Assembly: GCF_000428525.1 (NCBI RefSeq)
Contig: NZ_AUAC01000003.1
Coordinates: 558,001 to 622,000, forward strand
DNA: 64,000 nucleotides
Direction: 5' to 3'
DNA from: Hellea balneolensis DSM 19091
GTDB lineage: Bacteria > Pseudomonadota > Alphaproteobacteria > Caulobacterales > Maricaulaceae
The position numbers and the translations under genes are program-made. How positions within the stretch are numbered: position 1 is the stretch's first letter; the number at the start of each line of letters is the position of its first letter. This document shows positions 1 through 64,000 of the stretch, piece after piece. The notes beneath the pieces were generated by a model. It saw only the letters and a list, made by a program, of their open reading frames with translations, made no database searches and was not told the DNA's origin.

Positions 1-787
1 CGTCAAAGCGGCAAAAGAGGTTAGCCGCTGTATCGAGGCTTACCGCTTTAATGACGCCGCCGATGCCGCTTATAAATTTACGTGGGACACATTTTGCGCG
101 TGGTATTTGGAATTGTCCAAACCGCTCCTTTCCGGCGCGGATGGTTCGGCCAAAGACGAGACCCGCTCTGTCTTTGCCTGGGTGCTCGACCAAATCTTAA
201 AACTCCTCCATCCCTTTATGCCCTTCATTACCGAAGAGCTGTGGGGAAAGATCGTCCAGAACCGCGAGACTCATCTGATCGTCGCGTCATGGCCTGAACT
301 GGATGAAGCCTTAATTGATGCAGAGGCCAGCGCAGAGGTCGAATGGCTGCAAACGCTTATCACCAATATTCGCTCTGTACGCGCCGATATGAATATCCCG
401 CCAAGCAAGAAAGCTCCGCTACTTATGCTCGCGGATGAGCTGGACCCGCGCCTGGCTTATTTCGCGCCGCAGCTCTCGCCTATGGCGCGGGTGGAAAGCG
501 TCAAAACGGCTAAGGCCGCGCCTGATGGGGCGCTGCAAACGGTCGTCGATGGCGTGACTTATGCGATCCCGCTGGACGGTTTGATCGATAAAACCGCAGA
601 GCGTAAACGCCTGTCCAAAGAGATCGAAAAGACCGAAGCCGAAATTTTGAAAATCGACAAAAAACTCATGAACCCGGCCTTCACCGACAAAGCGCCTGAA
701 AAGGTGGTCAACCTGCAAAAGGAGCGCCGCGAGGGTTATGTCGCAGAGCTTGAGAAGTTAAAAGAGGCGCTCGCAAATTTGGGGTAG
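1..787 (+). CDS. valS: Valyl-tRNA synthetase, C-terminal part (5' end outside window)
   Basis: The 3' part of valS. The reading frame is open from base 2 and the start lies beyond the left edge, leaving about 261 residues. The enzyme charges tRNA(Val) with valine in the cytoplasm. The visible part begins in the helical anticodon-binding domain (RFNDAADAAYKFTWDTF, then WYLELSKP), continues through LHPFMPFITEELW, a hallmark of class Ia valyl enzymes, and ends in the typical C-terminal coiled-coil arm rich in K and E (AERKRLSKEIEKTEAEILK). An internal ATG at 107 is not the real start, because the conserved domain extends upstream of it in the same frame. Nothing looks truncated at the 3' end. 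Confidence 0.95.
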   Translation, partial: VKAAKEVSRCIEAYRFNDAADAAYKFTWDTFCAWYLELSKPLLSGADGSAKDETRSVFAWVLDQILKLLHPFMPFITEELWGKIVQNRETHLIVASWPELDEALIDAEASAEVEWLQTLITNIRSVRADMNIPPSKKAPLLMLADELDPRLAYFAPQLSPMARVESVKTAKAAPDGALQTVVDGVTYAIPLDGLIDKTAERKRLSKEIEKTEAEILKIDKKLMNPAFTDKAPEKVVNLQKERREGYVAELEKLKEALANLG

Positions 788-800
788 GGATAGCCATCCC

Positions 801-845
801 TATCTTTCCTCATTGCAAGACTTGTTCTTGCAATGAGGAAAGATA
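801..845. repeat. Perfect 20-bp inverted repeat (hairpin) after valS
   Basis: Bases 801-820 and 826-845 are perfect reverse complements separated by a 5-base loop. It lies 14 bases after the valS stop and would form a very stable stem in RNA. No clear T-run follows, so it is either a non-canonical terminator of valS or a copy of a dispersed palindromic repeat. The core CTCATTGCAAGA resembles the start of REP-like repeats common in Alphaproteobacteria. Confidence 0.75.
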
Positions 846-906
846 GAGAGGGAATTTCCCCTAACACCCCAATGACAAACCTTGCGCTTTCCGCTAACAA
901 ATTTCC

Positions 907-1872
907 ATGCACTCATTCAACGAACATCATGCCGAATTAAAAGGCTTCTCTGAATATTATCATGAGACGATTTTTCCGCTTTTGGCGGCGCAGGATGGGC
1001 AGCGGCGAGAGGCGCTTAGCAAGGCTAAGCTTTACGGGGCCGGGATTATTATATTTGCGCTGTGTATCGCCGCCGCGCTTTATCTGTCTTCGGGCCAAAC
1101 CAATTTTATCATTTTTATTTTATTTGGCAGCGGTATGGGCGTTTTCGCGCTTTACACATGGCTTATGAAATCTGTTCGCGGCGAGACGAAAGACAAAATC
1201 GTCGGCGGTATTTGCACCTATGTTGGATGGACATTTCAGGCCAAGGCCGTGGACATTCCGGACCTAGCGCTTTTATCGCTTCATGGCTTGATGCCTAAAG
1301 GATATCAGGAAAAAAAGACGGGCGGAATTGATTGGAATGCTGGCAAACGCGCCTCTTTCGAAGATCAGATGTCAGGCGAAGCCCATGGCGCACAATTCAC
1401 ATCCGTTGAAACGCATCTCGAACGAAAGAGTGATGATAAATGGGTCACCGCCTTTCGAGGACAGCTGATGACGCTCACATTCCCAAGACAGTTTTTGGGA
1501 ACGACGGTGGTCCTGCGCGATAAAGGTATGTTCCAGCGTAAGAAGAGGGGCGATATGAAACGTGTCGGTCTTGTCGATCCCGTATTTGAGAAAATCTTCG
1601 AAGCTTATAGCACGGACCAAGTCGAGTCGCGCTATCTGCTCGACCCAGTCTTTATGCAAAAACTCGTGGATCTGGAACGCTCTGTTGATGGCAAAAATAT
1701 CCGGTTTGGGTTCCTTGACGGAAAGCTTTTTATTGTCGTCGAGACTCCCAATCGTTTCGAAGCAGGGTCAATGTTAAAGCCTCTGACGGCGCCCGACCGC
1801 ACCCAAAAAATTCTCGATGAGGTCGGTGCCGTTTACGATATTGTGGACGGCGTGATGAAACCGAGAGGATAA
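907..1872 (+). CDS. DUF3137 family membrane protein
   Basis: 321 residues. Residues about 42-60 and 66-87 are two hydrophobic membrane segments, with a soluble domain behind them. The C-terminal half carries the DUF3137 pattern (KRVGLVDPVFEKIFEAYSTD, QVESRYLLDPVFMQKL, then FLDGKLFIVVE). The family has no established biochemical function. A second member lies downstream at 2327 and shares the same C-terminal pattern. The start is the first ATG after the valS hairpin; no strong ribosome binding site is visible. Family assignment is from recognised sequence pattern; function is unknown. Confidence 0.8.
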   Translation: MHSFNEHHAELKGFSEYYHETIFPLLAAQDGQRREALSKAKLYGAGIIIFALCIAAALYLSSGQTNFIIFILFGSGMGVFALYTWLMKSVRGETKDKIVGGICTYVGWTFQAKAVDIPDLALLSLHGLMPKGYQEKKTGGIDWNAGKRASFEDQMSGEAHGAQFTSVETHLERKSDDKWVTAFRGQLMTLTFPRQFLGTTVVLRDKGMFQRKKRGDMKRVGLVDPVFEKIFEAYSTDQVESRYLLDPVFMQKLVDLERSVDGKNIRFGFLDGKLFIVVETPNRFEAGSMLKPLTAPDRTQKILDEVGAVYDIVDGVMKPRG

Positions 1873-1992
1873 GGGGTGAGGACAATCCTCACAAAAATAC
1901 CTCAAAATCTCCACACCTATTGCACCTTTCAACAATCCTATCCTCGCCTTCTCATTTGCCCTTATATTTAAATCGTTCTTTTGGTTTGGGAC

Positions 1993-2224
1993 AGGTAGGA
2001 CGTCACCTACTAAGCTGAAAGACGGTGTTAGGGATTGTAGCTGCCTTGGATTGACACCGAGGCGGGCGGATCCTCGCAGGTGAGCTGTTTGACCTGAACT
2101 GGTCAGCTCGGCCCTGGCGATAAAAGATGCCGCCGCAGAGCAAAAGCGATGCGAAACATATATATTTTCGGCCATTCAGGTATATCCTGCAATCGCTGGA
2201 GCTCTGCGGGCGTCCCACTTACCT
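1993..2224 (+). ncRNA. Candidate structured RNA in a 450-bp gap
   Basis: The gap 1873-2326 contains no convincing gene but is full of nested complementary segments. The ends can close on each other (1993-2002 with 2211-2224, two 5-bp helices with a 4-base bulge). Inside are hairpins 2024-2028/2054-2058, 2058-2062/2072-2076, 2082-2086 plus 2091-2094 with 2101-2109, and a long arm 2133-2141/2201-2209 continuing as 2145-2150/2192-2197. The 5' end can alternatively fold locally (1995-1999/2006-2010), which would compete with the closing stem. A further hairpin at 2242-2266 follows. Core motifs of RNase P RNA, SRP RNA, tmRNA and the cobalamin riboswitch were looked for by eye and not found. Strand is not proven; plus is assumed from the flanking genes. 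It could be a trans-acting RNA or a leader of the gene at 2327. Confidence 0.45.
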
Positions 2225-2326
2225 ATGGCGCACATACAATTGACTCTTCATTCTGACGTAAGAGTCCTCCAAGGATTGCGCATGGCTGCTCACCTAATCT
2301 TAAATTTTTTGTGTTAGTTTTTTCTC

Positions 2327-3301
2327 ATGTTGAAGACGGAAGACTTTTATCCGCCCAAGGATTTCAGTGCGCAGGTGCAAAACCTGCGCAGCTATATCTA
2401 TGAGGCCTTGGGGTGGTCTTATCGGCCCAATGTCAGCGCGCCGAGTATTTTGATGGCGCTGCAAGCGGCGTCTATGGTGCATAGCTTTACGGGCGCGTTT
2501 AAGTTTCGCGGTGAGATTATGGGGCAAGGCTATAAGGGACAAAAATTTGAATTGGTTGATGTCACAGCGCAAAACCTACCCAAAGCTGTCGCGCGAGGAC
2601 ATGAATGGCAATGGGGTGCGGAGACGAGAATAGAGCAAGAGTATATTTCTCAATTTGACGCGACCAATAAAGATACGCGCGGCGGCTATGAGGGTATCGT
2701 TTTATCTCTGCCGCATACAGATAGATTTCTCGGCCATACGATTATTCGCCGCGATTTGGGCAAACGCAATCCCGCTCAGGTAAATGGTTTAAAGCGTGTT
2801 GGTTTTGCCAGTCTCGAATTTGAGCGCAAATTCGAAGTTTATAGTGATGACCAAGTCGAAGCGCGATTCCTCTTAAGTCCTGACTTTGTCGCCCGCCTGA
2901 CAGATTTCGCCGAGGATTATATGGGCCGCAATGTGCAATGCGTTTTTGCGGGGAATCGCTTTCATATCGCGCTTGAAATTGATGACCGCTTTGATTTCTC
3001 GCGTGATTTTAAGGCTTTTGATTATCAAGAAGCCGCCACCAGTATTATCAATGAAGTTGGGGCTGTGTTTTATCTGCTTGAAAAAGTTCACGAACTACAA
3101 GCCCGGATTGGCCGCGAGGGCGCAGAAGGGGCGGATGAGGCGCGCGGGGAATTTTACCGCGGCTTACTCCAAGGTCTCATACCTGCCATTCAGGCGGCGG
3201 AAAGCGCATTGGAAAAACCTGAAAAATGGAAAGAGGGGCAGCGCCATGCGCTACCTTATTTCTGTGAAGGGCTGCAAGGATTGCTGCGCCCCCGTTTCTA
3301 A
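2327..3301 (+). CDS. DUF3137 family protein, soluble paralogue
   Basis: 324 residues. Residues about 150-260 repeat the DUF3137 pattern of the gene at 907 (KRVGFASLEFERKFEVYSDD, QVEARFLLSPDFVARL, FAGNRFHIALE). Its N-terminus (FYPPKDFSAQVQNLRSYIYE) aligns with the region just after the membrane segments of the first paralogue, so the two membrane helices are absent. A stop at 2315-2317 in the same frame excludes an upstream extension. It has an extra C-terminal helical region of about 70 residues. No clear ribosome binding site precedes the ATG. The 3' end overlaps the convergent xthA by 4 bases. Function unknown. Confidence 0.75.
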   Translation: MLKTEDFYPPKDFSAQVQNLRSYIYEALGWSYRPNVSAPSILMALQAASMVHSFTGAFKFRGEIMGQGYKGQKFELVDVTAQNLPKAVARGHEWQWGAETRIEQEYISQFDATNKDTRGGYEGIVLSLPHTDRFLGHTIIRRDLGKRNPAQVNGLKRVGFASLEFERKFEVYSDDQVEARFLLSPDFVARLTDFAEDYMGRNVQCVFAGNRFHIALEIDDRFDFSRDFKAFDYQEAATSIINEVGAVFYLLEKVHELQARIGREGAEGADEARGEFYRGLLQGLIPAIQAAESALEKPEKWKEGQRHALPYFCEGLQGLLRPRF

Positions 3302-4098
3302 AGATCAAATGTCCCGATGACAGGCACATGATCAGACGGTTTGATGCCGTCTCTGACATTTTTGTCGATCCGAAAGCCTGTAAGCTTATCTGCCGCTTGC
3401 GCAGAGAGCAGAAGATGATCGATGCGAATGCCCATATTGTTCTGCCACGCTCCGCGTTGATAATCCCAAAAGGTGTATTGTCCCGCGCGGCCATCAAGGT
3501 GCTCAAAGGTTTCCGTCAGCCCGAGATTAAGAAGCGCTTGCCAGGCCGCATGGGTTTCGGGGCGGTAAGCGGCGTCGCCTTGCCAAGCTACGGGGTCATG
3601 AACGTCTTTGGCTTCGGGGATGACATTGTAATCCCCCGTGAGGATAAGCGGCTCTTCATATGCCAAAAGCATGGCGGCATGGTCTTTTAAACGCCGCATC
3701 CAGTCGAGCTTATATTTATATTTGGCCGTGAAACCGCCCGCCTCTTCCATAACGGGATTTCCATTGGGAAGATAAATCGAAGCCACTCGGAAAGGGCCTT
3801 GAGGACCCGATATGACAGCTTCGATATAGCGGGCTTGCTCATCCGACACGTCCCCAGGCAGGCCGCATATCACCTCTTCAATCGGGTGTTTGGACAGAAT
3901 GGCGACGCCGTTATAGCTCTTTTGCCCATGGGTCTCGATATTATAGCCGAGCGCCTCTATCTCTTCTCTTGGAAAGGCCGCGTCCACCGTTTTGATTTCC
4001 TGCAGACAGGCGACATCAGGCTTAGCCTCTGCAAGCCATTTTGTAACGGCATGCAGACGCGCATTGATGGAGTTCACATTCCAAGTGGCAATTTGCAT
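3298..4098 (-). CDS. xthA: Exodeoxyribonuclease III
   Basis: 266 residues. This is an AP endonuclease/3'-5' exonuclease of the Mg-dependent EEP family, acting in base-excision repair. Visible motifs: N-terminal WNVNSINAR, CLQEIK with the metal-binding Glu, GVAILSK, YLPNGNP, LTGDYNVIPE with the catalytic Asp and Asn, RIDHLLLS and the C-terminal SDHVPVIG with the active-site His. The start MQIATWNVN was chosen because the conserved fold begins there; a longer reading frame would run into the upstream gene. Its ATG follows the stop of the methyltransferase gene after one base, so the two are probably translationally coupled. Confidence 0.95.
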   Translation of the reverse strand: MQIATWNVNSINARLHAVTKWLAEAKPDVACLQEIKTVDAAFPREEIEALGYNIETHGQKSYNGVAILSKHPIEEVICGLPGDVSDEQARYIEAVISGPQGPFRVASIYLPNGNPVMEEAGGFTAKYKYKLDWMRRLKDHAAMLLAYEEPLILTGDYNVIPEAKDVHDPVAWQGDAAYRPETHAAWQALLNLGLTETFEHLDGRAGQYTFWDYQRGAWQNNMGIRIDHLLLSAQAADKLTGFRIDKNVRDGIKPSDHVPVIGTFDL

Positions 4099-4099
4099 T

Positions 4100-5191
4100 T
4101 TATCGCTTTCGGTAAACTTGATAACCAAAGCCCTTAGCCGGCTCTTTAACGAGTTTCTCAAATTTATCTTCCGGGAAGGCCGTATCAACACAATGCTGTG
4201 GGATATACCCGAAAGAGCGCCGCGGGAAATAATTAGCAAGCAGTCCTTTCAAGGTTCTTACAGTTGTGTTTTCAATGAGATTGACGTTGAATACGGCGAT
4301 CCCTCCAGGCTTTAAAACTCGCGCAAACTCAGTTAGGTAATTCCATTGTTTTACAAAGGGCATGAAATAAAGGCAGGAGGACGCCACACAAATATCCATA
4401 GAATTATCTGAAGTTTCAGAGAGTGATTCTCCGTCGCATTGTTTTGAGTCGACTCCGAGATTGTCTTTGAGCCATTGTGCCCAGCCAGTATCAATTTCAT
4501 ACACATGATAATCTTCAGGCGCATAACGGTTAAGCATATATCGAGTAGCTGCGCCCCATGCCGCACCAATCTCACACACGGAATTAACGCGTTTAGGGTT
4601 GATGAAGCTCTTTTTTATAATTTCATCAAAACGTTCAATTGTAATTTGAATGTGATTCGCTTTAAGTTCATCCAAGCTCATGCATTTACTTTTAGCATAA
4701 GCAATATCTGTCTTGCCACGTTGAAATGTTACAATTGGACGAAGGCCTGTGAAGTCAAAACCTTGAGCCATATCCATTTCAACGGAAAAAAGTTGTTCAT
4801 AAAAGGCGCGGTGTTGGGTCTTATCCATTTCTTCGCGAAAGACCTTTATCTTATCTTCCGTTGCATTGTCTTTACATTTAGCAAGGAAACGCTGATACGC
4901 TTCTTCAGGAAGTCGTAATTTTGTGCCTGTAAAAAATGTATCAATACGTTCAAGAGTAAGATCTTTGCGACTATTGATCCGCATGGCGTTAAGCTCAGAT
5001 TTCTGAGTGTCCACTACATTTTTGAGAGTTTTATTCATCTCAATGCGTTCAGCTAAGCGTGCGCGATATTTTTCATTCGCCGTTTCTAACTTGTATATCT
5101 TTTGGCGCAGATCAGATACAGAGTGACCAAGAGAACTCGGAGAGGATGCGCTCGGACCGGAGCCTGTGAAAAATCGCGAAATAATACCCAT
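4100..5191 (-). CDS. Class I SAM-dependent methyltransferase with N-terminal coiled coil
   Basis: 363 residues from the ATG reading MGIISRFF. Residues about 20-70 are predicted coiled coil (DLRQKIYKLETANEKYRARL). The C-terminal half holds a Rossmann methyltransferase: motif I VCEIGAAWGAATRYML, then VYEID for the acidic ribose-binding residue, and FARVLKPGGIAVFNVN. The substrate is not recognisable; this arrangement is often seen in enzymes annotated as sugar O-methyltransferases, but that is only a suggestion. A longer frame exists but would overlap the FKBP gene upstream. A purine-rich AAGG sits directly before the ATG, so the ribosome binding site is weak. Confidence 0.75.
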   Translation of the reverse strand: MGIISRFFTGSGPSASSPSSLGHSVSDLRQKIYKLETANEKYRARLAERIEMNKTLKNVVDTQKSELNAMRINSRKDLTLERIDTFFTGTKLRLPEEAYQRFLAKCKDNATEDKIKVFREEMDKTQHRAFYEQLFSVEMDMAQGFDFTGLRPIVTFQRGKTDIAYAKSKCMSLDELKANHIQITIERFDEIIKKSFINPKRVNSVCEIGAAWGAATRYMLNRYAPEDYHVYEIDTGWAQWLKDNLGVDSKQCDGESLSETSDNSMDICVASSCLYFMPFVKQWNYLTEFARVLKPGGIAVFNVNLIENTTVRTLKGLLANYFPRRSFGYIPQHCVDTAFPEDKFEKLVKEPAKGFGYQVYRKR

Positions 5192-5207
5192 CCTTACAGA
5201 CCCTGTA

Positions 5208-5777
5208 CTACTTAACTTCCAACAGCTGCATGTTGAATACAAGCGTCGCATTTGGCGGAATGCCTGGACGGCCGCGAGGACCATAAGCAATGTCTCCCGG
5301 AACATAGAGGATCCAAGCAGAGCAAGGCTGCATAAGAGTCAGAGCTTCGTTCCAACCTTTGATGAAAGCATTGGCTTTATATTCAAGCGGTTCATTGCGC
5401 TCATAGGAACTGTCAAAAACTTCGCCATTTGGGAAATAGCCGTGATAATTGGCGCGAATAACTTGAGGGCCCACGGGTGAGGGGCCGTTCTTTACGCCGG
5501 GCTTTATGATTTTATATTGCAGCCCGCTCTCAAGGGTTACAACGCCTCTACGCTTGCCATTGGCCTCATGCCATGCCGCATAATCTTCAGAAGCGGCGGG
5601 CATTTGGTCGCCAGCATAGGCTGCAACATCTGTTATGACTCGCTCGGAGGGACAGACGCTGGGGCCCGTTCCGTCACTGGCTTCGATTATAGGTGCTGAG
5701 CTCTCGTTAGAGGTTCCGCCTGAGCAGGCGATTAAAGTCAGGCAGGCTGTGGCTGCGAATAAGTGTTTTACGGTCAT
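5208..5777 (-). CDS. FKBP-type peptidyl-prolyl isomerase lipoprotein
   Basis: 189 residues. The N-terminus is a lipoprotein signal (MTVKHLFAATACLTLIACSG, lipidated Cys at 19), so the protein is expected in the cell envelope. The C-terminal about 90 residues are an FKBP domain: GLQYKIIKPG, NGEVFDSSYERNEPLEYK, FIKGWNEALTLMQPCSAWIL, YVPGDIAYGPRG, and IPPNATLVFNMQLLEV. The family catalyses cis-trans isomerisation of prolyl bonds and acts as a periplasmic folding factor. The start is set by the signal peptide and a GAGGA sequence about nine bases upstream; a longer frame lacks a signal. It lies 35 bases after the VWA gene in the same direction. Confidence 0.9.
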   Translation of the reverse strand: MTVKHLFAATACLTLIACSGGTSNESSAPIIEASDGTGPSVCPSERVITDVAAYAGDQMPAASEDYAAWHEANGKRRGVVTLESGLQYKIIKPGVKNGPSPVGPQVIRANYHGYFPNGEVFDSSYERNEPLEYKANAFIKGWNEALTLMQPCSAWILYVPGDIAYGPRGRPGIPPNATLVFNMQLLEVK

Positions 5778-5812
5778 AATAAGTCCTCTTCTGATAAGTC
5801 CTTTTGGCGCAT

Positions 5813-7000
5813 TTATCGCGCTAATTCTTTCATGGCTGATTCGAGCCCTGATAATGTCATAGGAAACATACGGTCTTGGCCGATAATGTCTTGTATCATT
5901 TTTGTGGATTGCGAATATTGCCAGTATTTTTCCTCTGTTGGATTGATCCAGATAAGGTGCGGATAAACTTCGACAAGGCGCTGTAGCCAAACCGCGCCGG
6001 GTTCTTCGTTCCAATGCTCAACAGAGCCGCCGCGCATGGCCACTTCGTAAGGGCTCATGGCGGCATCGCCGACAATCACGACACGATAGTCGCTGGCAAA
6101 TTTATGCAAGATATCCCATGTAGGCGTAACTTCACGCATGCGGCGGATATTATCCTTCCAAACATGCTCATAAATGCAGTTATGAAAGTAGAAATATTCA
6201 AGGCGTTTAAACTCGCTCCGCGCGGCCGAAAACAACTCTTCGGCTTGCTTGACATGGGCGTCCATAGATCCGCCTATGTCAAAAAATGTGAGGACTTTAA
6301 CCGCATTACGCCGCTCGGGCCGCATCTTGATATCAAGCCAACCTTGCTTGGCTGTCCCGCGAATGGTGCCGTCTAAGTCGAGTTCTTCAACAGCGCCTTC
6401 GCGGGCGAATTTACGCAGGCGCCGTAGGGCCACTTTGATGTTGCGCGTGCCGATTTCACGGTCGCCGTCAAGGTTCTTGAATTGGCGCTTATCCCAGACC
6501 TTCACGGCCTTTCCGTGGCGGCCTTCTTTTTGGCCGATACGCACGCCTTCAGGATTATAGCCGTAAGCTCCGAAAGGCGATTTTCCGGCCGTGCCGATAT
6601 TTTTGTTACCGCCTTCATGACGCTTATCTTGATTTTCCAGACGCTCTTTCAAAGCTTCCATTATTTTATCAAAATCACCCAAGGCTTCAATCTCAGCCAT
6701 CTCTTCGGGGGTAAGATGCTGTTCTGCCATTTTTCGAAGCCAGTCTGCAGGAATTTCATGCTCATCTTGACCAAAAATATCAGACAGATAATCCAAGCCG
6801 CGAAAGACATGAGAGAAGACCTGATCAAATTTATCGAGATCCCTCTCATCCTTAACAAGGGCAGTTCGCGCTAAATAATAAAATCCGTCCAAGCTGTCAT
6901 TGGCTACATTTTTATCAACCCCTTCAAGTAGGGTTAGATATTCACGAATTGTGACGGGGAGCTTAGCCGCGCGAAGCTCTTTGAAAAAGGTTTGAAACAT
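5813..7000 (-). CDS. VWA domain protein, CoxE-like
   Basis: 395 residues. The sequence follows the CoxE/VWA-containing family: an N-terminal helical region (FFKELRAAKLPVTIREYLTL), then a VWA fold at about 230-390. The metal-site motif reads FFDIGGSMDAH, where Gly replaces the first Ser of the classical DxSxS; as far as I know this is usual in the family. Later come YFYFHNCIYE and VIVGDAAMSP. Relatives usually occur with a MoxR-type AAA ATPase and take part in assembly or remodelling of protein complexes; no MoxR gene is in this window. Its ATG overlaps the stop of the cupin gene (TAATG). Confidence 0.85.
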   Translation of the reverse strand: MFQTFFKELRAAKLPVTIREYLTLLEGVDKNVANDSLDGFYYLARTALVKDERDLDKFDQVFSHVFRGLDYLSDIFGQDEHEIPADWLRKMAEQHLTPEEMAEIEALGDFDKIMEALKERLENQDKRHEGGNKNIGTAGKSPFGAYGYNPEGVRIGQKEGRHGKAVKVWDKRQFKNLDGDREIGTRNIKVALRRLRKFAREGAVEELDLDGTIRGTAKQGWLDIKMRPERRNAVKVLTFFDIGGSMDAHVKQAEELFSAARSEFKRLEYFYFHNCIYEHVWKDNIRRMREVTPTWDILHKFASDYRVVIVGDAAMSPYEVAMRGGSVEHWNEEPGAVWLQRLVEVYPHLIWINPTEEKYWQYSQSTKMIQDIIGQDRMFPMTLSGLESAMKELAR

Positions 7001-7473
7001 TACTCAGCGAGTTCCTCAGGCAATGACGGATCAGGGTCAACAGGGTTTAACCCTTTACTGGTCCATTTGAACACAACAAATTGTAAGGCACTGTTCGGAG
7101 CCGCTTTAATGCCGTGATAGTCCCAAGGCCTCGCATAGAGCATATCACCTTCTTTGGCAGGGAAGGTTTCGCCGTTTAAATACCATTCGCCAACGCCCTT
7201 CGTGACCATCAAAAATTCCTCGTCGCCATGACGATGAGGGGGATGGATTTGTTGACCTACATTGATGTTCGCTACCCCTGCAAGAGTAGGGTTGGTGCCA
7301 TAGGTTGTCCCTGCAAAATGTGGATAAAATGAGCCCCAATCCGCATCATCTCTGTCAATGTCTTCCATAGAGATTATGCGGGATTGAATATCTGTTGGCA
7401 GATCTGGTTCAACGGCTTTGGGGCTTGAACATGCTGCCAGAATTATCACAGAGGTGAGGGTAACAAATCTCAT
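7000..7473 (-). CDS. Cupin-domain lipoprotein
   Basis: 157 residues. The N-terminus is a lipoprotein signal (MRFVTLTSVIILAACSS). Residues about 70-140 form a single cupin barrel with the metal-ligand pattern HPPHRHGDEEFLMV followed by GVGEWYLNGE and GDMLYARPWDYHGI. The His-His-Glu ... His set suggests a metal site, but the substrate is unknown; it may be a sensor or a small-molecule enzyme at the envelope. It overlaps the Kazal gene upstream by ATGA and the VWA gene downstream by TAATG, which indicates one transcript. Confidence 0.85.
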   Translation of the reverse strand: MRFVTLTSVIILAACSSPKAVEPDLPTDIQSRIISMEDIDRDDADWGSFYPHFAGTTYGTNPTLAGVANINVGQQIHPPHRHGDEEFLMVTKGVGEWYLNGETFPAKEGDMLYARPWDYHGIKAAPNSALQFVVFKWTSKGLNPVDPDPSLPEELAE

Positions 7474-7868
7474 GAGTTACAAGCTCCTTGTGAGGCTGCG
7501 CTTACACCCTTTGAATTGGCAACGCATTCATTAGAGTATGTGTTACCGTCGCACCCACAGACAGGGCGATATTCGCGCGTGCAGATTTCAGGACGGATAC
7601 GGCAAACACCGGGTGCATCGGCGGCGCCGCAAATATCCTTAGCGTCGCGATGGCAATATTCTCTAGGGGTATCACAAGCGGGTCTTGGACCAGATCTCAG
7701 ATTGCCGCAATAACGCTCACCATCTTTTGGCGACTCACTTACGGGAAAGCCAGGCGGGGGAATGTGTTCTCCTGCGGTCGGAAGCTGCTGCCCTTGCGGC
7801 GCTGGCGTGTCAATCGGTGCCGCACAGGCGACAAGCAGGAATGCGAATATGAGTGTGACAATGCGCAT
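7470..7868 (-). CDS. Kazal-type serine protease inhibitor-like lipoprotein
   Basis: 132 residues. The signal MRIVTLIFAFLLVACAAP has a lipobox Cys. A Pro-rich linker follows, then a Cys-rich stretch, then a Kazal domain near the C-terminus (CTREYRPVCGCDGNTYSNEC ending in ASQGAC). Kazal domains inhibit serine proteases in animals and occur sporadically in bacteria as secreted proteins; a protective role against proteases of other organisms is possible but not shown. An additional Cys-rich segment (YCGNLRSGPRPACDTPREYC) precedes it. Translational coupling on both sides (TAATG with the gene upstream, ATGA downstream). Confidence 0.88.
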   Translation of the reverse strand: MRIVTLIFAFLLVACAAPIDTPAPQGQQLPTAGEHIPPPGFPVSESPKDGERYCGNLRSGPRPACDTPREYCHRDAKDICGAADAPGVCRIRPEICTREYRPVCGCDGNTYSNECVANSKGVSAASQGACNS

Positions 7869-8593
7869 TAGCCAGTGCGCATTTCTGTTTCAATTTTTGC
7901 AGCTAATTCAGGGTCTAGCTTTAAGCCCATGGCAAGTTCGTCCAGATAATCGCGCTCTTTGGGGTTAAGGCCATTTGCGACGCGGCAGGACACAGCATAT
8001 ATTTCGGCGGCGGCTTGGTCGCTATCGGCCAGAGCGGCAATAGCTCTAGCATTTGTGGGTTGATCCATCACCGCCTGAACCGCGTCCACGCTCGCGCCTT
8101 CATAGGCGTTGATAATATCAAGTTCATCTTCATGTAATGACCCGTCAGCTTTAGCTGCAGATACCATCGCTTTTAGCAATGTGGCCGCACGCTCATTAGC
8201 TTGTGGTCCCTTTAAAAGCCCGATAACGTCTTCAGCGTTTGTGGGCATTTTTCCAGCCTTATGTGCCTTATAAGCCAGAATGCCGAGAGCCCCTAAGCCG
8301 CCCAGTGTCGCCATTTTTCGTCCCGAGCGAGATGACAATAGAAGCGCTACGGCACCCGCAGCCGCTCCAGCCCCGACGCCTTTGCGAAGGGCTTCGCGGC
8401 TAACATCTGTATCTTCGATGTTGAGCTTATCGACCAAATAGTCCTCGCCTTTTGAGGCGAGCTCTTTACCTTTAACGGTTAAGTCCCCTGTCTGAGCTTG
8501 CCCTTGTTTTACAAGGTCTTTACCCGCAGCAAGAATTTGTTCCAGTAATTCCTGAGCGTTAATCTCGGATAAGTTCAACTGTTTATCTGTCAT
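7868..8593 (-). CDS. DUF533 / YebE-like, TerB-like inner membrane protein
   Basis: 241 residues from an ATG preceded by GGAGATTATT. The N-terminal third is polar and helical. A Gly/Ala-rich hydrophobic part at about 85-125 (GVGAGAAAGAVALLL, GGLGALGILAYKAH) looks like one or two membrane segments. The C-terminal 110 residues are TerB-like helices (LLKAMVSAAKADGSLHEDEL). E. coli YebE belongs to this family; its role is uncertain, with links to envelope stress. It is the first gene of a likely seven-gene minus-strand operon reaching xthA, and divergent from the acylase gene 93 bases away. Confidence 0.85.
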   Translation of the reverse strand: MTDKQLNLSEINAQELLEQILAAGKDLVKQGQAQTGDLTVKGKELASKGEDYLVDKLNIEDTDVSREALRKGVGAGAAAGAVALLLSSRSGRKMATLGGLGALGILAYKAHKAGKMPTNAEDVIGLLKGPQANERAATLLKAMVSAAKADGSLHEDELDIINAYEGASVDAVQAVMDQPTNARAIAALADSDQAAAEIYAVSCRVANGLNPKERDYLDELAMGLKLDPELAAKIETEMRTG

Positions 8594-8686
8594 AATAATC
8601 TCCACAATTTCGTAAAAGACTACATCAGCCCTAGGTGATTTCCAAATCTTACTTGCGTTTATAGCTGTATTTAACAAAAAGGGTTC

Positions 8687-10828
8687 ATGAGAAATTTTCT
8701 GAAATCAGCAGGTGTTTTGGCCATAGTGGCCGCAGTCGGAGGGTTGCTTTATTTAAAAACACCCTCCAGTTCGGCGCCTGATGCGGAGTCTATTCGTGAT
8801 ATTGCGGCAAAATATGACGCACGTATCATTCGTGATGAGTGGGGCGTGCCGCATATTTTCGGGAAAACAGATGCCGATGCCAGCTTTGGGTTTGGCTATG
8901 CGCATGCAGAAGATGATTGGAAACATATACAAGAGTCGGTGATGGGGGCGCGGGGTATGACGGCTCAATATAAAGGTAAAGAGTCTGCCCCTCAGGATTA
9001 TCTCTACGACCTTTTCAAAGTCAGGGAAGCCGTAGAGGCAAAATATGAAACAGATTTAAAACCTGAAACACGCGCTATTGTGGAAGGCTATGTGGCTGCC
9101 ATAAACTTATATGGCATAGAGCATCCTGAAAAAGTTGCGCCAGGGATTCTGCCCGTTACAAAGCATGACGTTATCGCGGGCTATACGTGGATGACGCCTT
9201 TTTTCTATCGGCTTGATGGGAAATTAGAGGAGCTGTTTACGGATGAGAACAAGCCTACTGTGTCGCCATGGCAGCAGCAATCCTCACTGAATTTGCCCGA
9301 AGCGGTGCGCGGGTCAAATGGCTTTGCCGTCGCGCCGTCGCGCTCAGATGACAGGCATACAAGGCTTATCGTGAATTCACATCAACCCATGAACGGGCTC
9401 TATGCTTGGTATGAAGCGCATATGGTCTCGGAGGAAGGGTTAAATATAGCGGGGGCTAGCTTTCCCGGGACGCCTATTTTGGCGCAAGGCGTGACACCGG
9501 ATTTAGGGTGGACGCATACAGTTAATCAGCCAGACCTAGTTGATGTATATGTTCTTGAAACCCACCGAGATAAGAAGCCGACACAATATAGGCTAGATGG
9601 GGAATGGCGCGATTTTGAGATCACGAAATCCAAGTTTCGCGTAAAATTATTTGGACCATTTTCTCTCCCAATCACCCGCGATGTTTTGTGGTCAGAGCAC
9701 GGCCCGGTATTGGAAACGCCCAGCGGATTTTACGCCATTCGTTTTGCGGGTCTTCAAGAGGTGAGAGCTGTAGAGCAGTGGTACGAGATGGGGAAAGCCG
9801 CGAACATGCAAGAGTGGCGTGAAGCATTGGAGCAAAATGGTGTTCTGAGCTTTAATATTACCTATGCTGATAAAGAGGGTAATATCGGCGAAGTTTACAA
9901 TGCGCGCATGCCAAAGCGTATAGAGGGCCCTGATTGGAGTAAGGCTTTGCCGGGTGATCAGTCCAAACTTATTTGGCAAGATTATCGTGAGGTTTCCGAG
10001 CTACCCCAAATCTGGAATCCGGATTGCGGGTGGCTATTTTCAGCCAATGCGACGCCTTTTAAAATTACCAGCGCGGAATGTAATAACAGTCGTGAAGATT
10101 TTTCTGAAACGATGGGCCTTGAGCCTCGCATGACCAACCGCGCGAGGCGTGCTTTGGAGTTGTTCGAGCCCGATATGACAATCACGGAAGATGAGCTTTT
10201 AAGATACCGCTCGGATACGCGCTATCACCCCCAAAGCGCGATCATGCAGATGGTTGTTCAACTTGTGGCAACACCATCCGATGACCCTCTGATTAAAGAG
10301 GCTCAAGAAGTGCTCCGTAATTGGGATGGGGACACGACAAAGGAAAATCGCGGCGCAGCTTTGGCCATCATTACGGGTACACGCGCTTTGGGGTATGAAT
10401 ATATCAAGCCCGAAGCAGATCCGATGGAGATGGTCAAAAAAACGGCTTCTGAGCTGATGGAAAAATATGGCCGTCTGGATCCTGAATGGGGCGAAATAAA
10501 CCGCCTGCAACGCGGTGAGGTCGATGTACCGCTTGACGGCGGGCCAGATATATTAAGAGCGATCTATGCGGATAGAGACGGAATTTCCAAAGAGGGCACG
10601 ATGAATGCTTTCGCAGGGGATACACATATCATGTATGCGGATTGGGATGAGAGCGGGAAGCTCACGCTAGAATCTATCCATCAATATGGCGCGGCGACAC
10701 TGGATGAAAGCTCGCCGCATTATGATGACCAAGCTCCACTTTTCGCGCGCGGGGAGTATAAGCTTATGCCGATGACACTCGAAGAGGTTTTGCCTAAAGC
10801 AAAGCGGGATTACCGTCCGGGAAAATAA
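8687..10828 (+). CDS. Penicillin acylase family protein (Ntn hydrolase, AHL acylase-like)
   Basis: 713 residues. An uncleaved anchor or signal sits at residues 6-23. The alpha-subunit region shows YDARIIRDEWGVPHIFGKTD and FGFGYAHAEDDW, typical of penicillin/acyl-homoserine-lactone acylases. The self-processing site is RGS/N at 208-211, so Ser210 should become the N-terminal nucleophile of the beta subunit; SHQPM and the beta-subunit Asn-containing motifs follow. The family cleaves amide bonds of acylated compounds (beta-lactams, cephalosporins, quorum-sensing lactones, aculeacin); which one is used here cannot be told from sequence. It is a single-gene unit, followed by a bidirectional terminator. 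Confidence 0.88.
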   Translation: MRNFLKSAGVLAIVAAVGGLLYLKTPSSSAPDAESIRDIAAKYDARIIRDEWGVPHIFGKTDADASFGFGYAHAEDDWKHIQESVMGARGMTAQYKGKESAPQDYLYDLFKVREAVEAKYETDLKPETRAIVEGYVAAINLYGIEHPEKVAPGILPVTKHDVIAGYTWMTPFFYRLDGKLEELFTDENKPTVSPWQQQSSLNLPEAVRGSNGFAVAPSRSDDRHTRLIVNSHQPMNGLYAWYEAHMVSEEGLNIAGASFPGTPILAQGVTPDLGWTHTVNQPDLVDVYVLETHRDKKPTQYRLDGEWRDFEITKSKFRVKLFGPFSLPITRDVLWSEHGPVLETPSGFYAIRFAGLQEVRAVEQWYEMGKAANMQEWREALEQNGVLSFNITYADKEGNIGEVYNARMPKRIEGPDWSKALPGDQSKLIWQDYREVSELPQIWNPDCGWLFSANATPFKITSAECNNSREDFSETMGLEPRMTNRARRALELFEPDMTITEDELLRYRSDTRYHPQSAIMQMVVQLVATPSDDPLIKEAQEVLRNWDGDTTKENRGAALAIITGTRALGYEYIKPEADPMEMVKKTASELMEKYGRLDPEWGEINRLQRGEVDVPLDGGPDILRAIYADRDGISKEGTMNAFAGDTHIMYADWDESGKLTLESIHQYGAATLDESSPHYDDQAPLFARGEYKLMPMTLEEVLPKAKRDYRPGK

Positions 10829-10838
10829 GATCCCTAAC

Positions 10839-10872
10839 AAAAAGGCGCCCCAAAACTGAGACGCCTTATTTT
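10839..10872. terminator. Bidirectional terminator between acylase gene and katG
   Basis: Stem 10842-10847 with 10862-10867 (AAGGCG/CGCCTT). On the plus strand ATTTTA follows; on the minus strand the stem runs into TTTTTGTT. It lies between two convergent stop codons, as expected for a shared terminator. Confidence 0.8.
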
Positions 10873-10892
10873 AAAATCGATGGAGCGGCTTC

Positions 10893-13133
10893 TTAAGCAA
10901 CGTGCGCCAATTTTACGTCAAAGCGATCATTCATCATCACCTTGTCCCAAGCTGCGATGAAATCAGCTGTGAATTTGGCTTCTGAACCCGCCTCGGCATA
11001 AACTTCTGCGAGGCCGCGAAGGATTGAGTTAGACCCAAAGACGAGGTCGGCACGTGTGCCTGTATATTTCACCTCACCGCTCTTACGGTCTTTGCCTTCA
11101 AAGGTCTCTTCGGAGGCATCCGTGGATGACCAAACGGTATCCATGCTCAGAAGATTGACGAAGAAGTCATTTGAAAGGGTTCCAACATTGGCGGTGAGGA
11201 CACCATGAGTTGACCCAGCTGCATTCGCCCCCAGTGAACGAAGACCGCCCACAAGAACCGTCATTTCCGGTGCTGTAAGCCCTAGAAGCTGAGCGCGGTC
11301 AACGAGAAGTGCTTCAGTTGAACGTGGGTCTTCTGTGTTTTTGTAGTTACGGAAACCGTCATATTTTGGCTCCATATATTCGAAGGACTCAACATCCGTT
11401 TGCTCATCTGTTGCATCGGTACGGCCCGGCGTGAAGGGAACGGAAGCGCCACTCGCTTTTTCTATCGCAGCGCAACCCCCGAGAACAATGAGGTCAGCTA
11501 GAGATACATTCGCGCTTGAGCTGGACTGGATACCTTCAAGTACAGAGATAACGTCTGCTGTGCCCTTATTGACCTCCCAATCCTTCTGAGGTGCCAGACG
11601 AATGCGCGCGCCATTTGCACCGCCGCGCTTGTCAGACCCGCGGAAAGAGGCCGCAGATGCCCAGGCTGTGTTGACAAGTTGTGAAACTGAAAGGCCAGAC
11701 GCGAGGATTTCTGTCTTAAGGCTCTCAATCTCAGTATCACCAATGAGCGCACCTTCATGTGCTGGGACTGGATCTTGCCAGATAAGTTCTTCACTTGGAA
11801 CTTCATCACCAAGGTAACAGGCAATAGGGCCCATATCGCGGTGAGTGAGTTTAAACCATGCACGTGCATAGGCATCTGCAAATTCTTCAGGGTTATCCAA
11901 GAAGTTCTGGGACACCTTATTATAGGCAGGGTCCATCTTCATAGCCATATCGGCTGTGGTCATCATGAGCGGTTGCGTCTTGGAAGAATCGTGAGCCATA
12001 GGTGCTTCGGGGGCGTCTTGACCTGCTTTCGGGGCCCATTGGACGTGACCAGCCGGGCTTTTAACTTTTTCCCACTCATAGCCTAACAAAACTTGGAAAT
12101 ATTCCATGTTCCATTCATCCGGTGTAGGAGTCCAAGCACCTTCAAAGCCAGCCGTTGTCGTGTCATCGCCATGGCCTGTGCCGTGGCTATTGAGCCAACC
12201 AAAGCCTTGAGTTTCCATTTTGCCGCCTTCAGGTTCAACGCCCACATGATCTTCTAAGCCAGCACCGTGGCCTTTACCAAATGTGTGGCCGCCAGCCACG
12301 AGAGCGACTGTTTCATAGTCATCCATGGCCATGCGTTTAAATGTAACGCGAATATCATGGGCCGCTGCGAGAGGATCCGGAACCGCGTCTGGGCCTTCAG
12401 GGTTGACGTAAATCAAGCCCATCATTACCGCGCCAAGAGGTGTATCGAGCTTATTGGCATCTGCATCGCTACTCTTATAATCACGCTGACCTTTGTAACG
12501 GCTATTTGGATTGCCTGAGGTTGCGAGCCATTCTGTTTCAGGACCCCAATAGATATCTTCTTCAGGCTCATAAATATCGGCGCGACCACCGCCAAAACCA
12601 AATGTCTTAAAACCACAAGATTCCATTGCGACATTACCTGCAAGAATCATGAGGTCAGCCCAAGAGAGTTTATTGCCATATTTAGCTTTGATGGGCCAAA
12701 GAAGGCGGCGTGCTTTGTCGAGGTTGCCGTTGTCTGGCCAGCTATTAAGAGGAGCGAAACGCTGCGATCCCGATGTCGCGCCGCCACGGCCATCATATGT
12801 GCGGTATGTGCCCGCGCTGTGCCACGCCATGCGCACGAAGAGGCCTGCATATGTTCCGTAATCTGCTGGCCACCAGTCTTGGCTGTCTGTCATAAGATCA
12901 GTTAGGTCTGCTTTGACCGCTTTAAGGTCGAGGCTTTTAAAGGCCGTCGGATAGTCAAAATTAGCATCCATTGGATTCACATTGGAGGAATTCTGGTTGA
13001 GAGTTTTCAGGTTAAGCTGATTGGGCCACCATTTCAGATTTGCTGAGCTGCCTTTGCTTGCGCCGTGCATAACGGGGCACTTGCCGACAGGCGTCGCATT
13101 TTCTTCGTTAATGTCATAAGGTTGGTCACCCAT
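10893..13133 (-). CDS. katG: Catalase-peroxidase
   Basis: 746 residues from the ATG reading MGDQPYD, which has GGAGAG at a good distance; an ATG four codons upstream lacks one. KatG is a haem enzyme that removes hydrogen peroxide. The distal site [11 protein letters not shown] places Arg101, Trp104 and His105; Tyr in [11 protein letters not shown] and Met in the following stretch are the residues that form the Met-Tyr-Trp adduct in this family. The proximal His region [17 protein letters not shown] is intact. The duplicated, haem-free C-terminal domain is complete. Cytoplasmic; no signal peptide. The upstream region holds an OxyR-like palindrome. Confidence 0.97.
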
Positions 13134-13224
13134 AGGTCTCTCCATTTTTGTTAAGCTTGGTGTAGTTTGCTAAAACGTAGTCTTTTTAAAGCGCTATTGC
13201 TAATTGGAATTACCAAAAAGTTTA

Positions 13225-13239
13225 ATAGGTCATGTCTAT
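13225..13239. promoter_or_regulatory. Possible OxyR half-operator upstream of katG
   Basis: The 15-base palindrome ATAGGTCATGTCTAT fits the OxyR half-site pattern ATAG-N7-CTAT and lies about 90 bases upstream of the katG start. A second half-site at the expected spacing is not clear. OxyR control of katG is widespread, but the regulator gene is not in the window. Confidence 0.35.
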
Positions 13240-13298
13240 CACTTTGTTAAATGATTGCGTGATTGACTATGGGTGCGTATCACATGAATAATTAGTGT

Positions 13299-13330
13299 GG
13301 ATATCAAAACTACCTGCGCTTTTGATATCC
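13299..13330. terminator. 11-bp hairpin spanning the alr stop codon
   Basis: Bases 13299-13309 and 13320-13330 are perfect reverse complements, and the alr stop codon (13310-13312) lies in the 10-base loop. It may end alr transcription or protect the transcript 3' end; no T-run follows on the minus strand. Confidence 0.5.
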
Positions 13331-14482
13331 GCTACTTTTTGAAGGCTTGAAAGGTTTTTGTCTAGCGGGTTGGGCGTTACTTTTTTCGGGCTTCCCGTAA
13401 TCACGGCGCAACCGTTGCCCCATGCGCGTCAGCATTTCATAATTGATCGTGCCTATTTCAGAGGCTTCATTTTCAAGCTGATCTCCGCGGAAGACCACCA
13501 CGCCGCCAACCTCTTTATGCATATGCACATCGGTAATATCGACCATAGTGATATCCATAGAAACGCGCCCGACAACTGGGACAGCTTCGTCATGCAATGT
13601 GGCATAGCCTTTATTGGATGCCAGCACGGGGATGCCATCAGCATAGCCCGCACCCAGCACAGCAATCTGCATATCGCGCGGAGCGGTGTAGCTCGCATTA
13701 TAACCAATGCTCTCACCCTTATTAATATTGCGAATTTGCAGGATAGGCGCGAGGAGGGTGACGACGGTGCGGATGTCTTCTTGTTCAGGCGTGTTGGTGG
13801 CGTAACCGCCATAAAGTCCGATGCCGGGGCGTACCATTTGGAAATGATAGGGCTTACCCAGATAAGTCCCCGCCGTATTGGCAAGGCTGAGCGGAGTCAT
13901 AGGAAGCTGCGCGGCTGCGCGTTTAAATTTTGCGAGTTGCTGCGCGTTCAGCGGATGATCTTTATCTGGCGCGCAAGCGAGATGGCTCATGACCCATTCG
14001 GGATTCAGCGCACTCCAAAGTTTCTTATCGCGCGCAAATTCTTTAAACTCTTCTTCGTCAAAGCCAAGGCGGTTCATGCCAGTGTCGATGTGAATAGCAG
14101 TATAAGGCGGCTCATTCACACTATTGCTGACTTGCGCCCAAAATTGAGCTTGTTCTAGTGAGTTAATCACGGGCTTGAGCTTCGCGCCGAGCAACACACC
14201 TTTATCGCGCGGCGAGGGGCCGTTTAGAACATAAATCGCAGAATTAGGCCCAACGCTATCGCGTAGTATTTTACCTTCGCCAGCGGTAGCCACAAAGAAG
14301 ATACGACATCCAGCCCCATAAAGCGCACGTCCAACTTGGGTCGCGCCAAGGCCATAAGCATCCGCCTTGACCGAGGCGCCAATCTTGGCATTGCCCACGC
14401 GCTTCTTGATCGTTTCGTAATTATAACGAAGATTATCGAGGTTCACGCGCATGGTGGGGCGTGTGGAGTAGGAGGGTTGCAT
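13310..14482 (-). CDS. alr: Alanine racemase
   Basis: 390 residues. A PLP enzyme that interconverts L- and D-alanine for peptidoglycan. Visible: RVNLDNLRYNYETIK at the N-terminus, the PLP lysine in ASVKADAYGLG (Lys39), HIDTGMNRLGF, SLANTAGTYL, VRPGIGLYG, the second catalytic Tyr in IGYNASYTAP, and GRVSMDITMVDIT. The C-terminal about 27 residues are a basic Pro/Lys/Ser-rich tail (KPFKPSKSSGYQKRR) not needed in the family core. Cytoplasmic. It lies downstream of dnaB in the same direction but is separated by a palindromic element. Confidence 0.95.
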   Translation of the reverse strand: MQPSYSTRPTMRVNLDNLRYNYETIKKRVGNAKIGASVKADAYGLGATQVGRALYGAGCRIFFVATAGEGKILRDSVGPNSAIYVLNGPSPRDKGVLLGAKLKPVINSLEQAQFWAQVSNSVNEPPYTAIHIDTGMNRLGFDEEEFKEFARDKKLWSALNPEWVMSHLACAPDKDHPLNAQQLAKFKRAAAQLPMTPLSLANTAGTYLGKPYHFQMVRPGIGLYGGYATNTPEQEDIRTVVTLLAPILQIRNINKGESIGYNASYTAPRDMQIAVLGAGYADGIPVLASNKGYATLHDEAVPVVGRVSMDITMVDITDVHMHKEVGGVVVFRGDQLENEASEIGTINYEMLTRMGQRLRRDYGKPEKSNAQPARQKPFKPSKSSGYQKRR

Positions 14483-14497
14483 TTAAAAACTTTCTTT

Positions 14498-14628
14498 CGT
14501 CATACCGTCGCAATGCGAAGCATTGCCCGGTACCCATGCCTGAGTCTGTCCACAAATGCTATCTCGGAATAATATGATAATCTTAAGGCATGGGTTCCGC
14601 CACGACTACGTCGTGAGACGGAATGACA
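14498..14628. repeat. 131-bp palindromic intergenic element (cruciform-forming)
   Basis: The outer arms 14498-14509 and 14617-14628 are imperfect reverse complements, as are 14529-14541 and 14585-14597 (ACCCATGCCT type). Each half also holds its own small hairpin: 14510-14526 (GCAATG/CATTGC) and 14601-14615 (CACGAC/GTCGTG). It fills the gap between dnaB and alr. The build resembles dispersed palindromic repeats of Alphaproteobacteria. No coding capacity. Confidence 0.7.
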
Positions 14629-14641
14629 GAATTTAAATTAT

Positions 14642-16129
14642 TTAATGCCCACCCTCAAACCTATCATCTTGCGCCAAGTTACCAAATTTCGTGAGGTCAG
14701 GGTTAAAGGAGAGCTTGACAGTACCGATGGGGCCGTGGCGTTGCTTGCCGATAATGACTTCGGCTTTGCCGTGAAGCTGTTCCATATCCTCTTGCCATTT
14801 CAAATGCTCTTCTGTGCCTTCGCTAGGTTCTGACCGGGCGACATAATATTCTTCCCGGAAGACAAACATCACCACATCAGCGTCTTGTTCAATCGAGCCT
14901 GATTCGCGTAGGTCAGACAGTTGCGGGCGTTTATCATCGCGCTGTTCGACTTGCCGCGAGAGCTGGGCCAGGGCGAGGACAGGTATGTCGAGTTCCTTGG
15001 CGAGAGCTTTCAGGCCCTGCGTAATCATGGAGACTTCTTGCACACGATTGGTACTGGAATTCATACCTGCGCCGCCTGTGAGGAGCTGGAGATAGTCAAC
15101 CACAATCATATCAAGCCCGACCATTCGCTTAAGGCGTCGCGCCCGCGCAGAGAGCGCGCCGATAGAAATGCCGCCCGTATCATCAATATGGAGCGGGATG
15201 CGGTTAATCTCATCGGCGCTGTCGCGAATATGCTCATATTGTTCCGCCGTGATATCGCCGCGGCGGATTTTGTGGGACGGGACTTGGGAATGTTCTGCGA
15301 GCAAACGCGTAGCAAGCTGTTCTGAGCTCATCTCAAGAGAGAAGAAGCCGACCACGCCGCCTTCGACGGTTTTCTCAATACCGTTATCATCTTTTTCGCG
15401 TTTGAATTTTTTGGCGATGTTAAAAGCGATATTGGTCGCGAGCGAGGTCTTACCCATGGACGGGCGGCCCGCGAGGATAATGAGGTCAGAGCGGTGCATC
15501 CCGCCGAGTTGCCTGTCGAGGTCAATCAGGCCCGTTGATGTGCCGGAGAGGTGTCCGTCTCGAGAAAATGCGGCAGACGCCATTTCGATCGATTTGATGA
15601 GGGCGTTTTCAAAACTGACAAAGCCTGATTGAGTCCCGCCAATTTCAGCTAAATTATAAAGCTGACTCTCTGCTGATGTGATTTGATTTTGAGCATCTTG
15701 TTCGCTGTCAGGATCCGTGGCTTCGCCTTTAATGCCGTCTGCAAGGCGGATAAGTTCTCGGCGCATCGCCATGTCTAAAATTAGTTTAGCATATTCAGGC
15801 GCGGTTGACCCAGGAGGTGCATTATCAAGTAACAGCGCGAGATATTCGACACCACCAATATCCACCAATGTTTCGTCTTGCGAGAAGCGGTTCTTAAGGA
15901 CAATCGCATCGGCTAAGTTGCCGCGCTCAATAAGTATGGCGATTGAATCGAATATACGAACGTGGACGGGATTATAGAAGTGCTTGGCCTGCACGATACC
16001 TGAAATGCGGTGGTAAACCTCATTATCATAAAGCAATGCGCCAATAAGAGCTTGCTCTGCCTCTTGGCTTTGCGGGGTCGAGTCGAGTTCGGACGAAATA
16101 CCCGCATCGTTATCTTGAATTAATGCCAT
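14642..16129 (-). CDS. dnaB: Replicative DNA helicase
   Basis: 495 residues, the usual DnaB length. The hexameric helicase unwinds DNA at the replication fork. N-terminal primase-interacting domain: PQSQEAEQALIGALLYD. RecA-like domain: Walker A LAGRPSMGKTSLA, FFSLEMSSEQLATRLL, Walker B MIVVDYLQLL, and LRESGSIEQDADVVMFVFRE with GPIGTVKLSFNPDLTKF at the end. No intein is seen. A near-consensus DnaA box lies 92 bases upstream of the start. Confidence 0.97.
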   Translation of the reverse strand: MALIQDNDAGISSELDSTPQSQEAEQALIGALLYDNEVYHRISGIVQAKHFYNPVHVRIFDSIAILIERGNLADAIVLKNRFSQDETLVDIGGVEYLALLLDNAPPGSTAPEYAKLILDMAMRRELIRLADGIKGEATDPDSEQDAQNQITSAESQLYNLAEIGGTQSGFVSFENALIKSIEMASAAFSRDGHLSGTSTGLIDLDRQLGGMHRSDLIILAGRPSMGKTSLATNIAFNIAKKFKREKDDNGIEKTVEGGVVGFFSLEMSSEQLATRLLAEHSQVPSHKIRRGDITAEQYEHIRDSADEINRIPLHIDDTGGISIGALSARARRLKRMVGLDMIVVDYLQLLTGGAGMNSSTNRVQEVSMITQGLKALAKELDIPVLALAQLSRQVEQRDDKRPQLSDLRESGSIEQDADVVMFVFREEYYVARSEPSEGTEEHLKWQEDMEQLHGKAEVIIGKQRHGPIGTVKLSFNPDLTKFGNLAQDDRFEGGH

Positions 16130-16220
16130 AAATTAGCTCTAAGGCAAAGGCAGCGAAAGTGATAGCCGCGAATTCATATATTTCCCAAAATCTCTGAACT
16201 TACCCACGCTATTCACACAG

Positions 16221-16229
16221 TGTGGATAG
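16221..16229. promoter_or_regulatory. Near-consensus DnaA box upstream of dnaB
   Basis: TGTGGATAG matches the reverse DnaA box TGTGGATAA at eight of nine positions. A single site 92 bases from the dnaB start could mean DnaA control of dnaB, or chance. Confidence 0.3.
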
Positions 16230-16237
16230 GATAATTT

Positions 16238-16275
16238 GGCAGACGCGCGGGTGGGGGGAGCTCCGCGCGTCTGCC
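16238..16275. terminator. Strong GC-rich hairpin downstream of the secreted-protein gene
   Basis: Bases 16238-16250 and 16263-16275 form a perfect 13-bp GC-rich stem with a 12-base loop. It lies 51 bases after the stop of the gene at 16327-16986 and before dnaB, both minus strand. No U-run follows, so it is a probable but non-canonical terminator. Confidence 0.55.
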
Positions 16276-16326
16276 GGCCCAAGCCGAAACTAAGTTAGAG
16301 GAGAGTTCGACTTCGTATTACTAGGC

Positions 16327-16986
16327 TTAAACCTCGGATAGTGATTTTACGAGGTCACCAACATTATCAGCAAGTTCGCCAATATTGAACTCGACATTTT
16401 CTGCTGTGGCAGCGCCCAAGACTTCACCGGTAAAGGCATTGACAAGCAGAGCTTTGGCTTTCGCTTTCTGCCAGCTGTCACAGCCATCCTTAACCGAAAG
16501 TCCCGTCTCGCGCAGAGCCTTGCCGCCAAAGCTGGCCCATGTCGCATCGGGTCCAACGCCATAAATGAGAACATAAGGGTAGCCTTCGGAAGCCGCCGTG
16601 ATGCGGACTTCGTCAATTTTGTTATCTGTGTCTTGTCCGGGATAGGCAATTTCAGGGATGTATTTGATGTAGTCGCCAGCATTCATCAGCTCGATATCCG
16701 CACTCATGCGCTTATCTAGCATCTCCCAGTCAACCTCTTCGCCGTAAGGCGTCGGGATAAGGCGGCCACCATCCAAGCGGGCGACGGCAATTTTAGCAGA
16801 GGCTTCAATGATGGGGCTGTTATAGGTTGTTTCAGAGAGCGTTGGTCCGTCAAATAATTCCACAGCCGCTCCGGGCGCAAGAAGAGGATTTGTGACCTCC
16901 AATGCTGAAGCGCTATTGGCGAAGCCAGTAATTAAGGTGGCTATCGCCGCTGTTTTGAAAAGTGTTTTTGTTTTAAGTTTGGTCAT
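16327..16986 (-). CDS. Secreted protein of unknown function
   Basis: 219 residues. A clear Sec signal (LFKTAAIATLITGFANSASA, cleavage after ASA) directs it to the periplasm or outside. The mature part has IAVARLDGGRLIP, a middle section with YPYVLIYGVG, and a C-terminal KAKALLVNAFTGEVLGAATA. The last pattern resembles envelope proteins whose last strand describes turnover of an appended domain (rhombotarget-like lipoproteins), but the similarity is too weak to name a family. A GGAGGG sequence precedes the ATG. It is monocistronic by context. Confidence 0.75.
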   Translation of the reverse strand: MTKLKTKTLFKTAAIATLITGFANSASALEVTNPLLAPGAAVELFDGPTLSETTYNSPIIEASAKIAVARLDGGRLIPTPYGEEVDWEMLDKRMSADIELMNAGDYIKYIPEIAYPGQDTDNKIDEVRITAASEGYPYVLIYGVGPDATWASFGGKALRETGLSVKDGCDSWQKAKAKALLVNAFTGEVLGAATAENVEFNIGELADNVGDLVKSLSEV

Positions 16987-17168
16987 GGTCAGCCCTCCTT
17001 GAGCCTGTTTTAAGTGTTGATGACCTTTATTTGCCGCGCGATAAGGGCGAGGTTTTGCTAGCTCTGTGATAATTTCGGGGCAATGTTTTGGTAATGTGGC
17101 ACAAAAAAGCCGAAAGCGACCAATTAAGGCAACTTCCGGTCATGATGCTGAACGCCGCATAAATAAGA

Positions 17169-18578
17169 TTAGAAAGTCAGAATATCGCCGATACCTTGGA
17201 CATGTGCCCCTAGGCCATCTTTGGGGCTCCAGCTTCGGTCCATGCCGAGGAAGGAATTGGGGTCCAATTCCATAAGACCAATCAGAACTTCAGCTACAAT
17301 ACGTGCGCCGACAGGGCCGAGACCCTCGCCGGGCTCGAAGTTTCCGGCTGTGGTTTCGCGTCCGATCTGTGCAGCCTCGCTTAGCATATAATACCAAAGC
17401 GGGGTTTTTCCGCCGAGCGCGCCGCCGGAGTCCGTATCAGCCGCTGTAGAAACAGTTTGAATGTCAGCAGGATCTATATCCATAAATTCGGCCATAACCT
17501 CACCGGACGGCATAAGGAAACTTTGACTACGCAGAAGGTTGCGCGTTGCAAGTGAGGCTTCATCGCCCGCTGCAACAAAAGGAAGGTCAAGCAAAATGGG
17601 GGCGAGTTGTGTATCTAGCCTTTCAGCCTTTTGGACGTTTCTATTTTGCGAGGTCTCAAATATTTCATGCATGTCCACGACGGCATCCATATCTGATAAG
17701 GCTGTAAAACCTCTGCCAAGCTTATTGCCAAATAAAGACAGAGACGATTTGTTTTTCTGAACCTGGATTTTCTGCGGGGCCATAGAATGACCAAAACGAT
17801 ATCCTGCAATAGAGAATTCAACAGGAATATAAGGTTGATTACTTCCGACGCAGTAAAACTTGCGTCCGCGGCTTAGAATATCCCAAACAACAGCGCCGCC
17901 GCACATTTTTTGAAGAAAGTCATGAATAATAGCCCAGTGATAGTGACGGATCACAAGTTTACGGGTTTCTTCAAACAGCTCTCCGCCATGATATTTTGGT
18001 GATAAAACGTCAGCAACCTTATTATGGAAGCGTATCATGCCGAGCTGGATTTGCGAGATAATGCGGTTCTCATCATTGCGAGGGTCGCCAATGACGGCGG
18101 TGCCACGCGGTGAGCGCACAAGGTCTTCCTGTTCAAGTGCTGTAGCGCCGCTAATGTCAGCTCCGGTCAACAGCTTAACACCGCCAAATGTGCCGCCTTG
18201 GTCATAAAGAAATGGAGAGGCTTCGGGACCGTCGCCATATATACAGTCCAAATCTAAATTGGGGGTGCGCAGATTGGGTGTCTCAAATGCGGAGTTTATG
18301 CGGCTGAAAGAAGATGACGTATCTAGAGTGATATCATGATCGATAAACTGCCCAAAGAAAACATGGCCTACGGGAACTGTTTGTGTGCGAGTCCCGCTTG
18401 TTCCAGCATTCATGGGGCCGTCTTTTGCGCCTAAGGCGCGAAGAATATCGGGATCCGTATAAAGCGGGGGGAGCGACGTAAATAATCGTCCGAAATTTCC
18501 TGCGATAAGGTTTTGATCTTCTGAAAAATTGCAGAAATGAGGGAGGCCATTAAAAGCCATCATACCGTGGTGTGACAT
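17169..18578 (-). CDS. Animal haem peroxidase family protein
   Basis: 469 residues from the ATG reading MSHHGMMAFN, which has GGAG upstream; an ATG four codons earlier lacks one. The protein belongs to the peroxidase-cyclooxygenase (animal peroxidase) superfamily. Distal haem site FGQFIDHDIT (His81 as the distal base), then SPRGTAVIGDPRNDENRI, IRFHNKVAD, and the proximal His in SIAGYRFGHSM. It has no signal peptide. Length and order fit a minimal bacterial peroxidase without extra domains. Substrate unknown; relatives oxidise halides or small phenols. Rare in bacteria, so acquisition by transfer is possible. Confidence 0.88.
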   Translation of the reverse strand: MSHHGMMAFNGLPHFCNFSEDQNLIAGNFGRLFTSLPPLYTDPDILRALGAKDGPMNAGTSGTRTQTVPVGHVFFGQFIDHDITLDTSSSFSRINSAFETPNLRTPNLDLDCIYGDGPEASPFLYDQGGTFGGVKLLTGADISGATALEQEDLVRSPRGTAVIGDPRNDENRIISQIQLGMIRFHNKVADVLSPKYHGGELFEETRKLVIRHYHWAIIHDFLQKMCGGAVVWDILSRGRKFYCVGSNQPYIPVEFSIAGYRFGHSMAPQKIQVQKNKSSLSLFGNKLGRGFTALSDMDAVVDMHEIFETSQNRNVQKAERLDTQLAPILLDLPFVAAGDEASLATRNLLRSQSFLMPSGEVMAEFMDIDPADIQTVSTAADTDSGGALGGKTPLWYYMLSEAAQIGRETTAGNFEPGEGLGPVGARIVAEVLIGLMELDPNSFLGMDRSWSPKDGLGAHVQGIGDILTF

Positions 18579-18728
18579 ATCTTGCTCCATAGTGGGGTTG
18601 AGGGAGCTTAAAGCTTACTGAATATTCTTGGCCGGACTCGTGATGCGGGTCACAGTGTCAGGAAATCATTTTTGTTGGATAAAATTATCCGCCTTATTCT
18701 AGCCTCGTTAAATGCTCAGAAAGTCAGG

Positions 18729-19469
18729 ATGTTCAAGCATATATGTTCAATTTTAATTCTGTCGTCTTTTATATTCGGTTTAACCTCTGCAGGAGAGATA
18801 GACGAAACCCAACGCAGTCGCTATGCAGAAGCAAAATATGCGAAGCCGCTCGATAAAGCGCTTCGGAAAAAAGGACTTGCGCTAGGTAATGCTGTGTTTC
18901 TGCGCATTACGAAGACGCAATCAAAAAGAGATGAGGCCGGACAGCTCGAAGCCTTCGTTGAAAATAAGGACGGCGACTTTGTTTTCCTCAAGGCTTGGGA
19001 TATTTGTGCTTATTCTGGAGAACTAGGTCCAAAGCTCAAGCAAGGGGACAAGCAATCCCCTGAAGGCTTTTACTTTGTGAAGCCGGGACAGATGAATCCC
19101 TATTCGAGTTATCATCTTAGTTTTAACCTTGGTTATCCAAATGCCTATGATCGCGGGCATGGGCGAACAGGAAATTACCTTATGGTGCATGGCGATTGCG
19201 TATCAATTGGCAGTTATGCCATGACGAATGATGGCATTGAAGAAATCTACACATTAATGGGCGCGGCTCTCAAAGGCGGGCAGCCTTTTGTGAGGGTTCA
19301 CGTCTTTCCTTTCCCGATGACAGAAGGAAATTTGAAATTTTACAAAGACAATACGAATATCACCTTTTGGAAGAACCTAAAAACAGGCTGGGATTGGTTT
19401 GAAGAGAAGGGCCGTCCGCCAAATGTAAATGTCTCTGAAAAGCGCTATGTTTTCAGCGAGGCGCGGTAA
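18729..19469 (+). CDS. YafK/DpaA-type L,D-transpeptidase-fold protein
   Basis: 246 residues from an ATG preceded by AAAGTCAGG; a TTG 19 codons earlier would only add residues in front of the signal. The signal FKHICSILILSSFIFGLTSA leads to export. The YkuD catalytic motif is HGDCVSIGSYAMTNDGI, with the nucleophile Cys. The DNA length and the motifs VFLRITK and SPEGFYFVKPGQMNPYSSYH fit the YafK branch. E. coli YafK (DpaA) detaches Braun lipoprotein from peptidoglycan; members elsewhere may have other peptidoglycan substrates. Stands alone upstream of ruvC. Confidence 0.88.
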   Translation: MFKHICSILILSSFIFGLTSAGEIDETQRSRYAEAKYAKPLDKALRKKGLALGNAVFLRITKTQSKRDEAGQLEAFVENKDGDFVFLKAWDICAYSGELGPKLKQGDKQSPEGFYFVKPGQMNPYSSYHLSFNLGYPNAYDRGHGRTGNYLMVHGDCVSIGSYAMTNDGIEEIYTLMGAALKGGQPFVRVHVFPFPMTEGNLKFYKDNTNITFWKNLKTGWDWFEEKGRPPNVNVSEKRYVFSEAR

Positions 19470-19527
19470 CACTTCATTAACGCAATAATCCTTGGCTTTA
19501 TCTAAATGTTCGCCTACTGTTCTCATT

Positions 19528-20034
19528 ATGGACTCTATTAGGATCATAGGGCTAGACCCTTCGCTTGTGGCTTGTGGCTGGGGCGTGGTCGAGGCGCAGG
19601 GGCTAAAAATTCGGCATGTCGCGCATGGCGTGATTAGGCCGAACCCAAAGGCTGAGCTGCATTTGCGTCTGCGCGAGCTCTTTGAAACGATTACGGATGT
19701 GATTCAGCTACATGACCCGTCAGAAGCGGCTGTTGAAGAGGCCTTTATGAAGAACAACGCGGCGAGTGCGATTAAGCTCGGACATGCAAGGGCGGCTTGC
19801 CTGCTCGCAGGTAGCATGGCGGGGCTCGGCGTCGGTGAATATTCCCCGCGCTCGGTCAAAAAATCCGTTGTCGGGACGGGCACGGCGGATAAAGCCCAGG
19901 TCGCCCATATGATGAATGTCCTTATGCCGGGCTGCAGCGTGAAAGCTGGCGATGCGGCGGATGCGCTTGCCATTGCCATATGCCATGCTCACCGCGTGAA
20001 GGCTGCCGGTGCATTGTTTCGGAGAGTTTCATGA
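19528..20034 (+). CDS. ruvC: Holliday junction endonuclease RuvC
   Basis: 168 residues. RuvC resolves Holliday junctions in recombination together with RuvAB. Acidic catalytic residues are visible in IIGLDPSL (Asp), AAVEEAFM (Glu) and KAGDAADALAIAICH (two Asp). The ATG reading MDSIRIIG is the family-typical start; a longer frame begins 12 codons upstream without conserved sequence. The stop TGA overlaps the ruvA start (ATGA). Confidence 0.96.
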   Translation: MDSIRIIGLDPSLVACGWGVVEAQGLKIRHVAHGVIRPNPKAELHLRLRELFETITDVIQLHDPSEAAVEEAFMKNNAASAIKLGHARAACLLAGSMAGLGVGEYSPRSVKKSVVGTGTADKAQVAHMMNVLMPGCSVKAGDAADALAIAICHAHRVKAAGALFRRVS

Positions 20035-20669
20035 TTGGAATGCTAACAGGCACTTGCCTGATGGCGGGGACGGGCGAGGCGATTATTGACGTTGGCGGCG
20101 TTGGGTACCTCTTGCAATGCGGTTCTCGGACTTTGGGTAATCTCGGCGTGGGCGAGACGGTCTGTCTCCATGTTGAAACCCATGTGCGCGAACAAGCTAT
20201 TACGCTTTATGGGTTTCATAGCGAGGAAGAGCGCGCTTGGTTTGTGCGTCTGCAATCCGTGCAGGGCGTGGGGCCGAAAGCGGCGCTGGCGATTTTAGAT
20301 ATTATGACGCCGGGGCAAATCCTGTCTGCGGCAAGCCTTGAAGATAAAACGGCTTTTGCGCGCGCCAAAGGTATTGGCCCAAAGTCTGCGGGACGTATTG
20401 CGATTGAGCTGTCGGGAAAACCTGCACCAGCTGGACGCGGCTTTCAGCCAGTCTTCACAAAACCCAGCGGCGGCACACCGTCCGAGGCAGAGCGTAATGA
20501 AGGCCTTTCCGATATGCGTCTGCGTAATGATGCGGTGTCTGCGCTTGAGAATTTGGGCATTGGTCAATCCGATGCCTTGCGAGCCGTGGCCTCGGCCTAT
20601 AACACGTTCACGGATGATCCGCCGCTTGATGATTTGATTAAGGTGGCGCTTAAGGAATTGAGTCAGTAA
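20031..20669 (+). CDS. ruvA: Holliday junction DNA helicase subunit RuvA
   Basis: 212 residues. RuvA binds the four-way junction as a tetramer and recruits RuvB. N-terminal OB fold: MIGMLTGTCLMAG, VGGVGYLLQC, HVREQAITLYGF. Helix-hairpin-helix repeats: QSVQGVGPKAALAIL and KGIGPKSAGRIAIEL. The C-terminal RuvB-contact domain (RNDAVSALENLGIG) ends the protein. The ATG overlaps ruvC by four bases and has GGAGAG upstream. Its stop TAA is followed at once by the ruvB start. Confidence 0.96.
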   Translation: MIGMLTGTCLMAGTGEAIIDVGGVGYLLQCGSRTLGNLGVGETVCLHVETHVREQAITLYGFHSEEERAWFVRLQSVQGVGPKAALAILDIMTPGQILSAASLEDKTAFARAKGIGPKSAGRIAIELSGKPAPAGRGFQPVFTKPSGGTPSEAERNEGLSDMRLRNDAVSALENLGIGQSDALRAVASAYNTFTDDPPLDDLIKVALKELSQ

Positions 20670-21713
20670 TTGGACGAGAGTGACCGCATAATCGGCGCAG
20701 ACAGCCAAGTCGGGGATGGGCGTGACCGTGCGCTTCGTCCTTTGTCCTTTGACGATTTTGTTGGGCAAAAAGGCGCGATTAAGAATCTGAAAGTCTATGT
20801 CGAGGCGGCGCGGCGGCGCGAAGAGCCTTTGGATCATCTTTTGCTGTCCGGTCCGCCGGGATTGGGTAAGACAACACTGAGTCAGATTGTGGCGCGGGAG
20901 CTTGGCGTGAATTTTCGGTCCACCTCTGGCCCTGTGATTTCTAAGGCGGGGGATTTGGCGGCGCTCCTGACCAATTTGGAGCCGCGTGATGTGCTGTTCA
21001 TTGATGAAATTCACCGTCTTAATCCTGTGGTCGAGGAAGTGCTTTACCCCGCCATGGAAGACTTTGAACTCGACCTGATTATCGGGGAGGGGCCAGCGGC
21101 CCGCTCTATCAAGATTGATCTCGCGCCTTTCACATTAATCGGCGCGACGACGCGGGCAGGGCTACTGGCCACGCCGCTGAGGGATCGTTTTGGTATTCCC
21201 GTACGGCTCGAATTTTATGATACCGAAGAGCTCACCAAGATTGTCCTGCGCGGGGCGGGTAAGCTCGATATGGATATGACGGCGGATGGGGGGCGCGAGA
21301 TTGCGCGCCGCGCGCGCGGAACGCCGAGGGTAGCGGGACGTCTCCTCCGCCGCGTCCGTGACCTAGCCGAAGATAATGGTCATGCGACAGTTGATAAAAT
21401 CGCCGCCGATGCGGCGCTAATACGCTTGGGCGTTGATGATATCGGGCTGGATAAGCAGGATATGCATTATCTCCATGCGCTGTGCGAAATGTTTGGCGGT
21501 GGCCCTGTTGGGGCGGATACACTCGCGGCGGCATTATCCGAAGCTCGCGACGCCCTCGAAGATGTCATCGAGCCCTACCTCATTCAGCAAGGCTTTCTAC
21601 AGCGCACCCCAAGAGGCCGCGTCGCCACAGCGAGAGCCTTTGCGCATTTAGGGTTAGCTGCGCCAGTTAAGCCTATCGCGCCGCAACTCTTTGGGGATGG
21701 TACGGATGGATAG
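20670..21713 (+). CDS. ruvB: Holliday junction branch migration ATPase RuvB
   Basis: 347 residues. An AAA+ motor that drives branch migration with Ruv[13 protein letters not shown], Walker [11 protein letters not shown], Walker [11 protein letters not shown], sensor [18 protein letters not shown] and the C-terminal winged-helix part ([14 protein letters not shown]) are all present. The start is unusual: a TTG that follows the ruvA stop TAA with no gap and in the same frame, with AAGGA 13 bases before. No ATG or GTG is available that would keep the conserved N-terminus. Confidence 0.95.
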
Positions 21714-22155
21714 TCAAGAACCAACAATGGGCGAGTTTCAGGGGCGGGAGCATCACTATCCGTTGCGCGTGTTCTATGAAGATACGGATTTTACGGGTAT
21801 CGTCTATTACGCAAACTACCTCCGTTTTTTTGAGCGCGCGCGGAGTAGTTTCTTTCGTCTCGTTGGCTTTAATCACGCCGACCTCTGGGACGCCGAAGAC
21901 CCGCTCGCCTTCGCTATTCGTAAAATAGAACTCGACTATAAAAAACCCGCCCGCGTGGATGATCACCTCACTATGGTCACGACCTATGACAAAATGAAAG
22001 GCGCAAGGCTCTGGGTCTCTCAAGCCTGTTATCGCGGCGACGAGTTGTTAGTAACAGCGGTGAGTGAAGCTGCTTGTATCACGCCAGAGGGCAGGCCGAA
22101 GAGGGCACCTAAGTGGATGATTGAGAAGCTTGAGCCTTATTTGCTAGGTTTATAA
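21706..22155 (+). CDS. ybgC: Tol-Pal-associated acyl-CoA thioesterase YbgC
   Basis: 149 residues. Hot-dog fold thioesterase: [24 protein letters not shown], in which the Asp-x-x-x-x-x-Tyr-Tyr pattern is typical, then [16 protein letters not shown]. YbgC hydrolyses short-chain acyl-CoA and is usually the first gene of the tol-pal cluster. The ATG chosen overlaps the end of ruvB by 8 bases and has GGGGA upstream. Here tolQ is 2.6 kb further on, after four unrelated genes. Confidence 0.93.
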
Positions 22156-22202
22156 ACTTGCATTTAACTCAAATTGACATCCTAAATAGCTCATTTTAGG
22201 CT

Positions 22203-23231
22203 ATGAAAATGATATTTAATTTTTTGAAACTTTTTCTTTTGATATCGTTGCTATTGATTGCGGCATGTTCTGAAAAAGTCGAAGCTCCACCAGAAGTCAC
22301 AGCTTACATAACTAACGCTGAATATGTTTTAGACGCTATAAAAACCAATAAAACATCTGCTGTAGCCTTTCAGGTCAAGCCTATTCGTTCAACTGCTTGT
22401 GAGCACATGTATATCGAGTTTGGCCAAAAGAATGCTGAGGGGCAATGGGGTACAACTAATGTTGCTTTTCCAGGAAAAGATCGCCGTAATAATTTTGGTC
22501 AAGACAAACTGAGTGACCAGATTCATTTCGTAGAAGTTGATGGAGAGGGTGAGTTTGGGATAGTTGCTCTTGGCTGCAAACCTTATGGTAAAGATATGAA
22601 AACCTACAGAGGGCTCATGGCTGAGTTCAAAGTGGATTACGGCCGTTTGAATTATATTGGTGAAATTGCCTTACTCCCTGCCGGAACTGACTTTGCAACA
22701 GTTTATTTAGTCAATCGATCAGAGTTTGCGAAAGAACAAATCAGAGTTGAATTGGTGGAGCTTGAGCCATTTTTTCAAGAAAATATTTCGGAAACATATG
22801 TGCCTCAATTGTCAAAGGAACAACAAGCCGCTCTCGATGCCATGGATGCCAGAGAAAAGGCAATGAAGCCATTATTCGATTTGCGTAATCAGGCTGCTGA
22901 TCAGGCCAATCTCGCGATTCGTGAGTGGAATAACCACTTAACTAAATATGGGGGCCGCGACAATAAAAATGAAACTGCTGAATCTAAACGAAGGTCTGTT
23001 GAAATTTTCAAGAGAAAGGAGGCTTTAGAGGAAAGAGTTAAATTGCATGATAAATTTATAGATGAGGGTAGAAGCTTAGATTATGTTCGGCGATATATAG
23101 CATTGTTAAATGACTATGAGGCAAAGAAGTTTGCGCGTGACAATAAGACGAATGGTGATGATTTTGAAGGTATGAGAGCTGCTGCCGATGCTCATGATGC
23201 ACTTCTAAAGTTTAAAAGAAGCAATCCATAA
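22203..23231 (+). CDS. Lipoprotein of unknown function
   Basis: 342 residues. The signal FLKLFLLISLLLIAACSE ends in a lipobox, so a lipid anchor is expected. The middle part is beta-rich (FGIVALGCKPYGK, two Cys that could pair). The C-terminal 130 residues are charged and helical (SAKE-rich coiled coil: MDAREKAMKPLFDLRNQAAD). No known family was recognised. The DNA is clearly more AT-rich than its neighbours, which hints at acquisition. It sits between ybgC and a DUF3320-like gene and ends three bases before it. Confidence 0.75.
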   Translation: MKMIFNFLKLFLLISLLLIAACSEKVEAPPEVTAYITNAEYVLDAIKTNKTSAVAFQVKPIRSTACEHMYIEFGQKNAEGQWGTTNVAFPGKDRRNNFGQDKLSDQIHFVEVDGEGEFGIVALGCKPYGKDMKTYRGLMAEFKVDYGRLNYIGEIALLPAGTDFATVYLVNRSEFAKEQIRVELVELEPFFQENISETYVPQLSKEQQAALDAMDAREKAMKPLFDLRNQAADQANLAIREWNNHLTKYGGRDNKNETAESKRRSVEIFKRKEALEERVKLHDKFIDEGRSLDYVRRYIALLNDYEAKKFARDNKTNGDDFEGMRAAADAHDALLKFKRSNP

Positions 23232-23234
23232 TCA

Positions 23235-23765
23235 ATGACCCAAATCACTCACACACCCTTTGTTCCATGGACACAGCGTCCCACCGCTGACGTACGCCGC
23301 GCGTCCCAAGCGCAATATATGCACGGCATGACGGAAATTTTGGCCGCTGAAGGACCAATGCAGGCGCTGTCTTTATTCCAGATTTACGGCAAAGCGAGCG
23401 GCGTCATGAAACTGGCTGCGCCTGTGCGGAAACTCTGTGAGCGGGCTTTGCTGGCAGGAGAAAAGGCGGGCGAGCTTGTCATTGAGCGCGAGGACGACAG
23501 CGAAGTTGAAGGCCTGGAAGATAGCGTGTGCTGGATTGTGCGCTTGCCTGATACGCCGCGCGTCATTGTACGCGATCTTGGCAATCGCGGCTTCGCCGAT
23601 ATTCCGATGAGTGAGCTTGCCGCGCTAGTTCTTGAAATCCGCACGCAGGACGAATTTATGGGCCGCGAGGATATTTACCGCGCCGTGCTCGACCATTACG
23701 GCCTGCAAAAACTCACAGCACTGGTGCGCCGCCGCCTCGACAAAGTGCTTGAGATTTATTTCTAA
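23235..23765 (+). CDS. Small protein resembling DUF3320-type segments
   Basis: 176 residues, soluble. It contains FVPWTQRP, a helical part (GMTEILAAEGPMQALSLFQI) and a C-terminal GREDIYRAVLDHYGLQKLTA with VRRRLDKVLE. This order resembles the C-terminal DUF3320 region of large helicase/nuclease proteins, here as a free-standing protein; the resemblance is by eye only. Function unknown. The stop overlaps the ATG of the DUF3088 gene (TAATG), so both are translated from one message. Confidence 0.65.
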   Translation: MTQITHTPFVPWTQRPTADVRRASQAQYMHGMTEILAAEGPMQALSLFQIYGKASGVMKLAAPVRKLCERALLAGEKAGELVIEREDDSEVEGLEDSVCWIVRLPDTPRVIVRDLGNRGFADIPMSELAALVLEIRTQDEFMGREDIYRAVLDHYGLQKLTALVRRRLDKVLEIYF

Positions 23766-24121
23766 TGACACGCGACACACTTTTCCTTCTCGCTCCGGGC
23801 TTCTTTGATAATGAGCGGCGAGAATATTGTCCTGAATGTGCAGAAATTTCGGGTCTCTTGAGCTATTATCCCGCGATTAAGGATAGCCTAGATATTGTTT
23901 ATCAGCCCATCGCCAAGCCGCGTGCAGACATTGTCGCTTTGTTAGGTGATAAAAATCAAAACTGTCCGACCTTGGTATTATCGCAGGGCAGTCCGTCTTT
24001 TGAGAATTGCGGTATCATGCAAAAAAACGGGCACTGTTTTATCAACAATGCCCGTGATATCGGCCGTTATTATTCACAGCGATTTGGTACGGCGGTTCCG
24101 CGCGGCACTGGGCCGATTTAA
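23765..24121 (+). CDS. DUF3088 protein, thioredoxin-like
   Basis: 118 residues. The N-terminus KDTLF-like (RDTLFLLAPGFFDN) with CPECAEISGLL fits DUF3088, a small family with a CxxC in a thioredoxin-like position. The middle region IVALLGDKNQNCPTLVLSQG is also family-typical. The biochemical role is not established. It overlaps the previous gene by one base and ends in a four-base convergent overlap with the lipoprotein gene on the other strand. Confidence 0.8.
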   Translation: MTRDTLFLLAPGFFDNERREYCPECAEISGLLSYYPAIKDSLDIVYQPIAKPRADIVALLGDKNQNCPTLVLSQGSPSFENCGIMQKNGHCFINNARDIGRYYSQRFGTAVPRGTGPI

Positions 24122-24498
24122 CCTTCGGCGTCTTCAGATATCGTTTCTCCAATACCAGGGCCAGTTTCGCCAATTTCGATCGCGTCTTTATCGCAAATAT
24201 CGAGGACTTCGCGGCCTTCTGTATCGACATAAATAATTTGTGCAGGTTTAACGACAATGGTGCGTTTCACCTTGTTTTCAATCGGTTCATAGGGCGGGTT
24301 ATCGATCATTGTAATCGCATATTGGACCTTCGTTTCTGCGGGAATAGTAACTTTCGTAAGTACGGAAACAGGGGCGCAGGTTTGAATAGGTTCAGGCGGT
24401 ATCACGACAACAGGCTCTGGAACGGGCTCTGGAACGGTCGTACAGGCTGCGAGGCTCGTCATAAGGGCAGCGCTTAATAGCAAAGTAATGCGTGTCAT
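24118..24498 (-). CDS. Small lipoprotein of unknown function
   Basis: 126 residues. The ATG with GGAGATATT upstream starts a lipoprotein signal (MTRITLLLSAALMTSLAACT). A Pro/Val/Glu linker (VPEPVPEPVVVIPPEPI) follows, then a small beta-rich domain with KVTIPAETKVQYAITMIDNP and an acidic tail. No family was recognised. A longer frame adds residues before the signal and is rejected. Divergent from tolQ by about 240 bases. Confidence 0.8.
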   Translation of the reverse strand: MTRITLLLSAALMTSLAACTTVPEPVPEPVVVIPPEPIQTCAPVSVLTKVTIPAETKVQYAITMIDNPPYEPIENKVKRTIVVKPAQIIYVDTEGREVLDICDKDAIEIGETGPGIGETISEDAEG

Positions 24499-24735
24499 AA
24501 TATCTCCAATTTCTGTAATCATATCACACAGTGCGACTGAATTGTGGCTGAACATGTGAATTCTTGTGACAATTATCCTAATTTTGCCTTGTTTAAGGGT
24601 ATGGTTAAGACTTTGTTTCTATTCTTGAGAAGGTTACAGCCTCTTAATTAGCCCTTTTGCTACGAATGCCCTTAAATCCATGCATGATAAAGGTTACCTT
24701 CGCGTGAAAAGCGAATCAGCCAAATGGAAGTGAAT

Positions 24736-25464
24736 ATGTTTTTAATCGAATTAGTCCTGCAATCTGCAAATTTGGAGCCGATTGCAAATGGCGATTTCTC
24801 CTTTTGGTCACTTTTCAGCCGCGCTGATTGGGTCGTAAAGGGGGTTATGATTATCCTTGTTGTGGCGTCTTTTTGGTCTTGGGGCATCGCCGTGGATAAA
24901 GCGATTACAATGTTCTTGTTAAAGCGCCGCGCTACAGCATTTGAAGACACATTTTGGTCTGGAAAGACCTTGGATGAACTTTCTACAGGACTAGCGGGCG
25001 ACACGCGTGATCCCATGGCCCGTGTGTTTGCGGCTGCCATGCGTGAATATGAAGAGAGCAAGACAATGCCGCGAACAGATGCGGTCAGCGTTTCCTCTCA
25101 ACAGCGAATTGACAGCGTTATGAATCTTGTTGTGAATCGCGAAATGGCCAAGGCCGAACGGGGCATGTCTGTTTTGGCCACAGTCGGCTCTGCATCAGTC
25201 TTTATCGGCCTATTCGGAACTGTTTGGGGGATTATGAATGCCTTCCGCGCCATTGCAGCCTCACAGAACACAAGCCTGACTGTTGTGGCCCCGGGTATTG
25301 CTGAGGCTTTATTTGCGACGGCGCTGGGCTTGATCGCGGCTATTCCAGCCGTGATTTTCTATAATAAATATTCAACAGACCTTGATAAATATTCGGGTCG
25401 CCTTGAAGGCTATGCCGACGAACTCTCAGCCATCCTATCCCGTAAAATTAGTAAGGGCGGGTAG
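24736..25464 (+). CDS. tolQ: Tol-Pal proton channel subunit TolQ
   Basis: 242 residues. An inner-membrane MotA/ExbB-type protein that, with TolR, uses the proton gradient to power TolA. Three membrane segments: about 33-52 (VVKGVMIILVVASFWSWGIA), about 147-170 (MSVLATVGSASVFIGLFGTV) and about 188-210 (APGIAEALFATALGLIAAIP). The ATG reading MFLIELVLQ has GGAAG at a suitable distance; a start four codons earlier is possible. First gene of the tolQRAB-pal operon. Confidence 0.95.
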   Translation: MFLIELVLQSANLEPIANGDFSFWSLFSRADWVVKGVMIILVVASFWSWGIAVDKAITMFLLKRRATAFEDTFWSGKTLDELSTGLAGDTRDPMARVFAAAMREYEESKTMPRTDAVSVSSQQRIDSVMNLVVNREMAKAERGMSVLATVGSASVFIGLFGTVWGIMNAFRAIAASQNTSLTVVAPGIAEALFATALGLIAAIPAVIFYNKYSTDLDKYSGRLEGYADELSAILSRKISKGG

Positions 25465-25469
25465 CTGCG

Positions 25470-25919
25470 ATGGGAATGACAACAGGTATGGGCGGAGGCC
25501 GAAGAGGCGGACGCCGCCGCTCGCGCCGAAGAGGCGGCTTGAATACTGAAATAAACGTCGCGCCATTGGTTGACGTTATGTTGGTGCTTTTGATTGTATT
25601 TATGATTGCCGCGCCATTGCTCTCTGTTGGCGTGCCTGTGGAGCTTCCAAAGACGGATGCAAAAGCACTACCGTCGCAGCAAGAACCAATTACTATTACT
25701 GTCGATTTTGAGGGCGGCGTTTTTATTCAAGATGAAGAGATTTCTTTAGACGAACTCGCAACGCGCCTGATTGCCGTGTCCACGAATGGCTATGAAGAGC
25801 GTATCTATCTGCGCGGTGACCGCGACACGGATTACGGAGAAGTGATGAAAGTTATGGCGCGGATTAACACAGCGGGCTTTACCAACATCGGCCTCGTCAC
25901 GGACCCGATATCGCAATAG
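25470..25919 (+). CDS. tolR: Tol-Pal subunit TolR
   Basis: 149 residues. ExbD/TolR family with one membrane helix. An Arg/Gly-rich start (GGRRGGRRRSRRRGG) is followed by NVAPLVDVMLVLLIVFMIAA, with the conserved Asp for proton transfer, and a periplasmic domain (DRDTDYGEVMKVMARINTAG). It forms the stator/channel with TolQ. It begins five bases after tolQ. Confidence 0.95.
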   Translation: MGMTTGMGGGRRGGRRRSRRRGGLNTEINVAPLVDVMLVLLIVFMIAAPLLSVGVPVELPKTDAKALPSQQEPITITVDFEGGVFIQDEEISLDELATRLIAVSTNGYEERIYLRGDRDTDYGEVMKVMARINTAGFTNIGLVTDPISQ

Positions 25920-26762
25920 ATGAAACTCGGCCTTCCTATATCCTTTGTCTTGCATGGGGCGGCTATATTTGGCGGTATGTTTGTTTACAGCGGGGCTGTG
26001 AAGCCTTTGCCCGAAACGCGTATCATTCCCATTGAGATTGTGAGTGTTTCTGAGACCACGAATATTCGCGCCGCAATAAGAACACCAAAGCCCGAAAAAA
26101 TAACGCCGCCTGATATGGAGCCTATGACCCTGGAAACTCCAATGGAAAATGCTCCCGAGGAAGCCGACGCAAAAGAGGCTCCGAAAGAGGCCGAGCAACC
26201 AACTGAAAGTGTTAAAGAGGCTGAAGTCAAAATTCCGGATGAAGATGCTATCCCGCGTCCGGATAAAGTCATTGAAGACGTCTCCGAAGAGCCGGAATTA
26301 CCGGCATTTGATTTGGATAAGCTTTCTTCGATGATTGACCGCTCGCGCGAAACGGCGCCTGAGAAAAATCAGCAAAAAGTGCTGCAATCCGAATCGAATA
26401 ATTATGTCTTCGCTGAAAACTCACGTGCAAGCTCTGGCGCGGGGACAGAAATGACAATCAATGAAATGGATGCTTTGCAATCGGCCATGTATAAGTGTTG
26501 GCGTATGCCGGCCGACGCCAAAAATCCTGAAAAACTTGTGGTGCGGTTGTCTGTAAAAATATTACCGGATGGTTTTGTACAAGACGTCAAAATTATCGAC
26601 AGTGCGCGTCAACGCCGGAATGATCCCGGAAACCCCTTTTGGGATGTGGCTGAGCAACGTGCGGTCAGGGCTGTCTCTCAATGCGGGCCCTATGATTTTC
26701 TACCTGCTGAAAAATATAGCCAGTGGAAAGATATGACCCTAAACTTCAGGCCAAATGTTTAA
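25920..26762 (+). CDS. tolA: Tol-Pal protein TolA
   Basis: 280 residues. An N-terminal membrane anchor (LPISFVLHGAAIFGGMFVYS), an acidic Pro/Glu/Lys-rich linker at about 55-130 that would span the periplasm, and a C-terminal TonB/TolA-like domain (AMYKCWRMP, VVRLSVKILPDGFVQDVKII). TolA passes energy from TolQR to Pal at the outer membrane. The start directly follows the tolR stop with no gap. The linker is short compared with the long helical TolA of E. coli but usual for Alphaproteobacteria. Confidence 0.92.
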   Translation: MKLGLPISFVLHGAAIFGGMFVYSGAVKPLPETRIIPIEIVSVSETTNIRAAIRTPKPEKITPPDMEPMTLETPMENAPEEADAKEAPKEAEQPTESVKEAEVKIPDEDAIPRPDKVIEDVSEEPELPAFDLDKLSSMIDRSRETAPEKNQQKVLQSESNNYVFAENSRASSGAGTEMTINEMDALQSAMYKCWRMPADAKNPEKLVVRLSVKILPDGFVQDVKIIDSARQRRNDPGNPFWDVAEQRAVRAVSQCGPYDFLPAEKYSQWKDMTLNFRPNV

Positions 26763-26787
26763 TTAGGCACATAAAGGAATTGAAATT

Positions 26788-28104
26788 TTGAAACGTTTTA
26801 TACTCTTATTTTGCGTCGTATTTCTCACAGCCTTGTGTGTGGTTAGCAGTGCTCAGGCGCAGCTCGAAATTGATATAACGAAGGGAAATATTGATCCTAC
26901 ACCAATTGCGGTGCCTAGCTTTCTAGGCACAGATACAGAAATGCGCGAATTGGGACAGGATATCGCAAAGGTCATACGCGCGGATTTGGAGCGCTCAGGA
27001 CTTTTTAAATCTCTGGACCCTGCCAGTTTTTTGGAAACGCAAACCAATATTGACTATCAGCCAACATTTGCGGATTGGCGCGTTATAAAGGCTGAGGCTT
27101 TGGCCTCAGGCCGCGTTGTCAGAGAGACAGATACAAAGATAAGGGTTGAATTTCGCCTTTGGGATATCTTTGCCGGCAACCAACTTGCAGGGCTTAGGTT
27201 TTCGGCGACGCAAGACAACTGGCGCCGAACAGCTCATAAGGCGGCGGATGCTATTTACAAAGCTCTGACGGGTGAAGAAGGCTATTTTGACAGCCGTATC
27301 GTTTTTATTGATGAAAAGGGCCCCAAAACAGACCGTAAAAAACGCCTCGCGATAATGGATCAAGATGGCCATGCCCCTCAATATTTGCTGGCTGGGTCTG
27401 ATCTCGTTGTTACGCCGCGCTTCTCGCCATCGGCTCAAAAAATCACATTTATGAGTTATGAGAATGTTATTCCGCAAGTCTATCTGCTCGATATTGAAAC
27501 CGGACGCCGTGAACTCTTGGGCAATTTCCCGGGTATGACATTTGCGCCGCGTTTCTCGCCTGATGGAAATACGCTGATTATGTCGATGATGAGCAAAAGT
27601 AACAGTGATCTCTATGCTATGGATTTGCGGACACGCTCAACATCCCGCCTGACGAATGATCCATCGATTGATGTCTCCGGCAGTTTCTCGCCTGACGGCC
27701 GTAAAATTGTTTTCAACTCGGATCGCGGCGGCTCCCCTCAGCTTTACACAATGAATGCGAATGGCACGAATAAGAAACGCATAAGCTTTGGCAAAGGGCG
27801 TTACTCTGCGCCTGTCTGGTCGCCGCGCGGTGACAAAATTGCTTATGTCAAAAGCCTGGACGGCAAATTTACAATTGGAGTCATGAATCCAGACGGCTCG
27901 GGCGAACGGCAGCTTACTGAGAGTTACATGGATGAGGGGCCGACATGGTCCCCTAATGGCCGCGTTATAATCTTCTCTCGCGAAACCAAAGGCAGGAATG
28001 GGTCGAACTCAATTTGGTCCGTCGATTTAACGGGTCAGAACTTGCGCAAAGTAAATACACCTGGAAAGTCGTCAGACCCAGCTTGGTCTCCCTTATTGCC
28101 TTAA
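26788..28104 (+). CDS. tolB: Tol-Pal periplasmic beta-propeller TolB
   Basis: 438 residues. A cleaved signal ([19 protein letters not shown]) leads to a periplasmic protein with an N-terminal alpha/beta domain ([18 protein letters not shown]) and repeated propeller blades ([51 protein letters not shown]). TolB binds Pal and links the inner- and outer-membrane parts. The start codon is TTG with AAGGA nine bases upstream; no ATG exists before the signal peptide. Confidence 0.96.
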
Positions 28105-28249
28105 TCTAGGGCTTAAGAGTCTTTTAGGGTGTGTTTTTGCCCTACATTGCTAGAATTTAAAGCTATTGCCATTCAATTGCCTTGATTGAGATGAAATCAC
28201 ACGGTTTACTTGGGAAATAAAAGAGCCGAGTGAATTGAGGACAAAAACT

Positions 28250-28831
28250 ATGACGATTAAACCCATTGCCATCTCCCTAGCTGTGTTAGCGCTGAGTGCT
28301 TGCGCGACAAAACCGAAGATAGAGCCTGTTCAAGAACGGCCAGTTGTCGAGGCGCCTCCGCAGATATTTGAGGACACTAAACCAACGCCTGCGCCTGTTG
28401 TTCAGCTTCCGCCTGTTGATCAAGGCCCAGTCTTTGACCCCAATGCACCTGTGCCGGGATCTATAGCAGATTTTGCCTATCAAGTCGGCGGTGAGCCGCG
28501 TATCTATTTTGGCTATGATCGCTATGATCTGACAAATGAAGCCCGCGAAGCCCTTCGCCGTCAAGCGCAATGGCTTCAGGCTTATGGGCAAGTTAATGCA
28601 ATTATCGAGGGCAATGCGGATGAGCGCGGAACACGCGAATATAATCTGGCTTTAGGCGCTCGCCGCGCTGATACGGTCAAAGCCTTTTTGGTGAGCCAAG
28701 GCGTAAGTCCTTCGCGACTCACGACTGTATCCTACGGTAAAGAACGTCCAATTGACGGCGCTTCTAATGAGGCGGGTTGGGCCAGAAACCGAAATGGCCA
28801 TACGAATATTACGACTGGAACAATTGGCTAA
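28250..28831 (+). CDS. pal: Peptidoglycan-associated lipoprotein Pal
   Basis: 193 residues. Lipoprotein signal (IAISLAVLALSACATK), a Pro-rich linker, then an OmpA-like peptidoglycan-binding domain at about 85-190 with YFGYDRYDLT, EGNADERGTREYNLALGARR and TVSYGKERP. It anchors the outer membrane to the cell wall and helps constriction at division. A TTG five codons upstream is possible but the ATG has a better spacing from GAGG. A terminator follows 76 bases after the stop. Confidence 0.95.
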   Translation: MTIKPIAISLAVLALSACATKPKIEPVQERPVVEAPPQIFEDTKPTPAPVVQLPPVDQGPVFDPNAPVPGSIADFAYQVGGEPRIYFGYDRYDLTNEAREALRRQAQWLQAYGQVNAIIEGNADERGTREYNLALGARRADTVKAFLVSQGVSPSRLTTVSYGKERPIDGASNEAGWARNRNGHTNITTGTIG

Positions 28832-28906
28832 GCTCTATTCGGGCGTTAATGTTTCTGTAATAACTTTAACTGCCTTTTAATCACACTGGCCTTATTTGGG
28901 CTCTAT

Positions 28907-28935
28907 AGTCGGGTCATAATATGATCCGACTTTTT
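28907..28935 (+). terminator. Rho-independent terminator after pal
   Basis: Stem 28907-28917 with 28921-28931 (11 bp, one G-T pair), a three-base loop, then TTTTT. It ends only 18 bases before the cpoB start codon. Confidence 0.85.
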
Positions 28936-28952
28936 GATTTCATGAGGATAAT

Positions 28953-29891
28953 ATGATGCGCACATTATTTGCAGCACTCTTACTTTCGACATCACTGCTA
29001 GCAACGCCTGTCATGGCGCAAAGCAAAAAAGAATTAGCAGCTGTCGATGCGCAGCTTGCACAGCGCCTTTCAACGCTTGAGTCTCGCATGTTGACCGGAG
29101 ACCCAGCGGCTGAGCGCCTTATGCAAAAAATGGATGCCTTGGAAACATCGATGCGCACCCTACGCGGTGAAGTCGAACAGCTTCGCTTTGAACGGGACAG
29201 TTTATTGCAACAAGTAGAGGCCATGGCGGGTGATACAGCGATGACGCAGGATCTGATTAATCGCATGAAAATTCACCTCGATGCCGTTGATTTGGTCGCG
29301 AGTGAACACAGGGGATCTCCTGTGCAAAGCGGTTCTTTCGAACCCCGTACTTATGGAAGTGATAATATGGCTGGTTCCACACTTCCGCCTTTGATGGATA
29401 CAGAAAGTTATTCTTCGCAACCCGTTTACCCGGGCGGAGAGACTCTGTCTCAAATTCCAAGCGCGCCCGTATTCAAAGAGCAAACAATTGGTGTTCAAGA
29501 GCGTTATAACGATGTTTCTGAGCTGTCCAAAGTCGGTCAAACCAAATTAGCCGAAGGTGATTTCTCAGGCGCGCAAACAGCCTTTAAGCAATATCTTGAA
29601 TTTAATCCCAATGCGGCAGATGCGGGAGAGGTGAATTTTTGGCTCGGTGAAAGCTATTACGTCCGCGGAGGTTATGCTGATGCGGCGGATGCCTATATTA
29701 CATCTATGCGCAAAGCTCCTAAAGGACCTAAAGCGCCGGACGCGATGGTTCGCTTGGCGGCGACCCTTGGTAAGCTCGGGAATAAAGCTGAAGCCTGCCA
29801 GACATTAGCGACATTTCCAGCGCAATTCCCAAATGCCTCTGCCAGCGCAAAAGAAAAGGCGAGAATCGAAGCTGCTCGAACAGGATGCTAG
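28953..29891 (+). CDS. cpoB: Cell division coordinator CpoB (YbgF)
   Basis: 312 residues. A signal peptide (RTLFAALLLSTSLLATPVMA) and a periplasmic protein with an N-terminal coiled coil (about 27-95, LAQRLSTLESRML ... RTLRGEVEQLRFERD), a variable linker, and C-terminal TPRs (about 190-310, AEGDFSGAQTAFKQYLEFNP, EVNFWLGESYYVRGGYADAA). CpoB coordinates Tol function with peptidoglycan synthesis at the septum. The gene lies right behind a strong terminator and may be expressed at a lower level by read-through. Confidence 0.93.
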   Translation: MMRTLFAALLLSTSLLATPVMAQSKKELAAVDAQLAQRLSTLESRMLTGDPAAERLMQKMDALETSMRTLRGEVEQLRFERDSLLQQVEAMAGDTAMTQDLINRMKIHLDAVDLVASEHRGSPVQSGSFEPRTYGSDNMAGSTLPPLMDTESYSSQPVYPGGETLSQIPSAPVFKEQTIGVQERYNDVSELSKVGQTKLAEGDFSGAQTAFKQYLEFNPNAADAGEVNFWLGESYYVRGGYADAADAYITSMRKAPKGPKAPDAMVRLAATLGKLGNKAEACQTLATFPAQFPNASASAKEKARIEAARTGC

Positions 29892-29937
29892 GATGTTTTT
29901 GAAACATAAGCTGGGTTAGGTGAGCCCGTAATCCAAG

Positions 29938-31191
29938 ATGTCACTTACATCGCAATTATACCGAAAAATAGACGACCTTATCCCGAAGGGTGAGGCTTTT
30001 GCGATTGCTTCTTCGGGCGGTGGCGATAGCACGGCCCTTGTTCACGCTTTAAGAGAACACCCTCAAGCCAATTTTGTCTATATTGTCGATCATAACCTCC
30101 GAGCAGGGTCTTGCATAGAAGCTAAAGATGCTAAGGCTTTTGCGAAAGAGTGTGGATATAAGGCCAAGGTTTTGACATGGTCCCATGACAGGCCCCAGAG
30201 CGGTCTTCAAGAGAAAGCGCGATGTGCCCGCTATGCGCTTATGGGCGCTCAATGCCGGACAGATGGAATTAAATATTTGCTGACCGCGCACCATAAAGAT
30301 GATCAGGCAGAAACACTTCTCATGCGCTATGAGCGCAAAACAGATTGGCGCGGCGCGGCGGGTATGGCTGAATTCACTTATGCGCCGATCTGGCCTGAAC
30401 TTGCCATGGTCAATATAGTTAGGCCTTTGCTTGAAAGGAGTCGCGCAGATCTTCGGGGCTATAACCGTGAACATAAGCTGTCATGGGCAGAAGATCCATC
30501 AAATCAGAACCGAGATTTCGCGCGTATTCGGGCCAGAGATGAATTGACCGAAAACACTGAACTCAAGTGTGAGCTTTTGAATACAGCTGAAAACATGAAA
30601 AAGGCTCTCAATAAAGAGAGGGAGATTTTGCGGCAAGATGCTAATAAGCTAAAGGTCGATGAAATGGGGCTTATCCATCTAAGCTCAAAACCATTGCCCG
30701 AACTTATGTTTCAGTGCCTGAGGGCAGCCAGCGGCTTAGGACAGCATATTGATAGAGCTAAACTAAAAAGACTGCTCAAAATGATGGGAAACAGCTCTTT
30801 TAAATCAGCAACGCTTTGCGGGGCCATGATTGCAAAAGAAAAATCCAGGTTCATTATCTGTCGTGACCCAGTCGCTGTAACAGGACGCCGCGATGGAGGG
30901 CAGGGCGTAAGCGCGGGACCTATGCCGTTGTCAAAACATTACAGCATTTGGGATGGCCGTTGGGCCGTCAAATCAACTCTGCCAAATATTTCAATTGCCG
31001 CGCAATACAGTTTGGATAATCCACGCGATAGCCGCGGGCCCGCTCATAAAATCACGCAGCCAATCCTAAGGCGGAAGTCAGATACGCAGGACGAATTTGA
31101 GATATTCGAATCAATGAATCTCCAAGGTGTCGACACTACATGCCTCGTGCAAACACGCTTAGATGCCGCACTTTGTCTTAAAACGCCTTGA
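29938..31191 (+). CDS. tilS: tRNA(Ile)-lysidine synthase
   Basis: 417 residues. TilS modifies the C34 of the CAU anticodon of tRNA(Ile) to lysidine, using ATP. PP-loop SSGGGDSTALVHAL, VDHNLRAGS, LTAHHKDDQAETLLMR and PLLERSRADLRGY are family motifs; SWAEDPSNQNRDFARIR follows. The C-terminal part is less conserved. The start ATG has a poor Shine-Dalgarno sequence (AGGTGAGCCC further upstream). Confidence 0.94.
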   Translation: MSLTSQLYRKIDDLIPKGEAFAIASSGGGDSTALVHALREHPQANFVYIVDHNLRAGSCIEAKDAKAFAKECGYKAKVLTWSHDRPQSGLQEKARCARYALMGAQCRTDGIKYLLTAHHKDDQAETLLMRYERKTDWRGAAGMAEFTYAPIWPELAMVNIVRPLLERSRADLRGYNREHKLSWAEDPSNQNRDFARIRARDELTENTELKCELLNTAENMKKALNKEREILRQDANKLKVDEMGLIHLSSKPLPELMFQCLRAASGLGQHIDRAKLKRLLKMMGNSSFKSATLCGAMIAKEKSRFIICRDPVAVTGRRDGGQGVSAGPMPLSKHYSIWDGRWAVKSTLPNISIAAQYSLDNPRDSRGPAHKITQPILRRKSDTQDEFEIFESMNLQGVDTTCLVQTRLDAALCLKTP

Positions 31192-31228
31192 AACTGTCCT
31201 GCGTATGTAAAATACACCTAGTCGATGC

Positions 31229-31256
31229 CTTTATTTTGGCTCAAGACTACCTATGT
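31229..31256 (+). promoter_or_regulatory. Weak RpoH-like promoter before ftsH
   Basis: CCTATGT at 31250-31256 fits the -10 of alphaproteobacterial heat-shock promoters; the -35 CTTTAT at 31229 is a poor match and the spacing is short. It is 43 bases from ftsH, a gene often under heat-shock control. Confidence 0.25.
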
Positions 31257-31298
31257 GTTATGGACATAAAGACCGATAAATTCAGCAGGTGATATGCA

Positions 31299-33212
31299 AT
31301 GAATATGAACATGAAAAATTTAGCTGTTTGGGCGCTCATTATCACGATGTTCTTGGTGATGGTCCAAGTATCTTCAACCTCAATGAATGCAGCCTCTGCG
31401 CCTAATGAATATACCTTTACCGAGTTAGAAGAGGTTGTGGCGAGCGGGCAAATTGCTGAAGCTGAAATCAATGAAGCCGAAGGATTGATAACGGGTACCA
31501 CAACGGATGAGAAGCCGTTTAAAGCTAATACATCACGAATTGATGATCGTGCGGGCGCTCTGTTTGATGAATATAACGTGCCTTATGAATACTCCGAAGT
31601 AAAAGGGACGAGCACTTGGGCGACGGTTCTGATTAATATTCTCCCGCTCTTGCTCATTGTCGGTATTTCCATCTTGATCTTCCGCTCCATACAGGGCGGT
31701 GGCCGCGGCGGCGCAATGAGCTTTGGTAAGTCTCGCGCAAAAATGCTGACTGAGAACACGAAACGCGTTACATTTGCAGACGTTGCTGGCGTAGAGTCAG
31801 CCAAAGAAGATCTCAAAGAAGTTGTCGAGTTTCTAGAAGACCCAAGCCGTTTCACGCGTCTGGGCGCCAAAATTCCGACAGGGGCTCTATTGATTGGCCC
31901 TCCCGGTACAGGTAAAACGCTTTTGGCACGCGCTGTCGCCGGTGAAGCGGGTGTTCCGTTCTTTACAATTTCAGGCTCCGACTTCGTCGAAATGTTTGTT
32001 GGCGTGGGCGCATCTCGTGTGCGCGATATGTTCGCCGATGCGCGTAAGAATGCGCCGTGTATTATTTTCATTGACGAGATTGATGCGGTGGGTCGTCACC
32101 GCGGCGTCGGGACATCGGGAGGTCACGAAGAACGAGAGCAAACTCTCAACCAACTCCTCGTCGAGATGGACGGCTTTGAAGGTGATGAGGGCATTATCAT
32201 TATCGCGGCGACGAACCGCCCTGATGTGCTTGATAAAGCATTGCTACGTCCAGGCCGTTTTGACCGTCAAATTGAAGTGCCTTATCCTGATATCCAAGGC
32301 CGCGAGAAAATTCTCGAAGTCCATATGAAGGGCAAGCCAATTGCCGCTGAACTGGACGTAAAATATATTGCGCGCGGCACCCCCGGTTTCTCTGGTGCAG
32401 ATTTGATGAATCTTGTAAATGAGGCCGCTCTTCTCTCTGCCCGCCGTAACAAACTTAAAATCACAATGCGTGAATTTGAGGATGCGCGTGATAAAGTTAT
32501 GATGGGTGCCGAGCGACGTAGCCTTGCTATGTCTGACGAAGAAAAAGAAATGACTGCCTATCACGAAGCGGGTCATGCTATCGTTGGATTGAACATGCCA
32601 GGATCATTGCCTATCCATAAAGCGACGATTATTCCGCGGGGCCGTGCTTTGGGTATGGTTCAATATATGCCAGAACGTGATCAAATTTCACAATCTCGTC
32701 AAGAAATGATCGCGCGTATGGCGATGGCGATGGGCGGGCGGGCTGCGGAAGAGCTTCACTTTGGTCATGATAAAGTGACTTCTGGCGCAAGCTCAGATAT
32801 TGAGCAAGTTACGCGTATCGCGACGGCTATGGTGACGGAATGGGGTCTCTCTGATGCGATTGGGCCGATTGCCTATAAAGATACGGATCAGCAGAGTTTC
32901 CACCCCGGAATTGGGCGAGGCTCCGCAATTTCGCCCGAGACCGCGACTCTGATTGAATCAGAGATAAAACGCTTCATCACCGAAGCTCATGACACGGCCG
33001 TGAAAATATTGAAGAAAAAGAAAAAAGATTGGGTCGCATTGGCCGAAGCGCTTTTGGAATATGAAACGCTCTCTGGCGATGAGATTACGGTGCTGCTCTC
33101 TGACGGGATTAAACCCAAACGCCCTGATGGTGCGCGTGGTTCTAAGCCTGCAGTCGCGGCTGTGCCGACCACAAAGAAAAAGCCGCTCGGTGATGCTCAG
33201 CCTGAGGCTTAA
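31299..33212 (+). CDS. ftsH: ATP-dependent zinc metalloprotease FtsH
   Basis: 637 residues. An inner-membrane AAA+ protease that degrades misfolded membrane proteins and regulators. Two membrane segments (about 7-24 and 107-127) flank a periplasmic domain. Walker A GPPGTGKT at 200-207, Walker B IIFIDE at 255-260, SRH motif [20 protein letters not shown], zinc motif HEAGH at 422-426 and the third ligand in the downstream helical part. A Lys/Pro-rich tail follows. Full length for the family. Confidence 0.97.
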
Positions 33213-33221
33213 TCAACGACT

Positions 33222-34040
33222 GTGAGTTTTACCCGTCCAAAAATAATGGGCATACTAAACGTGACCCCCGACAGTTTTTCTGACGGGGGTCATTATGATT
33301 CCTATGACCTTGCCGTGAAACAGGCTCTCACCCTTCTGGATGAAGGCGCAGATATCATAGATATAGGCGGGGAGAGCACGCGGCCCGGCGCTGAAGAGGT
33401 TGATGTTATCGAGGAAGTGCGCCGCACGGTGCCTGTCATTATGGCTCTACGCGAAGCGACGCGGGACTATGATAGTGATCCCGTCATTTCCATTGATACG
33501 CGTAAGCCGGGAGTGGCCGAGGCCGCTATTTTGGCCGGAGCTGATATTTGGAACGATGTTTCAGGCCTGACCTTTGAGCCTAAGTCAGAGGCCGTCGCGG
33601 CAGAGCTCGCATGTCCCGTAATTCTGATGCATTCCCAAGGCTCACCTGAAAATATGCAGGATAACCCGTATTATGGTCATGCGGTAAAAGAGATAAAAGA
33701 TTGGCTCGCAAAGCGGCTTGATGCCTGTGAATTTGCGGGGATAGAGCGCAGTAATATTACGCTCGACCCGGGCATTGGTTTTGGCAAACGCCAAGAGGAC
33801 AACCTTGCTATTCTGGGTCAACTCGAAAGCTTTAAAGAGCTTGGCTGTCCTATTCTGATGGGCGCGTCCCGTAAGAGCTTCATAGGCCGCATAGATGGGT
33901 CTACGGCTGACGACCGCATCGGGGGCAGTATAGCGGCAGCCCTCTGGTCAGCGGCCAAAGGCGCTGATATATTACGCGTCCATGATGTGAGTGAAACGGT
34001 GCAGGCCCTTAGGGTCTGGGAGGCAATGGCGGATGAGTAG
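33222..34040 (+). CDS. folP: Dihydropteroate synthase
   Basis: 272 residues from a GTG nine bases after ftsH. DHPS joins p-aminobenzoate to pterin pyrophosphate in folate synthesis and is the sulfonamide target. Motifs: IMGILNVTPDSFSDGG, IIDIGGESTRPGAEEV, VSIDTRKP-type, NDVSGLTFEP, LMHSQGSPENMQ, LDPGIGFGKRQEDNLAIL and LMGASRKSFIGR. An ATG eight codons later is possible but would trim the first strand. In many relatives glmM follows folP; here a repeat-rich segment takes its place. Confidence 0.95.
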   Translation: MSFTRPKIMGILNVTPDSFSDGGHYDSYDLAVKQALTLLDEGADIIDIGGESTRPGAEEVDVIEEVRRTVPVIMALREATRDYDSDPVISIDTRKPGVAEAAILAGADIWNDVSGLTFEPKSEAVAAELACPVILMHSQGSPENMQDNPYYGHAVKEIKDWLAKRLDACEFAGIERSNITLDPGIGFGKRQEDNLAILGQLESFKELGCPILMGASRKSFIGRIDGSTADDRIGGSIAAALWSAAKGADILRVHDVSETVQALRVWEAMADE

Positions 34041-34060
34041 GCAAAACTATCGACCTTCGC

Positions 34061-34091
34061 TGTCATCACCCGATTTATTCGGGTGATCCAA
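34061..34091 (+). repeat. Left 31-bp terminal inverted repeat (internal hairpin)
   Basis: Perfect mate of 34413-34443. Internal stem ATCACCCGA (34066-34074) with TCGGGTGAT (34080-34088), loop 34075-34079. It lies 20 bases after the folP stop and ends three bases before the nuclease ATG. Confidence 0.9.
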
Positions 34092-34094
34092 GTG

Positions 34095-34403
34095 ATGAAT
34101 GACGACGCTTATGCCTATGTCTATATCCTAGCATCACATAAAAACGGGACACTCTATATAGGCGTTACCCGAGACCTAGGGACAAGGTTAGAACAACATA
34201 AATCCAAAGCCGACGCCAAGAGTTTTACGGCGCGATATAATGTTACCAGATTAGTCTGGTTCGAAGAATTTGACTTAATTGTTGAGGCGATTGCCTATGA
34301 AAAGCGCCTTAAAAAATATAAACGCCAATGGAAGATAAATTTAATTGAAGAACACAACCCTGATTGGCGCGAACTTGATTGCGGGTCAGGTGAGTTCTTA
34401 TAA
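34095..34403 (+). CDS. GIY-YIG nuclease domain protein
   Basis: 102 residues, a single GIY-YIG domain: YVYILASHKNGTLYIGVTRD holds the GIY-YIG-type strands (VYI ... YIG), then LGTRLEQHK with the catalytic Arg, and YEKRLKKYKRQWKINLIEEH with the Glu and basic helix. The class of small free-standing GIY-YIG proteins is common in Alphaproteobacteria and of unknown role. The ATG at 34095 is preferred; a GTG four codons upstream lies inside the left repeat. No separate DNA-binding domain is seen, so target choice might come from the flanking hairpins. Confidence 0.9.
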   Translation: MNDDAYAYVYILASHKNGTLYIGVTRDLGTRLEQHKSKADAKSFTARYNVTRLVWFEEFDLIVEAIAYEKRLKKYKRQWKINLIEEHNPDWRELDCGSGEFL

Positions 34404-34412
34404 GCTAACACA

Positions 34413-34443
34413 TGGATCACCCGAATAAATCGGGTGATGACAG
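34413..34443 (-). repeat. Right 31-bp terminal inverted repeat (internal hairpin)
   Basis: Exact reverse complement of 34061-34091, starting nine bases after the nuclease stop codon. It forms the same internal hairpin (34416-34424 with 34430-34438) and may double as a transcription stop. Confidence 0.9.
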
Positions 34444-34463
34444 AGAGGGAATAGGATTTTTAG

Positions 34464-34841
34464 ATGCCTAAAAGGTCAAAGCCATGGCTGAATTACAAGA
34501 GCAATGAGCCTGTCAGGGAATATCCTAGAACACCTATAAAGAAACGACATCTCAAATGGGCCCTTTTTTGGCTGATTGTTGGAGGACATATTGGCGCGCA
34601 TCGATTATATCTGTGGGATGGAACGAAAGCTGTCTTCATCATGGCTTTCTTTTTTATATCCTTTTTATGCTCATTGTTCTGCTTAGCATTGATTTACACT
34701 ACTCTTGATATTTCTGAGTTTTCAGAAGACAGCGCTGTAGGCATTGCCGCCTTCTTCAGTGTAGCATTGATTTTTATTTTTGAATTGCCCCGATTAAAGC
34801 GTAGAGTTGATTTTAAAAATAAAAAGCACCTTTTAAATTAA
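34464..34841 (+). CDS. TM2-domain membrane protein
   Basis: 125 residues. A basic N-terminus is followed by a TM2 domain (ALFWLIVGGHIGAHRLYLWD, two helices joined by the His/Arg-containing turn, then AVFIMAFFFISFLCSLFCLA), and a further hydrophobic helix at about 93-109 before a basic tail. TM2 proteins are small membrane proteins of unclear role. It starts 21 bases after the right repeat of the nuclease unit. Ribosome binding site weak (GAGGGA 12 bases upstream). Confidence 0.8.
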   Translation: MPKRSKPWLNYKSNEPVREYPRTPIKKRHLKWALFWLIVGGHIGAHRLYLWDGTKAVFIMAFFFISFLCSLFCLALIYTTLDISEFSEDSAVGIAAFFSVALIFIFELPRLKRRVDFKNKKHLLN

Positions 34842-34848
34842 TACTTGT

Positions 34849-34867
34849 TCCCCGACTTGATCGGGGA
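34849..34867. repeat. Solo palindrome related to the GIY-YIG unit ends
   Basis: TCCCCGA (34849-34855) pairs with TCGGGGA (34861-34867) around the 5-base loop CTTGA. Stem length, loop length and the CCCGA/TCGGG core match the hairpins at 34061 and 34413, so it looks like a solitary copy of the same or a sister repeat family. It lies eight bases after the TM2 gene stop. Confidence 0.65.
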
Positions 34868-34904
34868 TCTCCATCGTTTAGTTCAGCACTCCAATTGAGG
34901 AAGA

Positions 34905-34943
34905 CCCCCACCTTGAGTTTGCAGGCAAACTCTGGGGTGGGGG
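34905..34943. repeat. Interrupted GC-rich palindrome before the tandem repeat
   Basis: CCCCCACC (34905-34912) pairs with GGTGGGGG (34936-34943), and GAGTTTG (34915-34921) with CAAACTC (34926-34932), loop of four bases. A very stable hairpin seven bases upstream of the 9-bp tandem array and 78 bases upstream of thiD. Confidence 0.75.
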
Positions 34944-34950
34944 ACTATAG

Positions 34951-35013
34951 AAACAAGAAAAACAAGAAAAACAAGAAAAACAAGAAAAACAAGAAAAACA
35001 AGAAAAACAAGAA
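34951..35013 (+). repeat. 9-bp tandem repeat, 7 full copies, in the thiD leader
   Basis: Seven uninterrupted copies of AAACAAGAA, followed by a partial copy AAAC and then ATT directly before the thiD ATG at 35021. The unit is a multiple of three and in frame with thiD, where it would read Lys-Lys-Asn repeats. Perfect copies point to recent slippage and likely copy-number variation. Confidence 0.95.
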
Positions 35014-35020
35014 AAACATT

Positions 35021-35902
35021 ATGACTGAAACCATTGAGATTCAAAAACCAACCACACCCCGCGTTCTCATCATCGCAGGTTCCGACTCTTCAGGCGGAGC
35101 GGGTATTCAGGCTGACATCAAGGCCTGCGCGGCTTTTGGAGCTTATTCCGCCACCGCCATTACCGCCGTTACGGCGCAAAACACTGTTGGTGTTCAGCAA
35201 GTGCAACTCATGCCAGCAGAGCTTGTTCGAGCGCAAATTCGTTCTGTCCTTTCTGATATTGGCGCAGACGTCATCAAAATCGGGATGCTGGGCAGCGCTG
35301 ACATTATCGAAGTTGTGGCTGAAGAAATTGAAGAGTCTGATGCTTTTATCATTCTTGACCCTGTCATGGTTGCGACGTCTGGCGATGCGTTGCTTGAAGA
35401 AAAGGCCGTTGAAGCTTTGAAAACAAAGCTTCTTCCCCTCGCAGATTTAGTCACCCCGAATGTCCCCGAAGCTGAACTCCTGACGGGTCTGAAAATAGAC
35501 GATGTTGACGACCTGACCAAGGCGGGTGACGCGCTGCTGAAAATGAATGTCTATGCCGCATTGATGAAAGGTGGACATTTAGACGGTAAATCTGTTGTCG
35601 ATGTTTTGGTGAGTGAAGAGGGCGCAAATATCATGTCGGGGCCGCGTATCCGCTCGCGTCATACCCACGGCACAGGCTGTACGTTGGCGAGTGCTGTCGC
35701 GGCCTGTATGGCGTTGGGCGCGCCGCTCGAAGAAGCGGTCATGACGGCGCGGGAGTTTGTCTTTCAAGCTATCAAAACAGCTCCGGGATTAGGTGAGGGA
35801 AATGGCCCGCTTAATCATGGATTGGCAAATCCAGAGACTGAAGCCGATGATGCATCTAGTGGCAATAACCCCTTTGCAGCGCTCAAGGACTTACAGTCTT
35901 AG
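35021..35902 (+). CDS. thiD: Hydroxymethylpyrimidine/phosphomethylpyrimidine kinase
   Basis: 293 residues from the ATG reading MTETIEIQK. ThiD phosphorylates HMP and HMP-P in thiamine synthesis. Motifs: VLIIAGSDSSGGAGIQADIK, ITAVTAQNTVGV, KIGMLGSADI, LDPVMVATSGD, TPNVPEAELLTG, LMKGGHLDG and the C-terminal THGTGCTLASAVAA with the catalytic Cys/Asp region. No Shine-Dalgarno sequence is visible because the tandem repeat occupies its place. An in-frame extension through the repeat to 34895 is possible but lacks conserved sequence. It overlaps the convergent EamA gene by 20 bases. Confidence 0.93.
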   Translation: MTETIEIQKPTTPRVLIIAGSDSSGGAGIQADIKACAAFGAYSATAITAVTAQNTVGVQQVQLMPAELVRAQIRSVLSDIGADVIKIGMLGSADIIEVVAEEIEESDAFIILDPVMVATSGDALLEEKAVEALKTKLLPLADLVTPNVPEAELLTGLKIDDVDDLTKAGDALLKMNVYAALMKGGHLDGKSVVDVLVSEEGANIMSGPRIRSRHTHGTGCTLASAVAACMALGAPLEEAVMTAREFVFQAIKTAPGLGEGNGPLNHGLANPETEADDASSGNNPFAALKDLQS

Positions 35903-36818
35903 GTTGCCCTATTCGCGCGATTAAAATACCGCAGAGTATAACAAAAAATGAGATAACCATGCGCCAAGAGAATGGCTCCCGCAAAAGCCATATGCCCAAA
36001 ACAACAGAGGCCACAGGAACAAAATAATTTATCTTGGCCAAGACACTAGGGCCAGTTTGGTCAATCACGTAAAGATAAAGAATAGTCGCCAGAGCCGTTG
36101 AGCCGATACCTAAACCCATAGCTGACAAAAGGCCAGGCATAGCAGGAACCGTTTCCGGAATGCCTGTAAACAGCGCCCAGATAAGCCCCACTATGGCCGC
36201 GCAAATTAACATCATCGCAGCGCCAACGCTCGACGGTGTTTTGGGGGCACGCTTAGCGGCAACTGTCGTGACTGCATAACAGAAAGCCCCTAACACGATG
36301 AGGAGTTGGGATTGCCAATCACTGATAAGCTCTAGTGAGAAATTCTCGGGTAAAAACAAAATAACAATACCAATAAAGCCTATAAAGAAGCCAATAGATT
36401 TCATCAGGGTCAATCGTTCATCAGTAAAAAAATGTGCTAAGATGATTGTCATGATTGGCATGGCGCCGACAATGATCGCTGCTAGGCCGCTATCAACATC
36501 AACCTGCCCTGTAGATATGAAAAAGAACGGTAATGTCATGCCTGTCATGCCAAGGGTGAAATACCAGAGCCAGCGCTTATCGCTAAGTTTGGGAAATTTT
36601 CCGCCTGTAAACTGAACATAACCAATCAAAAATGTCGCGCCTATCAGAAGGCGCATTGCGACCAACCAAATTGGCGTCATGTATCGCACGCCCACACTAT
36701 TAAGGGTAAACGCGCTGCCCCACGTAAGTATCAAAAACAAAGCGGCTGCAACGAATAGTGGTTTACTCAAACCCTCGGCAGTTTGTGTCGTCAAGAGCCT
36801 AAGCCTTGAAAGGGTCAC
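35883..36818 (-). CDS. EamA/DMT-family transporter
   Basis: 311 residues with ten hydrophobic segments in two EamA halves ([40 protein letters not shown], then the second repeat with [20 protein letters not shown]). The drug/metabolite transporter superfamily exports varied metabolites; the substrate cannot be told. The start GTG at 36818 would overlap purA by 20 bases; a later start is possible. It is directly downstream of purA on the same strand. Confidence 0.85.
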
Positions 36819-38091
36819 GCATCAGGATGACATCTTCGCGTTCAGGGGAGGTTGAGACCATACTCACGGGACAGCCTATGAGTTCTTCTAGGCGGCGAAC
36901 ATATTTTACCGCTTCAGCCGGCAGATCCGCCCAAGAACGGGCCCCGCGCGTCGAGCCTTGCCAACCGGGCATTGATTCATAAATAGGTTCAACGGCAGCT
37001 TGGTTAGCGGCGCCAGCAGGGAGACGTTTAACAATTTTACCGTCTAGCTTATACCCAACACATATTTTTAGCTCAGCCATGCCATCAAGCACATCGAGTT
37101 TGGTGAGGGATATTCCAGTAATGCCGCCCGTAATGATTGCTTGTTTTACCATTACCGCATCAAACCAACCGCAACGTCTCTGGCGCCCTGTGACGGTTCC
37201 AAATTCATGCCCACGCTCGCCGAGTCGTTGCCCGATGGCGTCATTCAGCTCAGTTGGGAAAGGTCCTTCGCCAACGCGGGTCGTATAGGCTTTAGTAATG
37301 CCCAGAACAAAGTTTAGGGCTGAGGGTCCCATGCCTGATCCAGCTGCAGCTTGCCCCGCAATAGTGTTTGAACTTGTCACAAAAGGATAAGTGCCGTGAT
37401 CAATATCGAGCATCGCGCCCTGTGCGCCTTCGAACAATATTTTCTTATCTGAGCGCACAGCTTCATTCAGAGAATGCCACACAGGCGCCATAAACGGCAA
37501 AATCTTGGGCGCTATTTCGAGGAGCTTTGCATACAGCTCATCCGCATTTGTTTCAGGATGCCCAAGTCCGCGCCGCAAAGCGTTGTGGTGATGTAACAGG
37601 TTTTCAAGGCGTGCGAGCAAGTGCTCTTCATCGGCCAAGTCGCAGACGCGAATAGCCCGGCGCGCGACTTTGTCTTCATAAGCGGGGCCAATACCGCGTT
37701 TAGTTGTCCCGATTTTAATGCCGTCTGCGCGGTTCTCACGAATGCCGTCTAGCTCTGAATGGATGGGGAGGATAAGAGCGGCTGACTCCGAAATAAGCAA
37801 GTTCTCAGGGTTGACCTTTACACCTTGTTCTTTGATGCGTTCGACCTCAGACAGAAAAGCCCAAGGGTCAAGCACAACACCGTTACCGATAACAGATAAC
37901 TTTCCGCCGCGAACGACGCCCGAAGGCAGAAGTGAGAGTTTATAAGTAACACCATCAACGACTAGGGTATGACCCGCATTATGGCCGCCTTGAAAGCGGA
38001 CGACAACATCAGCACGGCTACTCAGCCAGTCAACGATCTTGCCTTTTCCTTCATCGCCCCATTGCGAGCCTACAACAACAACATTAGCCAC
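36799..38091 (-). CDS. purA: Adenylosuccinate synthetase
   Basis: 430 residues. Joins IMP and aspartate using GTP, the first step to AMP. Motifs: [20 protein letters not shown] with catalytic Asp and the GTP loop, [10 protein letters not shown] with the catalytic His, [48 protein letters not shown] and [11 protein letters not shown]-type end. The start codon is GTG, with GAGG 12 bases before. A terminator hairpin lies just upstream, so it is probably transcribed separately from serCA or by read-through. Confidence 0.97.
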
Positions 38092-38111
38092 GATATATTA
38101 CCTCATAATAA

Positions 38112-38136
38112 AGGCGCGACAGATACTGCCGCGCCT
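38112..38136 (-). terminator. Terminator between serA and purA
   Basis: Stem 38112-38118 with 38130-38136 (AGGCGCG/CGCGCCT), followed on the minus strand by TTTATTA. It lies between serA (stop at 38208) and the purA start at 38091. Confidence 0.65.
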
Positions 38137-38207
38137 AGAGAATCTCTTAGACTTTTTCAGCTCTTAGCGGGATTCAAAACAGAATGCGAATCGTAATGCT
38201 GAGTTAT

Positions 38208-39794
38208 CTACAAGCAAACAGGATCAACAATTTTAACCTGCTCAATATTGCGAATGTTCTCAAGTGTGGCATCATCAGCGCATCCATCAATTGCTACAAG
38301 ACAGACAGCTTCGCCGCCTTCAGCCATTCGGCCCATAGAGAAGGTCGCAATATTGACCTTGGCATCACCCAAAAGCTGTCCGAGCTTACCTACAAAACCG
38401 GGCCGGTCATCATTGCGGATATAGAGCATATCTTTGGCAAAGGCCGCATCCATTGGCACGCCGAATAAGCGCACAATACGAGGTTCGCCGCGATAAATGG
38501 TGCCAACAATAGCGAATTTACGTTCTGCCGTTGTGACCGTGACGCGGATAAGACTCTCAGCCCGTTCCGCTTCATCGACATAAGACTCAGTCAATTCAAT
38601 GCCGCGCTCTTTCGCCAACACAGGGGCCGAAACCATATTGGCTTCGGGCATGGCATTTTTTAATAGTCCTGCCAGTGCTGCTGCCGTCATGGGCTTGTTG
38701 TTAAGCTCAGTTATGCCGCCTTTATAGGTCATCTCAACGGCCTTGATGGGTGAGTGTAAGAGCTGCCCCATCATCGTTCCGATTTTGTCCGCAAGATCTA
38801 CCCAGGGCTTTAGGCGCGGGGCTTCTTCGGCAGAGATAGACGGCGTATTCAAGGCGTTGGATACAGCGCCTGTGAGAAGATAATCCGCCATTTGTTCTGC
38901 AACTTGTACTGCAACATTTTCTTGAGCTTCCAACGTTGAAGCGCCGAGGTGGGGCGTTGCAATAAAGTTAGGTGTTCCGAATAGTGGATGTTGCTTCGCG
39001 GGTTCCACTGCAAAAACATCAAGTGCCGCAGCGCGGACATGACCGGCTTCGAGCGCGTCTTTCAGCGCGTCTTCATCAACCAGACCACCGCGCGCACAAT
39101 TGACGATAATCACGCCCTTTTTCGTCATGCCGAGGCGTTCACGATTGACGATGTTCTTGGTGCTTTCCACTAGCGGTGTGTGCAGTGTAATTGCGTCTGC
39201 GCGTTGGAAGAGCGTGTCCAGTTCCACTTTTTCTACGCCTAGCTTCACCGCGCGTTCTTCAGTTAGGTAAGGGTCAAAGGCGATGACTTTCATTTTTAGG
39301 CCCAAAGCACGTTCCGCAACGAGCGTGCCAATATTACCGCAGCCAATCAGGCCCAGCGTTTTGTTAAAGAGCTCTACGCCTTTAAAGTCAGACTTCGGCC
39401 ATTCGCCGTCTTGTGTTCGAGCGGACGCAGAGGGAATTTGACGGGCGGCTGAGAACAGCATTGCGATAGCATGTTCGGCTGTGGTAATAGCATTCCCAAA
39501 AGGGGTGTTCATGACGACAACGCCGCGATCTGTGGACGCTTTAATATCAATATTGTCTACACCAATGCCTGCGCGGCCAATGACTTTTAGGTTTTTTGCG
39601 GCGGCAATAATTTCAGCATCAGGCCGGGTCGAAGAGCGCACAGCTAACCCGTCATAATCGCCAATGATTTTGATAAGTTCGTCTTTTTCAAGACCTGTGA
39701 TAACGTCAACATCGACGCCGCGATTTTTAAAAACTTCCGTTGCGGAAGGGGACATTTTGTCAGCGATAAGAACGCGTGGTTTTTCATTAGGCAT
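38208..39794 (-). CDS. serA: D-3-phosphoglycerate dehydrogenase
   Basis: 528 residues, the long form. First step of serine synthesis. Substrate domain LVIADKMSPSA-type (VLIADKMSPSATEVFKN), GRAGIGVDNIDIKA, NAD-binding GLIGCGNIGTLVAERA, catalytic His region with ATPHLGASTLEAQENVA, then the intervening domain and a C-terminal ACT domain (NDDRPGFVGKLGQLLGDAKV, NIATFSMGR) that senses serine in many relatives. It overlaps the end of serC by 8 bases, so both are translated from one mRNA. Confidence 0.96.
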   Translation of the reverse strand: MPNEKPRVLIADKMSPSATEVFKNRGVDVDVITGLEKDELIKIIGDYDGLAVRSSTRPDAEIIAAAKNLKVIGRAGIGVDNIDIKASTDRGVVVMNTPFGNAITTAEHAIAMLFSAARQIPSASARTQDGEWPKSDFKGVELFNKTLGLIGCGNIGTLVAERALGLKMKVIAFDPYLTEERAVKLGVEKVELDTLFQRADAITLHTPLVESTKNIVNRERLGMTKKGVIIVNCARGGLVDEDALKDALEAGHVRAAALDVFAVEPAKQHPLFGTPNFIATPHLGASTLEAQENVAVQVAEQMADYLLTGAVSNALNTPSISAEEAPRLKPWVDLADKIGTMMGQLLHSPIKAVEMTYKGGITELNNKPMTAAALAGLLKNAMPEANMVSAPVLAKERGIELTESYVDEAERAESLIRVTVTTAERKFAIVGTIYRGEPRIVRLFGVPMDAAFAKDMLYIRNDDRPGFVGKLGQLLGDAKVNIATFSMGRMAEGGEAVCLVAIDGCADDATLENIRNIEQVKIVDPVCL

Positions 39795-40956
39795 TTGTTA
39801 GCTCCGCAATTTTGGTTTCAAAGGCCCAATCTAGCCATGGTGTTAAGGCTTCTAGATCGGACTTTTCAATGAGCCCTGAGGCCCACACTCGGAAGCCAGC
39901 CGGAGCTGTTTTATAGGAGCCAAAGTCAAGCGCGACATTTTCATCACCGAGGAGTTTGACAATAGATTTGGCAAATGCCGCTTGCTCATCTTTCGGCAAT
40001 GCCGTGATACGCTCATCTACGATTTTCATGCATACGCCCGTATTTGAACGCTCTTCTGTTTTAGACGCTAAGTTGGCTATCCAGTCCGTTCGCTCAATCC
40101 AATCATAAAGGACTTGAGCATTCGCATCGGCCCGATCATGCATGAATTTTAATCCACCATTTGCTTTGACCCACTTCAGAGCATCGAGATGGTCTTCAGC
40201 GCAAAGCAAAGAGGGCGTGTTAATTGTAGAGCCTTCAAATAGGGCTTCATTCAACTTTCCTTTGGAGGTCATGCGGAAAATCTTAGGCAGAGGCCAGGGG
40301 GGTGTATAGCTCTCAAGGCGCTCAACTGCGCGGGGGCTTAGGATAAGCATACCATGTGCTGCTTCGCCGCCCATATTTTTTTGCCAACTATAGGTGAGCA
40401 CATCGACTTTGTCCCACTCAATATCTTGTGCGTAAACTGCGGACGTGGCGTCACAGATTGTAAGACCTTCGCGATCAGCAGGGATGAAGTCTGCGTTAGG
40501 GACGCGTACGCCAGCAGTGGTTCCATTCCAAGTAAAGACCAAGTCCCGGTCACCAGTGTACTCATGAAGGGGGGGTAAATGACCGTAATCGGCTTTTAGA
40601 ATGCGCAAATCATTAAGAGGCAAAAGCTCAGCATCTGTTATCCATGCATTTCCGAAATTTTCCCAAGCAGCGACATCGACGCCGCGCGGCCCGAGCAGTG
40701 ACCACATGGCCATTTCCACAGCCCCTGTATCTGAGGCAGGAACAATCGCGATGCGATAATCAGCAGGGACTTCCAGAACTTCGCGTGTAAGGTCTATAAC
40801 TTCTTTTAATTTGGCTTTCCCGAGCGCAGAACGGTGCGAGCGACCCAACGCGGCATCGCTTAAGGTATCTAAAGTCCAACCTGGACGTTTCTTGGTGGGA
40901 CCCGCACTAAAGCGGGGATCAACGGGCTTGACCGTCGGTTTAGAGGCTATTGCCAT
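39787..40956 (-). CDS. serC: Phosphoserine aminotransferase
   Basis: 389 residues from the ATG reading MAIASKPTVKPVDPRFSAGP, with GGAG nine bases upstream. A PLP enzyme, second step of serine synthesis; here of the alphaproteobacterial type (long N-terminus, RSHRSALGKAKLKEV). FTWNGTTAGVRVPN and the PLP lysine in YSWQKNMGGEAAHG are visible. It is preceded by a serC leader RNA. A longer frame covers that leader and is rejected. Confidence 0.95.
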   Translation of the reverse strand: MAIASKPTVKPVDPRFSAGPTKKRPGWTLDTLSDAALGRSHRSALGKAKLKEVIDLTREVLEVPADYRIAIVPASDTGAVEMAMWSLLGPRGVDVAAWENFGNAWITDAELLPLNDLRILKADYGHLPPLHEYTGDRDLVFTWNGTTAGVRVPNADFIPADREGLTICDATSAVYAQDIEWDKVDVLTYSWQKNMGGEAAHGMLILSPRAVERLESYTPPWPLPKIFRMTSKGKLNEALFEGSTINTPSLLCAEDHLDALKWVKANGGLKFMHDRADANAQVLYDWIERTDWIANLASKTEERSNTGVCMKIVDERITALPKDEQAAFAKSIVKLLGDENVALDFGSYKTAPAGFRVWASGLIEKSDLEALTPWLDWAFETKIAELTNA

Positions 40957-40962
40957 GATATA

Positions 40963-41030
40963 TCTCCAGCATCGGCGTTTTTGTACCGATATCAAAGTGC
41001 GCCTCAGTGGGGAGACGTGGCCCAAAGCGC
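40963..41030 (-). promoter_or_regulatory. serC-motif leader RNA
   Basis: On the minus strand, just upstream of serC, are two hairpins: GCGC (41027-41030) with GCGC (40999-41002) around a loop holding TTTGGGCCACGTCTCCCCA, and ATCGG (40987-40991) with CCGAT (40970-40974). The second is followed directly by the GGAG ribosome binding site. Position, order and the sequence GGCCACGTCTCCCC fit the serC motif known from Alphaproteobacteria. It probably controls translation of serC-serA; the ligand or mechanism is not known. Confidence 0.75.
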
Positions 41031-41149
41031 CTATAGCTAAGCAGGGTTGGACTCGTCAAGAGATAGAACTGAATACCGTGTTCACAAAACTCTGACTGGC
41101 TGTGATGAAAATTAATGTTATGAATATCAAAAAACAGAAAGAGGATATC

Positions 41150-42007
41150 ATGGCTCAAGAATTATCAGAATATGTTCCCCCCAAAGTTTGGGAGTGGGAC
41201 CAGGGCGATGACGGGAATAAATTCGCGAGCATCAATGCGCCAACATCCGGAGCACGAGAAGAGAAAGAGCTTCCAGTGGGAGACCACCCTTTGCAGCTTT
41301 ACTCTCTTGGAACGCCCAATGGCGTTAAGGTCACAATCATGCTCGAAGAGCTTTTGGCCGCAGGTCATAGCGGCGCGGAATACGATGCTTGGCTCATAAA
41401 CATTATGGATGGTGACCAATTTGGCAGCGGATTTGTCGCGGCGAATCCTAATTCCAAAATTCCGGCGCTTATGGATCATTCTGTCGATGGTAACCCGCAA
41501 CGCGTATTTGAGAGTGGCTCAATTCTATTTTATTTGGCTGAAAAGTTTGAGGCCTTCTTGCCCAAAACCGGCGCTGCCCGGGCTGAGACGATGTCTTGGC
41601 TGATGTGGCAAATGGGAAGCGCGCCATATCTGGGCGGCGGTTTTGGTCATTTTTATGCTTATGCCCCGTTCAAGATTGAGTATGCAATCAATCGTTTCGC
41701 GATGGAAGTTAAGCGCGAGTTAGACGTTCTGGATAAGCAGCTTGAGAAGACTGAATTTATAATTGGCGATGAGATGACCATAGCTGATTTTGCCATTTAC
41801 CCGTGGTATGGTGGGATGGCCCGCGGACTTCTTTATGAGGCGAAAGAGTTCCTTTATGTAGAGAGTTATAAGCATTTAGGCCGTTGGGCAAAGCAACTTT
41901 CAGAACGTCCAACCTTTCAGCGCGGACAACTCGTGAATCGTCCTTGGGACAAAGAAAAAGGCTTAATTGAACGCCACAGCGCGGCTGATTTTGAAGGAAA
42001 AATTTAG
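41150..42007 (+). CDS. Glutathione S-transferase, YghU-like
   Basis: 285 residues from the ATG with GAGGATATC upstream. The long N-terminal extension (EYVPPKVWEWDQGDDGNKFA) before the thioredoxin-like fold is typical of the YghU/YfcG nu-class. LYSLGTPNGVKVTIMLEELL with the Thr-Pro-Asn glutathione-contact loop, PNSKIPALMDH, and the helical domain WLMWQMGSAPYLGGGFGHFY are visible. Nu-class enzymes act as disulfide-bond reductases on glutathione. Divergent from serC. Confidence 0.93.
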   Translation: MAQELSEYVPPKVWEWDQGDDGNKFASINAPTSGAREEKELPVGDHPLQLYSLGTPNGVKVTIMLEELLAAGHSGAEYDAWLINIMDGDQFGSGFVAANPNSKIPALMDHSVDGNPQRVFESGSILFYLAEKFEAFLPKTGAARAETMSWLMWQMGSAPYLGGGFGHFYAYAPFKIEYAINRFAMEVKRELDVLDKQLEKTEFIIGDEMTIADFAIYPWYGGMARGLLYEAKEFLYVESYKHLGRWAKQLSERPTFQRGQLVNRPWDKEKGLIERHSAADFEGKI

Positions 42008-42020
42008 GTCCTAATCTTAA

Positions 42021-42950
42021 TTACCCTATAAGGCTTGTAATCACGCGGCGTTTTCCAGTATAGGGGCGACGCCCGTGCATTACGCGGTAATTATCAATCA
42101 AAGCTACATCTCCTGCTTGCCAATTAAGGTCATAGGACAAGGAATCTGCCAAAGTTATTGCTGTATTTAAAGCTTCTAAATCTATTGGAGAATCGTCGCC
42201 ATATGTTATGGATTTTGATGGATCGTTTCGGGCATCTTTCCAGCCACGAAATGCAGCAATGAGCTGATTAAAGAAGCTTGTTTCGCCTTTGCCAATGTCT
42301 CGAATAGCCTCCAATCGAGGTGTCGTTACCTTAAGAGCCCCGCTTGGAAGCCAATCCCAACTATAACCCAGTTCTGAGAGCCGCGTTTCCACTTCATTGC
42401 GGCTAGTTGCGCTGAAAGTGCTTTTCCAGCTGCGGCCTTGTCCAGAGGCTATATCATCTTCTTCAGGCATAATATTAGTATATTTCACGCCTTTTCCTTC
42501 AAAGGCCGCGACTAATTCCGGTTCAGTATCTCTGAGTTTTTGGAGCAAAATATCTGAACGACACAGCGGAGTTGCACCTCCTGTCTCAGGGGCTACCATA
42601 CAAGAAAAGAAAAGCTTGGAGGGGTAGAGCGGCGTTTGCGCCATTTCATGGTGTAAGAAAATTTCTACATCTTGCGGCGCTTCATTCGCTGTAAAGACAC
42701 GGGGTGTTAAATTCACGCGGACTGCATTTGAGAGCGATTTTTCATAAGTAAATCCATCTTCTCCATAAGCTTCAATCACATTATCAAGCTCTTGCGCTGA
42801 CCCGATGTTGAAACCCCTGAATAGCACCGTGCCTGTACTGGCGAGACGCTCATCAATGTCGGCTTTATTCTCCATTATATATTGAGGAAGCGGGCTAGCG
42901 ATCGAAGCTATAATGGCGGGGAAGGGGATATCATTCCAGATTTGTGTCAT
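42021..42950 (-). CDS. TauD/TfdA-family Fe(II)/2-oxoglutarate dioxygenase
   Basis: 309 residues. A jelly-roll dioxygenase: GTVLFRGFNIGSAQELDNV, the metal-binding HxE in FLHHEMAQTPLYPSKLFF, GGATPLCRSDILLQKL, and the distal His/Arg in DNYRVMHGRRPYTGKRRV. The HxE rather than HxD and the overall order resemble the SyrP/clavaminate-synthase-like branch that hydroxylates amino acids or small acids. The substrate is unknown. It is the third gene of a compact operon with a Gfo/Idh/MocA enzyme and an aldo/keto reductase (gap of one base). Confidence 0.88.
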   Translation of the reverse strand: MTQIWNDIPFPAIIASIASPLPQYIMENKADIDERLASTGTVLFRGFNIGSAQELDNVIEAYGEDGFTYEKSLSNAVRVNLTPRVFTANEAPQDVEIFLHHEMAQTPLYPSKLFFSCMVAPETGGATPLCRSDILLQKLRDTEPELVAAFEGKGVKYTNIMPEEDDIASGQGRSWKSTFSATSRNEVETRLSELGYSWDWLPSGALKVTTPRLEAIRDIGKGETSFFNQLIAAFRGWKDARNDPSKSITYGDDSPIDLEALNTAITLADSLSYDLNWQAGDVALIDNYRVMHGRRPYTGKRRVITSLIG

Positions 42951-42951
42951 T

Positions 42952-44022
42952 TTATGTCTCGAAATTCAGCTTTATAGCTCTTCCTGTTTCAATAGAGAGG
43001 TGTGCGGCAGCCCCCATTTCAACTGAACGTAAGCCATCAAGCGCGGTAACGGTTGGTTTGGCACCTGTTATAACCGCATGTTGGAAGTCTTTAAGCTGAA
43101 AATAAGTGGCTCCGTGGTGATCACCTGCCGCTAAAGCATGAGGAGGCGTCTCAATATGTTCTGTCCAACCACTTTTCAGGCTCCGCGGTGTCCAGGTTAG
43201 GTCTGCTCCCGGAATTTTGACATCCAAGCGCCCTTTATCGCCAAGGGTATAGATGTCTTCCTGTTGCTCTTTATCATTGGCAAACATGCATAAATCTAGC
43301 ACGCCGCGTGCCCCGCTCTTAAAATCTACGATAACATATGCGTTGTCCAAGATGTCCGGTATTCGGCCATCATAGCGCTCATCAAGATGGTTCACATCTT
43401 GAGCGCCTGATGCAAAAATTTGCACAGGTTCTTCTTGCATAATAACGCGCATAAGGTCGAAAAAGTGGCAACATTTCTCAACCAAAGTACCGCCAGTATT
43501 TTCAGAAAAACGGTTCCAATCTCCTACTTTTTTTAAAAAAGGAAAGCGGTGCTCTCGAATGGAAATCATGCGCGGTTTACCCGTTAGGCCCGAATGAACA
43601 TGCCGAATAAATTCAGTAATTGGGGGCATATAGCGATATTCTAGCCCGGTCCACATGATCGCGGGATGTGTTTTTGAAAGGTTGGCCAGAGCTTTAGCGT
43701 CAGCCACGGTGGTGCAGAGAGGTTTTTCAATTAAGAGCGCTGTCCCAAATTCTGCTATATCCGACACGATTTTATAGTGGGTGAAATTTGGCGAAGCGAT
43801 AATGACGGCATCTAAATTTTCTGACGCCATCATTTCCATGTAATCTTCGTATTGATTGACTTTCTGTCCCGCAAGTTTGCCGGATGAGGTGAGAGAGCCC
43901 GCATCAGGATCCGCAATTGCGACAAGCTCTGGGCCGTCAACAATTTTTATGTTTTGGATATGTTCGCGCCCCATCATTCCGGCACCGATGAGGCCGTAAC
44001 GCCGTGTGTTTTTATCAACCAT
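42952..44022 (-). CDS. Gfo/Idh/MocA-family oxidoreductase
   Basis: 356 residues. N-terminal NAD(P)-binding GLIGAGMMGREHIQNI, the conserved LIEKPLCTTVADAKAL with the catalytic Lys, then the C-terminal alpha/beta domain (YRYMPPITEFI, TLVEKCCHFFDLMRVIM). Family members act on sugars, inositols and related compounds. No signal peptide. It lies five bases after the aldo/keto reductase gene and one base before the dioxygenase gene. Confidence 0.92.
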   Translation of the reverse strand: MVDKNTRRYGLIGAGMMGREHIQNIKIVDGPELVAIADPDAGSLTSSGKLAGQKVNQYEDYMEMMASENLDAVIIASPNFTHYKIVSDIAEFGTALLIEKPLCTTVADAKALANLSKTHPAIMWTGLEYRYMPPITEFIRHVHSGLTGKPRMISIREHRFPFLKKVGDWNRFSENTGGTLVEKCCHFFDLMRVIMQEEPVQIFASGAQDVNHLDERYDGRIPDILDNAYVIVDFKSGARGVLDLCMFANDKEQQEDIYTLGDKGRLDVKIPGADLTWTPRSLKSGWTEHIETPPHALAAGDHHGATYFQLKDFQHAVITGAKPTVTALDGLRSVEMGAAAHLSIETGRAIKLNFET

Positions 44023-44027
44023 AATGC

Positions 44028-44903
44028 TTACGGCATTGCCTCACCGCGATACGCTTCTACGATATCATAAAAATCACGTGCAGTGAGAGGAATGTCTCCG
44101 GCTTTGGCTGAGTCGATTATACGCTCTGTTTTTTGTGTACCGATGATGGGGATGACATCTGCGCCATGGTGCGTTGTAAAAGCCAATGCAATATGCGTTC
44201 GTGTAGCGTTATGTTTCTCAGCCAGCCGGTCCAATGTTTCTGTTATTGGGTTGTTTTCAGAGAATAAGCGGCCTCCTGCCAGGGGTGACCAAGCCAAGGC
44301 TGTTGCTGTCATCTCCTGGCACCAATCCAAAGTGCCATCAATCAAGGGGGCTTGCTGGAGAGCAGAGAATTCCGGCTGCGTTGTGATGATTTTTGTGTCT
44401 AAGTGAGCTTGCAAAGCGCGTGTTTGAGATACTGTGAAATTTGAGACGCCAATATATCTGGCTTTACCTGCCAAAACGATGTCATTCAAAGCGCGTGCTG
44501 TTTCGGCCATATGGGTTGTTATGTCCGGGCGATGAATTTGGTAAAGGTCAACGGCGCTCGTTTTTAAGCGCGCCAGAGAGTTATCTATGGCTGTCATGAG
44601 ATAATCATAGGTGGTGTCATAGGGGCGAACAGCATCAATTCCGCCTTTAGTTGCCAAGATCATTCTGCCGCGTAAATCCGGAGAGGCTTGTAACACATTG
44701 CCCAGAACCTCTTCGGCACCGCCAAAGCCCCGTGCTTCGCCAAGCCCGTATATATCAGCTGTATCGATCAGCGTCATACCTGAATCTAGAGCTGTTCTGA
44801 TTTTTCTATCAGCCTCTTGGAGGGAGCTTTCAGCAAATCTCCAACAGCCATATCCGATGGCACCGACGTTTATTTTAGAGGAACCGAGTAGTGTTTGTTT
44901 CAT
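44028..44903 (-). CDS. Aldo/keto reductase
   Basis: 291 residues. An NADPH-dependent (alpha/beta)8-barrel: MTLIDTADIYGLGEARGFG with the catalytic Asp and Tyr, ILATKGG with the Lys, LYQIHRPD with the His, YIGVSNF and the C-terminal IPIIGTQKTERI cofactor loop. Substrate unknown. First gene of the three-gene oxidoreductase operon; the DsbA-like gene ends 33 bases upstream on the same strand and may share the transcript. Confidence 0.93.
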   Translation of the reverse strand: MKQTLLGSSKINVGAIGYGCWRFAESSLQEADRKIRTALDSGMTLIDTADIYGLGEARGFGGAEEVLGNVLQASPDLRGRMILATKGGIDAVRPYDTTYDYLMTAIDNSLARLKTSAVDLYQIHRPDITTHMAETARALNDIVLAGKARYIGVSNFTVSQTRALQAHLDTKIITTQPEFSALQQAPLIDGTLDWCQEMTATALAWSPLAGGRLFSENNPITETLDRLAEKHNATRTHIALAFTTHHGADVIPIIGTQKTERIIDSAKAGDIPLTARDFYDIVEAYRGEAMP

Positions 44904-44936
44904 TGATGGGGACTTTAGGACGTAAATTTATTAGGA

Positions 44937-45665
44937 CTAACTGTTTTTGAGAGCATCCTCTAACATTTTGTCGAGTCTTTTAGTATCAGCTCCCGCGATA
45001 AAGTCGTCATTGATAACAAAAAACGGCGTTCCTGTCAGAGACGGGATACGGTTAGCTAAGAGAAGTCCGTCTTCAAGCTGACGATCCATCTCAGGGTCTT
45101 CCATATCTTTCTTGAGCTTTTCCATACTCAAACCTGCTTTCTCTGCAATAGCTAGAACTCGGTCTTTGGTAAGGCTTCGCTCATTCATCATGGAAAAATG
45201 CATTGTTGTATATTTGCCTTGGCGTGCAGCGGCGAGGGCGGCTTTCGCCGCGTTACGCGATGTTTTCGTGCGTCCGTCTAAAATCGGTAATTCTTTGAAT
45301 ACAACGCGCACATCGTCCGGATATTTATCCATCACGCCTTTCAGCCAATCAGAAGAGTTCTTACAAAATCCGCAATTATAATCGAAGAATTCAACAATTG
45401 TGACTTTGGCGTCTTTAGGGCCGATTGAAACGTCACGAGGATCCTTGAAAAGTGCGTCTGAAACAGCGGCCAACGCAGCACGGTCTTCCTTTTTATCAAG
45501 TTCAATTAGCGCTTCCCTTAAAATTTCAGGGTTTTCCATCAAATATTCTTGGATGATTTTCTCAACATCGGCGCGCTTCATATCTCGGCCTTTTGACTCT
45601 GCTTCTGCGCAGCCCGAAATGGCAATTAGGGAAAGGGCCAGGGCGCTGGCGGCAAAATTTTTCAT
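44937..45665 (-). CDS. DsbA-like thiol-disulfide oxidoreductase lipoprotein
   Basis: 242 residues. Signal FAASALALSLIAISGCAEAE with a likely lipobox Cys. A helical N-terminal part (ADVEKIIQEYLMENPEILRE) precedes a DSBA-like thioredoxin domain with the active site DYNCGFCKNS and the cis-Pro loop LTGTPFFVIND. This is the Com1/ScsC-like type found in the periplasm of Alphaproteobacteria; it may oxidise or isomerise disulfides. Confidence 0.92.
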   Translation of the reverse strand: MKNFAASALALSLIAISGCAEAESKGRDMKRADVEKIIQEYLMENPEILREALIELDKKEDRAALAAVSDALFKDPRDVSIGPKDAKVTIVEFFDYNCGFCKNSSDWLKGVMDKYPDDVRVVFKELPILDGRTKTSRNAAKAALAAARQGKYTTMHFSMMNERSLTKDRVLAIAEKAGLSMEKLKKDMEDPEMDRQLEDGLLLANRIPSLTGTPFFVINDDFIAGADTKRLDKMLEDALKNS

Positions 45666-45786
45666 GAGTCATCTCCAATGTTCGGTGCGTATCTAGGCCA
45701 TATAGCTTTAGCTTGGCTAGCTATAAGTGGTAAAGGTTTCGTGACTAACGCGATGCAGGGCAGGTGAAACCTGCATTCCAAATTTG

Positions 45787-47187
45787 CTAATTTGCAGTCA
45801 CGTTGAAAGTGAGAGGCTTAGGGCCCCGTCTGCGGCTACGCTTTTTTGCAAGCTGAGCATCAGAGACGACGATGATATCAGATGCTCTGCGCCATTGCGG
45901 ATCACCTCGGACTAAATCATCCTGGGCGCGTTGCGCAAACGAGCGCGCACGCTGTAAATCGCCAACCGCATAAGCTTGTTCGGCCACAGCGTATTTTGCG
46001 AGGGCGTCTTGACCCAATTCGCCGTAAGCGCGTGACAAGGTGTACCAAGCATAACTGTTATCTTGCTCGACGGTCAAAGCTGACTTTAAGAGGTCAATGG
46101 CTTCATTGACACTATTACGGTCAGAGGTTTCCAAAAAGGATTGTGCCAGAGCAATTTCCAAAAGAGGAGCATCAGGTTTAAGCTCAAGGGCTTTTCGCGC
46201 AGGTTCAATAGCTTTTTCGCGCTGACCACTTTCATATAAGATTTGGGCTTTCAACTCGTGGAAATACGGATTTTCAGGCTCTTCTGCAATTAAGCTGTCA
46301 ATCTCGCGAATTGCGTTTCTTAAGTCTGCAGCTCTGAAATGTGCAACAGACCGGGCATATCTCGCAGGCTGTGATTGGTCGTCCGGCGGATATTTCGAAA
46401 AGACAACTTGCGGACCTTCCAGAAAGCCGCGCAATTTCGCTTTCGCCATTTCGAGGCGGTGCTGTTCGTCATTCGTATCTTTGACATGCGTAAACTTACT
46501 TTCCTCTACGCGTTCGCGAAGAGCATCTATACGGTCAGAGGATAAAGGGTGACCCCGGAAATAAGGATAACGCCGTGCATTAGATAAGACCTCTTGCGCG
46601 CGGAAACGGTCAAAAAAGTCAATGAGGCCTTGGCCGGATTGACCTGTAGCTTCCATATATTGCGCCGCATATTGGTCAGCAGCAGACTCGTTGACACGTG
46701 AATAAGCGAGGGCTTCGATGGCTCCGAATTGCTGGGAGCCGCCCAGAATAAGCGCACCTGCACTGCCTTCACCTGCCAGAATAGCGGCAAGACCGACACC
46801 AGCAGCAATCAGCATTGCGCCGTAAGCAGAGCGGTTGCCGTAATCACTGCGCACAATATGCCCTCCGGCAATATGCCCAGCCTCATGAGCTATAACACCT
46901 TTAAGCTGGTTGGGCGTATCCGACTGCAAAATAATCCCGCTATGCAGGAAGATATTTTGCCCGCGCGTCACAAAGGCATTAAGGCTCGGGTCATTTACAA
47001 GATAGATATCTACAGCAGAAGGGCTCAGGCCGGCTGCCCGCAGAATTGGTGTTGTGTAATCCTGCATTGTTTCTTCAATTTCAGTATCGCGCAATAAGGA
47101 TTGTGCAAAAGCCGGCGCGGCATGCATGATCGAAACAATCATCGCCAAAACTATGGCAAAGAGGGACTTTAGTGAACGGTTTAACAC
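45787..47187 (-). CDS. M48-family metalloprotease with TPRs (BepA-like)
   Basis: 466 residues from a GTG; the signal ending in HAAPAFAQS directs it to the periplasm. Zinc-protease domain: NAFVTRGQNIFLHSGII, the HEAGH motif in KGVIAHEAGHIAGGH and the third ligand Glu in SRVNESAADQYAAQYM. The C-terminal half has TPR-like repeats (AEEPENPYFHELKAQILYES, ALELKPDAPLLEIALAQSFL). Organisation as in BepA (YfgC), which checks the assembly of LptD and other outer-membrane proteins. Confidence 0.92.
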   Translation of the reverse strand: MLNRSLKSLFAIVLAMIVSIMHAAPAFAQSLLRDTEIEETMQDYTTPILRAAGLSPSAVDIYLVNDPSLNAFVTRGQNIFLHSGIILQSDTPNQLKGVIAHEAGHIAGGHIVRSDYGNRSAYGAMLIAAGVGLAAILAGEGSAGALILGGSQQFGAIEALAYSRVNESAADQYAAQYMEATGQSGQGLIDFFDRFRAQEVLSNARRYPYFRGHPLSSDRIDALRERVEESKFTHVKDTNDEQHRLEMAKAKLRGFLEGPQVVFSKYPPDDQSQPARYARSVAHFRAADLRNAIREIDSLIAEEPENPYFHELKAQILYESGQREKAIEPARKALELKPDAPLLEIALAQSFLETSDRNSVNEAIDLLKSALTVEQDNSYAWYTLSRAYGELGQDALAKYAVAEQAYAVGDLQRARSFAQRAQDDLVRGDPQWRRASDIIVVSDAQLAKKRSRRRGPKPLTFNVTAN

Positions 47188-47284
47188 GCAGTAAGATTCC
47201 TTTAAAGTTTGCTCATCATACCCTGAAACACGCAGGTCACGTCAAGTTACCCACACGTAACATTACAGTGAAATATCAGTTTGT

Positions 47285-47881
47285 TTAGCTTTCGATTGAG
47301 AGGCTCATAAGCCTTAAAATAATAGGTAAAGCAATGTAGAAAGCCGCAAGTAATCCTAATATGATTTTTACCCAAAGTTTTGGAAATCTTTTCCACAAAA
47401 TAAATATAGAGGTAAGAGCAATGAAAATTTCTATAAGGCTGACCCATCCTGCGTGATGCTCGCGCTCATAATAAGAAAAAGGCGAGATGAAGCGCCAGTC
47501 CGATAGCGGCCAAAAGTGACGATAGGCATCATGGTTATGAACGGGAAGGTCGGTCGCCATATGCGTTAGAGCTGCAAGTGCAAAAAAAAGGATGACCTTA
47601 CCCCATGTCTTGGTACGCATGATAAACCCTAACAGCGCTAAAGACAGATAAATCGGAATTGAATTAAAATAGGCGATGAGATTTTGCATAGGTTCTGCAA
47701 AATAAAGCTCTCGCCATAATGTTTCGCCGGAAACGCCATTTACTAAGCTTTGATAAGGCGCCCAGATATAAATAACAGCATCTGGGATTATCGATCCGGC
47801 AAACACGGCCCAATTACGTTTTCGATCTCCAGTTTTAGAAAGGAGGGCCAGTGCCAGTAGCGTGTGTGTGGGTGAATTCAT
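47285..47881 (-). CDS. Membrane-bound metal-dependent hydrolase-like protein (YdjM/DUF457 type)
   Basis: 198 residues, four to five hydrophobic helices. NSPTHTLLALALLSK with an early His, GSIIPDAVIY with the Pro-Asp, and LTHMATDLPVHNHDAYRHFW with several His and Asp are the pattern of the YdjM-like family (predicted membrane metal-dependent hydrolases). The real activity is not known. Its ATG overlaps the stop of the acyltransferase gene upstream by four bases. Confidence 0.78.
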   Translation of the reverse strand: MNSPTHTLLALALLSKTGDRKRNWAVFAGSIIPDAVIYIWAPYQSLVNGVSGETLWRELYFAEPMQNLIAYFNSIPIYLSLALLGFIMRTKTWGKVILFFALAALTHMATDLPVHNHDAYRHFWPLSDWRFISPFSYYEREHHAGWVSLIEIFIALTSIFILWKRFPKLWVKIILGLLAAFYIALPIILRLMSLSIES

Positions 47882-48495
47882 GCGATCTTCACATCGGAAC
47901 TAAATTGCCGTTCCGGATGGACGCCGACCCAATTTTCATCCACATATTTTTTGATTGCCGCGTTATCCACCTTCATATCTCCCGTGAGGGGGAATAGACG
48001 ATCGAGCACGACTTCTTTCTTAGGGCCGTCAAAAGCGCATATAAAGACAGGCACATTTGCCGCATAGGCCGCGCGAAGATAACCGGTCTTATATTTGGGT
48101 ACGAGACTGCGCGTGCCTTCAGGCGGAAAGCCGACACAAACTTTATCCTCGGATTCGAATAACTCAAGAAGTTGCTCTACGACATTGCTGCCTTTGCCGC
48201 GATCAACGGGATAGCCGCCTAATGCGCGAAATAGCGGCCCCATAGGCCAGAAGAACCACTCTTTTTTGATAAGGAATGTGTATTTAAAGCCCGAAGCGAG
48301 CATTGCCAGTGAAGCTGAGATCGCGTCCCAGTTTGAGGTGTGCGGCACGCCTATAATTACAAATTTCGGAACATCCGGCATTTTGCCAACGAGTTTCCAA
48401 CCGGTTAATTTAAGACCAAAAGAGCCCAAAGCCCGCGTAAAAGCATTTCCCATGCGTGGGGAAAACTCACTCATATGTGGGTTGTTATATTTCAT
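47878..48495 (-). CDS. PlsC-like acyltransferase, paralogue 3
   Basis: 205 residues. HX4D motif in IGVPHTSNWDAI and the second block FPPEGTRSLVP with the Gly-Thr-Arg; ending LDRLFPLTGDMKVDNAAI. The fold is that of lysophosphatidic-acid acyltransferases (PlsC), but these short forms of about 200 residues are a separate group with unknown acyl acceptor. Last of three tandem copies; five bases after the stop of the second copy. Confidence 0.88.
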   Translation of the reverse strand: MKYNNPHMSEFSPRMGNAFTRALGSFGLKLTGWKLVGKMPDVPKFVIIGVPHTSNWDAISASLAMLASGFKYTFLIKKEWFFWPMGPLFRALGGYPVDRGKGSNVVEQLLELFESEDKVCVGFPPEGTRSLVPKYKTGYLRAAYAANVPVFICAFDGPKKEVVLDRLFPLTGDMKVDNAAIKKYVDENWVGVHPERQFSSDVKIA

Positions 48496-48500
48496 GAGAC

Positions 48501-49073
48501 TTATGTAATATTCTGCCTGACGCCTATAAAGTTATCTTGGACATAAGCCTTTACTCTCGCGTTATCAATATCGACATCGCCGGTTCGAACAAAGGAATTA
48601 TCAATCCGGATTTCACGGCTAGGCTTGTGCAATCCTGTCATTGTAATTTGAACGTCAACCGCATTTGCAATGCGCAGATAACCCTTCTTGAAATGTGCCA
48701 CATTTTTACGTGTGCCTTCTGGGGCAATGGTCAGCCAAGCTTTGTCATGCTGTCCATACCAATCAACCATTTGCTTGGTAATATCAGATTTTTTTGAGCG
48801 GTTTACGGGCACGCCATTCATAAAGCGGAGCAGGCCGCCAAAGGGGAAGAAGAAGGCTTCTTTTTTCATGAGCCAGTTGAACCGGATGCCAACGGCCAAC
48901 ATAAAGCCCATCGCCAGAAAAAAATCCCAGTTGGATGTATGGGGCACACCGATAATCATGCCTTTAGGTGTGTTGGGTAGCTGACCAACAATTTTCCACC
49001 CCATCAAGAGTAATACCGTTCTGCCGATCCAACGGGTTACCGCGTTGCCCATTGTTGGAATTTCGGGTGACAT
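48501..49073 (-). CDS. PlsC-like acyltransferase, paralogue 2
   Basis: 190 residues. GVPHTSNWDFFLAMGFML (HX4D) and IAPEGTRKNVAHFKKGYLRI. It shares most of its layout with the copies on either side, including FRTGDVDIDNARVKAYV near the end. The acceptor-binding region (ITMTGLHKPSREIRID) differs more than the catalytic blocks, which suggests different acceptors or donors among the three copies. Lies 25 bases after paralogue 1. Confidence 0.88.
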   Translation of the reverse strand: MSPEIPTMGNAVTRWIGRTVLLLMGWKIVGQLPNTPKGMIIGVPHTSNWDFFLAMGFMLAVGIRFNWLMKKEAFFFPFGGLLRFMNGVPVNRSKKSDITKQMVDWYGQHDKAWLTIAPEGTRKNVAHFKKGYLRIANAVDVQITMTGLHKPSREIRIDNSFVRTGDVDIDNARVKAYVQDNFIGVRQNIT

Positions 49074-49098
49074 ATGAGGGCTGAGATATGACAGGGTG

Positions 49099-49692
49099 TT
49101 AGCTCTTCTCCGGTCTTATGCCCACATAGGTCTGGTCGTAATAGGCTTTGATGTCTGCATTGTCCCGTTCGATGTCGCCTGTCAATGGCCAAACGCGGTC
49201 TAACGAAATCGCCTTGTTTTTACCGTCCACAGCGATAAGAAAAACGGGAACTTTGGCCGCATAGGCAATACGTAAATAGCCTTTTTTGAGGGTTTCAACT
49301 TTGGAACGCGTGCCTTCAGGAGTCAGCCCCAGATAGGCTTTTTCATTGGCGTTGAACCAATCGGCCATTTGGACGGTGACGTCATTGCGCGCCTTGCGAT
49401 CAATGGGCACGCCGCCCATTTTTTTGAACAATCCGCCTAAAGGCCAGAAGAAGGCTTCCTTTTTCATCATCCAGGAGCACCGCAGCCCGGCAGCTTGCAT
49501 GGCCGCTAAAGCCAATATCAAATCCCAATTCGATGTATGAGGCATTCCAATGAAGACGACTTTGGGTTCTTCCGGAAAGGAGCCTGTTATTTTCCAGCCC
49601 ATAAGGTTTAAAACGCCGGCTCCCAGCCAGCGCGTCAGGCGATTGCCAGATCGCGGCTGATATTCATTGGTAACGAAATCGTATTGTGCCAT
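49099..49692 (-). CDS. PlsC-like acyltransferase, paralogue 1
   Basis: 197 residues. IGMPHTSNWDLILALAAM (HX4D), LTPEGTRSKVETLKKGYLRI, then LDRVWPLTGDIERDNADIKA. No membrane anchor or signal beyond a hydrophobic patch near the N-terminus (GAGVLNLMGWKI). First of three tandem copies that are transcribed away from gatC. Together with the third copy it is the closer pair (shared LDR-x-x-PLTGD end). Confidence 0.88.
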   Translation of the reverse strand: MAQYDFVTNEYQPRSGNRLTRWLGAGVLNLMGWKITGSFPEEPKVVFIGMPHTSNWDLILALAAMQAAGLRCSWMMKKEAFFWPLGGLFKKMGGVPIDRKARNDVTVQMADWFNANEKAYLGLTPEGTRSKVETLKKGYLRIAYAAKVPVFLIAVDGKNKAISLDRVWPLTGDIERDNADIKAYYDQTYVGIRPEKS

Positions 49693-49806
49693 GAACGTCC
49701 TTTGTTTGGGCGGGGATAGCTAAATTTACCCGCAACCGCAATCCATGACTTGCGGGATTTCCACCCCCCTGCTAACTCGCGCATTAAGTATTTAATGGAG
49801 ACTCGC

Positions 49807-50109
49807 GTGAGTGACCCTGTTGGCGCCGTAAGCGCCGAAGATGTAAAGAAAATCGCCCGTCTGTCGCGGCTGCATGTGGAGGCGGATCGTCTGCAACCGC
49901 TCGCCGATGATTTGAACGGTATTCTGGGCTGGATTGAACAGCTTAACGAAGTCGATGTTGAGGGCGTTGAGCCGATGACATCCGCCGTGGATATGTCCGC
50001 GCCCATGCGCAAAGACGAGATTTCCGATGGCGGCAAGCGTGATGAAATCTTGAAAAACGCGCCTAAAAAGGATGACGGCTTCTTCGTTGTCCCAAGGTCG
50101 GTGGAGTAG
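49807..50109 (+). CDS. gatC: Asp/Glu-tRNA amidotransferase subunit C
   Basis: 100 residues from a GTG with GGAG seven bases upstream; upstream in-frame ATGs are not conserved. GatC holds GatA and GatB together in the enzyme that makes Gln-tRNA(Gln) and Asn-tRNA(Asn) from mischarged precursors. [40 protein letters not shown] and the end [13 protein letters not shown] are family-typical. gatA begins four bases after the stop. Confidence 0.93.
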
Positions 50110-50113
50110 GGCG

Positions 50114-51580
50114 ATGACAGATCTTACGAACCTCACATTGGAAGCCGCGCTAGGCGGTATGGCTAAAGGCGAGTTCAGCTCAGTTGAGCTTACGCAAGCT
50201 CATATTGACGCATGCCAAGCAGGAGCTAAGCTTAATGCTTTCATTACTGACACGCATGAATTAGCTTTAGAGCAGGCGAAGGCCTCTGATGCCCGACGCG
50301 CGAAAGGTGAGGCAGGATTGTTAGAAGGCGCGCCGCTGGGCGTTAAAGATTTGTTTTGCACTGAGGGCGTTAAAACTTGCGCCGCCTCTAAAATCCTCGG
50401 TGATTTCACACCAACTTACGAGAGCTCTGTCACAGCCAATATGAAAGCTGACGGCATGGTCATGCTGGGTAAGCTCAATCTTGATGAATTTGCGATGGGC
50501 AGTTCGAATGAAACCTCCGCCTATGGTCCTGTGATTAATCCATGGCGTAAAGATGAAGATCTCGTGCCGGGCGGCTCTTCTGGCGGCTCTGCAGCGGCTG
50601 TTGCGGCGGATATGTGCCTCGGCGCAACAGCAACAGATACAGGCGGCTCTATCCGTCAACCCGCCTCTTTCACAGGGACGGTCGGGATTAAGCCGACATA
50701 TGGCCGCTGCTCTCGCTGGGGCACAGTGGCATTTGCCAGCTCGCTCGACCAAGCTGGGCCCATTGCTAAGACTGTCAAAGACGCCGCGATATTGCTTGAG
50801 TCTATGGCGGGCTATGATGCCAAGGACAGCACTTCGCTCAACATAGACGTGCCGAAATGGTCAGAGAGTTGCGGCAAGTCTGTCAAAGGTTTGCGCATTG
50901 GTATCCCCAAAGAATATTCTATCGACGGCATGCCTGCGGAAATCCAATCGCTGTGGGATAAGGGCATTGCATGGATGAAAGATGCAGGCGCGGAAATCGT
51001 GCCGATTACGCTGCCCCACACAAAATATGCGCTCCCCGCCTATTATGTTGTGGCCCCCGCCGAAGCCTCCTCAAACCTCGCGCGTTATGATGGTATGCGT
51101 TATGGCCTCCGCGTAGACGGCGTAGACCTGAACGACACATATGACCGTACCCGCACGGAAGGCTTCGGCAAAGAAGTCCGCCGCCGCATCATGATTGGCA
51201 CATATGTGCTCAGCGCGGGCTATTACGACGCCTATTATCTGCGCGCACAAAAAGTCCGCACGCGCATCGTCGAGGATTTTGAAAATGCGTGGCAGACATG
51301 CGATGCCATCCTAACGCCAACCGCACCAAGCGCGCCATTTGCTGTAGGCCGCAAAGTCAATGACCCCGTGCAAATGTATCTCAATGATATTTTCACAGTG
51401 ACAACGAACCTCGCGGGATTGCCGGGGATTTCTGTGCCTGCGGGCCTTAATGAAGATGGCTTGCCATTAGGTCTCCAAATCATCGGAAAAGCGCTGGATG
51501 AAGACACAGTCTTTGCAGCCGCTAGCGCGCTTGAAAAAGCAGCTGGGTTTTCGGCGAAGCCGGAGAAGTGGTGGGTGTAG
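50114..51580 (+). CDS. gatA: Asp/Glu-tRNA amidotransferase subunit A
   Basis: 488 residues from the ATG with GGAG upstream. An amidase-signature enzyme that frees ammonia from glutamine. Catalytic triad pieces: [10 protein letters not shown] (Lys), [18 protein letters not shown] (cis-Ser) and [16 protein letters not shown] (Ser nucleophile). Length is usual for the family. Part of gatCAB. Confidence 0.96.
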
Positions 51581-51786
51581 TGTTAGGCGATTACGATAAT
51601 TTTGTTTTTGGTGCGGTATTTGGACTAGCCTGTGGTTTTTTTGCGAGTCTATTCGTTTTGAATTTTTTTCATCAGCAAAGCAGAGCACAAAATTACTCCC
51701 ACTATAGCCTTTTATTGGCCAGACTAAACGAACTTACTAATCGTAACCCTCTCAGTGAGTGGGATGAATTGGATGAGGAAGAATAA
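51568..51786 (+). CDS. Small single-helix membrane protein between gatA and gatB
   Basis: Up to 72 residues. The reading frame opens at a GTG inside the gatA end; a GTG at 51580 is another possible start. One hydrophobic helix ([20 protein letters not shown]) followed by a polar part and an acidic end ([10 protein letters not shown]). The stop overlaps the gatB ATG (TAATG), so translation is likely coupled, which favours it being real. No family recognised. Confidence 0.6.
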
Positions 51787-53279
51787 TGTTTACAGCAGAA
51801 CGGGTCGGAGACCCACGCGATTATATAAAAGGCGAAAGCGGTGATTGGGAAATCATTATTGGCCTTGAAGTCCATGCGCAGGTCGCATCGAATTCCAAGC
51901 TCTTTTCGGGCTCGTCTACGGAATATGGCTCTGAGCCTAATAGCCAAGTCTCGCTAGTTGATGCAGGTATGCCGGGCATGCTCCCTGTCGTGAATGAGTT
52001 TTGCGTGGAGCAAGCTGTGAAAACGGGGCTTGGCCTTAACGCTCAGATAAATCTCTTCTCGCGCTTTGACCGCAAAAACTATTTCTATGTCGATCTGCCG
52101 CAAGGCTATCAAATCTCGCAATTTGAGCATCCGATTGTGGGAGAGGGCGAGATTGAAGTCCTCCCCATTGATGCCGATGGCAATACACTAGAACCTGTAA
52201 CAGTCGGGATTGAGCGTCTTCACCTTGAGCAAGACGCCGGAAAATCCGTCCATGATCTCTCGCCTGATGAAACCTATGTCGATTTAAACCGCTGCGGTGT
52301 GGCGCTGATGGAGATTGTCTCCAAGCCTGATATGCGCTCACCCGAAGAAGCTTCCGCCTATGTTGATAAGCTCCGCGGCATTGTTCGCGCGCTCGGTACT
52401 TGTGACGGCGATATGGAGAAAGGCAATCTTCGCGCCGATGTAAACGTGTCTGTGCGTAAACCGGGCGGCGAGCTCGGCACGCGCTGCGAGATTAAGAACG
52501 TCAACTCTATGCGCTTTATCCGCCAAGCCATCAATTACGAAGCCCGCCGTCATATCGAGATTATCGAAGCGGGCGGGACGATTGATCAGGAAACACGGCT
52601 TTTCGATAGCGTGAAGGGAGAGACCCGCACCATGCGCTCCAAAGAAGACGCCCATGATTACCGCTATTTCCCTGACCCGGATTTGCTCCCGCTTAAGCTA
52701 GAGCAATCATTCGTCGATAAGGTCAAAGCTGACTTGCCCGAATTGCCCGACGCAATAAAGGCCCGATTCATGGCGGATTATAACCTGTCGGAATATGACG
52801 CGCGTATCCTCACGGCGGATAAGACCAAGAGTGACTTTTATGAAGCCGTCGCTAAAGGCCGCGATGCCAAAATCGCTGCCAACTGGATGATGGGCGATCT
52901 ATTCGGCGCGCTAAATAAAGCGAGCACAGACCTAGAAGATAGTCCCGTCACGGCAGACATGCTCGGCGGACTCCTCGACCGTATCGCAGATAAAACCATC
53001 TCAGGCAAAATCGCCAAGACTGTGTTCGAGAAAATGTTCGAAGGCGGCGGCACCGCAGATGACATCATTGAAAAAGAGGGCCTCAAACAGGTCACCGATA
53101 CAGGCGCGATTGAAGCCATGGTCGATAAAGCCATCGCTGATAATGCAGGTCAGGCGGCGGCGGCGAAAGAAAACCCGAAACTGCTCGGCTTCTTTGTCGG
53201 TCAGGTGATGAAAGCGTCCCAGGGCAAAGCCAACCCGCAAGCTGTGAATGAGATATTACGTAAGAAGTTGGGGCTCTAG
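51786..53279 (+). CDS. gatB: Asp/Glu-tRNA amidotransferase subunit B
   Basis: 497 residues. The kinase-like subunit that activates the tRNA-bound Asp or Glu. [44 protein letters not shown]-like ([11 protein letters not shown]), [30 protein letters not shown] and the C-terminal YqeY-like tail ([20 protein letters not shown]) are present. The first 17 residues before WEII are a variable extension. Confidence 0.96.
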
Positions 53280-53333
53280 TCTTAACCTTGGTTGCGATGA
53301 AACCGCAGGTCATGACAGAGCTGAGGACGTAGA

Positions 53334-53504
53334 ATGAAACTTCAAGAAGGTCCCGCATTTGGCGCACTGATTATTGGTATGGGCATTACCTTTTTTATCA
53401 ATCAGAAAACGAGTAATCTCACGCTCGCATTGGGAGCAGGTATCATTATAGCGTTAGCAGATTACTTTGCCCTAATTTGGATTCGCCGTTTTACAAGGAA
53501 ATAA
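53334..53504 (+). CDS. Very small two-helix membrane protein
   Basis: 56 residues, with GAGGA nine bases before the ATG. Two hydrophobic segments (FGALIIGMGITFFI and LALGAGIIIALADYFALIWI) and a basic end (RRFTRK). It fits between gatB and the nitroreductase gene, which starts four bases after its stop. Too short for comparison with known families; the good ribosome binding site and tight spacing argue for expression. Confidence 0.6.
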   Translation: MKLQEGPAFGALIIGMGITFFINQKTSNLTLALGAGIIIALADYFALIWIRRFTRK

Positions 53505-53507
53505 GTT

Positions 53508-54197
53508 ATGCCTCTAAACACCAACAAATCCCCTTCCGTCACAGAGGCGCTGGATACCCGCATCACTTGTCGGGACTTTCTTGATACGCCTGTGCCTGAT
53601 GATGTCTTGATGCGGATATTGAACATGGCGATGCGTAGTCCCTCTGGCGGGAACTTACAGCCTTGGAAACTCCATGTCATGACGGGTGACACTTTAGCTG
53701 AGTTTAAGAAACGTGCAGCTGAGCGGACATTGGGCGGAAAGCTTGAAGAGCCGACTTATCGCGCCTATCCATCTCCGCTCTGGGAACCGCAACGCAGTTG
53801 GCGCTATAAGCTTGGCGAAGATATGTATAGCCTGATTGGCATTCCAAAGGACAATAAGATGGGGCGTTTGGTCTGGCTTGCGCAAAATGCCAAGTTCTTT
53901 GAAGCGCCTGTCGGGATTATTGTGACGGGCCATAAAAATCTCGAAATGCCGCAATATATGGATATTGGCATTCTGCTCCAATCCATCATGCTGCTCGCTC
54001 GCGAAGAGGGGCTGCACACCGCGTCGCAGGGTTGGTGGCGTAATTGGACATCAGTCTGTCATGAAATGCTCGACATTCCCGAAGAGGAAGAAGTCATGGT
54101 CGGCATGTCTATTGGATATGGAAATCCAGATGCGCCTGTAAATGATCTTTATGCAGATAGGGCAGGGCTTGATGACGTCGCGAAGTTTTATGATTAA
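53508..54197 (+). CDS. Nitroreductase family protein
   Basis: 229 residues. An FMN-dependent oxidoreductase: RITCRDFLDTPVPDDVLMRI (FMN contacts at Arg), MRSPSGGNLQPWKLHVMTGD, and GILLQSIMLLAREEGLHTAS with the C-terminal VGMSIGYGNPDAPVN. Members reduce nitro compounds, quinones or flavins, usually as dimers. Substrate not evident. Confidence 0.92.
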   Translation: MPLNTNKSPSVTEALDTRITCRDFLDTPVPDDVLMRILNMAMRSPSGGNLQPWKLHVMTGDTLAEFKKRAAERTLGGKLEEPTYRAYPSPLWEPQRSWRYKLGEDMYSLIGIPKDNKMGRLVWLAQNAKFFEAPVGIIVTGHKNLEMPQYMDIGILLQSIMLLAREEGLHTASQGWWRNWTSVCHEMLDIPEEEEVMVGMSIGYGNPDAPVNDLYADRAGLDDVAKFYD

Positions 54198-54729
54198 AGC
54201 CTAGAATGAGCTTATCTAATATATAATAGGTCTATACGCGGCGTATCATACCTTGAAATTTTCTTGAACTCTCGAGTGAGTCCAAGAAAATTTCATCTGC
54301 CATGTCTTTACCATAGGATAATATTGCGCCAAATGAGGCTCGGAAACGTAAATTTATTGCCTTTTGACTGTCCTAAAACGAGAATATAACCCTCAAATAC
54401 TATTTTTATTTCAAAAAGCGTATTTTTTTATACGCCATCTATATTGTGGTTATATTTATAGAAATATTATTTTATACTTACTGTTATGTAGTATTTGTTT
54501 TAGTATAACCTTATATTAATCGCGTATAAATCTATAATTAACTTATATTTACTTCGTTTTAATCAAATAAAACTTGATTAACCTTTATTCTAATTAACCT
54601 AATATTTATCCCAACTGGCACAGTATCAATTTAAGCGATGAGAGCGGAAAGGAATTTCGCCAAGGAAGCTTCTTCGATGAACGAGTGTTCCCGAAGGTAT
54701 TAGATGAAAAGTGAAGATAGGAGGCTAAT
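54198..54729. other. AT-rich non-coding stretch with palindromes
   Basis: 532 bases without a convincing gene. A 13-bp hairpin (54254-54266 with 54283-54295) follows the nitroreductase gene and may end its transcription. Two palindromes share the GCGTAT/ATACGC core: 54234-54246 and 54418-54435. From about 54380 to 54610 the sequence is very rich in A and T. ATTAACCT or close copies occur at 54537, 54577 and 54593, the last two 16 bases apart. The region is the upstream control region of the Sel1-like gene and perhaps of the polysaccharide cluster. Confidence 0.6.
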
Positions 54730-55020
54730 ATGGCCTTTACAGATGTTGAAGTAAAAGAAGCACAAGCCGCAATTATAGCTGGTGCAAAATCAGAGGATTT
54801 ATTCCGCTTGGGGTTGATATATTCAACTGACCTAGAAGATCGCGGCCCTGATTTTGTTGAAGCGCATAAATGGTTCAGTCTGGCCGCTATGATGGGTTCA
54901 ATGCCTGCAAAAAGCTACCGCGAAGAGATCAAGCTCGAAATGAGCAGTGATGATCTGACATTAGCACAACGTGCAGCGCGTGGATGGCTAGCTGAAAACC
55001 GCGGACTACTTGTAGCTTAA
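54730..55020 (+). CDS. Small Sel1-like repeat protein
   Basis: 96 residues with GGAGGCTAAT just before the ATG. It contains one Sel1-like repeat (GPDFVEAHKWFSLAAMMGSM followed by PAKSYREEIKLEM) and helical flanks. Such small alphaproteobacterial Sel1 proteins act as protein-protein adaptors; no specific partner is known. No signal peptide. It lies beside a polysaccharide cluster behind a long AT-rich leader, and is followed by a terminator. Confidence 0.82.
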   Translation: MAFTDVEVKEAQAAIIAGAKSEDLFRLGLIYSTDLEDRGPDFVEAHKWFSLAAMMGSMPAKSYREEIKLEMSSDDLTLAQRAARGWLAENRGLLVA

Positions 55021-55028
55021 ATCGAAAT

Positions 55029-55064
55029 AAAAAGCGGCAGAGCACAAAGCGAGCCGCTCTTTTA
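55029..55064. terminator. Bidirectional terminator between the Sel1 gene and the Wza-like gene
   Basis: Stem 55033-55038 with 55053-55058 (AGCGGC/GCCGCT). Plus strand is followed by CTTTTAAA; on the minus strand the stem runs into TTTTTATTT. It lies between convergent stop codons. Confidence 0.8.
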
Positions 55065-55080
55065 AATTATGTTTTCCGTT

Positions 55081-56031
55081 TTACGGCGAAACGACAGTTG
55101 TTCCGCCATTATTCTGGCCAAACTGATAACTTAGATTGAAATCAACGGGTAGGGCAGCTCGGAAGTTTTGCATCCATGTTCCGATTTCAGCGATGTTTGA
55201 CTGCGGCACATAAATGATATCTCCACGGCGTAGCTGCATATTATCATCATATTCTCTGATATTGAGAAGACCATTTCGGATATTCACAGTTCGCATCATC
55301 ATGCCGCCATTGGGGGAGCGGCGTAGAACTGCGACCCTTTTGGCTCTAGCTGTTGGGCGCATGCCTCCTGCCATCATTAGGGCCTCTAACGCTCCGACAC
55401 GGCCCGGTAATGTATATGTACCTGGCTGCCCCACTTGGCCGCCAACGTAAATCTGTTCAGGTGAGTAAGCACGCGGCGTGACTGCCAGTGTAGGATCACG
55501 AAGTTGTTTTCCAAGTTCTGCGGATAACTGCGCTTGTAATTGCTGGAATGTACGCCCTGCGGCCATTATGGGCTTGCTCATGGGCATCACGACTCGACCA
55601 TCTGGGCCCACAGTGAGGGTTCTGGAAAGCTCAGGAGCGCTGGAAACAACGATATCAAGCTGATCACCGGGGTGTAGTTTGTATTCAGGCTCATAATTCA
55701 CCCATTGCTGGAACATACCCAGGCCCGGGTGAGGCGCTGGCACTTGGTAAGAGATATGTTTTTGACCGCGCAAACGTGCCATGAGTCCGCTATATTTTTT
55801 TTGCTTTTTTTTCTGAACATTGTGCGGATACCGACCTGGAATAGGACCTCTATTAATAACAGGATTAACCATTGGGGGCATGTGAACACGATTATGGTTA
55901 ATCGTGGGCGCGTGATTCGGCATCGGCGCGCCATAGCGATTCTGCGCAAAAGCCGTCGAATCAGTCAGCAGTGTGAGGCTTGAAACCCCCATAAATAGGG
56001 CAATTATCGGGGATTTTATGTATTTGCTCAT
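55081..56031 (-). CDS. Polysaccharide export protein (Wza-like)
   Basis: 316 residues. Signal peptide (IIALFMGVSSLTLLTDSTAFA); no lipobox Cys, unlike E. coli Wza. A Pro/Asn/Met-rich and then Lys-rich segment (about 30-80) precedes the Poly_export domain (YKLHPGDQLDIVVSSAPELS, VGPDGRVVMPMSKPIMAAGR) and SLBB-like part (YVGGQVGQPGTYTLPGRVGA). Outer-membrane step of capsule or exopolysaccharide export. Divergent from the co-polymerase gene with a 117-base intergenic region. Confidence 0.9.
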   Translation of the reverse strand: MSKYIKSPIIALFMGVSSLTLLTDSTAFAQNRYGAPMPNHAPTINHNRVHMPPMVNPVINRGPIPGRYPHNVQKKKQKKYSGLMARLRGQKHISYQVPAPHPGLGMFQQWVNYEPEYKLHPGDQLDIVVSSAPELSRTLTVGPDGRVVMPMSKPIMAAGRTFQQLQAQLSAELGKQLRDPTLAVTPRAYSPEQIYVGGQVGQPGTYTLPGRVGALEALMMAGGMRPTARAKRVAVLRRSPNGGMMMRTVNIRNGLLNIREYDDNMQLRRGDIIYVPQSNIAEIGTWMQNFRAALPVDFNLSYQFGQNNGGTTVVSP

Positions 56032-56148
56032 GAAAATGGCCTCAGCACATGTGTTTTTCGACTTTTTTCAAGTGTTAACAAGAATGGATAAGGAATTGTT
56101 AAATTTTGGCCTGTCTTATGGTTAACAGAATCATTTGAAGGGTTGTCC

Positions 56149-58164
56149 ATGGCATTTTTACGCCGAAATAAAAGCAGTTCAATGAGAGGTCATAACGGTG
56201 GCTCTCAATCTGCGGGAAGTCACACCCATACCGAAGCGCCTCGCGCGGCTGATCTTACAGTTGGGGATTATGCGAATGGCATGCCCAATATCCGTTTGGG
56301 TGAGATGCTCAAATCCTTTGGGCGGCAACTTATCTGGGTTGTGCCGCTCTTTTTGATTGGCTCACTTTTGGCTTGGCATTTGACGCGTGATTTTAAACGA
56401 ACCTTCACAGGTGATGCGCGCATCCTTGTCCAGATTGGCGACGAATATGTCTATCAACCGATTACAGGTCAGCCAGGACAAGCCGGCATGACGATTACTG
56501 CAGACACGATTGCGCTGAATGAAGTCGGCATTATCAAAAATGATGAGATTATTGAGCAAGTCTTTGGTGAGATGACATCTGAAACAAGTCCATATGCTAA
56601 ACGATTTGATCCCGCTGGAATGAAAAAATTGCGCGAGGCTGGAAACAATCAGCGTCTGCGCCGAGAAGCTAGATCTGAAATGTTCCGGAAAATGGACAGA
56701 GCTTTCATGGTAGCGCCGCGTCCAAAATCTTCCATCATTGACCTGTCCTATAAGCATGAAGACGGTGAGGTTGCTGTCGCAACTTTGAATGCCCTCATAT
56801 TAGCTTATCAATCCTATCGCCGTAAAATTTTCGTGGAAGGGGCTGCGGGCATCATCGGAGAAAGCCGTAAAGAAACAGAGCTACAGCTTGATCAAAATGA
56901 GCGGGCAATTGCGAGATTTCTTAAGAGAAACAACATCTCTGACTTTAATTCGGAGCAAGGGGGAGTACGCAAGCGTACTGAAGAGCTTCGGGCTGCGTTG
57001 AACCTGCTAAGAGCGCAAATGTCTGAAACAGAAACAGCTCTTGCCACGGTAGAGGGGCAATTGCGCCAGACGCCTAAAGAAATTAACTTATATATAGATG
57101 ACCGTGCTTCGGCACGGGTTTCACAAGCAGAACTGGAGCTTAAACAGCTTTTGGCAAAATATCTGCCGAGCAGTGATCCTGTGCGTCAAAAGCAAACTGA
57201 ATTAGCCGAGCTAAAATCACTACTAAGTGCAAATGGCGGCAGAGCAACAGGCGGCCGCCGCGTTGGCCCTAATACAGTGTATCAAGCTTTGCTCACACGT
57301 CGAAATACACTCCAAGCGACGGCAGATAGCTACCGTGAGAAAGAATTTACGTTGCAGCGCCAGCTCAATAGCGCGGATGCTAAGGTGCGTAAATTAACGG
57401 CTCTTAGCCCTGATTACGCCAGCCTTTTGAGGGAGCGCGAGTCATTGGACTCCCGCCTGAAAAACTATAATGCTAAGGAGCAAGAAGCTTTGGTAAAGCA
57501 AAAGCAAGCTGAAGCGACGAATGAAAATGTCAAAGTTATTTCATGGCCTAAATACCCCAATAAAGGATCGAATACACGTCTTCTGGCAGCTGCAGGGGCT
57601 ATATTTGCCTGGGGTCTGACGCTCTTTATGTTAGCTTTGTTACGTGTCTTTCTCGACCCTCGACTATATGTCGCGCCGACCAGCCGTATTAACTCAGCAA
57701 CTGCGCCGAGTTACATTCCAGAACCTGTCTCTCCTTATGTCCCTGAGCAAACACCGTATGAGCCTGCTGTCGCAAGTCATGAACCGGCGGCCTATTATCC
57801 TGAAAGCTATGATGCTGGGCAAGTTCAACAGGGTTATGACCAAGGCAATTATGCCGCTACTGGGCAATCCTATGGCCAACAAGATTATAGTCAGCCGCAA
57901 TATGCGGATAGCAATACGGCACAATACGTGGCTGGGCAGGATAGTTATATGCAAGGTGCTGTTATGCAAGACGGCACAGGACCTCAACCATATGATCCGT
58001 ATACTTATTCATCCTCACCCTTTGACCCCACGCCCTATACGGACGGGTCTGCGGCCTTGGATATGAATAGTAATCCTTATTTGTCAGGGCAAAGTGCTGG
58101 GGCCCTTGATCAAAACGGACAGTATACTCAAGGTCAACAAGACACCCAAACGCCTAAAATATAG
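56149..58164 (+). CDS. Wzz/Wzc-like polysaccharide co-polymerase with Tyr/Gln-rich tail, no kinase domain
   Basis: 671 residues from the ATG with GAAGGG upstream. Membrane segment one at about 62-81 (LIWVVPLFLIGSLLAWHL), a long periplasmic coiled coil (about 230-470: LQLDQNERAIARFLKRNNIS, LRAALNLLRAQMSETETAL), a second membrane segment at about 485-510 (LLAAAGAIFAWGLTLFMLAL). The cytoplasmic tail of about 150 residues is rich in Tyr, Gln, Pro and Ser (GYDQGNYAATGQSYGQQDYS) and has no Walker A motif, so it is not a tyrosine kinase. It regulates chain length and export together with the Wza-like protein. Confidence 0.88.
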   Translation: MAFLRRNKSSSMRGHNGGSQSAGSHTHTEAPRAADLTVGDYANGMPNIRLGEMLKSFGRQLIWVVPLFLIGSLLAWHLTRDFKRTFTGDARILVQIGDEYVYQPITGQPGQAGMTITADTIALNEVGIIKNDEIIEQVFGEMTSETSPYAKRFDPAGMKKLREAGNNQRLRREARSEMFRKMDRAFMVAPRPKSSIIDLSYKHEDGEVAVATLNALILAYQSYRRKIFVEGAAGIIGESRKETELQLDQNERAIARFLKRNNISDFNSEQGGVRKRTEELRAALNLLRAQMSETETALATVEGQLRQTPKEINLYIDDRASARVSQAELELKQLLAKYLPSSDPVRQKQTELAELKSLLSANGGRATGGRRVGPNTVYQALLTRRNTLQATADSYREKEFTLQRQLNSADAKVRKLTALSPDYASLLRERESLDSRLKNYNAKEQEALVKQKQAEATNENVKVISWPKYPNKGSNTRLLAAAGAIFAWGLTLFMLALLRVFLDPRLYVAPTSRINSATAPSYIPEPVSPYVPEQTPYEPAVASHEPAAYYPESYDAGQVQQGYDQGNYAATGQSYGQQDYSQPQYADSNTAQYVAGQDSYMQGAVMQDGTGPQPYDPYTYSSSPFDPTPYTDGSAALDMNSNPYLSGQSAGALDQNGQYTQGQQDTQTPKI

Positions 58165-58175
58165 ATTTCGGGCTA

Positions 58176-59504
58176 GTGGTCACTCAAACCTATACCCATG
58201 ATAATTTAAGACAGCGCAACTATGCGCTGGGTTCGCTTATTCATGGAATAGAAAACGCACTATTTTTCTTTGTCATTTTCTATTTCTCTGGCGCTATAGG
58301 CGGCTTGCTTTTTACAGATCTCAATGATTTGGAGCGGGATTTTCCGATGGCGCGCCTTATGTGGTATCCGATTTACGGTATCGTATTGCTTTTAGGGTTT
58401 CGTTGTCTTCCGCAGCTTACGCGCGTAGCCATTTTCGGCCCATTATTGATTTTCTGTGTGCTTGTCTGCGGCGCCTCAATGCTTTGGTCTATTGATCCGG
58501 GCATCACAATGCGGCGCTCTGTGGCTTTGCTTATGACCACTTTATTTGGTTTGGTTTTAGCCGCCAGATATGACTGGAATGGTCTGGTTCAGCGCTTGGC
58601 TCTTGTTTTTGGTCTATTGGCTGTGTTTTCTCTTTTTCATGGAATAATTGACCCCTCACGCGCTGTTCATACTGATATACATCCCGGAGCTTGGAGGGGA
58701 CCTTGGGTTGAAAAAAATTACCTTGGCTCCCAAATGACACGCGGTCTGGTAGTGCTGATGTGTGCCTTCGCCATGAAACCATCGCGCGGATGGGCATGGA
58801 TCCCATTGGGGCTTCTTTGTTTCGGCCTCGTTTTACTCTCTACATCAAAGACCGCCCTTTTAGCATGCTTGGCCGCCATAGGGTTATTCATTGTCTTAAG
58901 AATATTTCGAAGATTTCCTGTGCTCCGTATTCCCGTAGCCTATCTGTTCTTGGCAGGAACGACTATTTTCGTGGGGTTGGTCTTGGCTGCGCCGGACATG
59001 ATGTTAGAATTAATCGGTAAAGACAGAACGCTCACAGGCCGTACAGATATCTGGGATGCGCTCTTACGCTCAATTAAAGAAAAGCCTTATCTGGGCTATG
59101 GCTATGGCGTTTACTGGATGGATCAGTTGGGACCATCCTATTACGTCAGATTGCAGCTGCAATGGGGTATTCCTACGGCTCATAATGGTTGGATCGAAAC
59201 GTGGTTATCCGTTGGAGTTTTGGGTGTAGCCTTATTTGCTCTTCATTATATTTGGACATTCATTCTGGCATTTCAACGAATTTGGCGTGGAGGATCTGAA
59301 ACCTATTTTGCCATTCTTGTTGTTATTGTGTTCTTGGTTTTCTCCATTTCAGAAAGTTCTATCCTACAACAAAATGACCTTAGCTGGGTGATTTTTGTTG
59401 CGGTCTCTGCAAAATTATTTGCTTTTGAGAAACCTTATTGGCGAAATAAACCTAGGGAAAATTACTTTACCCAAGACGTGCGCAGAACCATCAAACGTGA
59501 TTAG
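58176..59504 (+). CDS. O-antigen ligase/polymerase-like membrane protein (Wzy family)
   Basis: 442 residues from a GTG, about eleven membrane helices. The Wzy_C region contains GRTDIWDALLRSIKEKPYLG followed by the pattern of a large periplasmic loop (YGVYWMDQLG) and AHNGWIETWLSVGVLGVALF with the conserved His and Asn. Such proteins polymerise or attach polysaccharide repeat units on the periplasmic side. It begins 12 bases after the co-polymerase gene and is probably in the same operon. Confidence 0.88.
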   Translation: MVTQTYTHDNLRQRNYALGSLIHGIENALFFFVIFYFSGAIGGLLFTDLNDLERDFPMARLMWYPIYGIVLLLGFRCLPQLTRVAIFGPLLIFCVLVCGASMLWSIDPGITMRRSVALLMTTLFGLVLAARYDWNGLVQRLALVFGLLAVFSLFHGIIDPSRAVHTDIHPGAWRGPWVEKNYLGSQMTRGLVVLMCAFAMKPSRGWAWIPLGLLCFGLVLLSTSKTALLACLAAIGLFIVLRIFRRFPVLRIPVAYLFLAGTTIFVGLVLAAPDMMLELIGKDRTLTGRTDIWDALLRSIKEKPYLGYGYGVYWMDQLGPSYYVRLQLQWGIPTAHNGWIETWLSVGVLGVALFALHYIWTFILAFQRIWRGGSETYFAILVVIVFLVFSISESSILQQNDLSWVIFVAVSAKLFAFEKPYWRNKPRENYFTQDVRRTIKRD

Positions 59505-59506
59505 GT

Positions 59507-60673
59507 TCACTCTGCAGGAGAAAGTTGTGGTCGAGGCGAGTTTGACTTAGCGGTTTGGTCATCAGAATCTGCTTTGACGATATGAGCTCCGAACCTTTTC
59601 CTAAGGACCATGAAGGGTTTTTCAACGATGTAAAAAGAAAACGCGGCAAGCGCAAAGCTTATACATGTGGTGATGAGTAAGCTTAAAACTGAGCGGTCAC
59701 TGAAACGGTGAACCAAATCATAGACCGGAACGTGCCAAAGATAGAGTGCATAAGAAAGCTTCCCAATCCAAGCGAGCCATTTCCATTCTGCTATATTGAC
59801 TGCGATGTTCAATGCTCTGAGATAATAGAAATTTAGAATGAGAACAAAAAGAGCCGCGCCTTGCAACGTAAAGCGCAGTGTGAATCGGAAGGCCTCATCA
59901 CGAATGAGAAATGATGCGATAATAGCACATCCCGCTAGCAATGTGGGTATGACACCTAAAAGAGGTCTAAACGCTTTCAAATTACCTTTTAAGTGTAACA
60001 ACACACTCAGAAGGCAGCCCCATGCTAAGCTGTCCAGACGAGCATCTGTCATCATATAGTTATAATCTGCATAGGGTAAATTTGTGCCATACATTATAAA
60101 AGTACGCCAAAGCGGTATCACTGCAATCAGCGCAATCAGTATAATCCCTGCGCGTTTCCAATTATTGCGGCACAACAGCATGAAGGCAGGAAAAACCAAG
60201 TAAAAATGTTCCTCGACAGCTAAAGACCAAAGATGGGTCCATGGCATAAAGGGCAGGGTATCAGTCGTCGCACGAATGAGCATTTGATAGAAATTTGTGA
60301 AATAGAAAATACTAGCCGCAAGTTCTGCCGACGTCGCGCCGCCAATTCCCAACAACCCATATATGACAAGTGTACCGAACAGCATAAATAAGAGAGCCGG
60401 GTAGAGGCGTACAAAGCGGCGTGCGTAAAAGTCTTTTAACCCGATACCTTTGTTCTCAGACTCAGCCAGTAAAAGGCGCGTGATTAAGAAGCCGGAGATA
60501 AAGAAAAATACGGTGACACCAAAACCTCCAGGCACAATATGCTCAAAGCCAAGATGGGCCACCATAACGATCATTACGGCTATAGCCCTAAGACCGTCTA
60601 AGCCCGGGATATAACCATATCTAGCCGTTTCGCTTAGATGGTTATTATGTGTGGCTGTTAGCCAAGTGAACAT
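59507..60673 (-). CDS. Acyltransferase-3 family membrane protein (OafA-like)
   Basis: 388 residues, about ten membrane helices. PGLDGLRAIAVMIVMVAHLG, where the Arg-Ala and His are catalytic-site residues of the family, then VFFFISGFLITRLLL, FYARRFVRLYPALLFM and HLWSLAVEEHFYLVFPAFML. It O-acylates sugars in polysaccharides. Its start overlaps the stop of the glycosyltransferase gene (TAATG), so it is the last gene of the minus-strand part of the cluster. Confidence 0.93.
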   Translation of the reverse strand: MFTWLTATHNNHLSETARYGYIPGLDGLRAIAVMIVMVAHLGFEHIVPGGFGVTVFFFISGFLITRLLLAESENKGIGLKDFYARRFVRLYPALLFMLFGTLVIYGLLGIGGATSAELAASIFYFTNFYQMLIRATTDTLPFMPWTHLWSLAVEEHFYLVFPAFMLLCRNNWKRAGIILIALIAVIPLWRTFIMYGTNLPYADYNYMMTDARLDSLAWGCLLSVLLHLKGNLKAFRPLLGVIPTLLAGCAIIASFLIRDEAFRFTLRFTLQGAALFVLILNFYYLRALNIAVNIAEWKWLAWIGKLSYALYLWHVPVYDLVHRFSDRSVLSLLITTCISFALAAFSFYIVEKPFMVLRKRFGAHIVKADSDDQTAKSNSPRPQLSPAE

Positions 60674-61635
60674 TATGCATTAACGCCAATTGTTGCATTA
60701 TTGCCGTAGAGCTTTTGCTTAAAGCTATTCCACCAAAAGAATTTACCCAAAGCTTGCGCCGTGCGATTTTGGTAATGAATGTATTTAGGTTTATTCATAA
60801 GTTTAAGCCCTGCAAAAACCGGGCCATACACGCAGAATTGTAAGATACCTACGCACATCCATTTAACTATTCCCGGTAAGCCTGCTAGCCCTTTATCCGC
60901 TTCAGATTGAGTGGGGCCTTGCCCAAATGCAAAGTTACGCTTCCACATATATCGGGGTGTCGCCCGAGAGGCCGGTACGATTTCGTAGCTTTCCGCCTTT
61001 ATTGCCCAAGCTACTTTAGCACCGTGGTCTTGCAGGTGATGAAATAATGCATCGTCTTCGCCGCCTGTTTCATTATGAATAGGATCAAAGGCTGGGCTCG
61101 GCATTTCACAAAGGGATAGATCCAAAAGACATCCGCCCGTACCCAAACACTTGGTAATATAGCCTTCAGGGGCATCTGCAATGCGTGAAAAGAAAGGTGC
61201 CATGTAAGGGTTAAGTGGATCGTCCTTATTCGGCATCACAGCTCTGGCGGGGCCAAATGTTATGGCCGCTTTATATTTGAGAGACGCTTTTACAAGCTCT
61301 TCAAGCCATCCAGGTAAGGCATCCATATCATCATCAAGAAAGGCAATAAAACGCCCTCTGGCGACATCTAGTGCGCCATTCCTTGCATTTGAAACACCCG
61401 GTTCGGGCACATGTTTATAAATGATTTCAATATCAGAGTTTTTCGCAAACTGAGTCACAAAAGGTTTCGCACTGGCTAGAGGGTCATTATCAGCAATGAT
61501 AATTTCAATGGGGCGGTGACCTGCGCTCTGCCCTATGAGGCTATTAAGGGCAATACGAATACCGTCAGGACGTTTATAGGTTGGAACAACGACAGAAACG
61601 CCTTCTGACCAGTCGAGTTTACTAACCGGCTTCAT
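60673..61635 (-). CDS. Family 2 glycosyltransferase
   Basis: 320 residues. GT-A fold: VSVVVPTYKRPDGIRIALNS, then IIIADND, the nucleotide-binding acidic motif FIAFLDDDMDALPGW, and an acceptor-side ETGGEDDALFHHLQDHG with the catalytic Asp region. A hydrophobic stretch at about 255-280 (GIVKWMCVGILQFCVYGPVF) suggests membrane attachment. It adds a sugar to the growing repeat unit; donor and acceptor are unknown. Its start overlaps the deacetylase gene by 14 bases. Confidence 0.92.
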   Translation of the reverse strand: MKPVSKLDWSEGVSVVVPTYKRPDGIRIALNSLIGQSAGHRPIEIIIADNDPLASAKPFVTQFAKNSDIEIIYKHVPEPGVSNARNGALDVARGRFIAFLDDDMDALPGWLEELVKASLKYKAAITFGPARAVMPNKDDPLNPYMAPFFSRIADAPEGYITKCLGTGGCLLDLSLCEMPSPAFDPIHNETGGEDDALFHHLQDHGAKVAWAIKAESYEIVPASRATPRYMWKRNFAFGQGPTQSEADKGLAGLPGIVKWMCVGILQFCVYGPVFAGLKLMNKPKYIHYQNRTAQALGKFFWWNSFKQKLYGNNATIGVNA

Positions 61636-62389
61636 GAGTCAGCTCCATTTTTTTTATAGCTTCGACCATCGTCAAAACTTCAGCACCTGATGATTTAATC
61701 GCGTCAATAACATGTAACATTTGCTGTGGCGTGCATCCAAAAGGGCTAGGGTTATCACGTATGTCATGGGTGAAAATAGGTAACCATCCTGGCTTGTCGC
61801 TTATGCGTTTTATTTGTTCCATGAGCGTATCAAAGTCCTGACCGGCGTAAAGACGGTTGGACCTTATCTGGTTAAGATCAACGTCATCTGTGCTTTCCCG
61901 GCTGCGTATTCCGCGAGACCCCAAAAACTTGCTGGCTAGCTTAAGTTTTAATTCTGTCGTCACCTGTCCATAAGGATAGGCAAATGTTTCACTGGGCGGA
62001 AGCCCAATTGCATTCAGGGCAGACTGGTTTTTATCAATGTCGCCCATGAATATGGATGCGCTATTTTGCGCGGCGTCAATATGATCGAAGGTGTGATCGC
62101 CAATCTCATGTCCACCGGCGTATAGGGCTGTCACGTCGTCAGCATCCATATGAAGACCTAGGTGATTTTCAATACCACATAACCCCATGGCAATATAGAT
62201 TGTTGCGCGCCAGTTCTCTCGCTCAAGCGGTTTAATGGCATTTTCGATGACAGATTTAGGGCAATCATCAAAGCTAAAGCTGACAATGGGGCGCTCCAGC
62301 TGTGGCTTTATCACACGCCTTGCCATAAACGGCGTAATGCGCCGTTTAATTTTGGCTTTAAGGGACATGTCAGGTTGATAAACAGTCAT
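61622..62389 (-). CDS. Polysaccharide deacetylase (NodB homology)
   Basis: 255 residues from an ATG that overlaps the stop of the upstream glycosyltransferase (TAATG). NodB-type carbohydrate esterase 4 fold: IVSFSFDDCPKSV (catalytic Asp, metal Asp), HEIGDHTFDHIDAAQN (metal His pair) and FAYPYGQVTTELK. It would remove N-acetyl or O-acetyl groups from sugar units. No signal peptide is obvious, so it may act on cytoplasmic lipid-linked units. An in-frame extension upstream lacks conserved residues. Confidence 0.92.
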   Translation of the reverse strand: MTVYQPDMSLKAKIKRRITPFMARRVIKPQLERPIVSFSFDDCPKSVIENAIKPLERENWRATIYIAMGLCGIENHLGLHMDADDVTALYAGGHEIGDHTFDHIDAAQNSASIFMGDIDKNQSALNAIGLPPSETFAYPYGQVTTELKLKLASKFLGSRGIRSRESTDDVDLNQIRSNRLYAGQDFDTLMEQIKRISDKPGWLPIFTHDIRDNPSPFGCTPQQMLHVIDAIKSSGAEVLTMVEAIKKMELTHEAG

Positions 62390-63327
62390 TACGCAAAGGC
62401 CTCTGCATAATGGCTTGCGCGCCAAAGCTTAAGCGCCAAGAGCCGCAATTTCATAGGTAATACCCGTAACTTAACGGCGAGCTTTAGAGCAGGGCGCATT
62501 AGCTTTTGCCCAGGCGTTTTACGCAATCTTTGCGATATTCTAAAAAGACTAAGAGTCTTAGCTATATCAGGATGCTTTTGCGTGAACCTGACATAATTAT
62601 GACCGCTTGTTTTAAAGCGTCTTAGTAATGTCTCTGTTGTTTCCAACCCAAGATGCAGGGCAGGGATGTCCGCATGAAGCAATGTGAATTTTTTCGCAAT
62701 GCGAGCCGCCCATTCACTGTCCTCCCAGCCCCAACCGCTAAATCCATCATCGAAGCCTTCAGCATTCAGAACTTCTTTCTTTACGGCAAGGTTTGAAGAG
62801 GCAACAAATTGAGGTCCTGCGGCTTGGCGCGCGGCTAAAGAAAGACAATCTGATACTTCAGAGAGGGCCCTGTGCAGCTCTTGATCCAATGTATCTGCTT
62901 TATCAGGAACAGTAAAACCGCCAAAGATAACGTCTGCGATTTTAGCGCTTATAAGAGTTGTGTAATCTGATAAAAATGCCTCAGACACTGGGCGCATATC
63001 GGCATCTAAGAATAAAACCCAATCCGCCCGAGCTTGTTCTTGCAGAGCATTTCGTGCAGCAGACCGCCCTTTATTTGTATGAGCAATCATCAGGTGTACA
63101 GCGCTGTGAGCCGACTTTACCGCTGCCGCGACTTTTGCATTGAGTTGTACATCGCCTGTGCCGTCATCATAGATAAGGATTTCCACATCTTTCCGTGTCT
63201 TCGTCTGAGAGAGCAGTGCATCTAGTAATGCAGTAGGGTCATCCCTGTAATAAGGGATGAGTACTGATAGTTTAGGTTTTGCCGGAGCTTGTTTTAAACT
63301 TTTGATATGTGTGATTTCTGTGCTCAT
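62389..63327 (-). CDS. Family 2 glycosyltransferase (second)
   Basis: 312 residues. PKLSVLIPYYRDDPTALLDA, ILIYDDGTGD, the DxD-like WVLFLDADMRPV, and GWGWEDSEWAARIAKKF, a GWGxED acceptor motif typical of galactosyl- and N-acetylgalactosaminyltransferase-like enzymes. The C-terminal 60 residues are basic and helical (RPALKLAVKLRVLPMKLRLL), perhaps for membrane contact. Its start overlaps the flippase gene (ATGA). Confidence 0.92.
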   Translation of the reverse strand: MSTEITHIKSLKQAPAKPKLSVLIPYYRDDPTALLDALLSQTKTRKDVEILIYDDGTGDVQLNAKVAAAVKSAHSAVHLMIAHTNKGRSAARNALQEQARADWVLFLDADMRPVSEAFLSDYTTLISAKIADVIFGGFTVPDKADTLDQELHRALSEVSDCLSLAARQAAGPQFVASSNLAVKKEVLNAEGFDDGFSGWGWEDSEWAARIAKKFTLLHADIPALHLGLETTETLLRRFKTSGHNYVRFTQKHPDIAKTLSLFRISQRLRKTPGQKLMRPALKLAVKLRVLPMKLRLLALKLWRASHYAEAFA

Positions 63328-63998
63328 GCGGATACAGCCTTTAAACGGCGCTTTTCTAGCAGACCCAAGACGAAACTGCGTGAGTTAGCGGCGTTAATAG
63401 CCATTGACACAACGCCATATGCCATTGCGCCAATTGACGCTTTAATCATCAAGACTACAAAGTCAGGTATATGGCTCATATCAGGCAAGGCTAGCACAGC
63501 GGCGGCCATACAGATGCAGCCAAACCCAATTTCAAAAGCGGCTCTTACTGGCAGGGGTAAGGGGTAGAATTTGCGGCCTACAGCAATAGCTAGAACAAAG
63601 CCAAGAGCATAGGAAATGACCGTCGCATATACGGCTCCCATCAGCCCATAAAGAGGAATAAGCCATAGGTTGAGCCCGATATTCAGAATAACCGGGGGTA
63701 CCATAGCCCACATGAACATGGATGTTCTGCCCGATAGCATAAAAGCTCGTTGTGCGTAGTAACTAATCAAGCCATTTAATACACCAGCAAGGGCGATAAG
63801 GGGCATTACTGTTATGGCTTCCGCTCGAACGCTTTCGCCCAAGATAAACCCAAACTCTTTTGACACTAAAGCGATGCCTGTCGCAGCAGGCATAGCAATC
63901 CAAAGTAGGGACGCGCCGTAATCCTTCATAATCTCACGAGAACGCTCAACGCCTTCTTTTTCCATAAGCGTAACAGCAATCGGTGTGGCTGCCATAGA
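63324..63998 (-). CDS. Wzx-like polysaccharide flippase, C-terminal part (5' end outside window)
   Basis: About 225 residues of the C-terminal part; the frame stays open to the right edge. Multiple membrane helices (SLLWIAMPAATGIALVSKEF, AMVPPVILNIGLNLWLIPLY, LMGAVYATVISYALGFVLAI) in the order of MOP-superfamily flippases, where PLYGLMGAVYATVISY is a recurring pattern. It would move lipid-linked repeat units across the inner membrane. ATGA overlap with the second glycosyltransferase gene. Confidence 0.85.
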   Translation of the reverse strand, partial: SMAATPIAVTLMEKEGVERSREIMKDYGASLLWIAMPAATGIALVSKEFGFILGESVRAEAITVMPLIALAGVLNGLISYYAQRAFMLSGRTSMFMWAMVPPVILNIGLNLWLIPLYGLMGAVYATVISYALGFVLAIAVGRKFYPLPLPVRAAFEIGFGCICMAAAVLALPDMSHIPDFVVLMIKASIGAMAYGVVSMAINAANSRSFVLGLLEKRRLKAVSA

Positions 63999-64000
63999 TA

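Follow-up and report, generated by a model that had tools for sequence, protein, structure and literature searches.

A GIY-YIG Nuclease Gene Framed by Exact Inverted CGTC-Type REP Hairpins as a Candidate Mobile Unit in Hellea balneolensis

In the 64,000-nt stretch of the Hellea balneolensis DSM 19091 genome analyzed here (the window), two hairpins that are exact inverted copies of each other enclose a standalone GIY-YIG nuclease gene, and the 384-bp interval that they delimit (34060-34443) is probably a minimal mobile unit in which the gene is bounded by hairpins cognate to its product. Our best reading, drawn from comparative sequence analysis, is that this interval would constitute a REPtron-like unit for the CGTC-tagged REPs, a class characterized by a C/TGTC head, an 8-9 bp stem beginning with AT, a 4-5 nt loop, and a CCA tail, found frequently as inverted dimers and mostly in alpha-Proteobacteria, and including Neisseria dRS3 and Rickettsia RPE-4/RPE-6, for which no associated transposase gene was found by Di Nocera et al. 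2013 (PMC3733652).

A Nuclease Gene between Inverted Hairpins

The left arm, CTGTCATCACCCGATTTATTCGGGTGATCCA, and its exact reverse complement on the right (Table 1) form the inverted pair put forward in the original prediction, whose right-arm coordinates stand and whose left arm had been placed one position too high. Folded as single-stranded DNA, each arm yields the anticipated 9-bp stem and 5-nt loop (-9.3 and -9.8 kcal/mol, z ~ -5), similarity between the arms extends outside the 31-nt repeat (41 nt, 93%), and an inverted pair of 30-mers arose by chance in none of 100 shuffles of the 64 kb. Both arms carry an unpaired TGTC, one of the heads that mark the class (CGTC/TGTC/CCTC), and the 9-bp stem, 5-nt loop, and CCA complete the likeness to CGTC REPs, from which the window differs in having a GIY-YIG nuclease gene between the repeats.

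Table 1. Positions, within the window, of the proposed unit and the genes on either side
Feature	Position	Strand	Description
folP	33222..34040	+	Left neighbor of the unit
Left hairpin	34060..34090	+	CGTC-type REP; outward TGTC head, stem ATCACCCGA/TCGGGTGAT, loop TTTAT, tail CCA
GIY-YIG nuclease gene	34095..34403	+	Standalone; 102 aa, ATG start, active-site residues intact
Right hairpin	34413..34443	-	Exact inverted copy of the left hairpin; outward TGTC head
TM2-type membrane protein gene	34464..34841	+	Right neighbor; no Pfam match, label from the original prediction

The nuclease ORF belongs to the GIY-YIG family (PF01541, E 9e-17), with only PF01541 GIY-YIG matches found, and its ATG lies 4 bases from the left arm, where 3 had been counted, while the predicted 9 bases do separate the gene from the right arm; an alternative GTG start at 34083 would fall inside the left hairpin. 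Residues Y14, Y25, R35, H39, E73, and N92 (GTG-start numbering), which we take to be the known GIY-YIG catalytic positions, are conserved in 120-122 of 124 family members. An AF2 model of the protein (pLDDT 88.6) adopts a single GIY-YIG fold of the UPF0213/Slx1-like type, its closest PDB structures being UPF0213 BH0048 (1zg2) and the branched-DNA nuclease Slx1 at E 0.0025-0.04, with no Foldseek match below E 0.001. The same single-domain fold is thus shared with UPF0213/YhbQ and Slx1, and the differences are in context: Slx1 acts on branched DNA together with Slx4, and the related yhbQ of E. coli has no REP frame, whereas the window nuclease is framed by REPs. A group I intron homing endonuclease was considered and rejected, as the gene is an ORF of its own between folP and the TM2 gene and encodes a single domain, and the intron endonuclease model scores 21.9 on the window protein against a cut-off of 56.

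Association of GIY-YIG Genes with Matched Flanking Hairpins

Across the whole 3.2-Mb genome the exact 23-nt hairpin core occurs only at the two window sites, with one further copy carrying 2 mismatches at C2:368628, which rules out the 31-mer as one dispersed repeat. The genome-wide search proposed with the original prediction did not find the exact 31-mer dispersed; instead, each GIY-YIG paralog carries its own hairpin version. That the exact window hairpin is nearly single-copy in the host counts against the mobile-unit reading. Wider hairpin patterns gave 5 and 15 matches in the host, two of those 5 being chance-like, and up to ~85 in its relatives. Nine GIY-YIG paralogs are present in the host, and different hairpins of the CGTC class flank most of them. 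For five, the window gene among them, the matched flanking inverted repeats score at least 20, each of the five with a hairpin of its own, and long inverted palindromes surround a sixth (L012, score 14).

Of 70 related loci, 40 had an inverted repeat with matching copies in both flanks, compared with 0 of 270 shifted controls and 31 of 1041 combinations in which the left flank of one locus was set against the right flank of another; since the flanks of different loci seldom match, the two repeats of a gene correspond to each other and not simply to any REP. In a second set of stretches, largely new and with few loci overlapping the first, 20 of 43 GIY genes were framed versus 0 of 479 other ORFs from the same stretches (181 of the 479 short), and a strict caller placed 1.58 hairpins per kb at distances of up to 300 bp from 124 GIY genes, against 0.069 per kb elsewhere. 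Together, the shifted, swapped, and other-gene controls rule out chance or generally hairpin-rich flanks. It is also important to note that about half of the family members have no recognizable flanking pair, which again counts against a mobile unit, as does the orientation of the inner hairpin, which differs between loci.

Flanked GIY genes are also found in Azospirillum, Shinella, Rhizobium, Sphingobium, and Novosphingobium, and the framing pattern recurs in 6 of 7 contigs tested from viral collections. Among 61 genomes GIY copy number correlates with hairpin counts (Spearman 0.49, p 6e-5, kinship ignored), hairpin-rich genomes tending to hold the gene as the original prediction implied; the main outlier (G050), with 34 hairpin matches, does carry a GIY gene, a diverged one, between long CGTCATCCTGAG palindromes.

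Long CCTGAG...CGAAGGA palindromes frame the diverged GIY genes L218 (G050) and L012 (host), which suggests that the association of GIY genes with hairpins extends past short CGTC REPs. On the Azospirillum lipoferum plasmid AZO_p3 (L128), the suf operon is split between sufB and sufC by a GIY gene that REP dimers flank on either side, and on a Planktothrix plasmid (L135) a GIY-YIG gene sits between an MmeI-type enzyme and the DISARM gene drmA, its borders formed by TGTCATTCTGAG...AGGATGACA repeats that may represent a longer palindrome type of the same system. Three records labeled as plasmids (NZ_CP119142, NZ_CP119140, and CP090106) have the size of chromosomes (2.2 and 3.7 Mb), and the label is probably wrong.

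Co-inheritance of Hairpin Class and Protein

When loop classes (5-nt CTTGx or 4-nt GNAN, assigned by our own rules) were mapped onto a tree of 74 proteins built from few columns, they changed 9 times versus a mean of 23.4 for shuffled assignments, and none of 500 shuffles reached 9. When only paralogs from the same genome were exchanged, so that host effects drop out, the observed pattern was the unique minimum of 320 permutations, and a host effect as the source of hairpin type is weakened accordingly. Hairpin class thus follows protein clade, a strong if not final conclusion, and from this co-inheritance we infer that the nuclease recognizes its hairpin specifically. Such tracking within genomes is difficult to reconcile with an arrangement in which the REPs owe their movement to a transposase encoded elsewhere, such as a RAYT, and have captured the nuclease gene as cargo, as is the lack of matched REPs around any of the 479 other genes. 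RAYTs and other IS200-type transposases do occur in many species with CGTC REPs, which speaks for cargo status, yet the same study found CGTC REPs around no tyrosine transposase (PMC3733652), and we regard capture of the gene as very improbable.

Empty Sites in Relatives

At 4 of 4 host-paralog sites tested, the gene is absent from relatives. In G008, whose FolP is 91% identical, the folP stop overlaps the TM2 start and there are neither a nuclease gene nor hairpins; G005 and G009 also have no nuclease gene at folP and carry 66%-identical copies on other contigs. The original prediction had envisaged an empty site between folP and the TM2 gene in related strains, and G008 provides one: the arrangement is not fixed, and on this comparison the TM2 gene is separated from folP by an insertion. 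At the remaining host paralog sites (lepA, an acyl-CoA dehydrogenase gene, and pnp) same-genus relatives have no GIY gene, with the intervening sequence often differing otherwise too. Some 20-50 bp beside the hairpins are also missing from empty sites, a point against the mobile-unit reading, and the ends of the unit are approximate, the comparisons at folP, the acyl-CoA dehydrogenase gene, and gap-pgk assigning 10-50 bp next to the hairpins to neither side; Shinella empty sites were too divergent for comparison.

The empty sites, where the hairpins are absent together with the gene, further disfavor a role for the hairpins as common transcription terminators or regulatory structures beside a housekeeping nuclease gene. 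The left hairpin immediately precedes the translation start and might reduce expression, but the two are exact inverted copies without T-runs and the related E. coli yhbQ has no such hairpins, so that we give this explanation almost no weight.

A Sphingobium plasmid site is represented by three sequences with the gene and four without it, and two of the gene-less plasmids have a single palindrome in which the outer half of one hairpin is joined to that of the other, a structure suggestive of loss or gain of the interval between the 8-bp stem repeats. A palindrome of this kind is expected from stem recombination or slippage and thereby favors the chief rival to a mobile unit, namely, an Ssn-type role in which the protein would be a sequence-specific single-strand nuclease shaping DNA uptake or recombination through its repeats and its gene would spread only by homologous recombination between repeats, whether by transformation or by gap repair of a homing-like kind. 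Widespread "Ssn" GIY-YIG nucleases, first in Neisseria, that cut single-stranded DNA at cognate repeats are reportedly described in a 2025 Nature Communications paper; this report speaks for the same role, and so does the gonococcal (Neisseria gonorrhoeae) homolog, which is 56% identical over 86 aa, has dRS3 on both sides, and lies inside a dRS3/NIME array. Against it stand the empty sites at folP and gap-pgk without any hairpin, which indicate that some insertions are new, and we consider spread by recombination alone a serious but rather unlikely explanation.

The stretch from fnrL to a response regulator on the Sphingobium plasmids (L136-L139) is a hot spot with different repeat elements by strain, and two strains have there a nearly or fully symmetric palindrome, CGTCACC...GGTGACG.

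Gene-less Hairpin Pairs

Pairs of hairpins without a gene occur in the host and, in large numbers, in its relatives, 40-110 bp apart and with their heads outward as in the window unit. Two host pairs (L144 and L146) and one from G003 (L159) have the TGTCAT head in common with the window unit and, at most of their ends, also the bases that follow the tail (CCATGT), in place of which the L005/L028 paralog type and the gene-less pair L155 both have CCATCTCC. In G042, 13 gene-less pairs share their sequence as far as TCCGCTCAT and lose all likeness immediately beyond the head, with no consistent target duplication among the 13. One of these pairs occupies the gap-pgk intergenic region of G042, G086, and G095, and G104, G080, and G089 lack it. 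In their layout, the gene-less pairs resemble miniature elements and would be akin to non-autonomous, REPIN/MITE-like partners.

The gap-pgk gap itself (L223-L244) is, in sister species of G042, either empty or occupied by several unrelated inverted-repeat elements.

Proposed Mechanism and Relation to Known Systems

In light of these results, we propose that the putative nuclease most likely recognizes the hairpin (TGTC head, stem-loop, and CCA tail), probably in a single-stranded or extruded form, and that it would then nick the recognized hairpin. To our knowledge GIY-YIG enzymes do not join DNA, and host repair, copying, or recombination would therefore have to complete the move, with repair or copying moving the interval between the two hairpins or recombination making use of them. 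The gene-less pairs would be mobilized as non-autonomous partners of the nuclease unit.

The arrangement parallels REPtron/RAYT (TnpA-REP) systems, in which an enzyme gene is likewise framed by inverted REP hairpins and non-autonomous REP pairs share the genome, and differs from them in its components: RAYT is an HUH tyrosine (Y1) transposase associated with GTAG REPs, whereas the 384-bp unit combines a GIY-YIG nuclease with TGTC/CGTC REPs and has neither an HUH Y1 transposase nor a GTAG tag. IS200/IS605 elements resemble the unit in their small size, their terminal hairpins, and the lack of an observed target duplication, but encode a different enzyme, and the window hairpins form an exact inverted pair. 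A classical IS was rejected, the window unit having no transposase domain and the 13 gene-less pairs no consistent duplication. The idea at the core of the original prediction, a REP/RAYT-like system built around a one-domain GIY-YIG enzyme, thus draws support from the empty sites, the frequent framing, and the tracking of hairpin class with protein; neither independence of gene and repeats nor fixation of the locus in relatives, the outcomes that it had named as contrary, was found. On a wider scale it is conceivable, if still short of probable, that standalone GIY-YIG nucleases are the missing mobilizing enzymes of the CGTC REP superfamily, dRS3 and by extension other CGTC repeats included, each paralog having co-evolved with its own hairpin and moving both the gene cassette and gene-less pairs in a transposition-like process that relies on a nuclease unrelated to transposases.

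The GIY-YIG family of the window gene is presumably the same as Ssn, which the gonococcal homolog among dRS3 repeats fits. The window protein is a standalone GIY-YIG protein with an intact active site and is homologous to a Neisseria protein among dRS3/NTS repeats that is probably Ssn itself, Ssn being reported as a GIY-YIG protein of small size whose cognate repeat is NTS (dRS3-like). If so, the enzyme family and its cognate repeats are known in kind, and part of the present finding is probably known already. Insertion polymorphism, gene-less pairs, and the matching of paralogs with hairpins are reportedly not the theme of the Ssn paper, and our search for literature linking GIY-YIG genes to REPs found no paper in the collection searched. 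What the present analysis adds is the anatomy of the cassette in the window lineage, its insertion polymorphism, its gene-less partners, the correspondence of individual paralogs with their hairpins, and a connection to the enzyme that CGTC REPs were reported to lack. These repeats span alpha-Proteobacteria, Neisseria, Rickettsia, and Wolbachia and their defining paper named no enzyme; a candidate is now named for every genome with both CGTC REPs and a GIY-YIG gene, and the paralog-specific hairpins make binding and cutting assays simple. If true, the proposal would add a nuclease-based route to REP spread beside the known HUH route, provide hairpin-specific nucleases as a family whose targets are readable, and could explain the spread of a common class of bacterial repeats that has no assigned enzyme.

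Other Repeats Downstream of the Unit

Downstream of the TM2 gene, at 34845-34872, the hairpin TCCCCGACTTGATCGGGGA, with a CTTGA loop and a worn head and tail, is probably a decayed REP. Between the TM2 gene and thiD there is also a long palindrome at 34898-34946 (CCCCCACC ... GGTGGGGG), and a tandem repeat with a unit of approximately ten bases (AAACAAGAAA) occupies 34950-35020, directly upstream of the thiD start.
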